Positions 1 through 51,968 of a DNA stretch of 51,968 nucleotides are shown one piece after another. The position numbers and the translations under genes are program-made. Source of the stretch: Candidatus Rokuibacteriota bacterium (GTDB lineage: Bacteria > Methylomirabilota > Methylomirabilia > Rokubacteriales > CSP1-6). The notes beneath the pieces were generated by a model. That model was given only the letters and a program-made list of their open reading frames with translations, ran no database searches and was not told where the DNA came from. The stretch is taken from NCBI GenBank assembly GCA_016188005.1, contig JACPIQ010000133.1, positions 1 to 51,968 on the forward strand, given 5' to 3'. Position 1 is the stretch's first letter; each line of letters begins with the position of its first letter.

Positions 1-1907
1 ACTACCAGGTGCAGCACGTGGAATTCGCGGCCGACGGCACGGTGTGGGACGTGGCGGCGCTGCAGCAGCTGGTGATCGAGCCGACGCCGGGCGCCGATCT
101 CCTGATCGGCTACGGGGCGGCGGACCGGATCGACGGGCGCGACGGTGACGACGAGATCTACGGCCGGGAAGGCAACGACACCCTCGGGGGCGGGGCAGGC
201 GCCGATCGGCTCTACGGCGAGGGAGGAGAGGACAGCCTCGCAGGCGGAGAGGGGGACGATCAGCTGGACGGCGGCGGCGGGGACGACACGCTCGAGGGCG
301 GGGCCGGCAGCGATCTTCTCGACGGCGGCTTTGGCGACGACACCTACCTCTTCGGCCGCGGCAGCGGGCAGGACACGGTGAGCGATCACGACTGGCAGGT
401 GGTGGACACGGACCGGGTGCTGGTGGCCGCGGATGTCCTGCCCACCGAGGTCAGCGTGAGCCGGGACGTGAACACCGGCGACCTGGTGCTGCGGATCATC
501 GGGACGACGGACGAGGCGCGCCTCGGGGGCTGGTTCAACGAGGGGTTCGGGTCGGACTACGAGGTGCAGCGGGTGGAGTTCCTGGCGGACGGGACGATCT
601 GGGACGTGGAGAGGCTGAAGCAGATGGTGGTGCAGGGGACGGCGGGGGACGACACGCTGATCGGCTACGAGAGCGCCGACACGCTCGCGGGGCTCGGGGG
701 GGCGGACAGCCTGTGGGGCAACGGGGGCGATGACCGCCTGGACGGGGGCGCGGGGGCGGACGGCATGTGGGGCGGCCAGGGCAATGACACCTATGTCGTT
801 GACGATCCAGGCGACGGGGTGAACGAGTCGGGCGGCCAGGGAACGGACAGCGTGCTGTCGAGCGTGAGCTTGACCCTGCCGGCCAACGTGGAGCGTCTCA
901 CCCTCACGGGGACGGGTGCCATCAACGCAACCGGCAACGAACTGGCCAATGCCCTCACCGGCAACTCCGCGGCGAATGTCCTCGACGGCGGTCCGGGGGC
1001 CGACACCATGACGGGGGGCGCCGGCAATGACAGCTACGTCGTGGACGCCGCGGGCGACCGGATCGTCGAGCTGACGGGGCAGGGCACCGACACGGTCAAG
1101 AGTGGGATCAGCTACACGCTCGGCGCCAATGTGGAGAACCTGACGCTCACCGGAGCGGGCGCCATCAACGCCACGGGGAACTCCCTCCGGAACGTCCTCA
1201 CCGGGAATGCCGCCGCCAACACCCTCAACGGCGGGGCGGGCGCCGACACCATGAAGGGCGGTGCGGGCAACGACACCTATGTCGTGGACAATGCGGGCGA
1301 CCTCGTGACGGAGGCGCCGGGCCAGGGCACCGACACGGTGCGGGCGGGGGTGAGCTACACCCTCGGCGCCAACCTCGAGCATCTCACGCTCACGGGGAGC
1401 GCCGCGATCAACGCCACGGGCAACGCGGCGGGCAACACGCTCACCGGCAATGCCGCGGCCAACGCGCTCACCGGCGGCGCCGGCGCGGATACGCTGATCG
1501 GCGGGCGCGGCAACGACACCTACCGCTTCGACCGGGGCGCGGGCGCCGACCGGATCGTCGAGAACGACGCCACCACGGGTAACGCGGACACCGCCGCTTT
1601 CGGCGCCGGCATCCGCCCGCTCGATCTCATCCTGAGCCGAAGCGTGGACAGCCTCGTGCTCGGGCTCCAGGCCTCGGCGGATACGGTGACGGTGCAGAAC
1701 TGGTACCGGGGTGCGGCCTACCAGGTCGAGGTGATCCGGGCTGGCGACGGCAGCCGGCTCGCCGCCGTCCAGGTGAACTCGCTCATCCAGGCCATGGCCG
1801 GCTTCAGCCAGAGCACGGGGCTGTCCTGGAGCCAGGCCGTCACGGAGCGCCCGGCCGATGTCGCGACCATCCTCGCGGCCCACTGGCAGCCGGGGCAGGG
1901 TGGCTGA
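1..1907 (+). CDS. RTX calcium-binding protein, C-terminal part (5' truncated by window edge)
   Basis: This is the C-terminal part of a secreted RTX protein. The frame is open to the left edge: Tyr and Gln codons precede the first possible GTG at 9, so the true start lies upstream. Counting from 9, glycine/aspartate nonapeptides (GGxGxDxLxG type) occur at about residues 30-115 and 215-260; in this family they bind calcium and fold as a beta roll. Two blocks ending VEFxADGTxWDV, at the start and near 185-205, look like haemolysin-type calcium-binding-related domains, and a degenerate third lies near 530-595. Residues 258-500 hold three 81-residue repeats. No enzymatic domain is visible in this part, so its activity (adhesin, S-layer, enzyme) is unknown. 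The exporter genes follow directly, making it the likely substrate; such proteins carry an uncleaved C-terminal secretion signal. Confidence 0.9.
780..1508 (+). repeat. Three tandem 243-bp coding repeats in the RTX gene
   Basis: The codons for GND(T/S)Y begin at 780, 1023, 1266 and 1509, an exact 243-base (81-codon) period. Each unit runs through a GQGTD(S/T)V stretch, an ANxExLTLTG stretch and INATGN, and ends in a GGxGADTM/L calcium-binding turn. The conserved spacing with diverged sequence suggests unit duplication under selection, as in other RTX adhesins. Confidence 0.9.
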
Positions 1908-4059
1908 GCGGGAGCGCCTGGACACCGGGCTCGCGGGCCTGCTGGCGCTGGCGCGGTACCTGGGCGTTGCGGCGGACGGCGAGGCGCTGCGCCACCGCTT
2001 CGGTCGCTCCGCCGCGCCGCTCTCGCCGCCCGAGCTGGTGCGCGCGGCCCGCCACCTCGGGCTCCGCGCTCGCACGGTGAGGCGCCGCTGGGCGCGGCTG
2101 GCCGCGGCCCCGCTTCCGGCCATGGCGCTGCGGGCCGACGGCGGCTGGCTGGTCGTGGCACGCGCCGACCGGGAGCGCGCGCTGGTCCAGGAGCCCGGCG
2201 CCCCGGCCGTGGCTGTCTGGTCCCGCGAGCGCTTCGAGGCCGCATGGACGGGCACGGTGCTCCTCTGCGCGCGTCGTGGCGCCGCCAGGTCCGGCGATCG
2301 GCGCTTCGGGCTCAGGTGGTTTCTCCCCTTCGTCGTCAAGTACCGGCGCCAGCTCGCCCAGGTGCTGGCGGCCTCGGTGCTCCTGCAGGTGCTGGGGCTC
2401 GTGACGCCGCTCTTCACCCAGGTCGTCATCGACAAGGTCCTGGTCCACCGTGGGCTCCAGACGCTCGACGTGCTCGCCGCAGGCATGCTGGGGCTCCTGG
2501 TCTTCGAGGCGCTGCTGGGGGGCCTGCGCGCCTATCTCTTCTCCCACACCGCGGCGCGCATCGACGTGGAGCTGGGCGCCCGCCTCGTACGCCACCTGCT
2601 GGCGCTGCCGCTCTCCTACTTCGAGGCGCGCCGGGTGGGGGACTCGGTGGCGCGCGTGCGCGAGCTCGAGGGCATCCGGCACTTCCTGACGGGCTCGCCG
2701 ATCACGGCTGCCGTGGACGCGCTGTTCACGGGGATCTTCGTGGCCGTGCTCTTCCTCTACAGCGTGCCGCTCGCTGCCCTGGCGCTGGGCGCGCTACCCG
2801 GGTATGTCCTGCTCTCCCTCGCCGTCACCCCGCTCCTCCGCGACCGCCTGGACGAGAAGTTCAGGCGGGGCGCCGACAGCCAGGCCTTCCTCGTCGAGTG
2901 CGTCCGCGGTGTGGAGACGGTCAAGGCCATGGCCGTGGAGCCGCAGATGGAGCGGCGCTGGGAGGAGCACCTGGCGGGCTACGCGCGCGCCGGCTTCCGC
3001 GCGGCGCAGGCGGGGCAGGTGGCGGGAGAGCTGGCCTCGCTGCTGAGCCGGGTGACGGCGCTGGCTATCCTCTGGTGGGGCGCGCGCCTGGTGATGGAGG
3101 GCGCGCTGACGGTGGGTGAGCTCATCGCCTTCAACATGCTGGCGGCGCGGGTGAGTGGCCCGGTGCTGCGCCTCGTCCAGTGCTGGCAGGAGTTCCAGCA
3201 GGCGGCGGTCTCCGTGGCGCGGCTCGGCGATGTGCTCGACACCCCGCGCGAGACGCCGCGCCTGGCGGGCTTTGGCCGCCCGCCCGGCGTCGCCGGCCGC
3301 CTCGTCTTCGAGGAGGTCTCCTTTCGCTACCGCGCGGGGGGCCCCGATGTCCTGCGCGGCGTGTCCTTCTCCATCCATCCCGGGGAGGTGGTCGGCATCG
3401 TCGGCCCCTCCGGCTCCGGCAAGAGCACTCTCGCCAAGCTCCTCCAGCGGCTCCACGCACCGGCCTCGGGCCGCGTCCTGCTGGACGGCATGGACCTCGG
3501 GCAGCTGGATCCCGTCTGGCTCCGGCGCCGCGTCGCCGTGGTGCCCCAGGAGACCGTGCTCTTCGGCGGCTCGGTGCGGGAGAACATCGCCCTCGGCGAC
3601 CCGGGCCTGCCGCTGGAGCGGGTCGTGGCGGCGGCGCGGCTGGCCGGCGCCCACGACTTCATCGCCGCGCTCCCGGAGGGCTACGACACCGCGGTGGGCG
3701 ATCACGGCTGCGCGCTGTCCGGCGGGCAGCGCCAGCGCATCGCCATCGCCCGCGCGCTCTGCGCCGACCCCGCGGTGCTGATCTTCGACGAGGCGACGAG
3801 CGCGCTCGACCACGAGGCCGAGCGCGCCATCCGCCGCCGGCTCCCCGACATCTGCCGCGGCCGCACGGTGCTTGTCATCGCCCACCGCCTGACCATGATG
3901 GAGCGGGTCGACCGCGTCCTCGTCATCGAGGGCGGGCGCGTGGCGGAGGAGGGGACACCGGCTGCCCTCGGCGGGGCAGGGGGATTCTTCGCGCGGCTCT
4001 GCGAGGATCAGGGTCGGGGGCGGCCCGTCGGCGCGGCGGTCCGGTCCGGGGACCCGTGA
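1900..4059 (+). CDS. Type I secretion ABC transporter (HlyB/PrtD-like) with degenerate C39 domain
   Basis: This is the inner-membrane ATPase/permease of a type I secretion system, powering one-step export of the upstream RTX protein. The 719-residue length is typical of HlyB. Domains in order are an N-terminal C39-peptidase-like domain (about 1-130), a six-helix membrane domain (about 145-430) and an ATPase domain (about 460-700) with Walker [10 protein letters not shown], signature [15 protein letters not shown] and Walker [13 protein letters not shown]. The C39 domain reads [16 protein letters not shown], so the catalytic Cys position is Thr; in HlyB such dead domains bind the substrate rather than cut it. 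I chose GTG 1900, which overlaps the RTX stop by 8 bases; an ATG at 1858 in the same frame would add 14 residues of no obvious domain. It overlaps the HlyD-like gene by 4 bases. No TolC-type outer-membrane gene is in the window. Confidence 0.93.
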
Positions 4060-5384
4060 GCCGCGCGCGACCGCGGGCGAGGCGAGAGGACCGAGAGTTC
4101 CTGCCCGCGCTCCTCGAGATCCAGGACTCGCCGCCCTCCCCGCTGGGCGTGGCGCTGGGCGCGGTCATCCTGGCCCTCGTCGCCGCGACGGCGGCGTGGG
4201 CCTACCTGGGCGCGCTCGACGTGGTGGCCGTCGCGAGCGGCCGGATCATCGCCGCCGGCCACTCGAAAGTGATCCAGCCGCTGGAGTCCGGCCTGATCCG
4301 CGCGATCCGCGTCGCCGATGGCGCAGAGGTGCGGAAGGGGCAGCTGCTCGTGGAGCTGGATCCCACCGTGAGCGGCGCCGACGAGACGCGGCTCGGGAGC
4401 GAGGAGATATCGGCCCGCCTCCACGTCGCCCGCCTGCGCGCGCTCCTGGCGGGAGAGGCGTCCTTCGGGGTGCCGCCCGGCGCCGAGGCGGGGCTCGTCG
4501 CGCTCCAACGTCAGCTCTTGTCGGACCAGCGGCAGGAGCACGAACGCCGGCTCGAGGCGGCGGCGCTGGCGATCCGGCAGCGAGTCTCGGCGGTGGAGGG
4601 CGCCCGGGCCGGCGTGGAGCGCCTCGAGGCGCTCGTCGTGATGCAGACCGAGCGCGCCCGCGCCTACCGCACGCTGCTCGAGCGCGAGTACGTGGCGCGG
4701 ATGCAGTACCTCGAGGTGGAGGAGCGGCGGGTGGACCGGGTCCAGGAGCTCGCCATGGAACGCCAGCGCCTCGACCGGGAGCGGGCCGCGCTCGGCGAGG
4801 CCGAGAAGCAGGCGGAGGTGCTCGAGTCCGAGTTCCGGCGGGCCCGACTTGGGGAGCTGACCGAGTGGGAGGCGCGGGCTGCGGCGCTCTCCCAGGAGGT
4901 GCTGAAGGCGGCCCGGCGCCGCGCGGTCCAGCGGCTCGTCGCCCCGGTGGACGGCGTCGTCCAGCAGCTCGCGGTGCATACGGTCGGGGGCGTGGTGACG
5001 CCCGGGCAGCAGCTCATGGTCGTGGTGCCCCGGGAGGCCCGACTCGAGGTCGAGGCCTGGCTGGAGAACAAGGACATCGGCTTCGTCCGGCCCGGGCAGC
5101 CCGTCGAGATCAAGGTGGAGACCTTCCCGTTCACGCGTTACGGCACCGTGCCGGGGCAGGTCACGAGCCTGTCCGGTGATGCCGTCTCCGTCGAGCGGCT
5201 CGGGCTCGTCTACGCGGCGCGGGTGAGCCTCGAACGGACGGTGGTCCGCGTGGACGAGCGAGAGGTGGCCCTCGCCCCGGGCATGGCCGTCAGCGTCGAG
5301 ATCATGATCGGCCGGCGCCGCGCGCTCGACTTCTTCCTGAGCCCGCTCCTGCGGCGCACGCAGGAGGCCTTCCGCGAGCCCTAG
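4056..5384 (+). CDS. HlyD-family periplasmic adaptor (membrane fusion protein)
   Basis: This is the adaptor linking the ABC transporter to an outer-membrane channel. The 442-residue protein has a short basic cytoplasmic N-terminus, one membrane segment near residues 30-50 (LGVALGAVILALVAATAAW), a lipoyl-like half (IRVADGAEVRKGQLLVELDP), a long charged coiled-coil region (about 100-290), the second lipoyl half (APVDGVVQQL) and a beta-barrel domain. The GTG start at 4056 overlaps the ATPase stop by 4 bases, giving translational coupling. The frame extends open upstream through the ABC gene, but that stretch is not HlyD-like. Its stop codon lies inside a small hairpin shared with the convergent gene. 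Confidence 0.93.
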   Translation: MSRARPRARREDREFLPALLEIQDSPPSPLGVALGAVILALVAATAAWAYLGALDVVAVASGRIIAAGHSKVIQPLESGLIRAIRVADGAEVRKGQLLVELDPTVSGADETRLGSEEISARLHVARLRALLAGEASFGVPPGAEAGLVALQRQLLSDQRQEHERRLEAAALAIRQRVSAVEGARAGVERLEALVVMQTERARAYRTLLEREYVARMQYLEVEERRVDRVQELAMERQRLDRERAALGEAEKQAEVLESEFRRARLGELTEWEARAAALSQEVLKAARRRAVQRLVAPVDGVVQQLAVHTVGGVVTPGQQLMVVVPREARLEVEAWLENKDIGFVRPGQPVEIKVETFPFTRYGTVPGQVTSLSGDAVSVERLGLVYAARVSLERTVVRVDEREVALAPGMAVSVEIMIGRRRALDFFLSPLLRRTQEAFREP

Positions 5385-5396
5385 CCACCTGGCTAG
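5381..5396. terminator. Hairpin carrying both convergent stop codons
   Basis: CTAGCC and GGCTAG form a perfect 6-bp stem with an ACCT loop. The TAG of the HlyD-like gene (5382-5384) and the TAG of the facing gene (5393-5395 on the other strand) both sit in the stem. There is no T-run, so a role as a bidirectional terminator is only plausible. Confidence 0.4.
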
Positions 5397-5812
5397 AAAC
5401 GGTCCCGGGGGCCGCGCCCCTCGATCCAGTCGAAGTACGGGACGGAGACGCGATAGGAGACTCCCGGCTTGTCCACGGGAACCTCGAAGTAGGTGCGGCC
5501 CTTGAGCGGCACCAGGCTGTCGACGTACCCCACGGTGGTGGCGGTGACGCGGCCCGCGGCGTCGAGGCTGTCCACGAGGAGCCGCACCCTGGCCGCGGCC
5601 AGCCCGTGGTCGTTGTAGACGTAGCCGGTGAGCAGCGTGCGCCCGCCCTTGGTCCGGCCAGCCTCGAACTCCACACGAAAGTACTTCTCTCCGAGCTTTG
5701 CGGCCGTGCTCTTGTCGGCGGCGGTGCCCTGGGCCGCGGCCGGGACGGTTTCCCAGCCCGCGCCTGTCCCCAGGACCAGGGCCGCCATCAGCGCGAGGGC
5801 ACAGGCTCTCAT
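5393..5812 (-). CDS. Small secreted protein, paralogue A
   Basis: A 139-residue protein with a signal peptide (MRAC plus a hydrophobic stretch, cleavage probably after AAAQG). The mature part, from about residue 40, reads as one beta-sandwich-like domain: KYFRVEFEAG, LTGYVYNDHGLAAARVRLLVDSLD, VGYVDSLVPLKGRTYFEVPV and SYRVSVPYFDW. The pattern resembles FxLYD/DUF3426-type domains in which a secreted beta domain ends in a membrane-proximal or protein-binding face, but I do not recognise a named family. The next gene on the same strand, 15 bases upstream, is a clear paralogue. The ATG at 5812 has a G-rich ribosome site 6 bases before it. Confidence 0.8.
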   Translation of the reverse strand: MRACALALMAALVLGTGAGWETVPAAAQGTAADKSTAAKLGEKYFRVEFEAGRTKGGRTLLTGYVYNDHGLAAARVRLLVDSLDAAGRVTATTVGYVDSLVPLKGRTYFEVPVDKPGVSYRVSVPYFDWIEGRGPRDRF

Positions 5813-5827
5813 GGTTGTCCCCCCAAG

Positions 5828-6199
5828 CTACATGACCCCGTTGTGGAGAAAGAAGGAGGTGACGGTGACGCGGTAGGAGGCCCCGGGGGCGGGCAGGCGC
5901 ACAGTGAAGTATGTGCGCCCGAAGGGCGGCACCAGGCTGTCCACGTACCCGACAGTGCTGGCGACGGACTGACCCGAGGCGTCCAGGGTCTCGACCAGCA
6001 GGCGCATGTTGCTGGCGGCGAGCCCGTAGTCACTGTAGACATAGCCGTCGAGCTCGGGCCGGCCGCCCCGTCCGGCCGCCACCTGCCACTCCACGCGGAA
6101 GTACTGCCCGAAGGGCACGGGCGGGCTCTGGGCCCGGGCCAGCCCGGCTCCGGCGAGGAGCAGGGTTGCCAGGAAGAGGACCTGGGCGCAACGCCTCAT
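5828..6199 (-). CDS. Small secreted protein, paralogue B
   Basis: A 123-residue exported protein with signal peptide MRRCAQVLFLATLLLAGAGL followed by ARAQ. It shares with its downstream neighbour the order YFRVEW, GYVYSDYGLAASNMRLLVETLDASG, STVGYVDSLVP, GRTYF and SYRVTV, so the pair arose by tandem duplication and later divergence. It is shorter and ends just after the last strand (FFLHNGVM). Function is unknown; a single extracytoplasmic beta domain is all that can be seen. The pair probably forms a two-gene operon. The ribosome site is weak. Confidence 0.8.
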   Translation of the reverse strand: MRRCAQVLFLATLLLAGAGLARAQSPPVPFGQYFRVEWQVAAGRGGRPELDGYVYSDYGLAASNMRLLVETLDASGQSVASTVGYVDSLVPPFGRTYFTVRLPAPGASYRVTVTSFFLHNGVM

Positions 6200-6259
6200 G
6201 TTCTTGAGATGCGCGAGGCCGGCCGGATGTTTCGCCGGCCCAGGGTCACCGAGACGGGC

Positions 6260-6874
6260 CTACCGCAGCCGGGCCGAGCCCCGCTCCCGGGCGCCGCCCT
6301 GGCCAACACGGGCGGCGATGTGCCGGGCGTGGCGCGCGACCTCGCGGAGATAATCGAGGATCGCCAGGTAGGCGCTGGAGGCCCGCGGCATGCAGACACC
6401 CTCGATGAGGCGCTCCTCGTGGGCCCGGGCGGAGTCCGAGGCGATGTCCTGGAAGCGCAGGCTCTCGATCTCCACGTGCCGGCCCAGCACCGGGTTGCCC
6501 GTGCGGGTGAGATCGCGCGCGCACTCCACCAGCTCGGCCGCGCGATCGAAGAGCTGGTTGATCTCGCGGACGCCGCGGTCGGTGAACACCATCCCCTCGG
6601 CCTCGATGGTCCGTACGCAGCGGAGCACCCCTTCGATGGCATCGCCCATGCGCTCGAGGTGGCCTGGCACGAAGCGCAGCGGCTCGGGCTCGGGCGGGGC
6701 GGCGAGAAACTCCTGAGTGAGCTCCTTCTCGCGCTTGTGGATGCTGCGGCCCAGGGCGGCCGCGGTCTCGAGCCCTGCGACGTCGTGGCGGTTGAATCCG
6801 GCGCGGGCACGCGCGAGCATCTCCACGGCGTCCTGGAACATGGGAAGGAGCGCCTCGCCTGCGGATGTGGCCAT
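6260..6874 (-). CDS. PhoU/DUF47-like helical protein
   Basis: This 204-residue all-alpha protein resembles PhoU-type regulators (DUF47 family), which act in the cytoplasm on phosphate or metal uptake. Supporting stretches are an early helix with QDAVEMLARA, the HLERMGDAIEGVLRCVRTIE segment with PhoU-like spacing, and a C-terminal helix SSAYLAILDYLREVARHARHIA. It has the length of a single-subunit DUF47 protein. The ATG at 6874 follows a GGAGG site by 7 bases. The neighbouring phosphofructokinase lies upstream on the same strand with a 45-base gap, so co-transcription is possible. There is no phosphate transporter nearby to name its partner, so the assignment rests on fold-like patterns only. 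Confidence 0.6.
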   Translation of the reverse strand: MATSAGEALLPMFQDAVEMLARARAGFNRHDVAGLETAAALGRSIHKREKELTQEFLAAPPEPEPLRFVPGHLERMGDAIEGVLRCVRTIEAEGMVFTDRGVREINQLFDRAAELVECARDLTRTGNPVLGRHVEIESLRFQDIASDSARAHEERLIEGVCMPRASSAYLAILDYLREVARHARHIAARVGQGGARERGSARLR

Positions 6875-6919
6875 GGCCGGACCTCCTCCAGTGCTCCCGA
6901 TGCTAGCGCCGCCGGCGAG

Positions 6920-8164
6920 TCACTTCAAGCCGGGGGGCGGCTCCACGAGAGGGCGGAAGCGACTGACCAGCTCCGTCTCGGTGAGGTTGCCCGCCTTGGC
7001 GATGGAGGCCAGCGCCGCCGCATCCTCGAAGTCCTCTGGCTTGAGCCGGATCATGTAGGCCCAGAGGGTCTGGTAGGCCTCGGACGTCACGTTGACGCGG
7101 CGCACCCGGGTGAAGCCTGTCTCCGGGTCCAGCATCTCGGCGAAGGGGATGGGGACGAACCGCCCGCCCTGGATCGTGACCATCGCCCCCGTGCCGCCCT
7201 CCAGGAGGAAGCGGGTGGCCCAGTAGCCAAGGCTCCGGCTGTACTGGATGTCGTAGGCCCCCGGCGCGGCGCTGCGGAGCTCATAGCCGAGTTCCTTGGC
7301 GACGATGGTCATGCGCGTGCCCCTGGCGCCGAGGCTGGCGGTGACGCGCTCCCGCACCGCCCGGCCCAGCTCGAGGTCCGTCAGCCGCACCCGACCCGCC
7401 GGGTCCCTCTCGACAGGCCCCAGCGTCTCCGGCCCCAGCTTCTCGGCCAGGCCCTCCGCCAGGATGGCGACGCCGTACTCGCGCCCGTGGGCGCGCCGCT
7501 TGATGATGGCCCCCTCGAGGATGCCCGCCAGCTGGTCCAGGGTGATATGGGGGGCGGCGAATTCCTCCGGGATCACCGTGAGAGTCGCCGCCGCCGAGCC
7601 GCCGATCCCGAGCGCCAGGTGGCCGGTCTGGCGGCCCATCACGGTGACGAAGAACCAGCGCTCCGTCGTGGCGGCGTCCTGCATGAGGTTACGCACCAGG
7701 TCCTTGCCGAGATTGCAGGCCGTCGTGAAGCCGAAGGTGACCAGATCGCCCGGCAGCGGCAGGTCGTTGTCGATGGTCTTGGGGATGTGGGCCAGGGTCA
7801 GCCCCGGCATGGCCTCCGCGATGCGCGCGGCGGTGTAGGCGGTGCCGTCGCCGCCGATGGTTATCAGGTGGTTGACGCCGAGACGCTCGAGGGCGCGGGC
7901 CACCCGGCTGAAGGCGCCGGGCTTGCGGGTGGCGTCGGTGCGGGAGGTGCGGAGGATCGATCCGCCGTCGAAGTGGATGGTGGAGACGCTGTGGACTTCC
8001 AGTTCCACCACGTGGCTCGGGTCTCCCGTGGCGAGCCAGCGGAAGCCGTCGTAGCAGCCGAGAACCCGGAGCCCCCGGTTGCGGGCCTCGATGGCCGCGG
8101 CCGCGATGGCGGCGTTGATCCCGGGGGCGGGCCCCCCTCCGACCAGAATGGCCAGCGTGCGCAT
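6920..8164 (-). CDS. pfkA: 6-phosphofructokinase
   Basis: This enzyme phosphorylates fructose 6-phosphate to fructose 1,6-bisphosphate in glycolysis. The 414 residues begin with MRTLAILVGGGPAPGINA and carry the GGDG motif (residues 104-107), PKTIDNDLP (128-136) and the substrate loop VMGRQTGH. Gly107 at the position equivalent to E. coli Gly104 suggests use of ATP, while Lys129 replaces E. coli Gly124, a feature of PPi-dependent and some protist-type ATP enzymes; the phosphoryl donor is therefore uncertain. It is longer than the 320-residue bacterial type and has a C-terminal extension. It diverges from the bisphosphatase gene across 213 bases, placing the opposing reactions side by side. A G-rich site (GAGGGGGG) precedes the ATG. 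Confidence 0.9.
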   Translation of the reverse strand: MRTLAILVGGGPAPGINAAIAAAAIEARNRGLRVLGCYDGFRWLATGDPSHVVELEVHSVSTIHFDGGSILRTSRTDATRKPGAFSRVARALERLGVNHLITIGGDGTAYTAARIAEAMPGLTLAHIPKTIDNDLPLPGDLVTFGFTTACNLGKDLVRNLMQDAATTERWFFVTVMGRQTGHLALGIGGSAAATLTVIPEEFAAPHITLDQLAGILEGAIIKRRAHGREYGVAILAEGLAEKLGPETLGPVERDPAGRVRLTDLELGRAVRERVTASLGARGTRMTIVAKELGYELRSAAPGAYDIQYSRSLGYWATRFLLEGGTGAMVTIQGGRFVPIPFAEMLDPETGFTRVRRVNVTSEAYQTLWAYMIRLKPEDFEDAAALASIAKAGNLTETELVSRFRPLVEPPPGLK

Positions 8165-8291
8165 GTGGCCCCCCTCGCTCTGGCTTATCTTACACGAGCC
8201 CGGCGCCCGCCTCCCGGGCCGCTTCGGCAGGTTCCCGCAGCGATACCGCGCATGGCTTTCGCCCGATGCGCGCGGAAATCGCCGAGGACGG

Positions 8292-8321
8292 TTGACTCGC
8301 TCACGCGCCTTCGTCTAGCAT
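8292..8321 (+). promoter_or_regulatory. Candidate sigma70 promoter for fbp-fbaB
   Basis: TTGACT (8292-8297) and TAGCAT (8316-8321) are separated by 18 bases and lie about 57 bases before the chosen fbp start. This is a good match to a housekeeping promoter in such GC-rich DNA. The divergent side shows only a TAAGAT-like hexamer (8187-8192, minus strand) without a clear -35. Confidence 0.5.
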
Positions 8322-8377
8322 CGAGGTCAGGACAGTCCACGCCGTTCTCATCCAGACTCCAGGGCGAGGTGGTCACC

Positions 8378-9382
8378 GTGGCCGACGAGCGCATCACCCT
8401 CTCGGAGCACCTTGCCAGGCGGCGCAGCGCCAGGGCGCCCGCCTATGCAGGTGGCGTGGCCGTGATCCTGAGCAGGCTGGCCGACGTGGCGGCCGTCATC
8501 GAGCGGGAGCTGGCCCATGCCGCCCTCCGCGACCATCTGGGCTATGCAGGCGGCACCAACCTCACCGGCGATCAGGTCAAGAAGCTCGACCTCTGGGGCC
8601 ACGACATCGTCCTGGCCGCCCTCCGCAAGACGGGCGCGGTCGCGGCCGTCGTCTCCGAGGAAGCGCCCGAGCCCGTGGAGATTGACGAGGGCCAGGGCCC
8701 CCACGGCATCGTGGTCTGCTGCGATCCGCTGGATGGCTCCAACAACCTGGACGTCAACGGGATCGTCGGCACCATCTTCTCCCTCCGCCCCAGCCGCGGC
8801 CTGGACCCGGCGGGCCCGGCCGTGCTGGGCCCGGTCGGTGATCAGCTCGCAGCGGGCTACGTGATGTACGGCCCTGCCTGCACCCTCGTCTACTCCGCGG
8901 GTGACGGCACCCACGGCTTCACCCTCGACCGGGACACCGGCGAGTTCCTCCTGACGCACCCGCAGATCCGGACCCCGAGGTGCGGGAAGAGCTACGGGAT
9001 CAACGAGGGGAACGTGCAGAGTTGGCACCCGGCCCAGCAGGCCTTCGTGCAGTTCCTCCGGACGCCGGACAAGGCCAACGGGCGGCCGTACTCGCTCCGC
9101 TACGTGGGGTCCATGGTGGCCGACGTCCACCGGTTCCTGCTCGAGGGCGGCATCTTCATGTACCCGGCCGACATGTCCGATCCCGCCAGGCCCCAGGGCA
9201 AGCTCCGGCTCCTCTACGAGGTGGCGCCCATGGCTTTCGTGCTGGAGCAGGCCGGCGGCCGGGCCAGCACCGGGACCGAGCGGGTGCTCGATCTCGTCGC
9301 CACCGAGTACCACCAGCGGGTGCCGGTCCTGATCGGCAGCGCGGATGAGGTGGCCCTGGCCGAAGACTTCTATCGCCGGTAG
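8378..9382 (+). CDS. fbp: Fructose-1,6-bisphosphatase, class I
   Basis: The enzyme removes the 1-phosphate from fructose 1,6-bisphosphate in gluconeogenesis or the Calvin cycle. The 334-residue length matches class I enzymes. Diagnostic stretches are the metal-binding CCDPLDGSNNLDVNGIVGT, the acidic loop VSEEAPE, the substrate site YVGSMVADVHRFLLEGGIF, and GKLRLLYEVAPMAFVLEQAGG. The frame stays open far upstream, but the fold starts at ITLSEHL. I chose GTG 8378 because GAGGTGG lies 5 bases before it; GTG 8369 is an alternative adding three residues. The aldolase follows after 36 bases, so the two are probably one operon. Confidence 0.95.
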   Translation: MADERITLSEHLARRRSARAPAYAGGVAVILSRLADVAAVIERELAHAALRDHLGYAGGTNLTGDQVKKLDLWGHDIVLAALRKTGAVAAVVSEEAPEPVEIDEGQGPHGIVVCCDPLDGSNNLDVNGIVGTIFSLRPSRGLDPAGPAVLGPVGDQLAAGYVMYGPACTLVYSAGDGTHGFTLDRDTGEFLLTHPQIRTPRCGKSYGINEGNVQSWHPAQQAFVQFLRTPDKANGRPYSLRYVGSMVADVHRFLLEGGIFMYPADMSDPARPQGKLRLLYEVAPMAFVLEQAGGRASTGTERVLDLVATEYHQRVPVLIGSADEVALAEDFYRR

Positions 9383-9418
9383 GCGGGGAACGCCCCCGCC
9401 CGGAAAGGACGGACACTC

Positions 9419-10345
9419 ATGGAAGCGCGCGTTCGAGAGATCCTGAGCTGGTATTCGAGCGACTGCCCCGGAACCCGAACCAACCTCGCCCGGCTGCTGA
9501 ATCACGGCCGGCTGGCTGGAACCGGCCGGCTGGTCATCCTCCCCGTGGACCAGGGCTTCGAGCATGGCCCGGCCCGGAGCTTCGCCGTCAACCCGCCCGC
9601 CTACGACCCGCTCTACCACTTTCGCCTCGCCATCGACGCCGGCTGCAACGCCTACGCGGCGCCGCTGGGCTTTCTCGAGGCGGGCGCGGCGGAGGTCGCT
9701 GGCGAGATCCCCCTCATCCTCAAGATGAACAATCACGACGTGCTCCATGACGAGAAGGACCCGCTCTCTGCGGTGACGGCCTCGGTGAGGGATGCCCTCC
9801 GCCTCGGCTGCGTGGGCGTGGGCTTCACCATCTACCCCGGGTCCACCCAGGCGCAGGTCATGTACCAGCAGTGCCGCGAGATGATCCAGGAGGCCAAGGC
9901 GCACGGGCTCGTCGCCGTCGTCTGGTCCTACCCGCGCGGCTCGGATCTCAGCAAGGCGGGTGAGACGGCCGTGGACGTGGTCGCCTACGCGGCCCAGATC
10001 GCCGCCCAGCTCGGCGCGCACCTCATCAAGGTGAAGCCGCCGGCGGAGCACATCGAGCAGGCCGAGGCCCGGAAGGCCTACGAGAAGAGCGGCGTGCCGA
10101 TCGGCACGCTGGCTGAGCGGGTGCGGCACGTGGTGCAGTCGGCCTTCGCCGGCCGGCGCATCGTGATCTTCTCCGGCGGCGCCACCAAGGAGAACGACGA
10201 GGCGATCTACGAGGAATGCCGCGCCATCCGCGACGGCGGCGGCTTCGGCTCCATCATCGGACGCAACTCCTTCCAGCGGCCCAGGGACAGGGCGCTGGCT
10301 TTTCTCGCGACGGTGATGAAGATCTACTCCGGCGAGCTGAAGTAA
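9419..10345 (+). CDS. fbaB: Class I fructose-bisphosphate aldolase (DhnA/FbaB family)
   Basis: This protein cleaves or forms fructose 1,6-bisphosphate through a Schiff-base lysine. The 308 residues show the DhnA-type core: VILPVDQGFEHGP, PLILKMNNHD, VGVGFTIYPGS, the probable Schiff-base lysine in HLIKVKPP, and the phosphate loop IFSGGATKEND with FGSIIGRNSFQRP. The start ATG at 9419 follows GGAAAGGA. It lies directly behind the bisphosphatase, so the pair would run triose phosphate to fructose 6-phosphate in two steps. Some archaeal-type members of this fold are bifunctional, but the separate fbp gene makes that unnecessary here. Confidence 0.92.
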   Translation: MEARVREILSWYSSDCPGTRTNLARLLNHGRLAGTGRLVILPVDQGFEHGPARSFAVNPPAYDPLYHFRLAIDAGCNAYAAPLGFLEAGAAEVAGEIPLILKMNNHDVLHDEKDPLSAVTASVRDALRLGCVGVGFTIYPGSTQAQVMYQQCREMIQEAKAHGLVAVVWSYPRGSDLSKAGETAVDVVAYAAQIAAQLGAHLIKVKPPAEHIEQAEARKAYEKSGVPIGTLAERVRHVVQSAFAGRRIVIFSGGATKENDEAIYEECRAIRDGGGFGSIIGRNSFQRPRDRALAFLATVMKIYSGELK

Positions 10346-10350
10346 GGCGC

Positions 10351-10698
10351 ATGAGCCTGCCCGCGCCCAGCGAGGCCGAGGTGCGGGAGTACCCGCTCAA
10401 GGCGGGGACCCCGGCGCTGCACGTGGCCTGCTGTCCGTGGCTTCGCGAGCGCGGGGTGGCCATGCTGGGGAGCGACACCCACAACGATCTGCACCCGCCG
10501 CCGTACCCCACCATGGGCAATTCCTTCCACGTGGTGTCGCTGGTGGCCATGGGGCGCTGGCTCATCGACAACGCCAACCTCGAGCCGCTCTCCGAGGCCT
10601 GCGCCGCGCGCCGCCGCTGGGAGTTCCTGCTCGCCGTCGCTCCGCTGCGCCTCAAGAACGTCACCGGCTCCCCCGTCAACCCCATCGCCCTCTTCTAG
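10351..10698 (+). pseudogene. Remnant of a cyclase-family (kynurenine-formamidase-like) hydrolase
   Basis: The 115 codons from ATG 10351 encode only the C-terminal third of a cyclase-family metal-dependent hydrolase. Recognisable parts are CPWLRERGVAMLGSD, HVVSLVAMGRWLIDN and the tail RLKNVTGSPVNPIALF. The N-terminal metal motif of the HxGTHxDxPxH type, present in the intact family member at 46400, is missing, and nothing like it occurs in the preceding bases, which are occupied by the aldolase gene ending 5 bases before. The simplest reading is a deletion that removed the 5' part. It may still be translated from the aldolase message but should not be catalytic. Confidence 0.7.
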
Positions 10699-10742
10699 TG
10701 TCCTGTCCCAGCGGCTCGGCGACGAACTGAGGAGGCTTTTCC

Positions 10743-11735
10743 ATGGGACTGATCGACGTCCACAATCACATCCTCTCCCAGGCCTGGGTGGATCTGCTCA
10801 CCGCCCATGGCGGCCATCGCTACCACATCGCCAGGGATTCTGAGGGGCGCCGCGTCATCATGCGTCAGGCCGCCCGCTTCATGAGCCTGACGGAGGCGAT
10901 GTTCGAGCCGGAGCGGCGGCTCCGGGCCATGGACGAGGTGGGCGTGCAGATGCAGCTGCTCTCCTACACCTGCCCGAACTGCTACTGGGCCGACGGCGAG
11001 GTGGCGGAACAGGTGGCGCGGGTGATGAACGATCACATCGCCGAGGTCTGCGGCCGGTGGCCTGGGCGCTTCCGCGGGCTCGGGAGCATCCCGCTCCAGG
11101 ACGTGGATCTCGCGCTCAAGGAGCTCGGGCGCTGCGTGGATCAGCTCGGGATGGTCGGGCTCATCATCCTGGCCAATGTCAACGACGTGCTGCTGGACGA
11201 CGCCCGCTTCGAGCCGGTGTGGGCCGAGCTCAACCGGCGGCGGCTGCCCGTGCTGCTGCACCCGACGGTGCCCCCGGGCTTCGACGCCATGCGGATGGAC
11301 AGCTACGGACTCATCGCCTCCCTCGGCTTCATGGTGGACACCACGCTGGCGGTGACGCGGATGGTCCTGGCCGGGGTCTTCGAGCGCCATCCCGACTGGC
11401 CGCTCATCGTGGGCCATGCCGGCGCCACCCTGCCGTTCATCGCCGGCCGGCTGGACCAGTGCCACCGCTTCATCCCCGACACCCGCCAGTTCACCTCGAA
11501 GCCGCCGTCCCACTACCTCAAGCGCCTCTACTACGACACCGTGACCTACGACGCGGAGGCGCTCCGTCTGGCCTACGCGCTGGCGGGGCCGGAGCGGCTG
11601 CTCTATGGCAGCGACTATCCCCATAACATCGGCGACATGCCTGGCTGCGCCCAGCGCGTGACAGCGCTGCCGATCCCCGAGGCCGAGAAGGAGCTGATCC
11701 GCTCCGGCAACGCGAAGCGCCTCTTCCGGCTCTGA
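10743..11735 (+). CDS. Amidohydrolase-2 family metal-dependent hydrolase or decarboxylase
   Basis: A 330-residue TIM-barrel protein of the amidohydrolase-2 family, which includes aminocarboxymuconate-semialdehyde decarboxylase and related aromatic-acid decarboxylases and hydrolases. Visible features are the N-terminal metal motif DVHNH, the His in LLHPTVPPG, VGHAGATLPFIAGRLD and the C-terminal GSDYPHNIGDM with the catalytic Asp. Substrate cannot be read from sequence. The ATG at 10743 has a strong GGAGG site 8 bases upstream. It follows the cyclase remnant by 44 bases; amidohydrolases and cyclase-family hydrolases often share catabolic operons, so the remnant may be the lost partner. Confidence 0.88.
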   Translation: MGLIDVHNHILSQAWVDLLTAHGGHRYHIARDSEGRRVIMRQAARFMSLTEAMFEPERRLRAMDEVGVQMQLLSYTCPNCYWADGEVAEQVARVMNDHIAEVCGRWPGRFRGLGSIPLQDVDLALKELGRCVDQLGMVGLIILANVNDVLLDDARFEPVWAELNRRRLPVLLHPTVPPGFDAMRMDSYGLIASLGFMVDTTLAVTRMVLAGVFERHPDWPLIVGHAGATLPFIAGRLDQCHRFIPDTRQFTSKPPSHYLKRLYYDTVTYDAEALRLAYALAGPERLLYGSDYPHNIGDMPGCAQRVTALPIPEAEKELIRSGNAKRLFRL

Positions 11736-11772
11736 GCGGCGAGGGAAACGCGCCAGACGCCAGGAGGCGCGC

Positions 11773-11778
11773 TATAAT
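11773..11778 (+). promoter_or_regulatory. Perfect -10 hexamer directly before a start codon
   Basis: TATAAT is flanked on both sides by GCGCGC and ends 6 bases before the ATG at 11785. A transcript from it would start at or next to the ATG, that is a leaderless message. The -35 region (about 11750-11755) is not consensus. A GGAGG at 11763-11767 is too far (17 bases) to act as a ribosome site. Confidence 0.45.
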
Positions 11779-11784
11779 GCGCGC

Positions 11785-12096
11785 ATGGCATCGCATGGGC
11801 GGCTTCTCCGGCTCGTCGCCACGGTGCTCGTCGTGGTGCTGGCGGCGGGGCTTGCGACACCGGCGCAGGCCGAGGCCGACGTGCTCACCACGCTGGCCAT
11901 CGTCTCGCTCGTGGTGGCGGGCGTCGTCATCGTCGTCTACCTGATCGTGGCCAACGTGAAGGGGTCGAGGATGCAGACCCAGGCGGCGCCCGCCCTGGTG
12001 GCCTGCGTCGAGTCGGACGCGAGCCCGAGGGACTGCTGGCCCATGGCTGGCCCCGTTCCCAGCGTTGCCCTGCCGCCGCCGGAACCGCAGAGCTAG
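11785..12096 (+). CDS. Small membrane-anchored exported protein
   Basis: A 103-residue protein of unknown function. The N-terminus is a signal-like segment (RLLRLVATVLVVVLAAGLA, then TPAQA), followed by a second hydrophobic helix LTTLAIVSLVVAGVVIVVYLIV at about residues 33-54, a short basic stretch and a Cys- and Pro-containing tail (about 60-103) with two Cys that could pair. If the first segment is cleaved, the protein is a single-span membrane protein. It lies between an amidohydrolase and ettA on the same strand, without a shared role that I can see. Confidence 0.7.
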   Translation: MASHGRLLRLVATVLVVVLAAGLATPAQAEADVLTTLAIVSLVVAGVVIVVYLIVANVKGSRMQTQAAPALVACVESDASPRDCWPMAGPVPSVALPPPEPQS

Positions 12097-12143
12097 GCCG
12101 CAGCGAAGTCCGGTCTGACACCACCTGACTGACGAGGGACCGC

Positions 12144-13823
<1,680 letters not shown>

Positions 13824-13855
13824 CAGGCCGCCGATACAGGGCCATCTGCTTCGTT

Positions 13856-13917
13856 GGCGCCCTCGGCCGCGCGCTCAACGTACAGGCAGTACGCCTCGCG
13901 CGCGGCCCTCGGGCGCC
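13856..13917. repeat. Long imperfect palindrome between convergent genes
   Basis: The left arm (13856-13883) and right arm (13889-13917) are near-perfect reverse complements of 28 and 29 bases around the loop AGGCA, with GTAC closing the loop on both sides and GGCGCC at both ends. It sits 32 bases after the ettA stop and 64 bases before the stop of the facing SDR gene. It may be a dispersed REP-like palindrome, a bidirectional terminator, or both; there is no T-run. Confidence 0.65.
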
Positions 13918-13980
13918 GCCTCGCATCCGGACCTGTCTCGCCGGCCTGGCGCCCGCGCTCGACCGTCCCGTCTTCCCGGC

Positions 13981-14829
13981 TCAGCCCTGTCCGGCGGCCT
14001 GGCGGAGGGCGGCGCGCATCTGGCCCAGCGCCTCTTGCTGCGGAGTCCAGAGCCGGCCGCCGATGATGCCGCCGTCCACGACGAGGTCGTGGCCGTTGAT
14101 GAAGCGCGAGTCGTCGCTGGCGAGGAACACCGCCGCCCGGGCGATGTCCTCCGGCAGCCCCGGCCCCGGCAGCGGCTGCAGGCCGGTGAAGACCTGCCTC
14201 GTCAGCTCGGCGGTCCTGTCCGCCGCGTCGTCCGGGAGCCCCGCCACTTTGCCGAAGATGCCCGTCGCGATGGCGCCGGGGGAGATGCTGTTGACGCGGA
14301 TGCCGCGCTCGCCAAGCTCCATCGCCACGCAGCGGGTGAGGTGGACCACCGCCGCCTTGGCCGCCGAATAGATGATGGAGGACGAGTAGCCGGCCCGCAC
14401 GGCGGCAACGCTGCCGTTGTTGATGATGCTCCCCGCGCCCTGCCTCTTCAGGACGGGGGCGACGTGCTTCATGCCGAGCATCACGCTGCGCAGGAGGACG
14501 GCGATGGCCGCATCGAAGCCATCGACGGGAATGCTCTCGATACCGCCGGCCGGCCCCGGGCTGCCCGCGTTGTTGAAGAGGCAGTCGAGGCGGCCGAAAC
14601 GGGTCACGGCGTGGTCGATCATCGCCTTGACGTCCGCCTCCCGCGTGACATCGGTGCGCAGGAAGACGGCCCTGGGGCCCAGGGCCGCGGCGATCTCCCG
14701 CCCCAGATCCTCGCGGCGGGCCGCGAGGACGACCGAGGTGCCCTCCTCGACGAACACCTCCGCCGTGCGGCGGCCGATGCCGCTCGTGCCTCCCGTGACG
14801 ATCGTGACCTTGCCGTCGAGCTTGCCCAT
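13981..14829 (-). CDS. SDR-family oxidoreductase
   Basis: A 282-residue classical short-chain dehydrogenase/reductase. The NAD(P) motif is TGGTSGIG (about residues 12-19), followed by NNAG (NNAGSPGP), a Ser-containing strand (INNGSVAAV), the catalytic YSAAK, and SPGAIATGIF; the C-terminus has the usual INGHDLVVDGG strand plus a 25-residue extension. An Asp-rich second strand motif that would fix NAD or NADP choice is not clear (AARRED suggests NADP). The frame is open farther upstream through the pirin gene, but the ATG at 14829 immediately before GKLDGKVTIVTGG is the family start, preceded by GGAGG. Substrate is unknown. Confidence 0.88.
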   Translation of the reverse strand: MGKLDGKVTIVTGGTSGIGRRTAEVFVEEGTSVVLAARREDLGREIAAALGPRAVFLRTDVTREADVKAMIDHAVTRFGRLDCLFNNAGSPGPAGGIESIPVDGFDAAIAVLLRSVMLGMKHVAPVLKRQGAGSIINNGSVAAVRAGYSSSIIYSAAKAAVVHLTRCVAMELGERGIRVNSISPGAIATGIFGKVAGLPDDAADRTAELTRQVFTGLQPLPGPGLPEDIARAAVFLASDDSRFINGHDLVVDGGIIGGRLWTPQQEALGQMRAALRQAAGQG

Positions 14830-14886
14830 GGCGCCTCCCTGGAGGTGAGCTGCCGTCGGGCCGAGCGTATCCCGGCGGCGGGCGGC

Positions 14887-14916
14887 TTGACAACCGTCGC
14901 GACGCAAGCGCAGAGT
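14887..14916 (+). promoter_or_regulatory. Candidate promoter for the cupin gene
   Basis: A perfect -35 TTGACA (14887-14892) is followed after 18 bases by CAGAGT (14911-14916), a weak -10. The ATG of the cupin gene lies 34 bases further on, with GGGAGGA before it. The divergent SDR gene starts at 14829, so this lies in the shared 120-base intergenic region. Confidence 0.4.
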
Positions 14917-14949
14917 CTCGACACACCACCGCCGCGGGAGGATCACACC

Positions 14950-15456
14950 ATGACGACCACGCGACGCAAGAGTGCCAAGCGGCCCCGCACCAAGCCCACG
15001 TCCCGGAAGCCCTCTGCCGCCGAGCCGCGGAGGCGCAGCGCCTCCAGACTGCAGAAGCCCGCCGGCCCCCCGGGCCCGGATGCCCTCCTCGCGCGGATCG
15101 AGGGGGCCCAGCGCCAGAAGTTCAGCGGGGCCACGGTGGACGTGATGAAGGCCGGCAACGGGCGGATCAAGCGCCTCGTCTATCCGCCGGGCTTCCGCTG
15201 GTCCACGCACATGCAAGCGGTCGTCGGCACTGACCAGTGCATGCACGCCCACGTGGGCTTCCTGGCGCGCGGCCGCATCCAGGGGGAGTACGCCGACGGC
15301 TGCGCCTTCGAGGCGGTGGCGCCCCGGGCCCTCGTCGTCGAGCCGGGCCACGACGCCTGGGTCGTGGGCCCCGAGCCCGCCGTGCTCATCCAGTTCGATT
15401 GCGAGGACGACACCGCCCGCCGCTTTGGCCTCCCCGAAGAGCACGCCCACGCTTAG
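14950..15456 (+). CDS. Cupin-fold protein with basic N-terminal tail
   Basis: A 168-residue protein with a Lys/Arg/Pro-rich, probably disordered N-terminus (about 1-45) and a single cupin-like beta-barrel after it. The cupin part contains YPPGFRWSTHM, CMHAHVGFLARGRI, FEAVAPRALVVEPGHDAWVVG and VLIQFD; His residues in the second and third stretches are in cupin-motif positions and could bind metal. The basic tail might contact nucleic acid or membrane. The frame extends open upstream over the SDR gene, but the ATG at 14950 has a GGGAGGA site. Substrate and role are not evident; the pirin next door, on the opposite strand, is another cupin. Confidence 0.75.
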   Translation: MTTTRRKSAKRPRTKPTSRKPSAAEPRRRSASRLQKPAGPPGPDALLARIEGAQRQKFSGATVDVMKAGNGRIKRLVYPPGFRWSTHMQAVVGTDQCMHAHVGFLARGRIQGEYADGCAFEAVAPRALVVEPGHDAWVVGPEPAVLIQFDCEDDTARRFGLPEEHAHA

Positions 15457-15467
15457 GCTCCGCGGGG

Positions 15468-16166
15468 TCAGGCGAGGTCGAAGAGGAGGACCTCCGAGGG
15501 CGCGGTGGCGCTCAGTGACAGCGCCGACTCGTCGCTGACGGCGACGCCGTCGCCGCCGGCGAGCGCCGCGGCGTCGAGCGTGAGTGCGCCCGAGACGACG
15601 TGGAGCCAGGCATGGCGACCGGGCAGGAGCCGGTGCGTGAGGCGCTCGCCGGGTTCGAGCACGGAGGCGTAGACCCGCGTGTCCTGGTGGAGGGTGGCCG
15701 CTCCCTCGCGGCCGTCCGGGGCGGCGATGAGGCGCAGCGCGCCGCGCTTGTCCTCCCGCGCGAACTGCTTCTCCTCGTACGAGGGTGGGAGCCCGGTCCG
15801 GTCCGGAAGGATCCAGATCTGGAGGAAGTGCACCGGCTCCGCGTCCGAGGCGTTGAACTCGGAGTGGGTCACGCCCGTCCCCGCGCTCATCCGCTGCACG
15901 TTGCCGGGGCGGATCACCGAGCCATGGCCCATGCTGTCCCGGTGGGCCAGCGCGCCCTCGAGGACATAGGTGATGATCTCCATGTCCCGGTGTGCATGAG
16001 CGCCGAAGCCTTCCCCGGGGGCCACCGTGTCGTCGTTGATGACGCGAAGCGCGCGGAACCCCATGTGGGCCGGGTCGTGGTAGGAGGCGAAGGAGAAGGT
16101 GTGCCAGGTGTCGAGCCACCCGTGGTCGAAGTGCCCCCGCTCGCCCGCCCGCCGCACCCTGATCAT
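15468..16166 (-). CDS. Pirin-family (YhhW-like) bicupin
   Basis: A 232-residue two-cupin protein of the bacterial pirin family. The N-terminal cupin has all four metal ligands of the family: His57 and His59 in GFGAHAHRDMEI, His101 and Glu103 in GTGVTHSEFN. Opening residues RRAGERGHFDHGWLDTWHTFSF are typical of YhhW, for which quercetin 2,3-dioxygenase activity is known in vitro; the physiological substrate is unknown. The C-terminal cupin (about 130-232) lacks the ligands, as usual. It ends 12 bases after the cupin gene on the other strand and starts 63 bases after the next SDR gene on its own strand. Confidence 0.92.
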   Translation of the reverse strand: MIRVRRAGERGHFDHGWLDTWHTFSFASYHDPAHMGFRALRVINDDTVAPGEGFGAHAHRDMEIITYVLEGALAHRDSMGHGSVIRPGNVQRMSAGTGVTHSEFNASDAEPVHFLQIWILPDRTGLPPSYEEKQFAREDKRGALRLIAAPDGREGAATLHQDTRVYASVLEPGERLTHRLLPGRHAWLHVVSGALTLDAAALAGGDGVAVSDESALSLSATAPSEVLLFDLA

Positions 16167-16229
16167 CCCGGCAGGCCGGTCAGCATCGTATCTCCGGGAC
16201 GCCCAGCCAGAGCGCCGGCCGCCGGCCTG

Positions 16230-16997
16230 CTAGCGGGGCTGCATGCGGATGGCGCCATCGAGGCGGATGGTCTCGCCGTTGAGCATGCCGTTCTCGATGA
16301 TGTGGGCGGCGAGCTTGGCATACTCCGAGGGGCGCCCCAGGCGCGACGGGAAGGGCACCTGCTTGCCGAGCGAGATACGCACCGGGTCCGGCAGGGTCCC
16401 GAGCAGCGGCGTCTCGAAGATGCCGGGGGCGATGGTGCAAACCCGGATGCCGAGCTCCGCCAGGTCGCGCGCGATCGGCAGCGTCATGCCGACGATGCCG
16501 CCTTTGGAGGCCGAGTAAGCGGCCTGGCCGATCTGGCCGTCGAAGGCGGCGACGGAGGCAGTGTTGACGATCACCCCGCGCTCACCGTCCTCGTTGGGCT
16601 CGTTCTTCGCCATGTGCGCCGCCGTGAGACGGATGCTGTTGAAGTGGCCGATGAGGTTCACCTGGATCACCCTGGTGAACCCGGCGAGATCGGCGGGCCC
16701 CCGCTTGCCGAAGGTCTTCTCGGCGGTGCCGATTCCGGCGCAGTTCACCAGCGCATGGACGGCGCCGAAGCGCTTCACGCCGGCCTCGAGCGCCGCCGTC
16801 ACCTCCTCGGCGCTGGTGACGTCGGCCGGCGCGAAGAGGGCGCTGTCGCCCAGGTCGGCCGCGACCTGCACTCCCGGGGACTTCGGCAAGTCCAGGAGGA
16901 CGGCACGCCCGCCGCCGGCGACGAGGAGCTCGGCGGTGGCGCGCCCAAGGCCGGAGGCGCCGCCCGTGATGACCGTGATGGAGCCCGAGATCTTCAT
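16230..16997 (-). CDS. SDR-family dehydrogenase, 3-hydroxyacyl-CoA dehydrogenase type II-like
   Basis: A 255-residue classical SDR that most resembles the HSD10-type 3-hydroxyacyl-CoA dehydrogenases. Evidence: [15 protein letters not shown], Asp at the end of the second strand ([11 protein letters not shown], suggesting NAD), VNCAGIG, INTAS-like [15 protein letters not shown], catalytic YSASK, and the PGIFETPLL loop. The conserved [13 protein letters not shown] and [21 protein letters not shown] stretches are typical of that subgroup, which acts in fatty-acid or branched-chain amino acid beta-oxidation. The start ATG at 16997 has an excellent AGGAGGG site 8 bases upstream. It diverges from rnd. 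Confidence 0.88.
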
Positions 16998-17039
16998 TGC
17001 AGGGACCCTCCTGGACGGGGTGATGGCCGCCGGGTCGTG

Positions 17040-17057
17040 AGTATAGCGTAGTATAGA
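17040..17057. promoter_or_regulatory. Paired AT-rich -10-like elements between divergent genes
   Basis: AGTATA occurs at 17040 and again at 17050, giving two tandem TATACT hexamers on the minus strand 10 bases apart, and TATAGA (17052-17057) on the plus strand. They lie between the SDR (minus) and rnd (plus) starts and are the only AT-rich bases in the 101-base gap, so they are good candidates for the divergent promoters. No clear -35 boxes are visible. Confidence 0.45.
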
Positions 17058-17098
17058 AAGGCCGTGCCAGACCTCGACCGCGGAGCGCCCCCCGGAAC

Positions 17099-18241
17099 AT
17101 GAGCCCGACACCGCCGGTCTGGATCAGAACCCCCGCCGATCTGGCGCTGCTGGCGGCCTCCCTCGAGGCGGCCACCGCCGTCGGCATCGACACCGAGGCG
17201 GACAGCCTCCATCACTACCCCGGCAAGCTCTGTCTCGTCCAGGTGGCCTCGGATCGGGGCGCGGCCCACCTGGTGGACCCGCTGGCGCTGCCCGACCTGG
17301 CTCCCCTGGCGCGGGTGCTCGCCGATCCGTCGGTGGTGAAGATCTTCCACGCCGCCGACAATGACCTGGCTTACCTCAAGCGCCTGTACGGCTTCTCCGT
17401 GCTGCCGCTCTTCGACACCGCACTGGCCGCCCGCTTCCTCGGCCTCACCGCGCTGGGGCTCGACGAGCTGCTGCGGACCCAGCTCGGCGTGGACCCCGGC
17501 CGGTCGCGGCAGAAGGACGACTGGTCGCGGCGCCCCCTGAGTCCCGAGCAGGAGACCTACGCGCTCAACGACGTGCTGCACCTGATCCCGCTCAGCGCGC
17601 GGCTCCGCGAGGGCCTGCGGGCCATGGGGCGCGAGGGCTGGTTCGAGGAAGAGTGCGCGGCGCTGGCGGCCCTGGCCGTCCCGCCGAAGCTCCCAGATCC
17701 GGATGCCTATCTCCATCTCAAGGGCACCAAGGAGCTGGACCGGCGGGGCCTCGGCGTGCTCCGCGAGCTTTACGTGGAGCGCGAGCGCCTCGCGCTGGAG
17801 GCGGATCGGCCGCCGTTCATGATCGTGGGCCACGAGGCGCTGGTGACCCTGGCCGCACGCTGCCCCGCCGATGCCGCGGCGCTCCGGCAGATCCCGGGCT
17901 GCACCGACAAGGTGGTGGCACGCCAAGGGACGGCGCTGCTGGCCGCCATCGCGCGCGGGCTGGCGCTGCCCGAGGCGGCCCTGCCCGAGCGTGCCCGCCA
18001 GCCGCGGCCCGCGGTGCCCGCCTCGGTGAGGCGCCGGGTGGAGGCGCTGCGGGGCTGGCGGACCGAGGCGGCGGGGTGCTTCGGTCTCGACCCGGGTTTC
18101 CTGCTCCCGCAGCGGCTCATCGACAGGCTCGCCGCCGCTCCGCCGGCCGATGTGGGCGCGCTGACCGCCGTGGAGGGTCTCCGCCGCTGGCGGGCCACCC
18201 TCATGGGAGAGGCGGTGGTGCGACTGCTCCGGAGCGCCTGA
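17099..18241 (+). CDS. rnd: Ribonuclease D
   Basis: A 3' to 5' exoribonuclease that trims tRNA and other stable RNA precursors. The 380-residue protein has the DEDDy exonuclease core at about residues 1-170: Asp31 and Glu33 (GIDTEADSL), Asp89 ([11 protein letters not shown]), Tyr154 and Asp158 (YALNDVLHL). One and probably two HRDC helical domains follow (about 200-290 and 300-380), as in E. coli RNase D (375 residues). The ATG at 17099 is preceded only by a weak site. The following membrane protein gene is 109 bases downstream with its own strong ribosome site. Confidence 0.93.
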
Positions 18242-18350
18242 GGGAGCGGATCCGGCGGGCGCCGGCCCCTGTGGCGTCAGGTTGCCGGCGCGGGCGGGAG
18301 GGTGTACCTGTCAGGAGAGGCCCAGCCCCGGGCCTGAAAGGAGGGCAACC

Positions 18351-19301
18351 ATGACCTCCACTCCTCGACACGTCCGGGAAGGCATCGTCGGCGGGCTCAT
18401 CGGGGCCTCGGTCGTGGCCGTCTGGTTCCTCATCTACGACGCCGCGCACGGGCGTCCATTCCGGACGCCGGCGCTCCTCGGCGCCGCTGCCTTCCAGGGC
18501 GTCCAGCGCCCGGAGGCCGTGCCGGTCTCGCCGGGGCTGGTGGTCCAGTACACCGTGCTCCACGGCGTCGTCTTCGCGCTGATCGGGATCCTCATCGCCT
18601 TCCTGATCGTCTCCGCCCAGCGCCAGCCTGGATTGCTCCCGATGCTCGTCATCGCCCTGCTGTGCTTCGAGGTGGTCTTCCTCGCCGTGATCGTCTGGCT
18701 CGCGCACCCCGTGCTCGATGAGGTGGCGTGGTGGGCCATCCTCACCGCGAACCTGCTGGCCTCGGGGGGGATGCTCGCCTACTTCTTCGTGGGGCGTCGC
18801 GCCCTGGGGCGGGTGCTGCTGGGCGCCCGGACCCGCGTGGCCCGCGAGGGCCTCGTGTCCGGGATGCTCGGGGCCGCCGCGGTCGCCGTGTGGTTTCTCC
18901 TCCATGACCTGGCCGCCGGTGTGCCGCTCAGGACCCCGGCGCTCCTGGGCGCGGCGGTGCTGGAGGGGCTGCGCGATCCCTCGGAGCTCGTCATCTCGCT
19001 GCCCCTCGTCCTCAAGTACACGCTGATCCACGGCGGGGCCTTCGCAGCCTTCGGCTGGATGGCGGCGGGGCTCCTGGCGCTGGCCGACCGCGAGCCCCGG
19101 CTCCTGTCGGCGTTCGCGATGCTCTTCGTCTGCTTCGAGGTCTTCTCCATCGCGATGATCGCGGCCCTCGCCGCCTGGCTGTTCGACGCCCTGGCGTGGT
19201 GGACAGTCCTCGCCGGGAACCTCGTGGCTGCGCTCGCCATGCTCGGCTACCTCTTCCGCGAGCACCACCTCGCCTGGCGCGCGTACCTCTCGGCGCGATG
19301 A
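18351..19301 (+). CDS. Internally duplicated polytopic membrane protein
   Basis: A 316-residue membrane protein with eight predicted helices made of two homologous halves. The first half begins at about residue 8 (VREGIVGGLIGASVVAVWFL) and the second at about 164 (AREGLVSGMLGAAAVAVWFL). Both contain RTPALLGAA, a YTxxHG helix (YTVLHGVVFA, YTLIHGGAFA), an LxCFEV helix, and an (A)WW(A/T)xLxxNL helix. I do not recognise the family; it looks like a four-helix unit duplicated and fused. The ATG at 18351 has AAAGGAGGG ten bases before it. Conserved polar residues inside helices (His in the YTxxHG, Glu in CFE) could line a path or bind a cofactor, but this is conjecture. Confidence 0.8.
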   Translation: MTSTPRHVREGIVGGLIGASVVAVWFLIYDAAHGRPFRTPALLGAAAFQGVQRPEAVPVSPGLVVQYTVLHGVVFALIGILIAFLIVSAQRQPGLLPMLVIALLCFEVVFLAVIVWLAHPVLDEVAWWAILTANLLASGGMLAYFFVGRRALGRVLLGARTRVAREGLVSGMLGAAAVAVWFLLHDLAAGVPLRTPALLGAAVLEGLRDPSELVISLPLVLKYTLIHGGAFAAFGWMAAGLLALADREPRLLSAFAMLFVCFEVFSIAMIAALAAWLFDALAWWTVLAGNLVAALAMLGYLFREHHLAWRAYLSAR

Positions 19302-19319
19302 CAGCTACCGACGCTGCAG

Positions 19320-19335
19320 GGGCGGGATTGCGCCC
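19320..19335. terminator. Short hairpin between convergent genes
   Basis: GGGCG and CGCCC pair around the loop GGATTG, with a flanking CAG/CTG that could extend the stem past a bulge. It lies in the 40-base gap between the membrane protein and the facing MFS gene. There is no T-run, so function is uncertain. Confidence 0.3.
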
Positions 19336-19341
19336 ACACTG

Positions 19342-20568
19342 TCATGCTCCGTCCCGCTTGACGAGCGGCGGGATACGGGAGAGCGCGTAGGCTGCCCCGA
19401 ACGCCGTGAGCGCCAGCCCGAGCCACGGCCACCGGTAGGAGCCCGTGGCCTGCAGGAGGAGCCCGAACAGCGGGGGCCCCAGCAGGACGCCGCTCCAGGC
19501 GCAGGCCCCGGCGACCCCGGTGAGGAGGCCCGCGAAGCGGCTGCCGCCCACTTCGGCCGCCAGCGCGAAGTAGAGTCCCACCCACCCGAAGGCCCCGACG
19601 CCCGCGACGACGGCCAGCCCGGCGGCGGCGGGGCCGGCCAGCGGGACGCCCGAGGCGAAGACCAGGTAGATCGTTCCACCGATCCCGGCGTTGATGATGA
19701 CGCCGGGCCGCCGCCGGCCCCCGAAGAGGCGATCGCTGACGACCCCCCAGCCGAGCCGGCCGCCGCTGCCCCCGGCCTGGGCCAGCGCCAGGAGCCCGCC
19801 TGCCCCCACGACGCTCATGCCGAGGGCATCTCGCGCATAGAGCGCCATGTAGGCCAGCACCGAAGATTGCGCAACAGAGAGCGCGAGCCCGCAGCCGAGC
19901 AGCACCAGGAACGGTGGGTGAGCGAGGAAGGATCCCACCTCCGCGAGCCGGGGATGCTCCGCGGGTGAGGCGGTCCGGGGGGCGCTGCCGGGCCGGAGGC
20001 AGCATGCCACTCCGACGCTGGCCGCCACCGAGGCCATGGCCGCGACAGTGAGCGCCGTGCGCCACCCGTGAGCCAGCGCCAGGGACGGGAGGGTCACAGC
20101 GCCCGCGACCCCTCCCAGCGTGAGCCCGGTCTGCTTCACGCCCATGGCGAGCCCGCGCTCGTGGAGCGGGAAGCGGTCGAGGATCGCGCGTCCCGTGGCG
20201 GGGTTCACCACCGCCCAGCCGAGGCCCGCGCAGAAGAGGAGCCCGAGCATGAGGGGAATGCTGCCGACCCAGGCCGCCAGGGCGACCATCACACCCGTGA
20301 GACACTGCCCGGTCGCGAGCGTGAGACGCGCTCCGACCCGGTCGGTCAGCCAGCCGGCTGGGAGCGACATGACCACCCCACCCAGATAGATGGCCGGCAG
20401 GAACCACCCGACCTGGGCCCGCGAGAGCCCGAGATCCTGGAGCAGCAACGGAGCCAGCGGCGCCACGGCCAGCACCGACACGGCCCCCAGGCCGTGAGCG
20501 CCGGTGACGAGCGCCAGGAGGCCCCAGCGCTGCGGGTCGGCTGCCCTACCGGCCCGCCGCGGCGCCAC
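19342..20568 (-). CDS. MFS transporter
   Basis: A 408-residue major facilitator with twelve predicted helices. After a short basic N-terminus the first helix starts at WGLLALVTGAHGLGAVSVLA; the loop 2-3 motif reads GWLTDRVGARLTL, close to the family consensus GxxxDRxGRR, and a second-half counterpart is RLGWGVVSDRLFGGRRR. No substrate-specific residues are apparent. The start is GTG at 20568. It overlaps the end of the small lipoprotein gene by 23 bases on the same strand, so the two are probably co-transcribed. Confidence 0.88.
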   Translation of the reverse strand: MAPRRAGRAADPQRWGLLALVTGAHGLGAVSVLAVAPLAPLLLQDLGLSRAQVGWFLPAIYLGGVVMSLPAGWLTDRVGARLTLATGQCLTGVMVALAAWVGSIPLMLGLLFCAGLGWAVVNPATGRAILDRFPLHERGLAMGVKQTGLTLGGVAGAVTLPSLALAHGWRTALTVAAMASVAASVGVACCLRPGSAPRTASPAEHPRLAEVGSFLAHPPFLVLLGCGLALSVAQSSVLAYMALYARDALGMSVVGAGGLLALAQAGGSGGRLGWGVVSDRLFGGRRRPGVIINAGIGGTIYLVFASGVPLAGPAAAGLAVVAGVGAFGWVGLYFALAAEVGGSRFAGLLTGVAGACAWSGVLLGPPLFGLLLQATGSYRWPWLGLALTAFGAAYALSRIPPLVKRDGA

Positions 20569-20845
20569 GTCGCGCCTCGATCAGTTCGTCCAGCTCGATG
20601 CGGCACTGGACCTTCATGCGGAGCTGGTCGGCCGTCTCGGGCGTGAGCATCTGGCCCCGGGTGGCCGGGTCGTCCAGCACCACGGTGGTGGGCGTGGACG
20701 TGGCCTGGAGCCCGTTGCGCTGCTTGCACGCTTCCATGGCGGCCTCGGCCCGAGCGAGGCGCGCGGCCGCCGTCTCCTTCGGGGCGTCGCCCCGCCCGCA
20801 TCCCAGGAGCGTCAGGACGGCCGCGAGCAGCACGACGCCCTTCAC
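20546..20845 (-). CDS. Small lipoprotein of unknown function
   Basis: A 99-residue lipoprotein when read from GTG 20845 (M)KGVVLLAAVLTLLGC, where the lipobox is LLGC. An ATG at 20911 in the same frame would put 22 hydrophilic residues before the signal peptide, so the internal GTG with AAGGA upstream is preferred. The mature part has a helix with KETAAARLARAEAAMEACK, two further Cys that could pair (EACKQ and KVQCRIEL), and a helical C-terminus. No known domain is seen. It precedes and overlaps the MFS gene. Confidence 0.7.
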   Translation of the reverse strand: MKGVVLLAAVLTLLGCGRGDAPKETAAARLARAEAAMEACKQRNGLQATSTPTTVVLDDPATRGQMLTPETADQLRMKVQCRIELDELIEARRGAAAGR

Positions 20846-20925
20846 ACATTGGTCCTTCCCGGGTACACTGCCCACCGACTCACTTAGACCACAGGGTGGC
20901 AGCGAAGCCAAGCGGAGGATGGCAC

Positions 20926-21690
20926 GTGGGCCAGTTCGATCTCGGCGGGCGCGTGGCCGTGGTGACGGGCGGCAATGGCGGGATCGGGCTGGGGATGGCT
21001 CGGGGACTCGCGCGTGCCGGGGCCGCCGTGGCCGTGGCGGCCCGGAACCGCGACAAGAGTCTGCGCGCCGTGGCGGAGCTCCAGGGGCTGGGTGCCGCGG
21101 CGGCAGCCTTCGAGGTGGACGTGGCCGCCGAGGCGGCGGTGGCCGCTCTCGTGCGCGCGGTCGTCGAGCGCTTCGGCCGCCTGGACGTGCTCGTCAACAA
21201 TGCCGGCATCAACATCCGCAAGCCCCCGCAGGACCTCTCGCTCGAGGAGTGGCGCCGGGTGCTCGACACCAATCTCACGAGCGCCTTTCTCGCAAGCCGC
21301 GCCGTCTACCCCGTGATGAAGGCGCAAGGCCGGGGCAAGATCATCAACATCGGCTCGATGATGTCCATCTTCGGCGCCGGCTTCGCCCCCGTCTATGCGG
21401 CGTCCAAGGGCGGCATCGTGCAGCTCACGAAGGCGACAGCCTCGGCCTGGGCCCGCGACAACATCCAGGTCAACGCGGTGCTGCCCGGCTGGATCGACAC
21501 CGACCTCACCGCCCAGGCGCGGCAGCAGGTCCCCGGCCTCAACGAGAACGTGCTGGCCCGGACGCCCGCCCGGCGCTGGGGGGTGATCGAGGACATGGCC
21601 GGCATCGCCGTGTTCCTGGCGAGCGCGGCCTCGGACTTCGTTACCGGGACGTCGATCCCGGTGGACGGGGGCTACTCGATCCAGGGCTAG
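20926..21690 (+). CDS. SDR-family reductase (FabG/gluconate dehydrogenase-like)
   Basis: A 254-residue classical SDR. It has TGGNGGIGLGMARGL, AARNRD after strand two (NADP-type basic residue), VNNAGIN, the catalytic Ser in INIGSMMS, YAASK, and VLPGWIDTDL; the C-terminus is TGTSIPVDGGYSIQG. The subgroup looks like gluconate 5-dehydrogenase/KduD, but such proteins also serve as ketoacyl-ACP reductases. It is the first gene of the co-directional run leading into the ketosynthase operon and could supply the missing ketoreductase there. GTG 20926 is preferred because GGAGGA lies 6 bases before it; GTG 20896 would add ten residues. Confidence 0.85.
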   Translation: MGQFDLGGRVAVVTGGNGGIGLGMARGLARAGAAVAVAARNRDKSLRAVAELQGLGAAAAAFEVDVAAEAAVAALVRAVVERFGRLDVLVNNAGINIRKPPQDLSLEEWRRVLDTNLTSAFLASRAVYPVMKAQGRGKIINIGSMMSIFGAGFAPVYAASKGGIVQLTKATASAWARDNIQVNAVLPGWIDTDLTAQARQQVPGLNENVLARTPARRWGVIEDMAGIAVFLASAASDFVTGTSIPVDGGYSIQG

Positions 21691-21709
21691 CTGGAGTAAG
21701 ATTGACACG

Positions 21710-22492
21710 TTGGCATACGGGATCGCAGCGCGGCTCTCCATTGTTCTCGCCCTGTCCCTCGCCGGATGCGCCCCGGTGGCTCATCTCGACGTGCTGGGGG
21801 CGCGCCCGGCGGCGCCGGTGGCCATCCGCTTCGGCGTGGACACCTTCGCCTTTCCCAACGAGAGCCGCGCGAAGAACCCGGGCAAGCCCGACCTCTATGC
21901 CAACTACTGCTTCGTCATGGCCCGTGCCGTCACCCAGTTCCAGCGCTTCGCCCACTTCGATCCCGCGGCCGCGCCGCTCGACGCCGCGGGCTATGCCGAG
22001 CTGGTGCGACGGGTCGTGGCGCGGCCCCCGTGGCACGCCCCGCTGCCCGCCGAACAGCGCGTGGTGATCCCGGGCTACGCCTCGCTGCACGAGCTATCGC
22101 GTGCGCAGGAGGCGGCGGTGAAGGACGGCCTCGTCGGCCGGCTCTGGACGCTGCTGCACTGGACCAACTGGCGCGTGGTCTTCCCGGCCCCCGGCTGGCA
22201 CCAGGAGCGGGTGGCGCGCGAGACGCTGGCCGAGCTCGAGGCCGGGCGCCCCGTGCAGCTCCTCGTCACCAATTTCCCGACCATCGAGCTGAACCACACG
22301 GTGGTGGCCTACGACTACCGCGCGAACGGGAATGGTCAGCTGGACCTCGTCGTGTACGATCCCAACGATCCCCGGGCACCCGGCACGATCACCTTCGACC
22401 GGGAGGCTCGGCGCTTCGTCGCTACCCGGCTCTTCGACACCACGCCCGGGCCCATCCGGGCGTACCGCATGTACTATGGGCCGCTCCTCTGA
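21710..22492 (+). CDS. Putative papain-fold lipoprotein at the head of the ketosynthase operon
   Basis: A 260-residue predicted lipoprotein: the lipobox is LAGC (Cys20) after a hydrophobic signal segment, starting from TTG 21710 with GGAG upstream. I do not recognise a named family. The arrangement Cys67 at the start of a helix (YANYCFVMARAVTQF), His196 opening a strand (LNHTVVAYDY) and Asp217 (VVYDPNDP) is what a papain/C39-like cysteine hydrolase or transglutaminase fold would show, including the typical Cys-His-Asp order and spacing. That reading is inference. It is 6 bases from the acyltransferase gene, and export to the envelope would place it on the same side as a lipid product delivered by the ABC exporter. 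Confidence 0.65.
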   Translation: MAYGIAARLSIVLALSLAGCAPVAHLDVLGARPAAPVAIRFGVDTFAFPNESRAKNPGKPDLYANYCFVMARAVTQFQRFAHFDPAAAPLDAAGYAELVRRVVARPPWHAPLPAEQRVVIPGYASLHELSRAQEAAVKDGLVGRLWTLLHWTNWRVVFPAPGWHQERVARETLAELEAGRPVQLLVTNFPTIELNHTVVAYDYRANGNGQLDLVVYDPNDPRAPGTITFDREARRFVATRLFDTTPGPIRAYRMYYGPLL

Positions 22493-22498
22493 GCCGGG

Positions 22499-23404
22499 AT
22501 GACCTTGCCGCGCCGCCCTCGCTGGTACACCCACGGGCTCAATCGCGCCGCCTACTATCGGCTGGCCAGCGCCTGTGGCGCCGCGCTGCCGCGGCGCGCG
22601 CGGCTCTCCCTGGCGCGTGTCGTGGGGCGCGCCCTGGGCCGGCACCTCGTCGAGGAGCGCAGCCAGGTGCGCGCCAACCTCGCCCGTGTGCTCCCCGGCG
22701 CGCCTGCGGCGGCGCTCGACCGGGGCGCCAGCGAGACCTTCGCCAACTTCGCCGCCTGCTTCGCCGATCTCCTGACCATCAATCGGGGGGATCCGGCACG
22801 GCTCCGCGACTACCTGGTCGGGGCGGAGGGTGAGGCGGAGCTGGATTCGGCCTGCGCACCGCGGCGCGGCGTCATCCTGCTCACCGCGCACCTGGGGAAC
22901 TGGGAGCTGGGCGGGCGGCTGCTCGCGCCGCGGCTCCGCCGCACCACTCACGTGGTCCTCTCCCCCGAGCAGGACGCCGCGCTGGAGAGCTACCTGAGGC
23001 GCGACGAGCCGCGGCTCCGCTTCGTGACGCGCCGGAGCGCGACCTCCACCCTCGGGCTCCTCGCCGCGCTGAGACGCAACGAGGCCGTGGCCATGCAGGG
23101 CGATCGCCCCACCGGCGAGCGCGGTGACAGGGCGGTCCCGTTCTTCGGCGCCGCCGCCGCCTTCCCCGTGGGCCCCTTCGTCCTGGCGCGGGCCGCAGGG
23201 GCTCCGGTGGTGCCCGCCTTCTGCGTCATCACCCCGCGGGGAGGCTACCGGATCACCCTGGAGCCGGCCATCTGGGTCGGGCCGGGAGAGGAGGAGGCGG
23301 CGCTGGTCACCGCCGTGGGCGCGCTCGAACGCGCCATCCGCCGCCACCCGACGCAGTGGTTCAACTTCTTCGACGTCTGGAACCCCGCACGTGCCGCGGC
23401 CTGA
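22499..23404 (+). CDS. LpxL/HtrB-like lysophospholipid acyltransferase
   Basis: A 301-residue acyltransferase of the LpxL/HtrB superfamily, which transfers acyl chains from ACP (or CoA) to lipid hydroxyls at the inner membrane. The catalytic HX4E-type motif reads HLGNWE with His131 and Glu136, followed by further conserved blocks (QGDRPTGERGDRAVPFFG and GPFVLARAAGAPVVPAF). An N-terminal membrane helix is weak, as in several members that only associate with membranes. It overlaps the first ketosynthase gene by 14 bases, and acyltransferases of this type occur in aryl polyene and flexirubin loci, where they are thought to attach the polyketide to a lipid. Confidence 0.88.
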   Translation: MTLPRRPRWYTHGLNRAAYYRLASACGAALPRRARLSLARVVGRALGRHLVEERSQVRANLARVLPGAPAAALDRGASETFANFAACFADLLTINRGDPARLRDYLVGAEGEAELDSACAPRRGVILLTAHLGNWELGGRLLAPRLRRTTHVVLSPEQDAALESYLRRDEPRLRFVTRRSATSTLGLLAALRRNEAVAMQGDRPTGERGDRAVPFFGAAAAFPVGPFVLARAAGAPVVPAFCVITPRGGYRITLEPAIWVGPGEEEAALVTAVGALERAIRRHPTQWFNFFDVWNPARAAA

Positions 23405-24578
23405 GCCCATCGCCATCGTCGCCGCCGGCGTGACCACGCCCATCGGCCAGGACGTGGAGGCCTTCTGGTCCGCGCTGCTCACCGGCGCCAGCGGCATCTC
23501 GCCCATCGAGCGCTTCCCCGTGGCCGACCTGCGCGTCCGGCGTGGCGGCGAGATCAAGAAGCTCACGCGCCTCCGGGACTGGGGGCGCCTGCCCGGTTGC
23601 CGCGCCACGCGCCTCCTTCTCTCGGCGGCCGACGATCTCTGCGCACGGACGGGCGGACGGCCGCTGCCCGCGGACCCGTCGCGCGTGGCCGTGGTTGTCG
23701 GGACGGCGCTGGGCGGCGTCGAGGAGTGGGAGCGGGCGCAGGGCGGGGACCGCAGGCTCGGGCGGCTCCGCGGCGGGCTCTACGACACGCCCGGCCGCAA
23801 CCTGGCCCGCTGGCTCGGTGCTCGCGGCCCGGCGTTGACCGTCTCCACCGCCTGCGCCTCGGGCGCCACGGCCATCGGTGTCGCCGCCGACCTCCTGCGG
23901 CAGGGGAGGGCCGATGCGGTGGTGGCCGGAGGCTACGATCCGCTCTGCCGCTTCGTGATGCGTGGCTTCGACGCCCTTCGCTCTCTCACCCGCGACGAGG
24001 TCCGCCCATTCGACCGCAGGCGGAGCGGGCTCCTCCTGGGCGAGGCGGCGGCGCTCGTCCTCCTCCGGCGCGATGCGGACGCGGGGCCCGCGCGGCTGGG
24101 GAGGCTTCTGGGCCATGCCAGCACCGGCGACGGCTCGCACATCTCGGCGCCCGATCCCCAGGGGCGCGGGCTCGAGCATGCGATCCGGCTGGCCCTGGAC
24201 GAGGCCGGGATCGGCCCCGGCGAGGTGGACTTCGTGAGCGCCCACGGAACAGGCACCGTCCTCAACGACCGCATCGAGACGGCGGTCCTCAAGCGTGTCC
24301 TCGGCACCCGCGCCCTGAACGTCCCGGTCAACTCCATCAAGCCCACCATGGGCCACACCATGGGGGCGGCGGCGACGCTGGAGGCCGTCATGTGCCTGTT
24401 CGCCTCCCGCCACGGCCAGATTCCCCCGACCCGCAACCTGGAGGAGCCCGACGCCGACTGCGACCTCGACTATGTGCCGGGCCGGGCCCGGGCGCTGGCC
24501 CCCCGCATCAGCCTCAGCACATCGCTGGGCTTCGGCGGCCAGAACGCCGCCCTGATCCTGGAGGGCGCCGGGCCGTGA
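23391..24578 (+). CDS. Beta-ketoacyl-ACP synthase (KS-1), catalytic
   Basis: A 395-residue FabF-type ketosynthase that condenses acyl and malonyl units. The full Cys-His-His triad is present: Cys155 (VSTACASGA), His285 (SAHGTGT) and His322 (TMGHTMGAAA), and the C-terminus has the family GFGGQNAALIL strand. The GTG at 23391 lies 14 bases inside the acyltransferase gene; the frame is open farther upstream, but conserved KS sequence begins at IAIVAAGVTTPIG. Its stop overlaps the next gene by 4 bases (GTGA). Next to it is a half-length KS-like protein, the arrangement of ApeO-ApeC pairs in aryl polyene synthesis. Confidence 0.93.
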   Translation: MPRPEPIAIVAAGVTTPIGQDVEAFWSALLTGASGISPIERFPVADLRVRRGGEIKKLTRLRDWGRLPGCRATRLLLSAADDLCARTGGRPLPADPSRVAVVVGTALGGVEEWERAQGGDRRLGRLRGGLYDTPGRNLARWLGARGPALTVSTACASGATAIGVAADLLRQGRADAVVAGGYDPLCRFVMRGFDALRSLTRDEVRPFDRRRSGLLLGEAAALVLLRRDADAGPARLGRLLGHASTGDGSHISAPDPQGRGLEHAIRLALDEAGIGPGEVDFVSAHGTGTVLNDRIETAVLKRVLGTRALNVPVNSIKPTMGHTMGAAATLEAVMCLFASRHGQIPPTRNLEEPDADCDLDYVPGRARALAPRISLSTSLGFGGQNAALILEGAGP

Positions 24579-25384
24579 AGGCGCCCGCGGTGCGCGCGCT
24601 GGGCCTCGTCTCCGGCTGGGGGAACGGGATCGAGGCCATCCCGGCCGACGCCCGGGCTGCGGCCGCGGGGCGCGCGCTGGTGGGGCTCGGCCGGCCGGCC
24701 ATCGGGGGCGAGCGCTTCAGGCGCGCCACGCGAGAGTGCCTCTGGGCCCTTGCGGTGATGGAGCGCATGCTGGAAGATGGGCGCGCGGGGCGCGAGGCCA
24801 TCGCCGGCGAGGGCACCGCGCTCCTCTTCGTCACCGCCGCCGCGTACGCTGCCTCCAACCGGGCCTTCATCCAGGGCGGCGGGGGCACCCATTTCGCCTA
24901 CACGGCGCCCGCTGTGGTACCGGCCGAGGTGGCCATCGAGTTTGGCCTCCGGGGCCCGTCGGCCATCTTCATCGGCGGCCCGCCCGCGACCCTCAGCGCC
25001 ATCTGGCAGGCAGCGGCCCTGCTGGAGCGCCGCGCATGCGAGCGCGCCATCGTGCTCGCGGTGGAGATCTTCGAGGAGTGCGCGGATCTCCACGCCCGGG
25101 GCCGGCGCTGGCTCGGCCGCCCGCTGGTCGAGGCAGCCGCGGGTCTCTGGCTCGAGCCGGGGCAGGGCCGGCTCAACCTGGAGGGTGGCCGTGTCGCGGG
25201 GCGGCGGCAGGGCCGCCACGGCGGCGGGCTCGGGCTCGGTGGGCGGCTGGGCGAGACGATCACGTGCGAGCCCCTGGCCGCCGTGGGACTGTGGCGGCGA
25301 GGCGGCGGCGCAGGTACGCTGGTGCTTGACGGGGCCTGGCAGGGCGAGACGGCACACCTGACCTGGGAGAAGGGGACCGGATGA
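24575..25384 (+). CDS. Half-length ketosynthase-like protein without catalytic Cys (ApeC-like)
   Basis: A 269-residue protein that matches only the N-terminal half of a ketosynthase fold. The segment from GPSAIFIGGPPATLSAIW lines up without gaps with GPALTVSTACASGATAIG of the upstream KS, and at the catalytic Cys it has Pro136. No His of the catalytic pair exists because the second half is absent. Half-length ketosynthase-like partners of this kind (Ketoacyl-synt_2 type) are known as chain length factors in aryl polyene systems, where ApeC pairs with ApeO. The GTG start overlaps KS-1 by 4 bases and the stop overlaps the ACP gene by 4 bases, so subunit coupling is likely. The C-terminal 70 residues are Gly/Arg-rich and unusual. 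Confidence 0.82.
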   Translation: MKAPAVRALGLVSGWGNGIEAIPADARAAAAGRALVGLGRPAIGGERFRRATRECLWALAVMERMLEDGRAGREAIAGEGTALLFVTAAAYAASNRAFIQGGGGTHFAYTAPAVVPAEVAIEFGLRGPSAIFIGGPPATLSAIWQAAALLERRACERAIVLAVEIFEECADLHARGRRWLGRPLVEAAAGLWLEPGQGRLNLEGGRVAGRRQGRHGGGLGLGGRLGETITCEPLAAVGLWRRGGGAGTLVLDGAWQGETAHLTWEKGTG

Positions 25385-25656
25385 CCGAGAAGGAAGTGCT
25401 CGACGAGCTCCGGAGCATCGCCGTGGACCGGCTCCGCTTCGACCCCTCCCGGGCTGCCGAGATGACGCTTGAGACGACCCTGCCCAAGGACGTGGAGGGC
25501 TCGCTCGGGCTCGACTCGCTCGACTTCATCGAGCTATCGGTGGCGATGGAGGAGCGCTTCGGCTTCACCATCGAGGAGGGGCAGGATTTGTCAGAGGAGT
25601 TCCACTCGCTCGGGAGCCTGTCGCGGTTCATCCTGGCCCGGATCGGCCAGGCCTGA
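25381..25656 (+). CDS. Acyl carrier protein
   Basis: A 91-residue ACP whose phosphopantetheine site is Ser46 in LGLDSLDFIEL, followed by the helix AMEERFGFTIEEGQDL. It has an N-terminal helix with DELRSIAVDRLRFDP, an overall acidic charge and the usual four-helix length. The gene overlaps its upstream neighbour by 4 bases and precedes the second KS by 16 bases, so it probably carries chains for this operon alone. Aryl polyene loci have two ACPs; only this one is visible here. Confidence 0.95.
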   Translation: MTEKEVLDELRSIAVDRLRFDPSRAAEMTLETTLPKDVEGSLGLDSLDFIELSVAMEERFGFTIEEGQDLSEEFHSLGSLSRFILARIGQA

Positions 25657-25672
25657 GCCGGCATCGCAGGGC

Positions 25673-26860
25673 ATGACGCGGATCGTGGTCAGCGGCCTGG
25701 GCGTCGTGAGCCCCTACGGCGCCGGCGTCAAGACCTTCTGGGGGGGCCTGGCGACCGGGACCTGCAGCATCCGCCCCATCACCCTGATCGAGACGGAAGG
25801 CTTTCGCTCCCGCATCGCTGCCGAGATCCCCGCCGACGCCGTGGCCGGCCTGGGTCCCTCCGCGCGCCGGGCGCGTGCCGATCGGCTGGCGCTCGCCGCG
25901 GCCCGCGAGGCGCTCGCCGACGCCGACCTCACCGCGCGCGACCGGGCCGAGACGGCGCTCGTGGTCGGGGCCGTCGGCGGCGGCATGCTCGAAGGCGAGG
26001 CGTGGTACTGGGAAGAGACGCGCAGCGGGCGCCCGTCGCCCAGGGTCAAGGCCCTCCGCTCCATCCTGCCCTGCACCCACGCCGAGACGCTCGGCTTCCG
26101 GCTCGGACTCGGCGGGCCCAAGGAGACGGTGGTCATGGCCTGCGCTTCCGGAGCCGCCGCGATCGCTCTCGGTGCGGATCTCATCCGCGAGGGCGCGGCA
26201 CCCTGTGCGCTCGTCGGCGGCGTGGACGCCCTCACGCGCATCTGCTTCATGGGCTTCAACGCCCTTCGCCTCCTGGACCCCGAGCCCTGTCGCCCCTTCG
26301 ACCGCGACCGCAACGGGATGTCCATCGGCGAGGCCGCGGCCTTCCTCGTGCTGGAGGACGCCGGGCGCTGCCGCGCACGCGGCGCGCGCGGCCACGGAGA
26401 GCTCCTGGGCGCCGCCCTCTCGACGGACGCCCACCATGTGACCTCGCCCCACCCGCAAGGGGAGGGCATGGTGCGCGCCATGAGGCTCGCGCTGCGCGCG
26501 GCGCACGCCGAGCCGGACGAGATCGGCTACGTCAACGCCCATGGCACTGGCACGCCCCAGAACGACCGCACGGAGGCGCTGGCGCTGGCACGCGTCTTCG
26601 GCGCCGGCCGCGTGCTCGTGAGCAGCAACAAGTCGCTGGTCGGGCACACCATGGCCGCCGCCGGCAGTCTCGAGGCCGTGGCCACGCTCCTGACCCTCGA
26701 GCACGGGCTCGTGCCGCCCACCGCGCACCTGGAGCACGTGGACCCGGAGATCCCCTTCGACTGCGTCCCCAGGGTGGCGCGGGAGGTGCCGCTCGAGCGG
26801 GCGCTGTCCAATTCCTTCGGCTTCGGCGGCCAGAACGTGAGCCTGATCTTCGGGCGATGA
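25673..26860 (+). CDS. Beta-ketoacyl-ACP synthase (KS-2), catalytic
   Basis: A 395-residue FabF-type ketosynthase with an intact triad: Cys157 (MACASGAAAIA), His290 (NAHGTGT) and His325 (LVGHTMAAAGSLEA). The C-terminus NSFGFGGQNVSLIF is typical. The overall sequence differs clearly from KS-1 (for example SRIAAEI and PSPRVKALRSILP in place of the shorter KS-1 segments), so it is an older divergence rather than a recent copy. It is coupled to the next gene by a 4-base overlap. In type II systems of this design a KS and its CLF form a heterodimer, which makes this protein the expected partner of the CLF-like neighbour. Confidence 0.93.
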   Translation: MTRIVVSGLGVVSPYGAGVKTFWGGLATGTCSIRPITLIETEGFRSRIAAEIPADAVAGLGPSARRARADRLALAAAREALADADLTARDRAETALVVGAVGGGMLEGEAWYWEETRSGRPSPRVKALRSILPCTHAETLGFRLGLGGPKETVVMACASGAAAIALGADLIREGAAPCALVGGVDALTRICFMGFNALRLLDPEPCRPFDRDRNGMSIGEAAAFLVLEDAGRCRARGARGHGELLGAALSTDAHHVTSPHPQGEGMVRAMRLALRAAHAEPDEIGYVNAHGTGTPQNDRTEALALARVFGAGRVLVSSNKSLVGHTMAAAGSLEAVATLLTLEHGLVPPTAHLEHVDPEIPFDCVPRVAREVPLERALSNSFGFGGQNVSLIFGR

Positions 26861-27999
26861 CCTCCCCGCGGCGCGTCGTCATCACGGGCATGGGCACGGT
26901 GAATGCCGTGACGGCCGGCGGCGCGCAGGCCCTGGCCAGCGCCCTCGGGGCCCGCCAGTCCGGCATTCGTCCCGTCAGGGCCTTCGACGTCTCGGGCCTC
27001 CCGAGCCGCCTGGCGGCGGAGGTCGCCGAGGGGGTTCTCGAGGGGCTGGTGGACCGCAGTGTCGCCCGCCGGCTCTCGCGGCTCTGCCGGCTCACCGTCG
27101 CCGCCTGCCGCCTGTCCGTCCAGGACGCCGGGATAGACGGCGGCCCCGCGCTGGGGCTCGTGGTGGGCACCGAGCAGGGCGACTTCCGCTCCAGCGAGGA
27201 GTTCGCGGCGGGGTTCCTGCGCCGTGGCGTCGCGGGGCTGTCGCCCATGATCTTCCCCGGCACCGTCATGAACGCCATGGCCGCCGCGGCCGCGATCGAC
27301 GTCGGCGCCAGGGGCCCCACCGTGACCGTGAACCAGGCCACGGTGGCCGGGGACCTGGCCGTCGCCCGCGCGGCGGCCTTGATCCGCTCGGGCCAGGCCG
27401 ACGCCGTCATCGCGGGGGGCGTGGACGAGATCTGCCCGTCGGTGTACCGGCGGCTCGTCGAGCTCCGCGCCCTGTCTCCGATGGGCGGTGCGCTGCCGGA
27501 GGGGTGCCGGCCAGGAGCTCTGGACCACAACGGGCCCGTCCTCGGCGAGGGCGCCACCTTCCTCGTCCTCGAGGACATGGAGACTGCCGGCGCGCGGGGC
27601 GCGACGCTCTACGCCGAGGTGAAGGGGGCGCTCTGGGGCAACATTCCCGCGGCCCCGCATACCGCACCGGCCCGCCGGCGGGACGGGCGCTCGCCGGTGC
27701 TCGGTCTGCTGTCGCGGCTCGGAGTGCCGCCGGAGCGCCTCGCGGCCTGCTACGGCTCGGGCAACGGCGATCCCGCGCTCGACGATTGGGAGGCGGCACT
27801 GCTCGCCGCCGAGCTGCCGCCCGCGCTCTTACCGCCCCGCTCGCTTGCCCCACTCTTCGGCCAGCACGGCGGTCTCGGGGCCCTCCGCGTGGGGGCTGCG
27901 GGGCTCGAGGCCAGCCGCGGAGACGGCGCGCCCGCGCTCGTCCACGGGCTCGCCCGGGGCGGATGCCGGACGGCCATCGTGGTGAGCCGCCCGGCATGA
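26857..27999 (+). CDS. Chain-length-factor-like ketosynthase with Cys to Gln
   Basis: A 380-residue full-length ketosynthase fold without catalytic residues. The segment TVTVNQATVAG aligns with TVSTACASGA of KS-1, placing Gln160 at the catalytic Cys. The first catalytic His position reads CYGSGNG (Tyr299), and the second region FGQHGGLGAL lacks the GHT order. A Cys to Gln change is the hallmark of chain length factors of type II polyketide synthases, which pair with a KS and set chain length. The gene overlaps both KS-2 and the glycosyltransferase by 4 bases, consistent with stoichiometric synthesis. Overall length and the Gln argue for function rather than decay. Confidence 0.88.
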   Translation: MTSPRRVVITGMGTVNAVTAGGAQALASALGARQSGIRPVRAFDVSGLPSRLAAEVAEGVLEGLVDRSVARRLSRLCRLTVAACRLSVQDAGIDGGPALGLVVGTEQGDFRSSEEFAAGFLRRGVAGLSPMIFPGTVMNAMAAAAAIDVGARGPTVTVNQATVAGDLAVARAAALIRSGQADAVIAGGVDEICPSVYRRLVELRALSPMGGALPEGCRPGALDHNGPVLGEGATFLVLEDMETAGARGATLYAEVKGALWGNIPAAPHTAPARRRDGRSPVLGLLSRLGVPPERLAACYGSGNGDPALDDWEAALLAAELPPALLPPRSLAPLFGQHGGLGALRVGAAGLEASRGDGAPALVHGLARGGCRTAIVVSRPA

Positions 28000-29075
28000 G
28001 CGACCATCTCATCCTCATCCCCGTGTTCGACGAGGCCCTCACCATCGAGACGGTTGTCACGGGGGCGCGCCGCCACGGCGCGGTGCTCGTGATCGACGAC
28101 GGCTCCTCGGACGCGAGCGCCGATCTCGCCGCGCGCGGCGGCGCCGACGTGCTGAGGCTCGGGCGGCGCAGCGGCAAGGGTGAGGCGCTGCGGTGCGGGT
28201 TCGCCGAGGCGCTCGCGCGCGGGGCCGAGCGCGTGGTGACCCTCGACGGCGACGGGCAGCACGATCCTGACGAGATCCCGCTCCTCCTCGAGGCCGCCGC
28301 GGCCGCGCCCGACGCGGTGGTGATCGGGGGGCGCCTCGGACGCGAGGCGACGGGGGGCGACGGCGTGATCCCCGACGGCCGGCTCTGCGCCCTTCGGGTC
28401 GCTGGGTTCTTCATCGACTGGCTGACGGGGTTTCCGCTGGGGGACACGCAGTCAGGCTTCCGGGTATACCCCGCGCGGTTGCTCCGCGATCTCGAGCCGG
28501 GCGGTGGTGGTTTCGTCCTCGAGAGCGAAGTGCTGATCCGCGCGGCGGGCGGAGGCTGGCGGCTCGTGGAGGTACCGGTGACGGCCCGCCACTTCTCGGA
28601 CCGGCGCAGCCGCTTCAGGCCGGTGCGCGACGGAGTCGCGCTGGGGGCGCTACTGGCCTGGGAGATCCTGCGCCGCCTCGGCCGGGAGGCCGGGCTCGGG
28701 GGGGCAGCGCTCCTGCGCCCTTTCACCACCGCGCGGCGACGGCCGCGCCACCGCGAGCTCACCGAGTTCACTGCGGCCTGGCGCGGCAACGCGGCGGCCT
28801 GGGCCCTGGCCTCGGGCGCATTCCTTCTCCATCGCACGGGGGCGACGTGGCGTGACTGGTGGGGGAATCCCCGAGCCCGCGCCCTCCGCGCCGTCGGCCT
28901 GGCCGCGGCGCTGACACCCGTGCTCTTGTCGCTGGCCCTCCTCCGCCCGGCGCTGCGCCCGATGGGCCTCGATCTGCTCGGGCCATTGGTCCACGCGGTG
29001 TACTCCCAGGAGCGCCTGGCGCGCGCCCTGGCGACCCCGACGGCGGGCGAGACCGTGGCGTCGCGGGAGCGATGA
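27996..29075 (+). CDS. Family 2 glycosyltransferase with C-terminal membrane region
   Basis: A 359-residue protein. Residues 1-230 are a GT2 domain of DPM1/GtrB type: ILIPVFDEALTIE, VIDDGSSDAS, LDGDGQHDPDEI with the DxD-like metal site, and SGFRVYP. A basic, partly hydrophobic C-terminus (about 230-340) with two weak membrane helices may attach it to the membrane. Enzymes of this group transfer sugar to polyprenyl phosphate or to lipid acceptors. Given the operon, either sugar modification of the ketosynthase product or supply of a polyprenyl-sugar donor to the ArnT-like gene at 32687 is plausible; neither can be decided from sequence. Confidence 0.85.
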   Translation: MSDHLILIPVFDEALTIETVVTGARRHGAVLVIDDGSSDASADLAARGGADVLRLGRRSGKGEALRCGFAEALARGAERVVTLDGDGQHDPDEIPLLLEAAAAAPDAVVIGGRLGREATGGDGVIPDGRLCALRVAGFFIDWLTGFPLGDTQSGFRVYPARLLRDLEPGGGGFVLESEVLIRAAGGGWRLVEVPVTARHFSDRRSRFRPVRDGVALGALLAWEILRRLGREAGLGGAALLRPFTTARRRPRHRELTEFTAAWRGNAAAWALASGAFLLHRTGATWRDWWGNPRARALRAVGLAAALTPVLLSLALLRPALRPMGLDLLGPLVHAVYSQERLARALATPTAGETVASRER

Positions 29076-30346
29076 CGGGCCCCGACTGCGACGTACTCGT
29101 GGTGGGTGGGGGCCCCGGCGGCGCCACAACTGCCACGTTCCTGGCGCGCGGCGGGCTCACCGTGGCCATCGCCGAGCGCGAGGCCTTCCCCCGCTTCAGG
29201 GTCGGAGAGTCGCTGGTCCCCAACTGCATGCCCATCCTCGAACGGCTGGGGGTGCTCGACCGGATCAAGGGGCATGGCTTCCAGCCGAAGTTCGGCGTCA
29301 CCTTCCACGACCAGGAGACGGCGCTCGAGCACAGCTTCTCCTTCCGCGAGGGGCGCCCGTGGCCGTCCTTCACCTTCGACGTCCACCGGGCGGAGTTCGA
29401 CGCGATCCTCCTGGACCACGCCGCGCGGGAGCCCGGCGTGACGCTGTTCCAGCCGGCCGCGGTGGAGAAGGTCGCCTTCGACGCCGAGGGAGTCACCGCC
29501 CGCCTGAGCGACGCCCGCGGCGAGCGTGAGCTGCGGGCCCGCTTCCTCGTGGACGCCAGCGGGCGGGACGCCTTCCTCGCCTCCCGCCAGGGGCGCCGGC
29601 GACCGATGCCCGGCCTCGGCAAGGTCGCCCTCTTCGCCTACTACCGGGGCGCGCGCCGCTGGCCGGGGCGCGAGGAGGGCAATGTCCGCATCTACATCTT
29701 CCCCGAGGGCTGGTTCTGGTGGATCCCACTGGCCCGTGACGAGACCAGCCTGGGCTGCGTGCTCCACGCCCGGGTGGTGCGGAGCTGGCAGGGGACACCC
29801 GCCTCGCTCTTCCAGGCGATGATCGAGCGCTGCCACCGCGTGCAGGAGGGGCTCGCGGGAGCCGAGGCGGTGACACCCGTGCACACGGCGGCCAACTTCG
29901 CCTACACGGTGGAGCCGGTGGCGGGCGCCCGCTTCCTCTGCGTCGGGGATGCGGTGGCCTTCGTGGACCCGATCTTCTCGGCCGGGGTCTTCCTGGCCAT
30001 GGCCTCGGGGGAGCTGGCGGCGCGGGAGATCCTCGGCGCCTTCCGCGAGGATCGCTTCGAGGCGCCTCGTTTCGCCCGCTATGCCCGCGCCTTCCACCGG
30101 GGAAGGAAGCCCTTCGTCCGCTTCATCGAACATTACTACGACCCGCTGTTCCTCGAGATCTTTCTCAAGCCGAAGAACGCCTTCGGCATGGCGGACGCGG
30201 TGACCTTCGTGCTCGCGGGCGGCGCCTTCCGTCGCATCCCCCTCCGCTTGCGACTGGCGCTGTGGCTCTTCTTCGCGGTCGTGGGCGCCACACGCCGGGC
30301 GCGGCGTGGCCGCGGCCCCGTCCCGGCATCGCGGCTCGACTGGTGA
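29072..30346 (+). CDS. Halogenase-like FAD-dependent oxidoreductase
   Basis: A 424-residue flavoprotein of the geranylgeranyl reductase/tryptophan halogenase superfamily. The FAD motif is VVGGGPGGATTATFLAR; further features are the GESLVP(N) loop, the second FAD motif FLCVGDAVAFVDPIFSAG, and GWFWWIPLA, which resembles the WxWxIP motif of flavin-dependent halogenases. A conserved active-site Lys that halogenases need cannot be assigned confidently, so monooxygenase, halogenase or saturase are all possible. Flavoproteins of this kind recur in aryl polyene and flexirubin loci. ATGA overlaps join it to the genes on both sides. Confidence 0.85.
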   Translation: MTGPDCDVLVVGGGPGGATTATFLARGGLTVAIAEREAFPRFRVGESLVPNCMPILERLGVLDRIKGHGFQPKFGVTFHDQETALEHSFSFREGRPWPSFTFDVHRAEFDAILLDHAAREPGVTLFQPAAVEKVAFDAEGVTARLSDARGERELRARFLVDASGRDAFLASRQGRRRPMPGLGKVALFAYYRGARRWPGREEGNVRIYIFPEGWFWWIPLARDETSLGCVLHARVVRSWQGTPASLFQAMIERCHRVQEGLAGAEAVTPVHTAANFAYTVEPVAGARFLCVGDAVAFVDPIFSAGVFLAMASGELAAREILGAFREDRFEAPRFARYARAFHRGRKPFVRFIEHYYDPLFLEIFLKPKNAFGMADAVTFVLAGGAFRRIPLRLRLALWLFFAVVGATRRARRGRGPVPASRLDW

Positions 30347-31551
30347 CACGCATCTCCGGCGTGATGCTCCGAGCGCTCTTCCCGCGCGGCTACCTCTTCA
30401 CGGTGCTGGGTATCGCCGTCGGCATGGCCGGGCTCGTCTCCCTGGGCGCCATGGCCGAGCGGATCACGCGCTTCATCGACGGGGGCGACCGCTTCGTCCT
30501 GGGCCAGATCTCGGTGGCGGGCGAGGGCATGGGCATGGGCACGGGCTTCACGGCCGGCGGGCTCCTGCCGGCGGCGCGGATCGCCGAGATCGGGCGCCTG
30601 CCCGGCGTGGCGGCGGTGCAGGCCCAGGTGATGCTCCCCCTCAGCACGACCACCTCGCATTTCCTCACGCTCACCCAGGAGCTGATCCTCGGCATGGACC
30701 TCGCCGCCCCCATGCCGAACCGCCACTACCGCGAGCTGCCCGTGCGGGCCGGGCGCTTCCTGCGTCCCGGGGACAGGCGAGCGGCCGTGCTGGGCGCCGA
30801 CTTCGCCGCCTCGCGCCGGCTCGCCGTGGGAGGGGGCCTCTCGCTCGGAACGCTTCCGTTCACGGTGGTCGGCGTGCTGGACCGGACGCTCACGGCCCCC
30901 GATCGCTTCGCCATCGTCTCCATCGACGATGCCCGCGATCTCTGGCTGCGCCGCGACCCCCTCCTCGTGCAGGTCTTCGGCGCGGGGGGAGGTGCCCTCC
31001 GCCGGGCCGATCTCAACTCTGGCGCGGCGGTGGGCTGGGCGCCGGGCGTGGATCCCGACGCGCTGGCGCGCCGGATCCAGGCCGAGGTGCGGGGCGTGAA
31101 CGTCACCATCCCGGGGGAGCTCTCCCGGCTCCTCAGGACCTCGACGGCCTTCTTCTCCGCGCTCCTCCTCGGCATCGGCGCGCTCGGGCTGGTCATCGGC
31201 GGGCTCTCGCTCTCCAACACGGTGACCGCCGCGGTGTTCGAGCGCATCCGTGACTTCGGCATCAAGCGTGCGCTCGGAGCCACGGACCTCCAGCTCCTGG
31301 GAGAGGTCCTGGGGGAGGCCTTGCGCGTGAGCCTCGCGGGCTGCGTGGGCGGCGTGCTCCTGGCGCTGGCGATCGGGTTCGCGGTGGACGCGCGCGCCAT
31401 CCGCGACGGGCAGCAGCTCTTCCTCTTCTCCCCGCGACTCCTGCTCTTCGCGCTCGGGTTCGGGCTCCTGCTGGGCGCGCTGGCGGCGACCTACGCCACG
31501 CTCAGCATCGCCCGGCTGTCGCCCGCAGAGGCCATCCGGCGGGGAGCCTGA
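30343..31551 (+). CDS. FtsX/MacB-type ABC transporter permease
   Basis: A 402-residue membrane protein of the MacB/LolCE/FtsX type. After a short N-terminus, the first helix is TVLGIAVGMAGLVSLGAMAER; a large extracytoplasmic domain (about 45-260) follows and the C-terminus has three helices, with the FtsX segment FSALLLGIGALGLVIGGLSLSNT and the end LSPAEAIRRG typical of the family. The GTG 30343 overlaps the flavoprotein stop by 4 bases. It is 3 bases from its ATPase gene. Members of this family extrude lipoproteins or lipids from the inner membrane, so here the pair is likely to export the lipid-like product of the operon. Confidence 0.9.
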   Translation: MTRISGVMLRALFPRGYLFTVLGIAVGMAGLVSLGAMAERITRFIDGGDRFVLGQISVAGEGMGMGTGFTAGGLLPAARIAEIGRLPGVAAVQAQVMLPLSTTTSHFLTLTQELILGMDLAAPMPNRHYRELPVRAGRFLRPGDRRAAVLGADFAASRRLAVGGGLSLGTLPFTVVGVLDRTLTAPDRFAIVSIDDARDLWLRRDPLLVQVFGAGGGALRRADLNSGAAVGWAPGVDPDALARRIQAEVRGVNVTIPGELSRLLRTSTAFFSALLLGIGALGLVIGGLSLSNTVTAAVFERIRDFGIKRALGATDLQLLGEVLGEALRVSLAGCVGGVLLALAIGFAVDARAIRDGQQLFLFSPRLLLFALGFGLLLGALAATYATLSIARLSPAEAIRRGA

Positions 31552-31554
31552 GGC

Positions 31555-32235
31555 GTGCTCCTCCGCGCAGCAGGGCTCACGAAGTCCTACCCCGGCGCCG
31601 GTGCCGGCGCCGGGCCGGTCCGCGTCCTCCAGGAAGTGGACCTCGAGGTGAAGGCCGGGGAGATCATGGCCATCCTGGGGGATTCCGGCTCGGGCAAGTC
31701 CACGCTCCTCAACCTGCTCGGCCTCCTCGAGCCCCCGGACGCGGGGGAGATCTGGTTCGACGCCGAGCCGGTGAGCTCCCTCACCCGGCGCCAGCAGGCC
31801 CGGCTGCGTGGCGCGCGCATCGGCTACGTCTTCCAGTCCTTCCTGCTGCTCCCGGGGCTCACGGCGTGGGAGAATATCCTGCTGGCGGCCCGCTACGTGG
31901 GCCAGGAGCGGCGGCAGGCCGAGCGGGAGGCGCTCCGACTGATGGAGCGGCTCGACGTGGTCCATCGCCGGGGGCACTACCCGGCGCAGCTCTCCGGCGG
32001 CGAGCAGCAACGGGTCGCCTTCTGCCGGGCGGTACTGAACGCGCCGTCCCTCCTGCTCGCGGACGAGCCCACGGGCAACCTGGACGCACAGCACGCGCGC
32101 GTCATCCTGGGCGAGTTGCGGGCGCAGGCCCGCGAGCGGGGGGCGACCGTGGTCCTGGTCACGCATCGGGCCGAGGCCGCCGCAGAGGCCGACCACGCGC
32201 TTCGGATCCAGGGCGGGCGACTCGAGCCCGCGTGA
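31555..32235 (+). CDS. LolD/MacB-type ABC transporter ATPase
   Basis: A 226-residue ATPase subunit working with the preceding permease. It contains Walker A GDSGSGKST, the Q-loop in VFQSFLLLPGLT, the signature SGGEQQRVAFCRAV, Walker B LLADEPTGNLD and the switch His in VLVTHR. Length and the NLD version of Walker B are characteristic of the LolD family. The GTG start lies 3 bases after the permease stop. An insertion of Gly/Ala-Pro residues near residue 12 (PGAGAGAGP) is unusual. Confidence 0.92.
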   Translation: MLLRAAGLTKSYPGAGAGAGPVRVLQEVDLEVKAGEIMAILGDSGSGKSTLLNLLGLLEPPDAGEIWFDAEPVSSLTRRQQARLRGARIGYVFQSFLLLPGLTAWENILLAARYVGQERRQAEREALRLMERLDVVHRRGHYPAQLSGGEQQRVAFCRAVLNAPSLLLADEPTGNLDAQHARVILGELRAQARERGATVVLVTHRAEAAAEADHALRIQGGRLEPA

Positions 32236-32245
32236 GGAGATCGTC

Positions 32246-32674
32246 ATGACCCGACGACAGCTGTTGTGGCTCCTGGGGGCAGGACTCGGCGCGCGGCTCT
32301 TCGTCGACGCCGCGGCCGCGGCCGACGACCGCAGCCGGACCTTCACCGCCCCGGCCGACCGGGTGTGGACCGTGGCGCGCTCCACACTCGAGAGCCTGGG
32401 CTGGAAGATCGACAAGGAGGATCGGGACGTGGGCTGGCTCCTGACCAAATCGCGCGGCGTGGACCACGACGACTATGGCGTCTACGCCAAAGGCACGCGG
32501 CACCGGCTGCGCGTGGCGGTCAAGGGGCGCCAGGGCGGGAAGACCGAGGTGATGGTAGAGCGCCGGCTCTGGAAGGAGGAGCGCATCCTCTGGATGGACA
32601 AGGAGGAAGAGCTCGACACCACGGACCGGACGGTGGAGAAGCAGGTCCTCGACGCCATCGGCAAGGGTCTGTAG
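32246..32674 (+). CDS. Small exported protein, BamC-like helix-grip domain
   Basis: A 142-residue protein with a signal peptide (MTRRQLLWLLGAGLGARLFV, cleavage near AAAAA). An Arg-Arg pair at the start raises a Tat possibility. The mature domain has the pattern of a BamC/helix-grip fold: a helix with DRVWTVARSTLESLGW, strand segments (WLLTKS, RHRLRVAVKG, KTEVMVERRLWKE) and a last helix with VEKQVLDAIGKGL. It has no Cys lipobox. Its place directly after the exporter (10 bases) suggests a periplasmic partner that replaces the LolA-like carrier found in aryl polyene loci, but that is conjecture. Confidence 0.65.
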   Translation: MTRRQLLWLLGAGLGARLFVDAAAAADDRSRTFTAPADRVWTVARSTLESLGWKIDKEDRDVGWLLTKSRGVDHDDYGVYAKGTRHRLRVAVKGRQGGKTEVMVERRLWKEERILWMDKEEELDTTDRTVEKQVLDAIGKGL

Positions 32675-32686
32675 GCCTAGCGTCGC

Positions 32687-34477
32687 GTGGGGATGCTTCG
32701 CTCGCCGGGCGCCGCAGCGGTGGGGGCGGCTCTGCTCGCGCTGCTGCTCCTGCTGCCGGGACTCGGCGCGGCGCCCTTCGACGATCCCGGAGAGGGGCAG
32801 CACGCCGAGATCGCCCGCGAGGCCTGGGCCACCGGCGACTGGCTGACGCTGAGGCTCGGCGGCGTCCGCTACTTCGACAAGCCTCCGCTGCTCTACGCGC
32901 TGGGGGCGGCCGCTTTCACCGTGTGGGGACCATCGGAGTGGGCGGCGCGGCTGGCCCCCGTCCTCGGGGCAGCCGCGGCCGCCGCCGCCACGGCCCTCCT
33001 CGGCGCCCGGCTCATGGCGCCCGCCTGGGGCGTGCTGGCCGGCGCCGCGCTCCTGTCCTGTGCGCTCTTCGCGTTCTTCGGCCGCTACGTCAGGCCCGAG
33101 ACCCTGTTCGCCGCGGCGATCCAGTGGGGGCTCGCGGGCCTCCTGCTCGGGGCCTCGCGCCCCGCGGGCGCGCGGGCATGGTCCCTCGTGGGCTGCGCCG
33201 CGCTCGGCGCGGCGGCACTCGCGAAGGATCCGCTGGGGCTCCTCGGGCCGCTCGCCGCCGTGGGCGGGGCGCTCTGGCTCGGTGGCCGGCTCCGGCCGCT
33301 GGGCGCGTGGCTGCCCCCTGCCGGCCTGGCCCTGGCGCTGACCCTGGGGCTCGGCTGGTACGCGCTCGCCGGGCTCCGCAACCCCGGCTTCCTCTGGTAC
33401 ACGGTGGTGGACAACCACCTGCTCAACGTGGCGCGCCTGCGCCTCTTCCCCGATGAGGACGTGCCCCTCTCCGCTCTCGAGTTCCTCGCCACCGGCGGCT
33501 TCGGGGCCTTTCCGTGGATCGTGCCGGCCGCGCTGATGCTGGTGGCGCTGGGGCGGCGGCGCGCCTGGCGGGACCCCGGCGAGATGCCCTGGGTGGCGCT
33601 CGCCCTCTGGGTCGCGGGCACCTTCGCCGCGGTCCTGGCGGTGCCCTTCCGGCTGCCCCATTACGCGCTGCCGGCCTATCCCGCCGTGGCGCTCCTGGCG
33701 GCTCGCTGGTGGCGCGAGCGGGCCCGGGACGGGCGAGGGACCGTCCGGCTCCACCTGGCGCTCTTCGCGCTCCTCGCCTGCGGCCTCGGCCTGGCGGCCG
33801 CGAGCGATGGCCGCGCGTTCAGCGACGCCGTCTTCGGGATCTCGGACGTCTACACCCGCAAGGAGGCCGCCGCGGGCCAGGCTTCCCCCTATCCCGCCTG
33901 GGCCGCGCTCCAGCCGCTCGTGGCGCGCGCGGCCCTCGTCTTCGCGGCGGGGAGCCTCGGGCTCCTGGCCGCGGCCTGGCGCCGGAGCGCGCGGGTGGGC
34001 CTTGTCGCGGTGACGGCCACCATGCTCGCGCTCGTGCCCGCCGTGGAGAGCGCCGCGGGGCGCCTGGCGGAGGCCCGCGCGGTGTCCGGGCTCGCCGAGG
34101 AGGTGAAGCGTCTCGGCCGGAGCGGAGCCGTCGTCATCCACGAGGGGCCCCTCGAGAACTCGGGCGCCCTCGAGTTCTACTCCGGCCGGCGGCCGATCCT
34201 CCTCGACGCGCGCCGCAGCGTCCTCGGCTTCGGCGCCACCTTCCCCGAGGCGGCCGCCGCCTTCTGGGGCGAAGAGCGCTTCGGCCGCGAGTGGCTCTCG
34301 GGTCGCCCGCTCCTCCTCCTGACCCCGCGCGCCCCCGCCGGGAGCCTCGTCCGCTCGCTCCCCGACGGAAGCGCGCGCCTCCTCGCCGCCCGCAACGGCC
34401 GCTGGCTCTACGCCAACGCCGCGGCCACCCGCCTGGCCGCTCCGCTTGCCGCGGACGGCCGGTCTGAGGTACGGTGA
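32687..34477 (+). CDS. ArnT-like family 39 glycosyltransferase
   Basis: A 596-residue polytopic membrane protein of the GT39/ArnT type, which takes a sugar from a polyprenyl phosphate donor and adds it to a lipid or protein in the periplasm. About a dozen helices occur up to residue 460, and the first loop has the catalytic-type acidic pair in FDDPGEGQHAEIAREA, followed by YFDKPPLLY (residues about 28-75). A soluble domain (about 470-590) follows. The start is GTG 32687, with ATG 32693 possible. It lies 12 bases after the preceding gene. Together with the GT2 at 27996 it would form a sugar donor and transferase pair. Confidence 0.88.
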   Translation: MGMLRSPGAAAVGAALLALLLLLPGLGAAPFDDPGEGQHAEIAREAWATGDWLTLRLGGVRYFDKPPLLYALGAAAFTVWGPSEWAARLAPVLGAAAAAAATALLGARLMAPAWGVLAGAALLSCALFAFFGRYVRPETLFAAAIQWGLAGLLLGASRPAGARAWSLVGCAALGAAALAKDPLGLLGPLAAVGGALWLGGRLRPLGAWLPPAGLALALTLGLGWYALAGLRNPGFLWYTVVDNHLLNVARLRLFPDEDVPLSALEFLATGGFGAFPWIVPAALMLVALGRRRAWRDPGEMPWVALALWVAGTFAAVLAVPFRLPHYALPAYPAVALLAARWWRERARDGRGTVRLHLALFALLACGLGLAAASDGRAFSDAVFGISDVYTRKEAAAGQASPYPAWAALQPLVARAALVFAAGSLGLLAAAWRRSARVGLVAVTATMLALVPAVESAAGRLAEARAVSGLAEEVKRLGRSGAVVIHEGPLENSGALEFYSGRRPILLDARRSVLGFGATFPEAAAAFWGEERFGREWLSGRPLLLLTPRAPAGSLVRSLPDGSARLLAARNGRWLYANAAATRLAAPLAADGRSEVR

Positions 34478-34507
34478 GCCGGTGAGCCTCGCGTCCCGGA
34501 CCCGGAG

Positions 34508-36019
34508 ATGCCCGACTACCTGAGAACGCTCTTCCTCCATCCGCCGTCCTTCGACGGGTTCGACGGGGGCGCCGGCTCCCGCTACCAGGCCAGACGGGAG
34601 ATCCGATCCTTCTGGTACCCGACCTGGCTTGCCCAGCCGGCGGCGCTGGTGCCGGGCTCACGCCTGGTCGACGCTCCGCCCGACGGGCTCGCGCTCGCGG
34701 ACATACTGCCGCTGGCCCGGCAGCACGACCTCTGTGTGATGCACACGAGCACTCCCTCCCTGCCCTCCGACCTCCGCGTCGCCGAGGCGCTCAGGGCCGA
34801 GAACCCCGGGCTGCTCATCGGGATGGTGGGCGCGGCGGTGGCCGTGAGCCCACAGGCGGCGCTGGGTCCCTCGACGGCGGTGGGGTTCGTCGCGCGCAGC
34901 GAGTTCGACTACACGATCCAGGAGGTGGCCGAGGGGCGGCCGCTCGGCCAGATCCTCGGGCTCTCCCATCGGGTGAACGGGCATGTGCGGCACAACCCCG
35001 AGCGGCCGGTGCTCGAGAACATGGACGCGCTCCCCTTCGTCACGCCGGTGTACCGTCGGGACCTCACGGTGGAGAACTACGCCATCGGCTACCTCCGCCA
35101 CCCGTACGTGTCGCTGTACACCGGGCGCGGCTGCCGCTCGCGCTGCACCTTCTGCCTCTGGCCCCAGACGGTGGGCGGCCACCGCTACCGGACGCGCAGC
35201 CCCGAGCACGTGGCCGAGGAGATGACGCTGGCCGTCCGGCTCTTCCCCGAGGTGAAGGAGTTCTTCTTCGACGACGACACCTTCACCGACGACCTCCCGC
35301 GCGCCGAGGCCATCGCCCGCAGGCTCGGCTCCCTGGGGATCACCTGGTCGGCCAACGCCAAGGCCAATGTCCCCTACGACACCCTCAAGGTGCTCCGGGA
35401 CCACGGACTCCGGCTGCTGCTCGTGGGCTACGAGTCGGGCAACCAGCAGATCCTCAACAACGTCAGGAAGGGGATCCGCCTGGACGTGGCGCGCCGCTTC
35501 ACCCGGGACGCGAGGAGCCTCGGCATCACCATCCACGGCACGTTCATCCTGGGGCTGCCGGGCGAGACACGCGAGACCATCCAGGAGACCATCGCCTTCG
35601 CCCGCGAGATCGATCCCCACACGATCCAGGTCTCGCTCGCCGCGCCCTATCCCGGCACGGCGCTCTACGAGGAGGCACGGCGCAACGACTGGATCGAGAC
35701 GGACGCCCTCGTGGACGCAGGCGGCGTGCAGGTCAGCGCGCTGGGCTATCCGCACCTGCCGCGCACGGAGATCTTCCAGTCCGTGGACCTCTTCTACCGG
35801 CGCTTCTACTTCCGCCCGCGGAAGATGATCTCGCTGGCGGCAGAGATGGTGCAGGACCGACAGGTCCTGCGCCGGCGGCTCGCCGAGGGGCGGGAGTTCC
35901 TCCGCTTCCTGCGTCAGCATCGCAAGACTCGCGGCGCGGGAGGCTCCGGGGCGCCTGAGCTCGGGAAGACGTCGGGTGTGGCCCCGGCCCCGAGGCCCCT
36001 CCCGGGCGACGGCGGCTGA
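34508..36019 (+). CDS. hpnJ: Hopanoid B12-binding radical SAM protein HpnJ
   Basis: A 503-residue protein with the highly conserved HpnJ N-terminus (HPPSFDGFDGGAGSRYQAR and REIRSFWYPTWLAQPAALV). Residues about 1-150 are a B12-binding-like domain, and the radical SAM domain has the iron-sulphur motif Cys209-x3-Cys213-x2-Cys216 (CRSRCTFC), with the SAM-binding region after it (FFDDDTFTDD). HpnJ is known to take part in building the cyclitol ether head of bacteriohopanepolyol. The other hpn genes are not in the window, so it is isolated from its pathway. It is 30 bases after the ArnT-like gene and 42 bases before serA. The C-terminus beyond the radical SAM core (about 440-503) is Arg/Gly-rich. 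Confidence 0.85.
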   Translation: MPDYLRTLFLHPPSFDGFDGGAGSRYQARREIRSFWYPTWLAQPAALVPGSRLVDAPPDGLALADILPLARQHDLCVMHTSTPSLPSDLRVAEALRAENPGLLIGMVGAAVAVSPQAALGPSTAVGFVARSEFDYTIQEVAEGRPLGQILGLSHRVNGHVRHNPERPVLENMDALPFVTPVYRRDLTVENYAIGYLRHPYVSLYTGRGCRSRCTFCLWPQTVGGHRYRTRSPEHVAEEMTLAVRLFPEVKEFFFDDDTFTDDLPRAEAIARRLGSLGITWSANAKANVPYDTLKVLRDHGLRLLLVGYESGNQQILNNVRKGIRLDVARRFTRDARSLGITIHGTFILGLPGETRETIQETIAFAREIDPHTIQVSLAAPYPGTALYEEARRNDWIETDALVDAGGVQVSALGYPHLPRTEIFQSVDLFYRRFYFRPRKMISLAAEMVQDRQVLRRRLAEGREFLRFLRQHRKTRGAGGSGAPELGKTSGVAPAPRPLPGDGG

Positions 36020-36061
36020 CATCGGCCGGGGGGAGGCGCGCGGCGTGACGTTCCGGCGAGC

Positions 36062-37684
36062 GTGGGCGTGGCGAAACCCGGGTGCCCACGCGTGAGAGTG
36101 CTGGTGATCGACGCCATCGCCGCCGAGGGGATCGCGTTCCTCACCGAGCGCGGCTTCCGGGTGGACCAGGTGTCGAGCAAGCTGCCCCGGGAGGAGCTGT
36201 ACGCGAAGATCGCCGGCTACGAGGCGATCATCACCCGCTCCTCCACCACGGTCACGCCGGAGTTCCTCGCCCACGCCCGCCGCCTCCGGATCGTCGGGCG
36301 CGCCGGAGTCGGCGTGGACAACATCGATCTCGACGCCTGCTCACGCCAGGGCGTGGTGGTGGCCAACGCCCCCGGCGGCAACGTCGTCTCGGCGGCGGAG
36401 CACACCGTGGGCATGCTGCTGGCCCTGGTGCGCAAGATCCCCCAGGCGCACGACGAGCTGAAACACCTCCGCTGGGACCGGGGCATCTACGGCACCGAGC
36501 TCTTCCGCAAGACGGCGGGGATCATCGGCCTCGGGAAGGTGGGCTCCCGCGTCGCCGCGCGGCTCCGGGCCTTCGACATGGACGTGCTCGTCTACGACCC
36601 GTACATCCCCGAGAGCCGCGCGCGCGACCTGGCCGTGCGGCTGACGGACCTCGGGACGCTCCTCGCCCGCTCCGACATCGTCACGGTTCACGTGCCGCTC
36701 ACCGACGAGACCGAGAACATGGTCGCGGCGCGCGAGCTCGCCCTCATGAAGCCGGGCGCGCGCCTCGTGAACTGCGCGCGCGGCGGCATCGTCCACGAGG
36801 GCGACCTGCTGGCGGCGCTCGAGTCCGGGCACGTGGCCGGCGCCGCCGTGGACGTGTGGACCGAGGAGCCTCCGGTGTCCCCGGTGGTGAAGCGGCTCGT
36901 CACGCACCCGCGCGTGGTGGTGACGCCGCACCTGGGCGCCAACACCCACGAGGCGCAGGTCAACGTGGCGGTGGACGTGGCGCGCCAGGTCACGGCCTTC
37001 CGGGACGGCGAGCTGGTGGAGCATGCGGTCAACATCCCCATCGGGGACCGGGAGACGATGGCGGAGCAGCGGCCCTTCATCGCGCTGGCGGAGGTCCTGG
37101 GCCGGTTCTGCGTGCAGCTCGAGCGCGACAACGTGGAGCGCGTGGAGGTGATGGTGGCGGGGCAGGTGGCCCGCCACGACCCCGCGCTGATCGGCCGCGC
37201 GGTGCTGAAGGGGCTCCTCGATCGGGTCACCGCACAGACGGTGAACCTGGTCAACGCGCACCTCGTGGCCCGGGATCGCGGCCTGACCCTGGTGCTGCGC
37301 ACCGACCAGGCGGGCGGCGCGGGCTACGCCAGCCTGCTCACGGTGACGACCCAGGCCGGCGCGAAGCGCAAGATCATCGCCGGCACCGTCTTCGACGGCA
37401 TGCCGCGCATCGTCCGGCTCCGCGACCTCGACATCGAGTTCAACCCCGAGGGGCATGTGCTCGTGCTCTCGTACGAGGACCGGCCGGGCATGGTCGGCCG
37501 GATCGGCACCATCCTCGGGCGCCACAACGTCAACATCGCCTCCATGCACGTGGGGCGCCGCAGCAAGCGCGGCAACGCCATCGTGGTGCTCCTGCTCGAC
37601 GAGGATGTCCCTGCCGACGTCGTCGAGGAGGTCGGCAAGGGCGTGGAGGCGGACTTCGCCCGCGTGATCCGGCTCGAGCCGTGA
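36062..37684 (+). CDS. serA: D-3-phosphoglycerate dehydrogenase
   Basis: This enzyme oxidises 3-phosphoglycerate to 3-phosphohydroxypyruvate, the first step of serine synthesis. The 540-residue protein is the long type: a substrate and NAD domain with GRAGVGVDNID, GLGKVGSRVA, catalytic Arg in NCARGGIVHE, Glu in VDVWTEEPP and His in TPHLGANTHEAQ (about 10-320), then an intervening ASB domain (about 330-455) and an ACT domain (ENRPGM-like region: YEDRPGMVGRIGTILG) for allosteric serine control. GTG 36062 is used; GTG 36092 is a second possible start and would begin at the first conserved residues. Serine may feed the lipid pathway, but proximity alone does not show this. Confidence 0.93.
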   Translation: MGVAKPGCPRVRVLVIDAIAAEGIAFLTERGFRVDQVSSKLPREELYAKIAGYEAIITRSSTTVTPEFLAHARRLRIVGRAGVGVDNIDLDACSRQGVVVANAPGGNVVSAAEHTVGMLLALVRKIPQAHDELKHLRWDRGIYGTELFRKTAGIIGLGKVGSRVAARLRAFDMDVLVYDPYIPESRARDLAVRLTDLGTLLARSDIVTVHVPLTDETENMVAARELALMKPGARLVNCARGGIVHEGDLLAALESGHVAGAAVDVWTEEPPVSPVVKRLVTHPRVVVTPHLGANTHEAQVNVAVDVARQVTAFRDGELVEHAVNIPIGDRETMAEQRPFIALAEVLGRFCVQLERDNVERVEVMVAGQVARHDPALIGRAVLKGLLDRVTAQTVNLVNAHLVARDRGLTLVLRTDQAGGAGYASLLTVTTQAGAKRKIIAGTVFDGMPRIVRLRDLDIEFNPEGHVLVLSYEDRPGMVGRIGTILGRHNVNIASMHVGRRSKRGNAIVVLLLDEDVPADVVEEVGKGVEADFARVIRLEP

Positions 37685-38130
37685 CGACGGGCCGGCGCCC
37701 GGTTCCGCTGGAAACGCGCCCGTGGGGCGGGTTCTCGACGCTCTGGGAGGGCCCCGGGTACAAGGTCAAGCGTCTCGTGGTGGAGCCGGGCCACCGCTTC
37801 AGCCTGCAGAAGCACCGGCGCCGCGCCGAGCACTGGATCGTGGTGGAAGGCAGGCCTCGCGTCACCATCGACGGGCGGGCGCGGCGGCTGAGGCCCCGCC
37901 AGTCGGTGACCGTGCCCCGCGGCGCCTGGCACCGCGCCGAGAATCCCGGCCGCGTGCCCGTCGTCATCATCGAGGTGCAACACGGCGCCTATCTCGGCGA
38001 GGACGACATCGTCCGCCGTCACGACGATTACGGGCGCAGCGGAGCCCCCTCGGCGCCCCGGCGCGGCGCCTCCCCCGCGGGCTCAGGCACGGCGCCGGCT
38101 AGCGGTCCAGTTCGGCGAGGTACTCCTTGA
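37681..38130 (+). CDS. Mannose-6-phosphate isomerase type II-like cupin
   Basis: A 149-residue single cupin that matches the C-terminal isomerase domain of ManC-type proteins: PWGGFSTLWEGPGYKVKRL, SLQKHRRRAEHWIVVEG and PRGAWHRAENPG. Full ManC proteins have an N-terminal GDP-mannose pyrophosphorylase domain that is absent here, so this is a stand-alone version. His residues of SLQKH and the EH pair fit metal binding. The GTG start overlaps serA by 4 bases. The last 30 residues (from about 118) are Pro/Ala/Gly-rich and run 32 bases into the facing M48 gene, so the C-terminus may be an extension without fold. Confidence 0.82.
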   Translation: MTTGRRPVPLETRPWGGFSTLWEGPGYKVKRLVVEPGHRFSLQKHRRRAEHWIVVEGRPRVTIDGRARRLRPRQSVTVPRGAWHRAENPGRVPVVIIEVQHGAYLGEDDIVRRHDDYGRSGAPSAPRRGASPAGSGTAPASGPVRRGTP

Positions 38131-39283
38131 CGCGCCGAGCGTCGGGAGCGTCGGGCCTGAGCGCCAGGTACCGCTGAAAGGCCTCGCGGGCCCTGGCGAT
38201 CTCCCGCGTCTGGTAGTAGAGGTAGCCGAGCTGCCTGAAGGGATCGGGGTAGGCGGGATCCAGCCCGGCGGCCCGCTGGTAGGCCTCCCGCGCCTGGCCG
38301 ACCAGCGGGGGCCGCTCCTCCGGCCGCCTCGCGCGCTGGGCCTGGAGGCGGTAGAGATCTCCGTAGTAGAGGTGCGTCACCGGGTCCCTCGGGGCCAGGG
38401 CGACCGCGCGGTCGAGCTGGGCCCGGGCCAGGCCGAAGCGGCCGGCGCGGATGTCGAGGGCCGCGTTCTCCCGCACCACCACCCGCGTCCGGAGCGGGAA
38501 CTCCTCCGTGTCGTGGGTCAGCCGGCTGGCGTCCAGCCCGGCGTACCGCGTCCGCAGCAGCTCCCGCGTGGTCGCGATGCGCTCCTCGAGCTGGGGATGG
38601 TTGCCGAAGAGGAAGGTCTCGAGCCGCCCGCTGTCGCCGTGGTCCCGCTTCAGGAGCTCGAAGACGCGCGGGGCCTCGCCCGGATCGTAGCCGGCCCGAA
38701 CCATGCGCTCCATGCCCTCGAGATCAGCTTCCCGCTCGAGGTCCCGCCCGTAGCCGTTCACGGCGGCGAGGAAGGCGAGCGGGAGCCCCTTGTTCCGCGC
38801 GTCCCGGTTGAACTTGAGGGCGTGGCGGCTGGTGACGTGGGTGAGCTCGTGGCCGAGGATGGCGGCCAGCTGGGCCTCGTTCTCGACCCGCGCCAGGAGC
38901 CCCGTGTGCAGGTACACCTTGCCGTTCGGCATGGCAAAGGCGTTGAGCGCGGGATCACGGAAGACGGCGACGCGGATCGGCGGGGCGCCCGCCGTCTGGA
39001 TCTCGGCCGGGACGAGCCGGGCCGCCAGCCCCGAGAGATACTCCTCCAGCAGCGGGTCCTCGTAGATCTTTCCGGCCTTGACGAGCTTCTCCTCCTCCGT
39101 CTCGGCCTGGTTCCACATGGCGCGCTCGTCGGCCTCGGGGCGGAATGGCTGCCCCTGGTAACCCATGGGCGGCACAGCCCTCGAGGCGCAGCCCCCGAGG
39201 AGCGAGACGAGGACGACCCACGCCAAAAGCTTGGCGCCTGCTCCCCACCGGCTGTAGGATGAGCGCCAGGAGGGACCACTCAT
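38099..39283 (-). CDS. M48 metallopeptidase lipoprotein with TPR tail
   Basis: A 394-residue periplasmic peptidase of the BepA/LoiP type. It has a lipoprotein signal (AWVVLVSLLGGC, Cys32), the zinc motif HELTH (His145, Glu146, His149) followed by a third ligand in the EREAD segment, and two or three TPR-like repeats at the C-terminus (about 280-390, for example AREAYQRAAGLDPAYPDPF). Such proteins mature or degrade outer-membrane proteins. The frame is open farther upstream; the ATG at 39283 puts a short basic N-terminus before the signal segment and has GAGGAA upstream. Its start codon overlaps that of the divergent lipoprotein gene. Its end overlaps the cupin gene by 32 bases. Confidence 0.9.
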   Translation of the reverse strand: MSGPSWRSSYSRWGAGAKLLAWVVLVSLLGGCASRAVPPMGYQGQPFRPEADERAMWNQAETEEEKLVKAGKIYEDPLLEEYLSGLAARLVPAEIQTAGAPPIRVAVFRDPALNAFAMPNGKVYLHTGLLARVENEAQLAAILGHELTHVTSRHALKFNRDARNKGLPLAFLAAVNGYGRDLEREADLEGMERMVRAGYDPGEAPRVFELLKRDHGDSGRLETFLFGNHPQLEERIATTRELLRTRYAGLDASRLTHDTEEFPLRTRVVVRENAALDIRAGRFGLARAQLDRAVALAPRDPVTHLYYGDLYRLQAQRARRPEERPPLVGQAREAYQRAAGLDPAYPDPFRQLGYLYYQTREIARAREAFQRYLALRPDAPDARRVKEYLAELDR

Positions 39284-39692
39284 GCGGCGTTTCCTCGTTC
39301 TCCTGGCGATCGTGCTGACCCTCGCGGCCTGCGCGTCGTCACCACCCCGGGCGCAGCGCAGCGAGTTCGAGGACATCCCGGTCCCGAAGGGCCTCACGCT
39401 GGACCACAACAAGTCCACCATCATCGAGTCCCCGGCGGTGAAGGCTGCACGACTCTTCTACAAGGGGCGCATCGAGCCGGACAGCCTCGGGATGGCCTTC
39501 AGGACGACGCTGGAAGCCAATGGCTGGCGCCATCTGTCCTCCACCACGTCCTCGGGCAAGGGTACCACGCAGGTGTACGAGAAGGCCGGCAACTCGCTCC
39601 AGGTGCTCATCTACGAGGGAATGTTCTGGTACACGTGGGTGGAACTGTCGGCGACCCGCGTCGTCGGTGGCACCAGCCAGCCACCGAAGTAG
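39282..39692 (+). CDS. Small lipoprotein
   Basis: A 136-residue lipoprotein with lipobox LAAC (Cys17, MRRFLVLLAIVLTLAAC). The mature sequence contains FEDIPVPKGLTLD and a two-layer alpha/beta-looking region (RIEPDSLGMAFRTTLEANGWRHL, TTQVYEKAGNSLQVLIYEG). This pattern is frequent among unnamed small lipoproteins encoded near outer-membrane genes. The ATG at 39282 has GGAGGG eleven bases upstream. The start shares bases with that of the divergent M48 peptidase, so the two may be co-regulated. Function is unknown. Confidence 0.8.
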   Translation: MRRFLVLLAIVLTLAACASSPPRAQRSEFEDIPVPKGLTLDHNKSTIIESPAVKAARLFYKGRIEPDSLGMAFRTTLEANGWRHLSSTTSSGKGTTQVYEKAGNSLQVLIYEGMFWYTWVELSATRVVGGTSQPPK

Positions 39693-39718
39693 CGCGCTCC
39701 CCGCCCGTTCTGCCGGCC

Positions 39719-39736
39719 GGCGCCGCCCCGGGCGCC
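39719..39736. terminator. GGCGCC hairpin between convergent genes
   Basis: GGCGCC and GGCGCC pair around the loop GCCCCG; outer bases (GCCG and CGGC with a small bulge) may extend the stem. It lies in the 51-base gap between the lipoprotein and the facing fusion gene. There is no T-run. Confidence 0.35.
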
Positions 39737-39743
39737 AGCGGCG

Positions 39744-42449
39744 TCACGCTCTTCCGACGAGCCCGCGGACCAGCCGCGCCAGCTTGTCGAGACCCGCCGC
39801 CTGCTTCCCCCTGAGGTGCACCCGCACGATGCGCCGCCGCGCCTCGGCCAGCGCCTGGAGATCGCCGAGCGCCTGGGCGGCCTTGAGCGTGGAGAAGCCG
39901 TAGCCCGCGCCCGGGATGGCGAGGTCCTCGGTGTCGTCCCCCGTGATCTGCAGGAACACCCCCGTGGCCGGCCCGCCCTTGTGGAGCTGTCCCGTGGAGT
40001 GGAGGTAGCGCGGGCCATAGGCGATCGTCGTCGCGATGCGCAGGCCGTCGCGGAGCAGCGCACGCATCTCCTGGAGGCGAGCCCAGGTTTCTGGCTGGGG
40101 CGTGAGGTAGGCCTGGATCGCCAGGTAGTCACCCGGCCGGGTCTCCGTCAGATGGGCCCGGAGCCCCTCGGCGACGGAGGACGCGCGCCTCTCGCCCGCC
40201 GTCATCAGGGCGATCCCGTCCTCGTCCCCGACGGCGCGCCACTCGGGGAGCTTGCGCGACTTCCTCCACGCCGCCAGGAGCGCCGCCGTCTTCTCCTTCG
40301 CCGCGGCCACGTCGGGCTCGTCGAAGGGGTTGACCTCGAGCACGGCGCCCGCCGCCGCCGCTGCCAGCTCCCAGCGGAAGAACTCGGCGCCGAGATCCAG
40401 CGCATCCTTGAGAGGGAGGCGGATCACCGGGTGCCCGGCCTCGCCGAGCCGGTCCAGCGCCGCGTCGTGGGTCGTGTCTCCCTCGAGCAGCAAGGCCACG
40501 AAGACGCGGTCGGCCCCGTAGACCTCCGGCGGCCCCAGCGGCTCGCCGTCCACCGGCACCACGCCCTTGCCGCCCTTGCCCAGGGACTCGGCCAGGAGCT
40601 GCTCGATCCACGAGCCCAGCGCGCGGATCCGCTCCGAGACGACGAGCGTGACCTTGTCCCGGCCGCTGCGGGCCAGTCCCCCCAGGGCGGCGCCGAGACG
40701 CACGCCGGGATTGTCCGCCGGCCCCACGTCGGTGCCGCAGGCCTCCAGCATGCTCTGGGCCCGCTCGAGCAGGGACCTGATGTCCACGCCGATGAGGGCT
40801 GCCGGCACCAGGCCGAAGAAGGTGAGGGCGGAGTAGCGGCCCCCGATCGTCGCCGGGTTGAGAAAGGTGCGCCGGAACCCCCTCTCCGCGGCCAGCTTCT
40901 CCAGCGGGGTCCCTGCGTCGGTGACGGCGACGAACTGCACGCCGGGCTTGGGGGGCTTGCCCGCCTCCACGAGGCCGCGGAAGAACGCGTAGAGCGACAT
41001 CGTCTCCGTGGTGGTGCCGGACTTGGTCGAGACCACGAAGAGGCTGCGGCTCACGTTGATCCGATCGAGGACGCGCCTGACGGCGCCCGGATCGGTGGAG
41101 TCGAGCATGAGGAGATCGGGGAAGCCCATCTTGGGGCCGAAGGTGGTGTTGAAGACCTCGGTGGAGAGCGACGAGCCGCCCATGCCGAGAAGGACGATGT
41201 GGGTGAACTGCACCCGGCGGATCTCGTCGGCGAAGGTCTTCAGGTCCTCGGCGTGCATCCGCATGATGGAGGGCGCGGTGAGCCAGCCCAGGCGGTTACG
41301 GATGTCCATCACGTCGCCCGGCCACAGCGTGCCGTCCTTGATCCAGATGCGGCCGTGGAAGTCCTGTGCGTCGAGGATCTCCAGCGCCTCGCGCACCGGC
41401 GGGAGCGTGAACGGATCCGCCGCCACGCGACGCGGGGCCGGCGGTGGCGCCGGCGCGGCGGCGGGCGATGAGGGTCTCGCCTCGACCGTCCGCACGGTCG
41501 CCGGGCCGGGTGGGGCGGCCGCAGCGTGTGGCTCGTGCGCCCGCTGCCGGGGCTCCTGGGGCTTCCATTCGAGGGAGGCCGCCCGGATCTCCCGGGGGTC
41601 GCCTCCTGCGACCTCCAGCGTCTCGTCGTCCAGCGAGATGATTCCCTCGCGCTTACCGGTGGGCGCCTCGTCCTCCTCGCCCACGCCCGCCGCCTGGCGG
41701 ATGAGCTCCGCGGCGCGCGCGGCCAGCGTCTCCGACGGGCGCGGCGGCTCGGCCGGTGGCGTCGCGGCAGGCGACCCGGCGTCGCCAGGAGGCGCGGGTG
41801 CAGGGGCAGGGGCGCGCCCCGGCGGCGGACCCGCGGGTGGCCCAGGTGCGATCGCAGACGGCACCGGCGTCACGGGCGCGGCCATGGGAGCCACGGGCTC
41901 GGGCCTCGGCGGCGCCGGGGGCGGTGGTGCAGCCGGGGCCGGAGGAATGGGCGCCGCGGCGATCGGGCTCGGGCGTAACGCTCCTGCGCCTCTCTCGGGC
42001 GCGGGCAGCGCGCCCTCGAGCTTGGCGATCTTGCCGAGCCGCCGTACGTGACGCTCCTCCCCCGAGAAGTGGGCCGCGAGCCACGCGCGGGTCACTTCCA
42101 GCGCCGTCGCCTCGTCGAGGCCGCGCGCGCCCAGGCAGAGCACGTTCGCGTCGTCGTCCTCGCGGCTCTGGCGTGCGGTGAAGGCGTCGTGGCAGAGCGC
42201 GGCACGGATCCCGCGCAGCTTGTTGGCGGCGATGGAGGCGCCCACGCCGCTGCCGCAGACGAGGACACCGACCTCCACGAATCCGCGCAGCACGGCCTGT
42301 CCCACCGCCCGGGCGAAGTCGGGGTAGTCCACCGGCTCGTCGGAGAAGGTCCCGAGGTCGAGGACGTCGTGACCGTCCGCCTCGAGGGCCGCGGCGACGG
42401 GCCCTTTGAGCGCGAAGCCGGCGTGGTCGCAGCCGACAGCGATGCGCAT
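39744..42449 (-). CDS. RpiB-phosphoglucose isomerase fusion protein
   Basis: A 901-residue protein that joins two sugar-phosphate isomerases. Residues 1-150 are ribose-5-phosphate isomerase B (CDHAG at the start, catalytic Cys65 in LVCGSGVGASIAANKLRGI, VLCLGARG). Residues about 151-345 are a Pro/Ala/Gly-rich linker. Residues about 350-900 are a phosphoglucose isomerase with GMGGSSLSTEVF, STKSGTTTET, NPATIGGRYSALTFFG and the catalytic Lys near 822 (GQLHKGGPATG); it resembles the isomerase half of transaldolase-isomerase fusions (GRIWIKDGTLW). In the RpiB part the ring-opening His of the HNDxN motif is Asp (REDDDAN). The ATG at 42449 follows GGAGGCCAGGAG. An ATG at 42503 would add 18 residues before the RpiB fold. 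Confidence 0.88.
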   Translation of the reverse strand: MRIAVGCDHAGFALKGPVAAALEADGHDVLDLGTFSDEPVDYPDFARAVGQAVLRGFVEVGVLVCGSGVGASIAANKLRGIRAALCHDAFTARQSREDDDANVLCLGARGLDEATALEVTRAWLAAHFSGEERHVRRLGKIAKLEGALPAPERGAGALRPSPIAAAPIPPAPAAPPPPAPPRPEPVAPMAAPVTPVPSAIAPGPPAGPPPGRAPAPAPAPPGDAGSPAATPPAEPPRPSETLAARAAELIRQAAGVGEEDEAPTGKREGIISLDDETLEVAGGDPREIRAASLEWKPQEPRQRAHEPHAAAAPPGPATVRTVEARPSSPAAAPAPPPAPRRVAADPFTLPPVREALEILDAQDFHGRIWIKDGTLWPGDVMDIRNRLGWLTAPSIMRMHAEDLKTFADEIRRVQFTHIVLLGMGGSSLSTEVFNTTFGPKMGFPDLLMLDSTDPGAVRRVLDRINVSRSLFVVSTKSGTTTETMSLYAFFRGLVEAGKPPKPGVQFVAVTDAGTPLEKLAAERGFRRTFLNPATIGGRYSALTFFGLVPAALIGVDIRSLLERAQSMLEACGTDVGPADNPGVRLGAALGGLARSGRDKVTLVVSERIRALGSWIEQLLAESLGKGGKGVVPVDGEPLGPPEVYGADRVFVALLLEGDTTHDAALDRLGEAGHPVIRLPLKDALDLGAEFFRWELAAAAAGAVLEVNPFDEPDVAAAKEKTAALLAAWRKSRKLPEWRAVGDEDGIALMTAGERRASSVAEGLRAHLTETRPGDYLAIQAYLTPQPETWARLQEMRALLRDGLRIATTIAYGPRYLHSTGQLHKGGPATGVFLQITGDDTEDLAIPGAGYGFSTLKAAQALGDLQALAEARRRIVRVHLRGKQAAGLDKLARLVRGLVGRA

Positions 42450-42573
42450 GGCTCCTGGCCTCCAGTGCTGGCCTATTCTCTCAGGAGACGGGAGGGCCCA
42501 CAACGTTCTCGTGGAGACGGCGCCGGCCGCCGCGGGGCCCCGCCCCGGTCATGGCCAGCGCGAGCAGATGCGC

Positions 42574-42579
42574 TATATT
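42574..42579 (+). promoter_or_regulatory. -10-like element upstream of the small protein gene
   Basis: TATATT is the best -10-like hexamer in the 218-base gap between the divergent fusion gene and the small protein at 42668. No good -35 is seen at the expected spacing. The rest of the gap contains a GC-rich palindromic stretch and no gene that I can support. Confidence 0.3.
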
Positions 42580-42667
42580 CGACGAGGCGGGGCCCGGACG
42601 GCGCACGGAGATTCCGCCGCCGCCCGCCGGAACCGATTCCCGTTCACGCGAGATGAAGGACGGCCAC

Positions 42668-42883
42668 ATGGCAGACACGGAGTGGGAGCTGCTTACCGTG
42701 CGCGGGCTCGCGGGGACCGATGAGCAGGCCTCCGAGTTCGTGGGCACCTTCGTCATCCACCGGAAGGGGAGCAGCGAGCCCGTGGAGAGCGTCACGGTGC
42801 GCGTCAGGCGCAGCGTGCTGGAGGAGCTGGAGACGACGCTCCGGCGCCTGCTCGCCCGCTCCACCCCCTTCGGCCCGCGATGA
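42668..42883 (+). CDS. Small protein of unknown function
   Basis: A 71-residue protein beginning MADTEWELLTVRG. I chose ATG 42668 because AAGGA lies about 8 bases before it; ATG 42653 and 42551 in the same frame add residues that lack any pattern. The sequence has a beta-rich first half (ASEFVGTFVIHRKG, VESVTVRVRRSV) and a helical end (LEELETTLRRLLAR). No family is recognised. It lies 67 bases before the cyclase gene on the same strand. Confidence 0.6.
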   Translation: MADTEWELLTVRGLAGTDEQASEFVGTFVIHRKGSSEPVESVTVRVRRSVLEELETTLRRLLARSTPFGPR

Positions 42884-42950
42884 GGGCCGCGGGCGAGCCG
42901 CTCGCCGCGCAGCTGAGCGGCGCCGGGGGCCGGGGCGTCGACCGCCGGGC

Positions 42951-45344
42951 GTGAGCGCATCTGGCGAGAAGACCCTCTGCTGGACCCTCCTGGGGCTTGC
43001 CCTCGTCCTCTCGGTGCGCGCCGCCGGTGACCAGTGGCAGCTCACGGGACGCACCGTGCCCGGCTTCGGCGTGATGGACAATCTCCTCGTGGCCGTGGGC
43101 GGGATGGAGACGCGCGGTCTCATTCCCTTCGACCTCGTGCGCGCCGTCAACGGCCAGCTCCTGACCTCGGGGCGGCAGCTCCAGGAGGAGGTGGGCCGGC
43201 ACCCGCCGGGCACCACCTTCCGGTACCTCGTGAGCCGGCGCGGCGCCCTCGTCGAGATGGACGTCCCCAGCCAGCGCATGGCCCCGGACGGTTTCCATTC
43301 CTACGCAGTGGAGGGCCTCGCGCCGTCGCTGCTCTTCCTGCTCCTGGGTGCCGCGGTGCTCTGGCTCAAGCCCGCAGCGCCCGACACCCGCCTGTTCCTG
43401 GCCCTGTGCCTGGTCTGGTGGGGCATGACGGGGCTCTACGCGGACGCCCACCTGACCTACCGGTTCTCGGCGCTGTTCCTCACCGCCTGGACGCTCTCAC
43501 CCGCGGTGTTCATCCACCTGGCGCTCACCTTCCCCCAGCGCCGCCGCATTCTCGGCCGCTGGCCGCGCCTGGTCTGGGCGCCCTATCTGCTGTCCGCCGT
43601 CATCGCGGTGCCACTCCAGGGCTTCCTGCCCATGCCCCCGGCCCGGTGGGCGGCCGTCCCGGCCGTCGGAGCGGCCTACTGGGGGATCGCGCTCCTGCTC
43701 CTCGTCGCGGCGCTGGCCAGGACGAGCCTCGCCGGCGTCACGCCTCTGGTGCGACAGCGGGCGCGGGTGCTGATGTTCGGCTTCGCTGCGGGGCAGCTCG
43801 CGCCGGTGCTCGCGACGGCCAGCGAGGCCATCTTCCGGATCAGCGTGCCGTACCTCAGCGAGATCTGGCGGCTGAACCTCCTCTTCCCCGTGGCGGTGGC
43901 CTATGCCATGGTGCGCTACGACCTCTTCGACGTCCGCGGAGCGCTCCGGACAGGGACGGTGTATGCCGTCATCACGGGCCTGGTGGCCCTCGCCTACGCC
44001 GGCGCCATCACCCTCGTCAATCTCGCCTTCTCGGCGCTGGGCACCGGGGGCTCGCGCCTCGTCTCGGCCGCCGTGGTGGCCGTGGCCGTGGTGGCGCTCC
44101 TCGATCCAGTGCGCCGGCGCACTCAGTCCACTGTGGACCGGGTCTTCTTCCGCCAGCAGCTCGATGTCCAGGAATCCATCGAGCGCCTCACCGAGGCGCT
44201 CTCCACGGAGCTGGATCTCGAGCGCATCGCCCGGCTCATCGCGGCCACCCTGGACGCGGCCTTCCATCCGGTGCGGCAGACGCTCTTGCTCCTGGACGAG
44301 ACGAGCGCGCAGTACCACGACGTGCGGGGCCAGCAGGCCCCGGTGCCCGCGAGCTCCGCGCTTCCGGCCTGTCTGGCCGCGCGGCCCATGCCGCTCACGC
44401 GCCAGCGCTTCGAGGCCGATCCCGAGCTGGCCGGATGGTGCGCCGCTGGTGTCCCCTGGATGGAGGCCCTCGGCGCCGAGGTGGCCGTGCCGGTGCCCTT
44501 CCAGGGGCGCGTGACGGGGCTCCTCGCGCTGGGGCCGAAGCGGTCCGGCGCGGCGTGGAGCGCGACCGACCTCAGGCTCCTCAGGGTGCTCGCGACCCAG
44601 GGCGCCGTGGCGCTGGAGAACGCCCGCGCCTACACGGCCCTCGAGCGGGCCAACGCCGAGCTCCAGTCAGCCCTGCGGCGCGTCGAGGTCCTGGAGTCCA
44701 TCCGGGCGAGCCTCTCGAAGTTCGTACCGCGGCGCGTGCAGGAGCTGATCGAGCAGGCGCCCGAGGCCCCCGCGCTGACCAAGCGCGAGGTGGACGTGTC
44801 CGTGCTCTTCGTCGACATCGCCGGCTACACGCGGCTCAGCGAGCGCTTCGACCTGGAGCAGGTCAACCGGCTGGTGGAGCGTTACTTCGGCTCCTTCCTG
44901 GACGAGATCCTCCGCCACGGCGGCGATGTCAGCGAGACGGCGGGCGACGGGCTGATGGTGATCTTCCAGGACGCCGAGCCGCGGCGCCACGCCCGGGCCG
45001 CGGTGCTCACCGCCCAGGGCGTGATCCGGCGTTCTCAGGAGATCAACGTCGAGGTCACGGGGGTGAGCGAGCCGATCCGTCTCCACGTCGGGGTGAACTC
45101 GGGGATCGCCGCAGTGGGGGCGACCAAGATCGAGGGCAAGGCCGGGACGCGCTGGGTGTACACCGCCTCCGGCCCCGTCACCAACATCGCGGCGCGGCTG
45201 GCGGGGCTGGGGGAAGGTGAAGGCGTGTTCATCGGCGCCGAGACGGCGGGCCGGCTCGACGGCGAGTTCCTCCTGGAGGATCTGGGGGAGCAGCGCTTGA
45301 GGAACGTCGAGGAGGCGGTGCGGGTCTTCCGCCTCGCCGTCTAG
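42951..45344 (+). CDS. Membrane class III nucleotide cyclase with PDZ-like, membrane and GAF domains
   Basis: A 797-residue signalling protein. Domains in order: an N-terminal membrane anchor, a PDZ-like periplasmic region (about 35-105, with IPFDLVRAVNGQLLTSG), seven or more helices (about 120-390), a GAF domain (about 415-560) and a class III cyclase catalytic domain (about 612-797). The latter has the first metal Asp in VLFVDIAGYTRL, the second in ETAGDGLMVIF, and the Asn/Arg pair in GPVTNIAARL; the substrate-selecting position before the Asn-Arg segment is Thr (VYTASGP), as in many bacterial adenylate cyclases. It probably makes cAMP. GTG 42951 is used; the frame is open farther upstream over the small protein gene. 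Its stop codon touches an inverted-repeat element. Confidence 0.88.
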   Translation: MSASGEKTLCWTLLGLALVLSVRAAGDQWQLTGRTVPGFGVMDNLLVAVGGMETRGLIPFDLVRAVNGQLLTSGRQLQEEVGRHPPGTTFRYLVSRRGALVEMDVPSQRMAPDGFHSYAVEGLAPSLLFLLLGAAVLWLKPAAPDTRLFLALCLVWWGMTGLYADAHLTYRFSALFLTAWTLSPAVFIHLALTFPQRRRILGRWPRLVWAPYLLSAVIAVPLQGFLPMPPARWAAVPAVGAAYWGIALLLLVAALARTSLAGVTPLVRQRARVLMFGFAAGQLAPVLATASEAIFRISVPYLSEIWRLNLLFPVAVAYAMVRYDLFDVRGALRTGTVYAVITGLVALAYAGAITLVNLAFSALGTGGSRLVSAAVVAVAVVALLDPVRRRTQSTVDRVFFRQQLDVQESIERLTEALSTELDLERIARLIAATLDAAFHPVRQTLLLLDETSAQYHDVRGQQAPVPASSALPACLAARPMPLTRQRFEADPELAGWCAAGVPWMEALGAEVAVPVPFQGRVTGLLALGPKRSGAAWSATDLRLLRVLATQGAVALENARAYTALERANAELQSALRRVEVLESIRASLSKFVPRRVQELIEQAPEAPALTKREVDVSVLFVDIAGYTRLSERFDLEQVNRLVERYFGSFLDEILRHGGDVSETAGDGLMVIFQDAEPRRHARAAVLTAQGVIRRSQEINVEVTGVSEPIRLHVGVNSGIAAVGATKIEGKAGTRWVYTASGPVTNIAARLAGLGEGEGVFIGAETAGRLDGEFLLEDLGEQRLRNVEEAVRVFRLAV

Positions 45345-45481
45345 GGGGTCAGGTCTTGCATTCCGACATCGGCAGGGATGCCATCCTGCATGCGGACATC
45401 GGTCACGGCACCGATCATCGTGTAACGCCGGGAGCGCAGCAGCGGTGGGGGGCACGTGTCATATTGCAAGACCTGACCCCC
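45344..45481. mobile_element. MITE-like 138-bp element with perfect 17-bp inverted repeats
   Basis: The ends GGGGGTCAGGTCTTGCA (45344-45360) and its exact reverse complement (45465-45481) bound 138 bases without a gene of its own. The left end shares its first G with the cyclase stop codon; the right end lies inside the EamA gene and codes its last residues. The inner 104 bases contain further short palindromes (for example GGATGCCATCC). The shape fits a small non-autonomous element of MITE or REP/RAYT type; no transposase is nearby. Confidence 0.7.
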
Positions 45482-46370
45482 GCCGGGGCGCCAGCGCGAG
45501 CAGGGCGAGGGCGGCCAGGAGCAGCGCCGCGCCCGCGGAGCCGGCCAGACCGAGACGCTCGCCGAACCACAGGACCCCGAGCGCCGCCGCGGTGAGCGGT
45601 TCGAGCAGCGTGGCGATGCCGGCCGCCGTGGCGGGGACGCGCGCGAGGCCTGTCGTGAAGAGGGTGTACGAGAGCGCCGTCGGGCCGAGGCCGAGGTAGA
45701 CGAGGAGCGGCCACCCCGCGGCGATGGGCGCCCAGACAGCGCGCTCCGCCAGCAGCGCGGGAGAGAGCAGCAGCGCCGCCAGCGTGAACGTCGCGGCGGC
45801 CTGGGGCAGGGGCGCCATGCGGGCCAGAAGGCGCTTGGCCGCCACGGCGTAGACGGCGTAAGATAGCCCCGCGCCCAGCGCCAGCAGCGCCCCCAGACCG
45901 AAGCCACCGGCGACCTCCCCGAGCCCTCGCGGTCCCACGACGAGGAGGGCGGTGCCGCTGACGGCCAAGGCGAGGGACAGGCCCACGCCCGCGGTGAGTC
46001 GCTCGCCGAGGACAGCCCTGGCCAGGAGCGCGATCATGAGCGGGGCCGAGCAGATCGCCAGCAGTGCCGCGACGGCCACTCCCGTGAGCGTGACGGCGCG
46101 GAAGTAGCACACCTGGTAGGCGGCCATGGCGGCGCCGAGGGCCAGGCACGAGGCGGTGTCGACGGCGGTCCATGGCCGTGGCCCCCGCCCGGCGCGGCGA
46201 GCCCGCGTGAGCCAGGCGGCCGCCAGGAGGCAGGGCGCGGCCACCGCGAGCCGCGCCCAGCCTACTAGGAGCGGGCCCGCCGCCGCCTCCCGGGTGAGCA
46301 GCGTCATCGTCGCTCCGGTGGTGCCCCACGAGACGGCGGCCAGGCAGATGAGCAGAAGCCCGACGAGCAT
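45459..46370 (-). CDS. EamA/DMT-family transporter
   Basis: A 303-residue membrane protein with ten predicted helices and the two-fold EamA repeat: first half from LLLICLAAVSWGTTGATMTLL, second half from LGALLALGAGLSYAVYAVAAKRLL. EamA proteins export amino acids, nucleotide sugars or other metabolites; the substrate cannot be predicted. The C-terminal seven residues (after RR, GSGLAI) and the TGA at 45459-45461 are encoded by the inverted-repeat element, so its end was reset by the insertion. It diverges from the cyclase-family hydrolase across 29 bases. Confidence 0.88.
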   Translation of the reverse strand: MLVGLLLICLAAVSWGTTGATMTLLTREAAAGPLLVGWARLAVAAPCLLAAAWLTRARRAGRGPRPWTAVDTASCLALGAAMAAYQVCYFRAVTLTGVAVAALLAICSAPLMIALLARAVLGERLTAGVGLSLALAVSGTALLVVGPRGLGEVAGGFGLGALLALGAGLSYAVYAVAAKRLLARMAPLPQAAATFTLAALLLSPALLAERAVWAPIAAGWPLLVYLGLGPTALSYTLFTTGLARVPATAAGIATLLEPLTAAALGVLWFGERLGLAGSAGAALLLAALALLALAPRRGSGLAI

Positions 46371-46379
46371 CGCCCGACG

Positions 46380-46385
46380 AGTATA
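46380..46385 (-). promoter_or_regulatory. -10-like TATACT close to the EamA start
   Basis: TATACT on the minus strand ends 9 bases before the EamA ATG at 46370, and no ribosome site is visible between them. A transcript from it would have only about 3 leader bases. The same bases read GTATAC on both strands, so a divergent role is also possible; the plus-strand gene has its own GGGAGGA site at 46387-46393. Confidence 0.35.
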
Positions 46386-46399
46386 CGGGAGGATGGCGC

Positions 46400-47050
46400 A
46401 TGCGGTGGATTGACCTGGCGCACGCGTACCACGAGGGCATGACCTATCAGAAGATGGTGGGACCCGCCTGCATCGAGACGGTGTGGCAGGTGGGGCGCGA
46501 GCCCTTCAACATCCAGCGGCTGACCGTTGCCTCTCACCAGGGTACTCACGTGGACGCCCCGCTGCACTTCATCCCCGGCGGCCGCACCATCGACACCTAC
46601 GCGCTGAACGACCTGGCGGGCCCGGCCGCCATCCTTCCGCTCGATTTGGCGCCCAACGAGTCCGTCTCGGTCCGCCAGCTCGAGGGCGCTGGGGTGGCGG
46701 TGGAGCCCGGCGATCTCGTCTTCCTCGCCACCGGCTGGGACCGCCATTTCTCCACCGACGCCTACCACACCCATCCGCACCTATCGCTCGAGGCGGCGGA
46801 CTGGCTGCGCCAGCGCCGCGTGAGGATGGTCGGGGTGGATTGCTTCTCGGCCGACCTCGCGGCGCCGCTGAGGCCCCCGGACTTCGGATGGCCCGTGCAC
46901 CACCTGCTGCTCGGCGCGGGGATCCTCATCGCCGAGAACGTGGCCAACCTCACCGCCATCGCCGGCCGGCGGCTCACCGTCGGCGCCTTCCCGCTCCGGG
47001 TACGGGGGGGAGACGGCGCGCCGGCCCGCATCTTCGCCATGGAGGAATGA
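46400..47050 (+). CDS. Cyclase-family metal-dependent hydrolase
   Basis: A 216-residue protein of the cyclase/kynurenine formamidase family, which uses a metal to hydrolyse amide or ester bonds or to dehydrate polyketide-like substrates. The full motif HQGTHVDAPLHF is present with His46, His50, Asp52 and His56, in contrast to the remnant at 10351. The segment VEPGDLVFLATGWD and the metal-adjacent DWLRQRRVRMVGVDCFSAD are typical. The substrate is not predicted. The stop lies 1 base before the GTG of the next gene, and the gene starts a probable catabolic operon. The start ATG 46400 has GGGAGGA upstream. Confidence 0.9.
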   Translation: MRWIDLAHAYHEGMTYQKMVGPACIETVWQVGREPFNIQRLTVASHQGTHVDAPLHFIPGGRTIDTYALNDLAGPAAILPLDLAPNESVSVRQLEGAGVAVEPGDLVFLATGWDRHFSTDAYHTHPHLSLEAADWLRQRRVRMVGVDCFSADLAAPLRPPDFGWPVHHLLLGAGILIAENVANLTAIAGRRLTVGAFPLRVRGGDGAPARIFAMEE

Positions 47051-47051
47051 C

Positions 47052-47960
47052 GTGGACGCTGTGGGGTTCATCGGGCTGGGGCGGATGGGAGGGCCGATGG
47101 CCGGGCGCCTGCTGGCCAGCGGCCAGCGGCTGGTGGTCCACGACGTCCGCCCCGAATCGGCCGCGCCACTGGTGGATCGCGGCGCGGTGTGGGGCGTCTC
47201 GCCGCGGGCGGTCGCCGAGCGGGCGACGACGGTCATCACCATCGTGCCCTCCTCGGCCGAGGTGCGCGCGGTGTTCGCTGGCCCCGGCGGCCTGCTGGAG
47301 GCGCTGGGCCCGGGCCACCTCGCCGTGGAAATGACCTCCGCCGATCCGTCGGCCACGCGCGAGGTGGCCGCGCAGGTCGTCGCGCGCGGCGCCGCGCTCA
47401 TCGACGCGCCGGTATCGGGGGGTGTGCGCGGCGCCGAGGCCGGCACGCTGTCCATCATGGTGGGGGGCGACGCCGAGCACCTGGCGCGCGCCCGCCCGCT
47501 GCTGGACGCCATGGGCCAGCGGATCTTCCACGTGGGCCCCGTGAGCACCGGGCATGCCATGAAGCTCGTGAACAATGCCTGCTCGGCGGCGGCGCTCGTG
47601 ATGACGGCGGAGGCCGTGGCGGCCGCGGCCAGGGCTGGCATCGATCCGGCGCGGGCCGTGGAGATCATCCAGGCCTCCACCGGGCGTTCCAACGCGACCG
47701 AGACCAAGTTCCCCCGCTTCATCCTGAACGGGGCCTTCGACGCCGGCTTCGCCATTCGCCTCATGGTCAAGGATCTGGATGGCTACACGCGACTGGCGCG
47801 GGAGACGGGCGTCCCGTCGCTCCTGGGCGCAGCGGCCGCCGAGGTGTTCCGCATCGCGCTGGCGCGTGGCATGGGCGAGCTGGACCATACCGCCGTCGTG
47901 CGCCTCATCGAGGAGTGGACCGGTACCGACCTGAGATCCCGCGCGGGTGGGCAGCCATGA
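47052..47960 (+). CDS. Beta-hydroxyacid dehydrogenase (tartronate semialdehyde reductase/HIBADH family)
   Basis: A 302-residue NAD(P)-dependent dehydrogenase with the Rossmann motif GFIGLGRMGGPMAGRLL, the substrate-binding signature DAPVSGGVRGAEAGTLSIMVGG and the catalytic Lys in GHAMKLVNNACSA. The helical C-terminal domain has FAIRLMVKDLDGY. Members oxidise 3-hydroxyisobutyrate or reduce tartronate semialdehyde; which one cannot be told. GTG 47052 starts right after the hydrolase stop, and the operon context suggests a degradative sequence. Its end overlaps a 20-codon open frame of no value. Confidence 0.92.
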   Translation: MDAVGFIGLGRMGGPMAGRLLASGQRLVVHDVRPESAAPLVDRGAVWGVSPRAVAERATTVITIVPSSAEVRAVFAGPGGLLEALGPGHLAVEMTSADPSATREVAAQVVARGAALIDAPVSGGVRGAEAGTLSIMVGGDAEHLARARPLLDAMGQRIFHVGPVSTGHAMKLVNNACSAAALVMTAEAVAAAARAGIDPARAVEIIQASTGRSNATETKFPRFILNGAFDAGFAIRLMVKDLDGYTRLARETGVPSLLGAAAAEVFRIALARGMGELDHTAVVRLIEEWTGTDLRSRAGGQP

Positions 47961-48028
47961 CGCGCGTCGGCGTCGTCTGCGCGTTCCTCAAGCCCTCGGC
48001 CGCGGAGGCCCCCGTATAGGAGATCGCC

Positions 48029-49090
48029 ATGCAGGAGAAGCTGAAGGTGGGGGCGGCGCAGATCGCGCCGCGCTTCCTCGACAAGGCCGGCACCATCAAG
48101 AAGATCGGCCAGACCATGGAGGAGGCTGGCCGGCTCGGGCTCGATCTCCTGGTCTTCCCCGAGACCTTCCTCTCGGCCTATCCCTACTGGCGGGGTGCCG
48201 TCTCGGTGCGCAGGGAGACCGAGCTCACGGCGGCCATGCAGCGCGAGAGCGTGCGCATCCCGTCCGCCGACACCGAGGAGCTCTGCGAGATGGCGCGCCG
48301 GGCGCGGGTGAACTGCGTCATCGGGCTCAACGAGCAGGACGACCGTCCCGGCAGCATGACCATGTACAACGCGCTTCTCGTCATCTCTCGCGACGGCCGG
48401 GTGGCGGGCCGGCACCGGAAGCTCATGCCCACGCACTCCGAGCGCGTGTACTGGGGCATGGGGGATGCGCGCGACGTCCGTACCTTCGACCTCGACATCG
48501 GGCGGCTGGGCGGGCTCATCTGCTACGAGCACCACATGACGCTCCTGCGGGCGGCCATGGCCATCAAGGGTGAGGAACTGCACGTCGCCGTCTGGCCCGG
48601 CTGGTGGAGCATGGACGGTCACCTGGGCGCGAAGAAGGCCGATCCGGCCTCCCGGGGATGCGACGTGGAGTTCGCGATCCGCGAGTATGCGCTCGAGAAT
48701 TCCACCTTCGTCGCCTCCTCCTCGTGGTACCTGCCACCCTCGGACGTCCCGCCGGATCTCCAGGAGGTCATGAAGTACAATCTCGCTGTTGGCGGCTCCT
48801 GCATCGTCAACCCGAGCGGCCAGTGGGTGCGCGAGCCTGTCTTCAGCCAGGAGACCATCGTGTGGGCGGAGATCGACCAGGAGGACCGGCGACTCGCGAA
48901 GGCCTACTTCGACTCGGTGGGGCACTACTCCCGCTTCGACGTGCTCCAGCTCCTGATCCGCGACGAGGGGTGGGAGCCCACGGCCCGGCCGGAGCCGCGG
49001 CCCCGCGATCTGCGCGCGGCGGCCGACCGCTTCGAGGTGAGGCTCGACCGGCTCGAGGCCATGGTGGAGCGCCTGCTCAGGGGCGAGTAG
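48029..49090 (+). CDS. Carbon-nitrogen hydrolase (nitrilase family)
   Basis: A 353-residue nitrilase-superfamily hydrolase with the Glu-Lys-Cys triad: Glu45 (VFPETFLSAYPYW), Lys131 (RHRKLMPTHSER) and Cys165 (GLICYEHHM). The length and the YPYW and HSERVYWG motifs indicate the nitrilase branch, which converts nitriles to acids, rather than the amidase branches. The C-terminus has a 60-residue extension with a charged helix (LRAAADRFEVRLDRLEAMVERLL). ATG 48029 follows AGGAGAT. It is the third gene of the hydrolase-dehydrogenase operon, so all three may act on one nitrogen compound, but the substrate is not identified. Confidence 0.92.
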   Translation: MQEKLKVGAAQIAPRFLDKAGTIKKIGQTMEEAGRLGLDLLVFPETFLSAYPYWRGAVSVRRETELTAAMQRESVRIPSADTEELCEMARRARVNCVIGLNEQDDRPGSMTMYNALLVISRDGRVAGRHRKLMPTHSERVYWGMGDARDVRTFDLDIGRLGGLICYEHHMTLLRAAMAIKGEELHVAVWPGWWSMDGHLGAKKADPASRGCDVEFAIREYALENSTFVASSSWYLPPSDVPPDLQEVMKYNLAVGGSCIVNPSGQWVREPVFSQETIVWAEIDQEDRRLAKAYFDSVGHYSRFDVLQLLIRDEGWEPTARPEPRPRDLRAAADRFEVRLDRLEAMVERLLRGE

Positions 49091-49103
49091 CCGGGAATCG
49101 CGG

Positions 49104-51968
49104 ATGAGCCGTCGCCTCAAGATCCTCGTCGCTGTCGCGGCCGCGGGGGTGCTCGTGTCCGCCGTCGGGCTCTGGGCGCTGCCGGAGATCGTGCGCCGGG
49201 TCGCCCTCGACCAGATCCCCAAGCTCACCGGCCGGGCCGCCGGCATCGAGGACGTGGACCTCAACCTCTTTACGGGGCGCGTCGCGATCAAGCGGTTCCG
49301 CCTCGCCGAGCGGGAGGGGCCCGAGGCCTTCGTGGAGCTGGACCGGCTCGACCTTGGGATCTCGCTGTTCGCCCTGCTCGCGTCCGAGATCCGCATCACC
49401 GAACTGGGCTTGACGGCCCCCACCCTGCGTCTCACGCGCACGGGGCCCGCAGAGTTCAACTTCTCCGACATCCTCGCCCGGTTCGCGACGGAGAAGAAGG
49501 AGAAGCCGCCCAGTCGGTGGACCGTGACGCTTGACCGCCTGGCCCTCGCGGGCGGCCGGCTCATCGTCGAGGACCGGGCGGTGTCGCCGGCCGCCGACTG
49601 GTCCATCCAGGACCTGGGCATCGACGCCTCGGGCCTCACCACCCGGATCGGCGCCGAGCCGGGCCGGCTGGGCCTTCGCGCCAGCCTCGGCAAGGCCACC
49701 GTGGAGGTGGCCGCGGACTCCGTGCGCCTGGCTCCGGTGGGAGCCACCGCGCGCATCTCGCTGAAGGGTTTCGATCTCACGCGCGGGCGGCCCTACCTGA
49801 CACCCACGCTTCCGGTCTCGGCCGAGGCCGGCATGCTGACGCTGGCGCTCACGGGGAGGATCGAGCGCGACGGGGATGCGGCCAGGGTGCTGGTGGGCCC
49901 GGGCAGCGTGACGCTCGAGGCAGTGGTGGTGCGGCAGCGCGATGCCAGGGGCCTGGCGGGAGCCATAGATCGCCTCACCGTGGAGGTCAAGGAGGCGGAC
50001 CTCTTCGCGGGCACGCTCGCGGGTGCGGCCGTGACGCTCGAGGGGCTGGCGGTGACGCGCGGCGGGGAGAGCACACCCTCGGTGAAGCTGCCCCGGCTTG
50101 CCGTGGCGGTGAAGGAGGCGAACCTGGCCTCGCGCGCGGCCACGGTGTCGAGCGTGGAGGTGGAGGGGCTCGACCTCACGGCGGTGCGCGACCGTGACGG
50201 CACGCTCGATCTCCTCACGGCTCTGGAGGCCGGGCGCGCCCGCGACGGGGAGCAGTCGCCCGCTTCCGGGGAGGCGCCCGTTCCGACAGGGGCCGCGGCG
50301 CCCAGCGGCGGGGTGCCGAAGGTGAGAGTCGAGCGGTTGAGCGTGAAGTCCTCGCGGGTCGCGCTGACGGACGAGACCGTGTCCCCAACGCGGCAGTGGC
50401 GGCTCGAGGGGCTCACGGTGGATGGAGCGGGCATCTCCACGGCGGCCGAGGATCCCCCGGGCAAGCTCACCGCGAAGAGCCAGATCGTCACGGCTCCCGG
50501 CTCGGGCCCGCCGGCGAGCCTGAGCGCGACGGTCGACCCGGTGCGGCTCGCGCCACTGGGGGCGACCGCGCGGGTGGTGCTCACCGGGCTCGACGTGACC
50601 ACCGTCGTGGCGTACGTCCCCGAGACGGTGCCGGCGCTGCCAGCCCGAGGCGGTCTCGCGGCCGACCTGACCGCAGTGCTGGAGACGAAGGGGAGCGGGC
50701 TCGCCCGCGCCACGGCCTCCGGGAGTGTGCGGCTGGCAGGCCTGGACCTCGTCCAGCGCGGGGCGCAGGCGCCGTTCCTGTCCGTCCCGCAGCTCGCGCT
50801 GACGATCAAGCGGGCCGACGCCGTGTCCCGCCGGCTGGATCTCGGGACCATCCGGATCGAGGCGCCGCAGGTACGGGCGATCCGCGGCCCCGACGGCCAG
50901 ATCGACCTGCTCGCGCTCGCGGGGCGGCCGGCGGAGGCCAGGGGAGCCTCCGCGGCGCCGATCAGCGCGCCTGCGACGCCTGCGCCTCCAGGAAGGCCGG
51001 CGCCGAAGGGCCCAGGGCCCTCCGCCCCCGCGTCGGCCTGGCGTCTGAGCCTGGACCGTCTGGCGCTGGACAAGGGGACGGTCAGCTTCGAGGACCGGGC
51101 CGTGTCGCCCGTCACCACGCTGCCGCTGACCGATGTCGCCGTCACGGTCGAGAACTTCACCTGGCCATCCGCGGGGCCGGCCACGCTGAGCGCCGCGATG
51201 ACGATGCCCGGCGGTGGGAGCACGGACGTCAAGGCCACGGTGGTGGTCGCGCCGCTCGACGCCAGGATCGTGCTCTCCACCACGGATGCGCCCATCGAGC
51301 CCTACGGGGCCTACTTCCCGTTCGCGGCGCGCTTTACCGGGCTGTTCAGCGGCGACAGCGTCAACGAGATCAAGATGGAGGACGGCAAGCTCCGGGCGGC
51401 CTCGCGGGGCAATGCCCAGGCCCGTGATATCGAGGTCCGGGATCCCGGCGCCCCGACGCCCGTGGCACGCGTCAAGAGCTTCGAGATCCGCGGGATCGAC
51501 TTCTCCTGGCCCAACTACGCTCTCGTGGACCGGGTGACGCTCACGCGCCCCGAGATCCGCGTGGAACGGGACCATGACGGCAACTTCGACCTGCGCCGTC
51601 TCTTCGCGGTGAAGACTCCCACGGGCGCCGCTGCGCCCCCGCCCACGACTCCGTCGCCAGCGCCGGGCGCCGCTCCGGCCCCGGCCACCGCCAAGGAGGC
51701 GTCCGGGGGGGGACTCCTCCAGACGATGGTCCTCGACTTCAGCGAGATCGTGGTCGCCGAAGGCTCCGCGCGCTTCCTTGACCGCAGCACCACGCCCGCC
51801 TTCTCGGAGGACATCAGCCGCCTGACGCTCACCATCCGGGATCTCTCCAACACCCTCGGCCGAAAGCACACCACCATGACGGCTCAGGCCCTCGTCGGAG
51901 GCGATGCCGCGCTCGACATGCATGGGGATCTCTCGGGCATCGGCGAATCGCTCCGCGCCGATCTCGTG
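49104..51968 (+). CDS. AsmA/DUF748-family protein, 3' end beyond the window
   Basis: At least 955 codons of an AsmA-like envelope protein; no stop before the right edge. A single N-terminal membrane helix (LKILVAVAAAGVLVSAVGLWAL) anchors a very long beta-rich periplasmic part. Repeated strands with (V/F/L)xDR(A/S)(V/T)(S/T)P occur at about residues 155, 662 and 891, and ALTDETVSP at about 422, marking at least four repeats of the DUF748 unit. Pro/Ala-rich linkers join them (for example after residue 840). Proteins of this type are proposed to bridge the two membranes and carry lipid, consistent with the lipid-related genes in the window. The ATG is 14 bases after the nitrilase stop. Confidence 0.85.
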   Translation, partial: MSRRLKILVAVAAAGVLVSAVGLWALPEIVRRVALDQIPKLTGRAAGIEDVDLNLFTGRVAIKRFRLAEREGPEAFVELDRLDLGISLFALLASEIRITELGLTAPTLRLTRTGPAEFNFSDILARFATEKKEKPPSRWTVTLDRLALAGGRLIVEDRAVSPAADWSIQDLGIDASGLTTRIGAEPGRLGLRASLGKATVEVAADSVRLAPVGATARISLKGFDLTRGRPYLTPTLPVSAEAGMLTLALTGRIERDGDAARVLVGPGSVTLEAVVVRQRDARGLAGAIDRLTVEVKEADLFAGTLAGAAVTLEGLAVTRGGESTPSVKLPRLAVAVKEANLASRAATVSSVEVEGLDLTAVRDRDGTLDLLTALEAGRARDGEQSPASGEAPVPTGAAAPSGGVPKVRVERLSVKSSRVALTDETVSPTRQWRLEGLTVDGAGISTAAEDPPGKLTAKSQIVTAPGSGPPASLSATVDPVRLAPLGATARVVLTGLDVTTVVAYVPETVPALPARGGLAADLTAVLETKGSGLARATASGSVRLAGLDLVQRGAQAPFLSVPQLALTIKRADAVSRRLDLGTIRIEAPQVRAIRGPDGQIDLLALAGRPAEARGASAAPISAPATPAPPGRPAPKGPGPSAPASAWRLSLDRLALDKGTVSFEDRAVSPVTTLPLTDVAVTVENFTWPSAGPATLSAAMTMPGGGSTDVKATVVVAPLDARIVLSTTDAPIEPYGAYFPFAARFTGLFSGDSVNEIKMEDGKLRAASRGNAQARDIEVRDPGAPTPVARVKSFEIRGIDFSWPNYALVDRVTLTRPEIRVERDHDGNFDLRRLFAVKTPTGAAAPPPTTPSPAPGAAPAPATAKEASGGGLLQTMVLDFSEIVVAEGSARFLDRSTTPAFSEDISRLTLTIRDLSNTLGRKHTTMTAQALVGGDAALDMHGDLSGIGESLRADLV

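Follow-up and report, generated by a model that had tools for sequence, protein, structure and literature searches.

A small inverted-repeat element between convergent genes of a Rokubacterial genome: a probable non-autonomous derivative of TIRtron elements

The 138-base inverted repeat that separates two convergent genes in the window (the whole 51,968-nt stretch of DNA that was analyzed) belongs to a small mobile DNA element that is present in about 60 copies in its source genome, here called G000. With a probability of about 0.88, we read it as a TIRtron derivative that is internally deleted and non-autonomous; the HUH/Y1 transposase, of the TIRYT type, would recognize the ends and insert the element beside a TAG-like motif, and no regulatory function would be needed to account for it. 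A REP-associated tyrosine transposase, intact in related genomes but persisting only as ruins in G000, probably mobilized the element in the past.

The element and its neighboring genes

Perfect 17-bp inverted repeats enclose 138 bases overall at positions 45344-45481, exactly where the initial annotation had placed them. GGGGGTCAGGTCTTGCA is found at 45344-45360 on the forward strand, and positions 45465-45481 carry the exact reverse complement; these two arms are the sole copies of GGGGGTCAGGTCTTGCA in the window with up to three mismatches (0.18 expected). According to a repeat search, the arms reach 25 nt imperfectly, with 88% identity. The features of the locus are as follows.

42720..45344, + strand: upstream convergent gene, putatively cyclase-like (open reading frame as read in the initial annotation)
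45342..45344, + strand: TAG that ends the cyclase gene; the element starts on its G
45344..45481, + strand: probable non-autonomous TIR element, a miniature derivative of a TIRYT/RAYT element (judged from inverted repeats, copies and shared ends)
45345-45480: conserved core ends GGGG...CCCC, the outermost G/C pair being extra in the window copy
45344..45360, + strand: left terminal inverted repeat, L type, GGGGGTCAGGTCTTGCA then TTCCGACATCGG
45354..45402, + strand: left end repeated imperfectly, in direct orientation, inside the element (repeat search; consensus of 21 full-length copies)
45465..45481, - strand: right terminal inverted repeat, R type, GGGGGTCAGGTCTTGCA then ATATGACACG
45459..45461, - strand: TGA that terminates the EamA gene, contributed by the element and lying three bases inside the right repeat
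45459..46370, - strand: downstream convergent gene, putative EamA-type transporter (open reading frame as read in the initial annotation)

The two units of the internal direct repeat (45354-45372 and 45384-45402) are 84% identical. This degenerate second left end, present within full-length copies, suggests an earlier internal duplication.

Both window genes owe a stop codon to the element, as had been claimed from the reading frames. The left repeat does start on the last base of the cyclase TAG (45342-45344), and the codons of the right repeat do encode the end of the EamA protein (...GSGLAI*), with the TGA just inside the element. The placement between convergent genes was also correctly described, and comparison with two congeners identifies it as an insertion: the locus is filled in G002 (91% identical), whereas G001 has both genes and no element. 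In G001 the cyclase extends 6 residues further, with the C terminus FRLAVPTGVEV*, and the EamA gene has its own tail. The window copy would then have entered before the split of G000 and G002, shortening the tail of the cyclase and rewriting that of the EamA protein.

Dispersed copies and a transposase with the same ends

A 15-base terminus, searched with at most one mismatch, gave 128 matches in the 5.37-Mb genome of G000 compared with 1 for the reversed control, so the inverted-repeat terminus occurs far beyond chance. With the 138-base query, 78 matches were obtained in the same genome, of which about 22 were nearly full-length, with identities of 68-79%. Copies were gathered from these searches and from regions, and at least 56 paired elements (a lower bound) could be assembled, measuring 49-187 bp including the GGGG ends, plus one of 410 bp. 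The ends of the G000 elements are asymmetric, as one continues TT(A/C)CGACATCGG and the other ATCC(A/G)ACACG. The initial annotation had proposed a genome-wide search, and had reasoned that a single copy conserved in relatives would indicate a fixed terminator; the 128 termini of a multicopy small inverted-repeat element argue against that outcome.

A fixed transcription terminator acting in both directions between the convergent genes, with no link to mobility, would have explained the strong hairpin formed by the window element as RNA (-74.4 kcal/mol, z -5.8), its position between convergent genes, and the presence of 51 of 53 copies downstream of a gene. Intrinsic terminators consist of a GC-rich hairpin followed by a U run, but 0 such sites were found in 45150-45700, and a search of the element against Rfam gave no match. 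The suggestion that the element serves both genes as a terminator is therefore not borne out as far as an intrinsic role is concerned. As an origin, a fixed terminator is extremely unlikely, being refuted by the many dispersed copies, the empty site in the congener and a transposase gene with the same ends. A secondary effect of the element on mRNA ends is possible.

The transposase gene, a RAYT or IS200-type enzyme that the initial annotation had proposed to look for, was found between the same ends in G004, G008, G020 and G022, where they bound an element of about 1 kb carrying a Y1_Tnp gene, and as two ruins in G000. In G002 the Y1_Tnp copy runs off the contig, with one end seen. The transposases match the NCBIfam family REP_Tyr_transpos (NF047646), two of three above the cut-off and the G022 protein below it, and those of the relatives also match PF01797. 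A C-terminal helix-turn-helix domain (HTH_38/HTH_23) is present in three of the four, in some cases just below the Pfam cut-off, and none is listed for the G022 protein. Terminus copies were found in all 5 family genomes with the gene versus 4 of 30 without it (one-sided p 3.9e-4); the Y1 genes of G001, G011 and G032, judged by eye to be of the ordinary IS200 type, were not counted.

In autonomous relatives, the counterpart of the window element's L-type left repeat is the end upstream of the transposase gene, and that of the R-type right repeat is the downstream end. For the miniature elements in general, the L and R ends match the 5' and 3' ends of the transposase element over about 25-30 nt, but the middle does not; outside these ends (about 25-30 nt each), the 140-bp type has no sequence in common with the transposase gene. 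Of 80 named relatives of the transposase, 49 are bordered on both sides by inverted ends resembling GGGGTCAGGTCTTG, and a further 11 on a single side. A plasmid search for the transposase yielded only distant relatives (<60% identity).

No intact transposase is present in the G000 assembly. A Pfam search at E 1e-3 detected no Y1_Tnp in this genome and missed the two relics (C8:57108 and C84), which were found with the transposase protein of the congener. The relic at C8:57108 is the 410-bp copy, which retains the first 49 residues (90% identical) and a remnant of the helix-turn-helix between the same ends. The other relic keeps about 41 residues:

C84:36673-36795 (G000): decayed transposase relic, corresponding in locus to the intact copy of G004

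It adjoins the same upstream gene as the intact G004 copy (81% over about 470 bp), which is a case of vertical inheritance followed by loss.

From these comparisons we infer a parent TIRtron of about 1 kb, with inverted repeats GGGGTCAGGTCTTGCA, that would encode an HUH/Y1 TIRYT with a C-terminal helix-turn-helix. This transposase would recognize ends of about 25 nt and, by analogy with IS200/IS605-type enzymes, may cut and join one DNA strand. Insertion in these lineages would take place beside a short motif containing or resembling TAG. Copies would then collect at gene ends because TAG is rare in a GC-rich genome except as a stop codon, and there they would do little harm, the junction still giving a stop.

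Two details of the transposase elements may be added. In many named relatives we noted, by eye, a TTGNNN in the terminus followed by a TATGATA-like box about 45 nt before the transposase ATG, possibly a promoter built into the terminus. The right end of the G022 transposase element (2292-2335) is a short palindromic miniature copy, that is, a nested or doubled right end.

Insertion sites and stop codons

Empty sites were searched with the joined flanks of 32 other G000 elements. Further sites without an element in G001 are those at C8:71907, C62, C68:125903, C104, C114, C122 and C139. In G002, common sites are occupied by elements of different internal length, and the sites at C42:21700 and C122:8870 are empty. 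Filled and empty sites together with the length differences therefore indicate that elements arrive at a site and that their length changes afterwards. At filled sites, a few of the ancestral bases are usually lacking, which counts against plain single-strand insertion because such insertion would not remove bases. No congener was found among the G004 relatives, hence there are no empty sites for this lineage.

Terminal inverted repeats, non-coding content and multiple copies would also be expected of a MITE derived from a DDE insertion sequence with an undetected transposase. The mark of a DDE-type MITE is a target site duplication. Such duplications, which the initial annotation had suggested looking for, are absent in G000, G004 and G020, where direct flanking repeats of at least 4 nt are no commoner than in shuffled pairs. 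The sole gene type found between these ends is moreover Y1/HUH. This explanation was set aside, and its probability is next to negligible.

Classified by neighboring genes with a codon-usage score, 19 of 53 G000 elements are in convergent, 32 in codirectional and 2 in divergent arrangement, and a gene reads into the element in 51 of 53 cases. A TAG precedes 22 of 106 element ends in this genome compared with a background of 0.8%, and 18 in-frame inbound stops lie at offsets 0 to +2. In G004, the excess of TAG falls three bases beyond the element, at 11 of 42 ends; G020 favors the flank (A/G)ATC, alike at both ends. TAG makes up 24 of 37 nearby inbound stops in G000, 13 of 22 in G004 and 13 of 17 in G020 versus 29 of 104 in the background, which was taken from G000 only; the distance windows were picked after viewing the stop lists.

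The over-representation of TAG at a lineage-specific distance suggests either that the target motif contains TAG or that a ready-made stop is selected for. In the first case, tyrosine transposases would target a TAG-containing motif at a distance specific to each lineage, and in GC-rich genomes the miniature elements would act as stop-codon-homing mobile elements that supply both neighbors with a replacement stop; we regard this as a tentative proposal, somewhat less than evenly probable. The second, to which we assign a similarly guarded likelihood, is that insertion is random and pure selection follows, since a copy in the 3' end of a gene must leave a stop. It is compatible with the TIRtron origin as such. 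In its favor, the TAG in G000 uses the element's own G, in the frame of the gene in most cases, and several TAGs, including that of the window, are absent in element-free relatives. The raised TAG share of stops near the ends in three genomes speaks against selection alone, as do the excess TAG of G004, located where the element contributes no base, and the separate flank preference of G020. Among 13 informative TAG ends compared by hand with an element-free relative, about 5 had the TAG already there and 8 did not, a split that fits a simple TAG target only partly.

Relation to known elements

Members of the IS200/IS605 family have a fixed target tetranucleotide at the left end. The elements described here share with this family the HUH/Y1 catalytic domain and the lack of a target duplication, but they have perfect TIRs, and their flank preference is only partial and lineage-specific. 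IS200/IS605 elements have no terminal inverted repeats and carry subterminal hairpins instead (PMC2817692, PMC6006769).

The REPINs and GTAG REPs with their RAYTs (Bertels and Rainey, 2011, PMC3116915; Nunvar, 2010, PMC2817692) are similar in that a single transposase gene goes with numerous short, non-autonomous copies, located at 3' gene ends and giving a TAG to flanking ORFs. GTAG REP termini have been reported to supply TAG to ORFs often (PMC3733652). A canonical GTAG REP/REPIN family moved by an E. coli-type RAYT would thus agree with the RAYT-family enzyme, with the many short copies per transposase gene, with the long hairpin from two inverted ends, with the 3'-end placement and with the provision of TAG. 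However, the ends pair only with each other and are not self-complementary hairpins, no hairpin within a single arm of the window element being found by repeat search. A constant GT(A/G)G tag, such as REPs have at the foot of the hairpin, is lacking at either end of the elements (TAG stands at 21% of ends), and the C-terminal HTH of the transposase is typical of subclass 2.1/TIRYT, not of the REP-associated classes. A canonical REP identity is therefore very improbable. From the original proposal of a MITE/REP-type mobile element, the multicopy nature and the RAYT/IS200-type transposase with shared ends stand, and the canonical REP identity, for want of a constant GTAG tag, does not.

The closest likeness is to TIRtrons, defined together with TIRYTs by Di Nocera et al. 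(2013, PMC3733652), in which a RAYT-like tyrosine transposase gene is flanked by long TIRs that are also dispersed as repeats. Their TIR motif GGGGWSAS is represented by GGGGTCAG in nearly all copies, and a RAYT-like Y1/HUH gene lies within TIRs in the four genomes with complete elements and in the 49 relatives with ends on both sides. Quentin et al. (2018, PMC6006769) assign most TIRYTs to subclass 2.1, which has a C-terminal HTH, a domain that three of our four transposases possess. With the TnpA-Y1 proteins of this subclass they further share the length and the absence of canonical REPs beside the gene, the HTH being HTH_23/HTH_28-like; this placement is inferred from domains and not from a tree.

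An orphaned, non-autonomous TIRtron/TIRYT derivative is thus of a kind already known (Di Nocera et al., 2013), to which the present family adds a tractable case. Compared with the published TIRtrons, it adds a new host lineage, a terminus extension, miniature forms of 140 bp and about 50-90 bp, and documented empty sites, an internally deleted transposase copy and a lineage-specific flank motif. The letters of the terminus, on either strand, gave nothing in the searchable literature, and the Rokubacterial family was not found there. TIRYT elements have hardly been studied so far. Here, related genomes provide an intact transposase with many copies, a ruined transposase with orphan copies, and both filled and empty sites, which opens mobility, end recognition and the choice of target to direct tests. 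Placement at stop codons provides a straightforward explanation of how compact genomes can tolerate elements of this kind.

Terminus copies were also noted outside the bacterial assemblies: the 7.4-kb contig IMGVR_UViG_3300029286_003067, called viral and possibly bacterial DNA miscalled as such, contains six of them.
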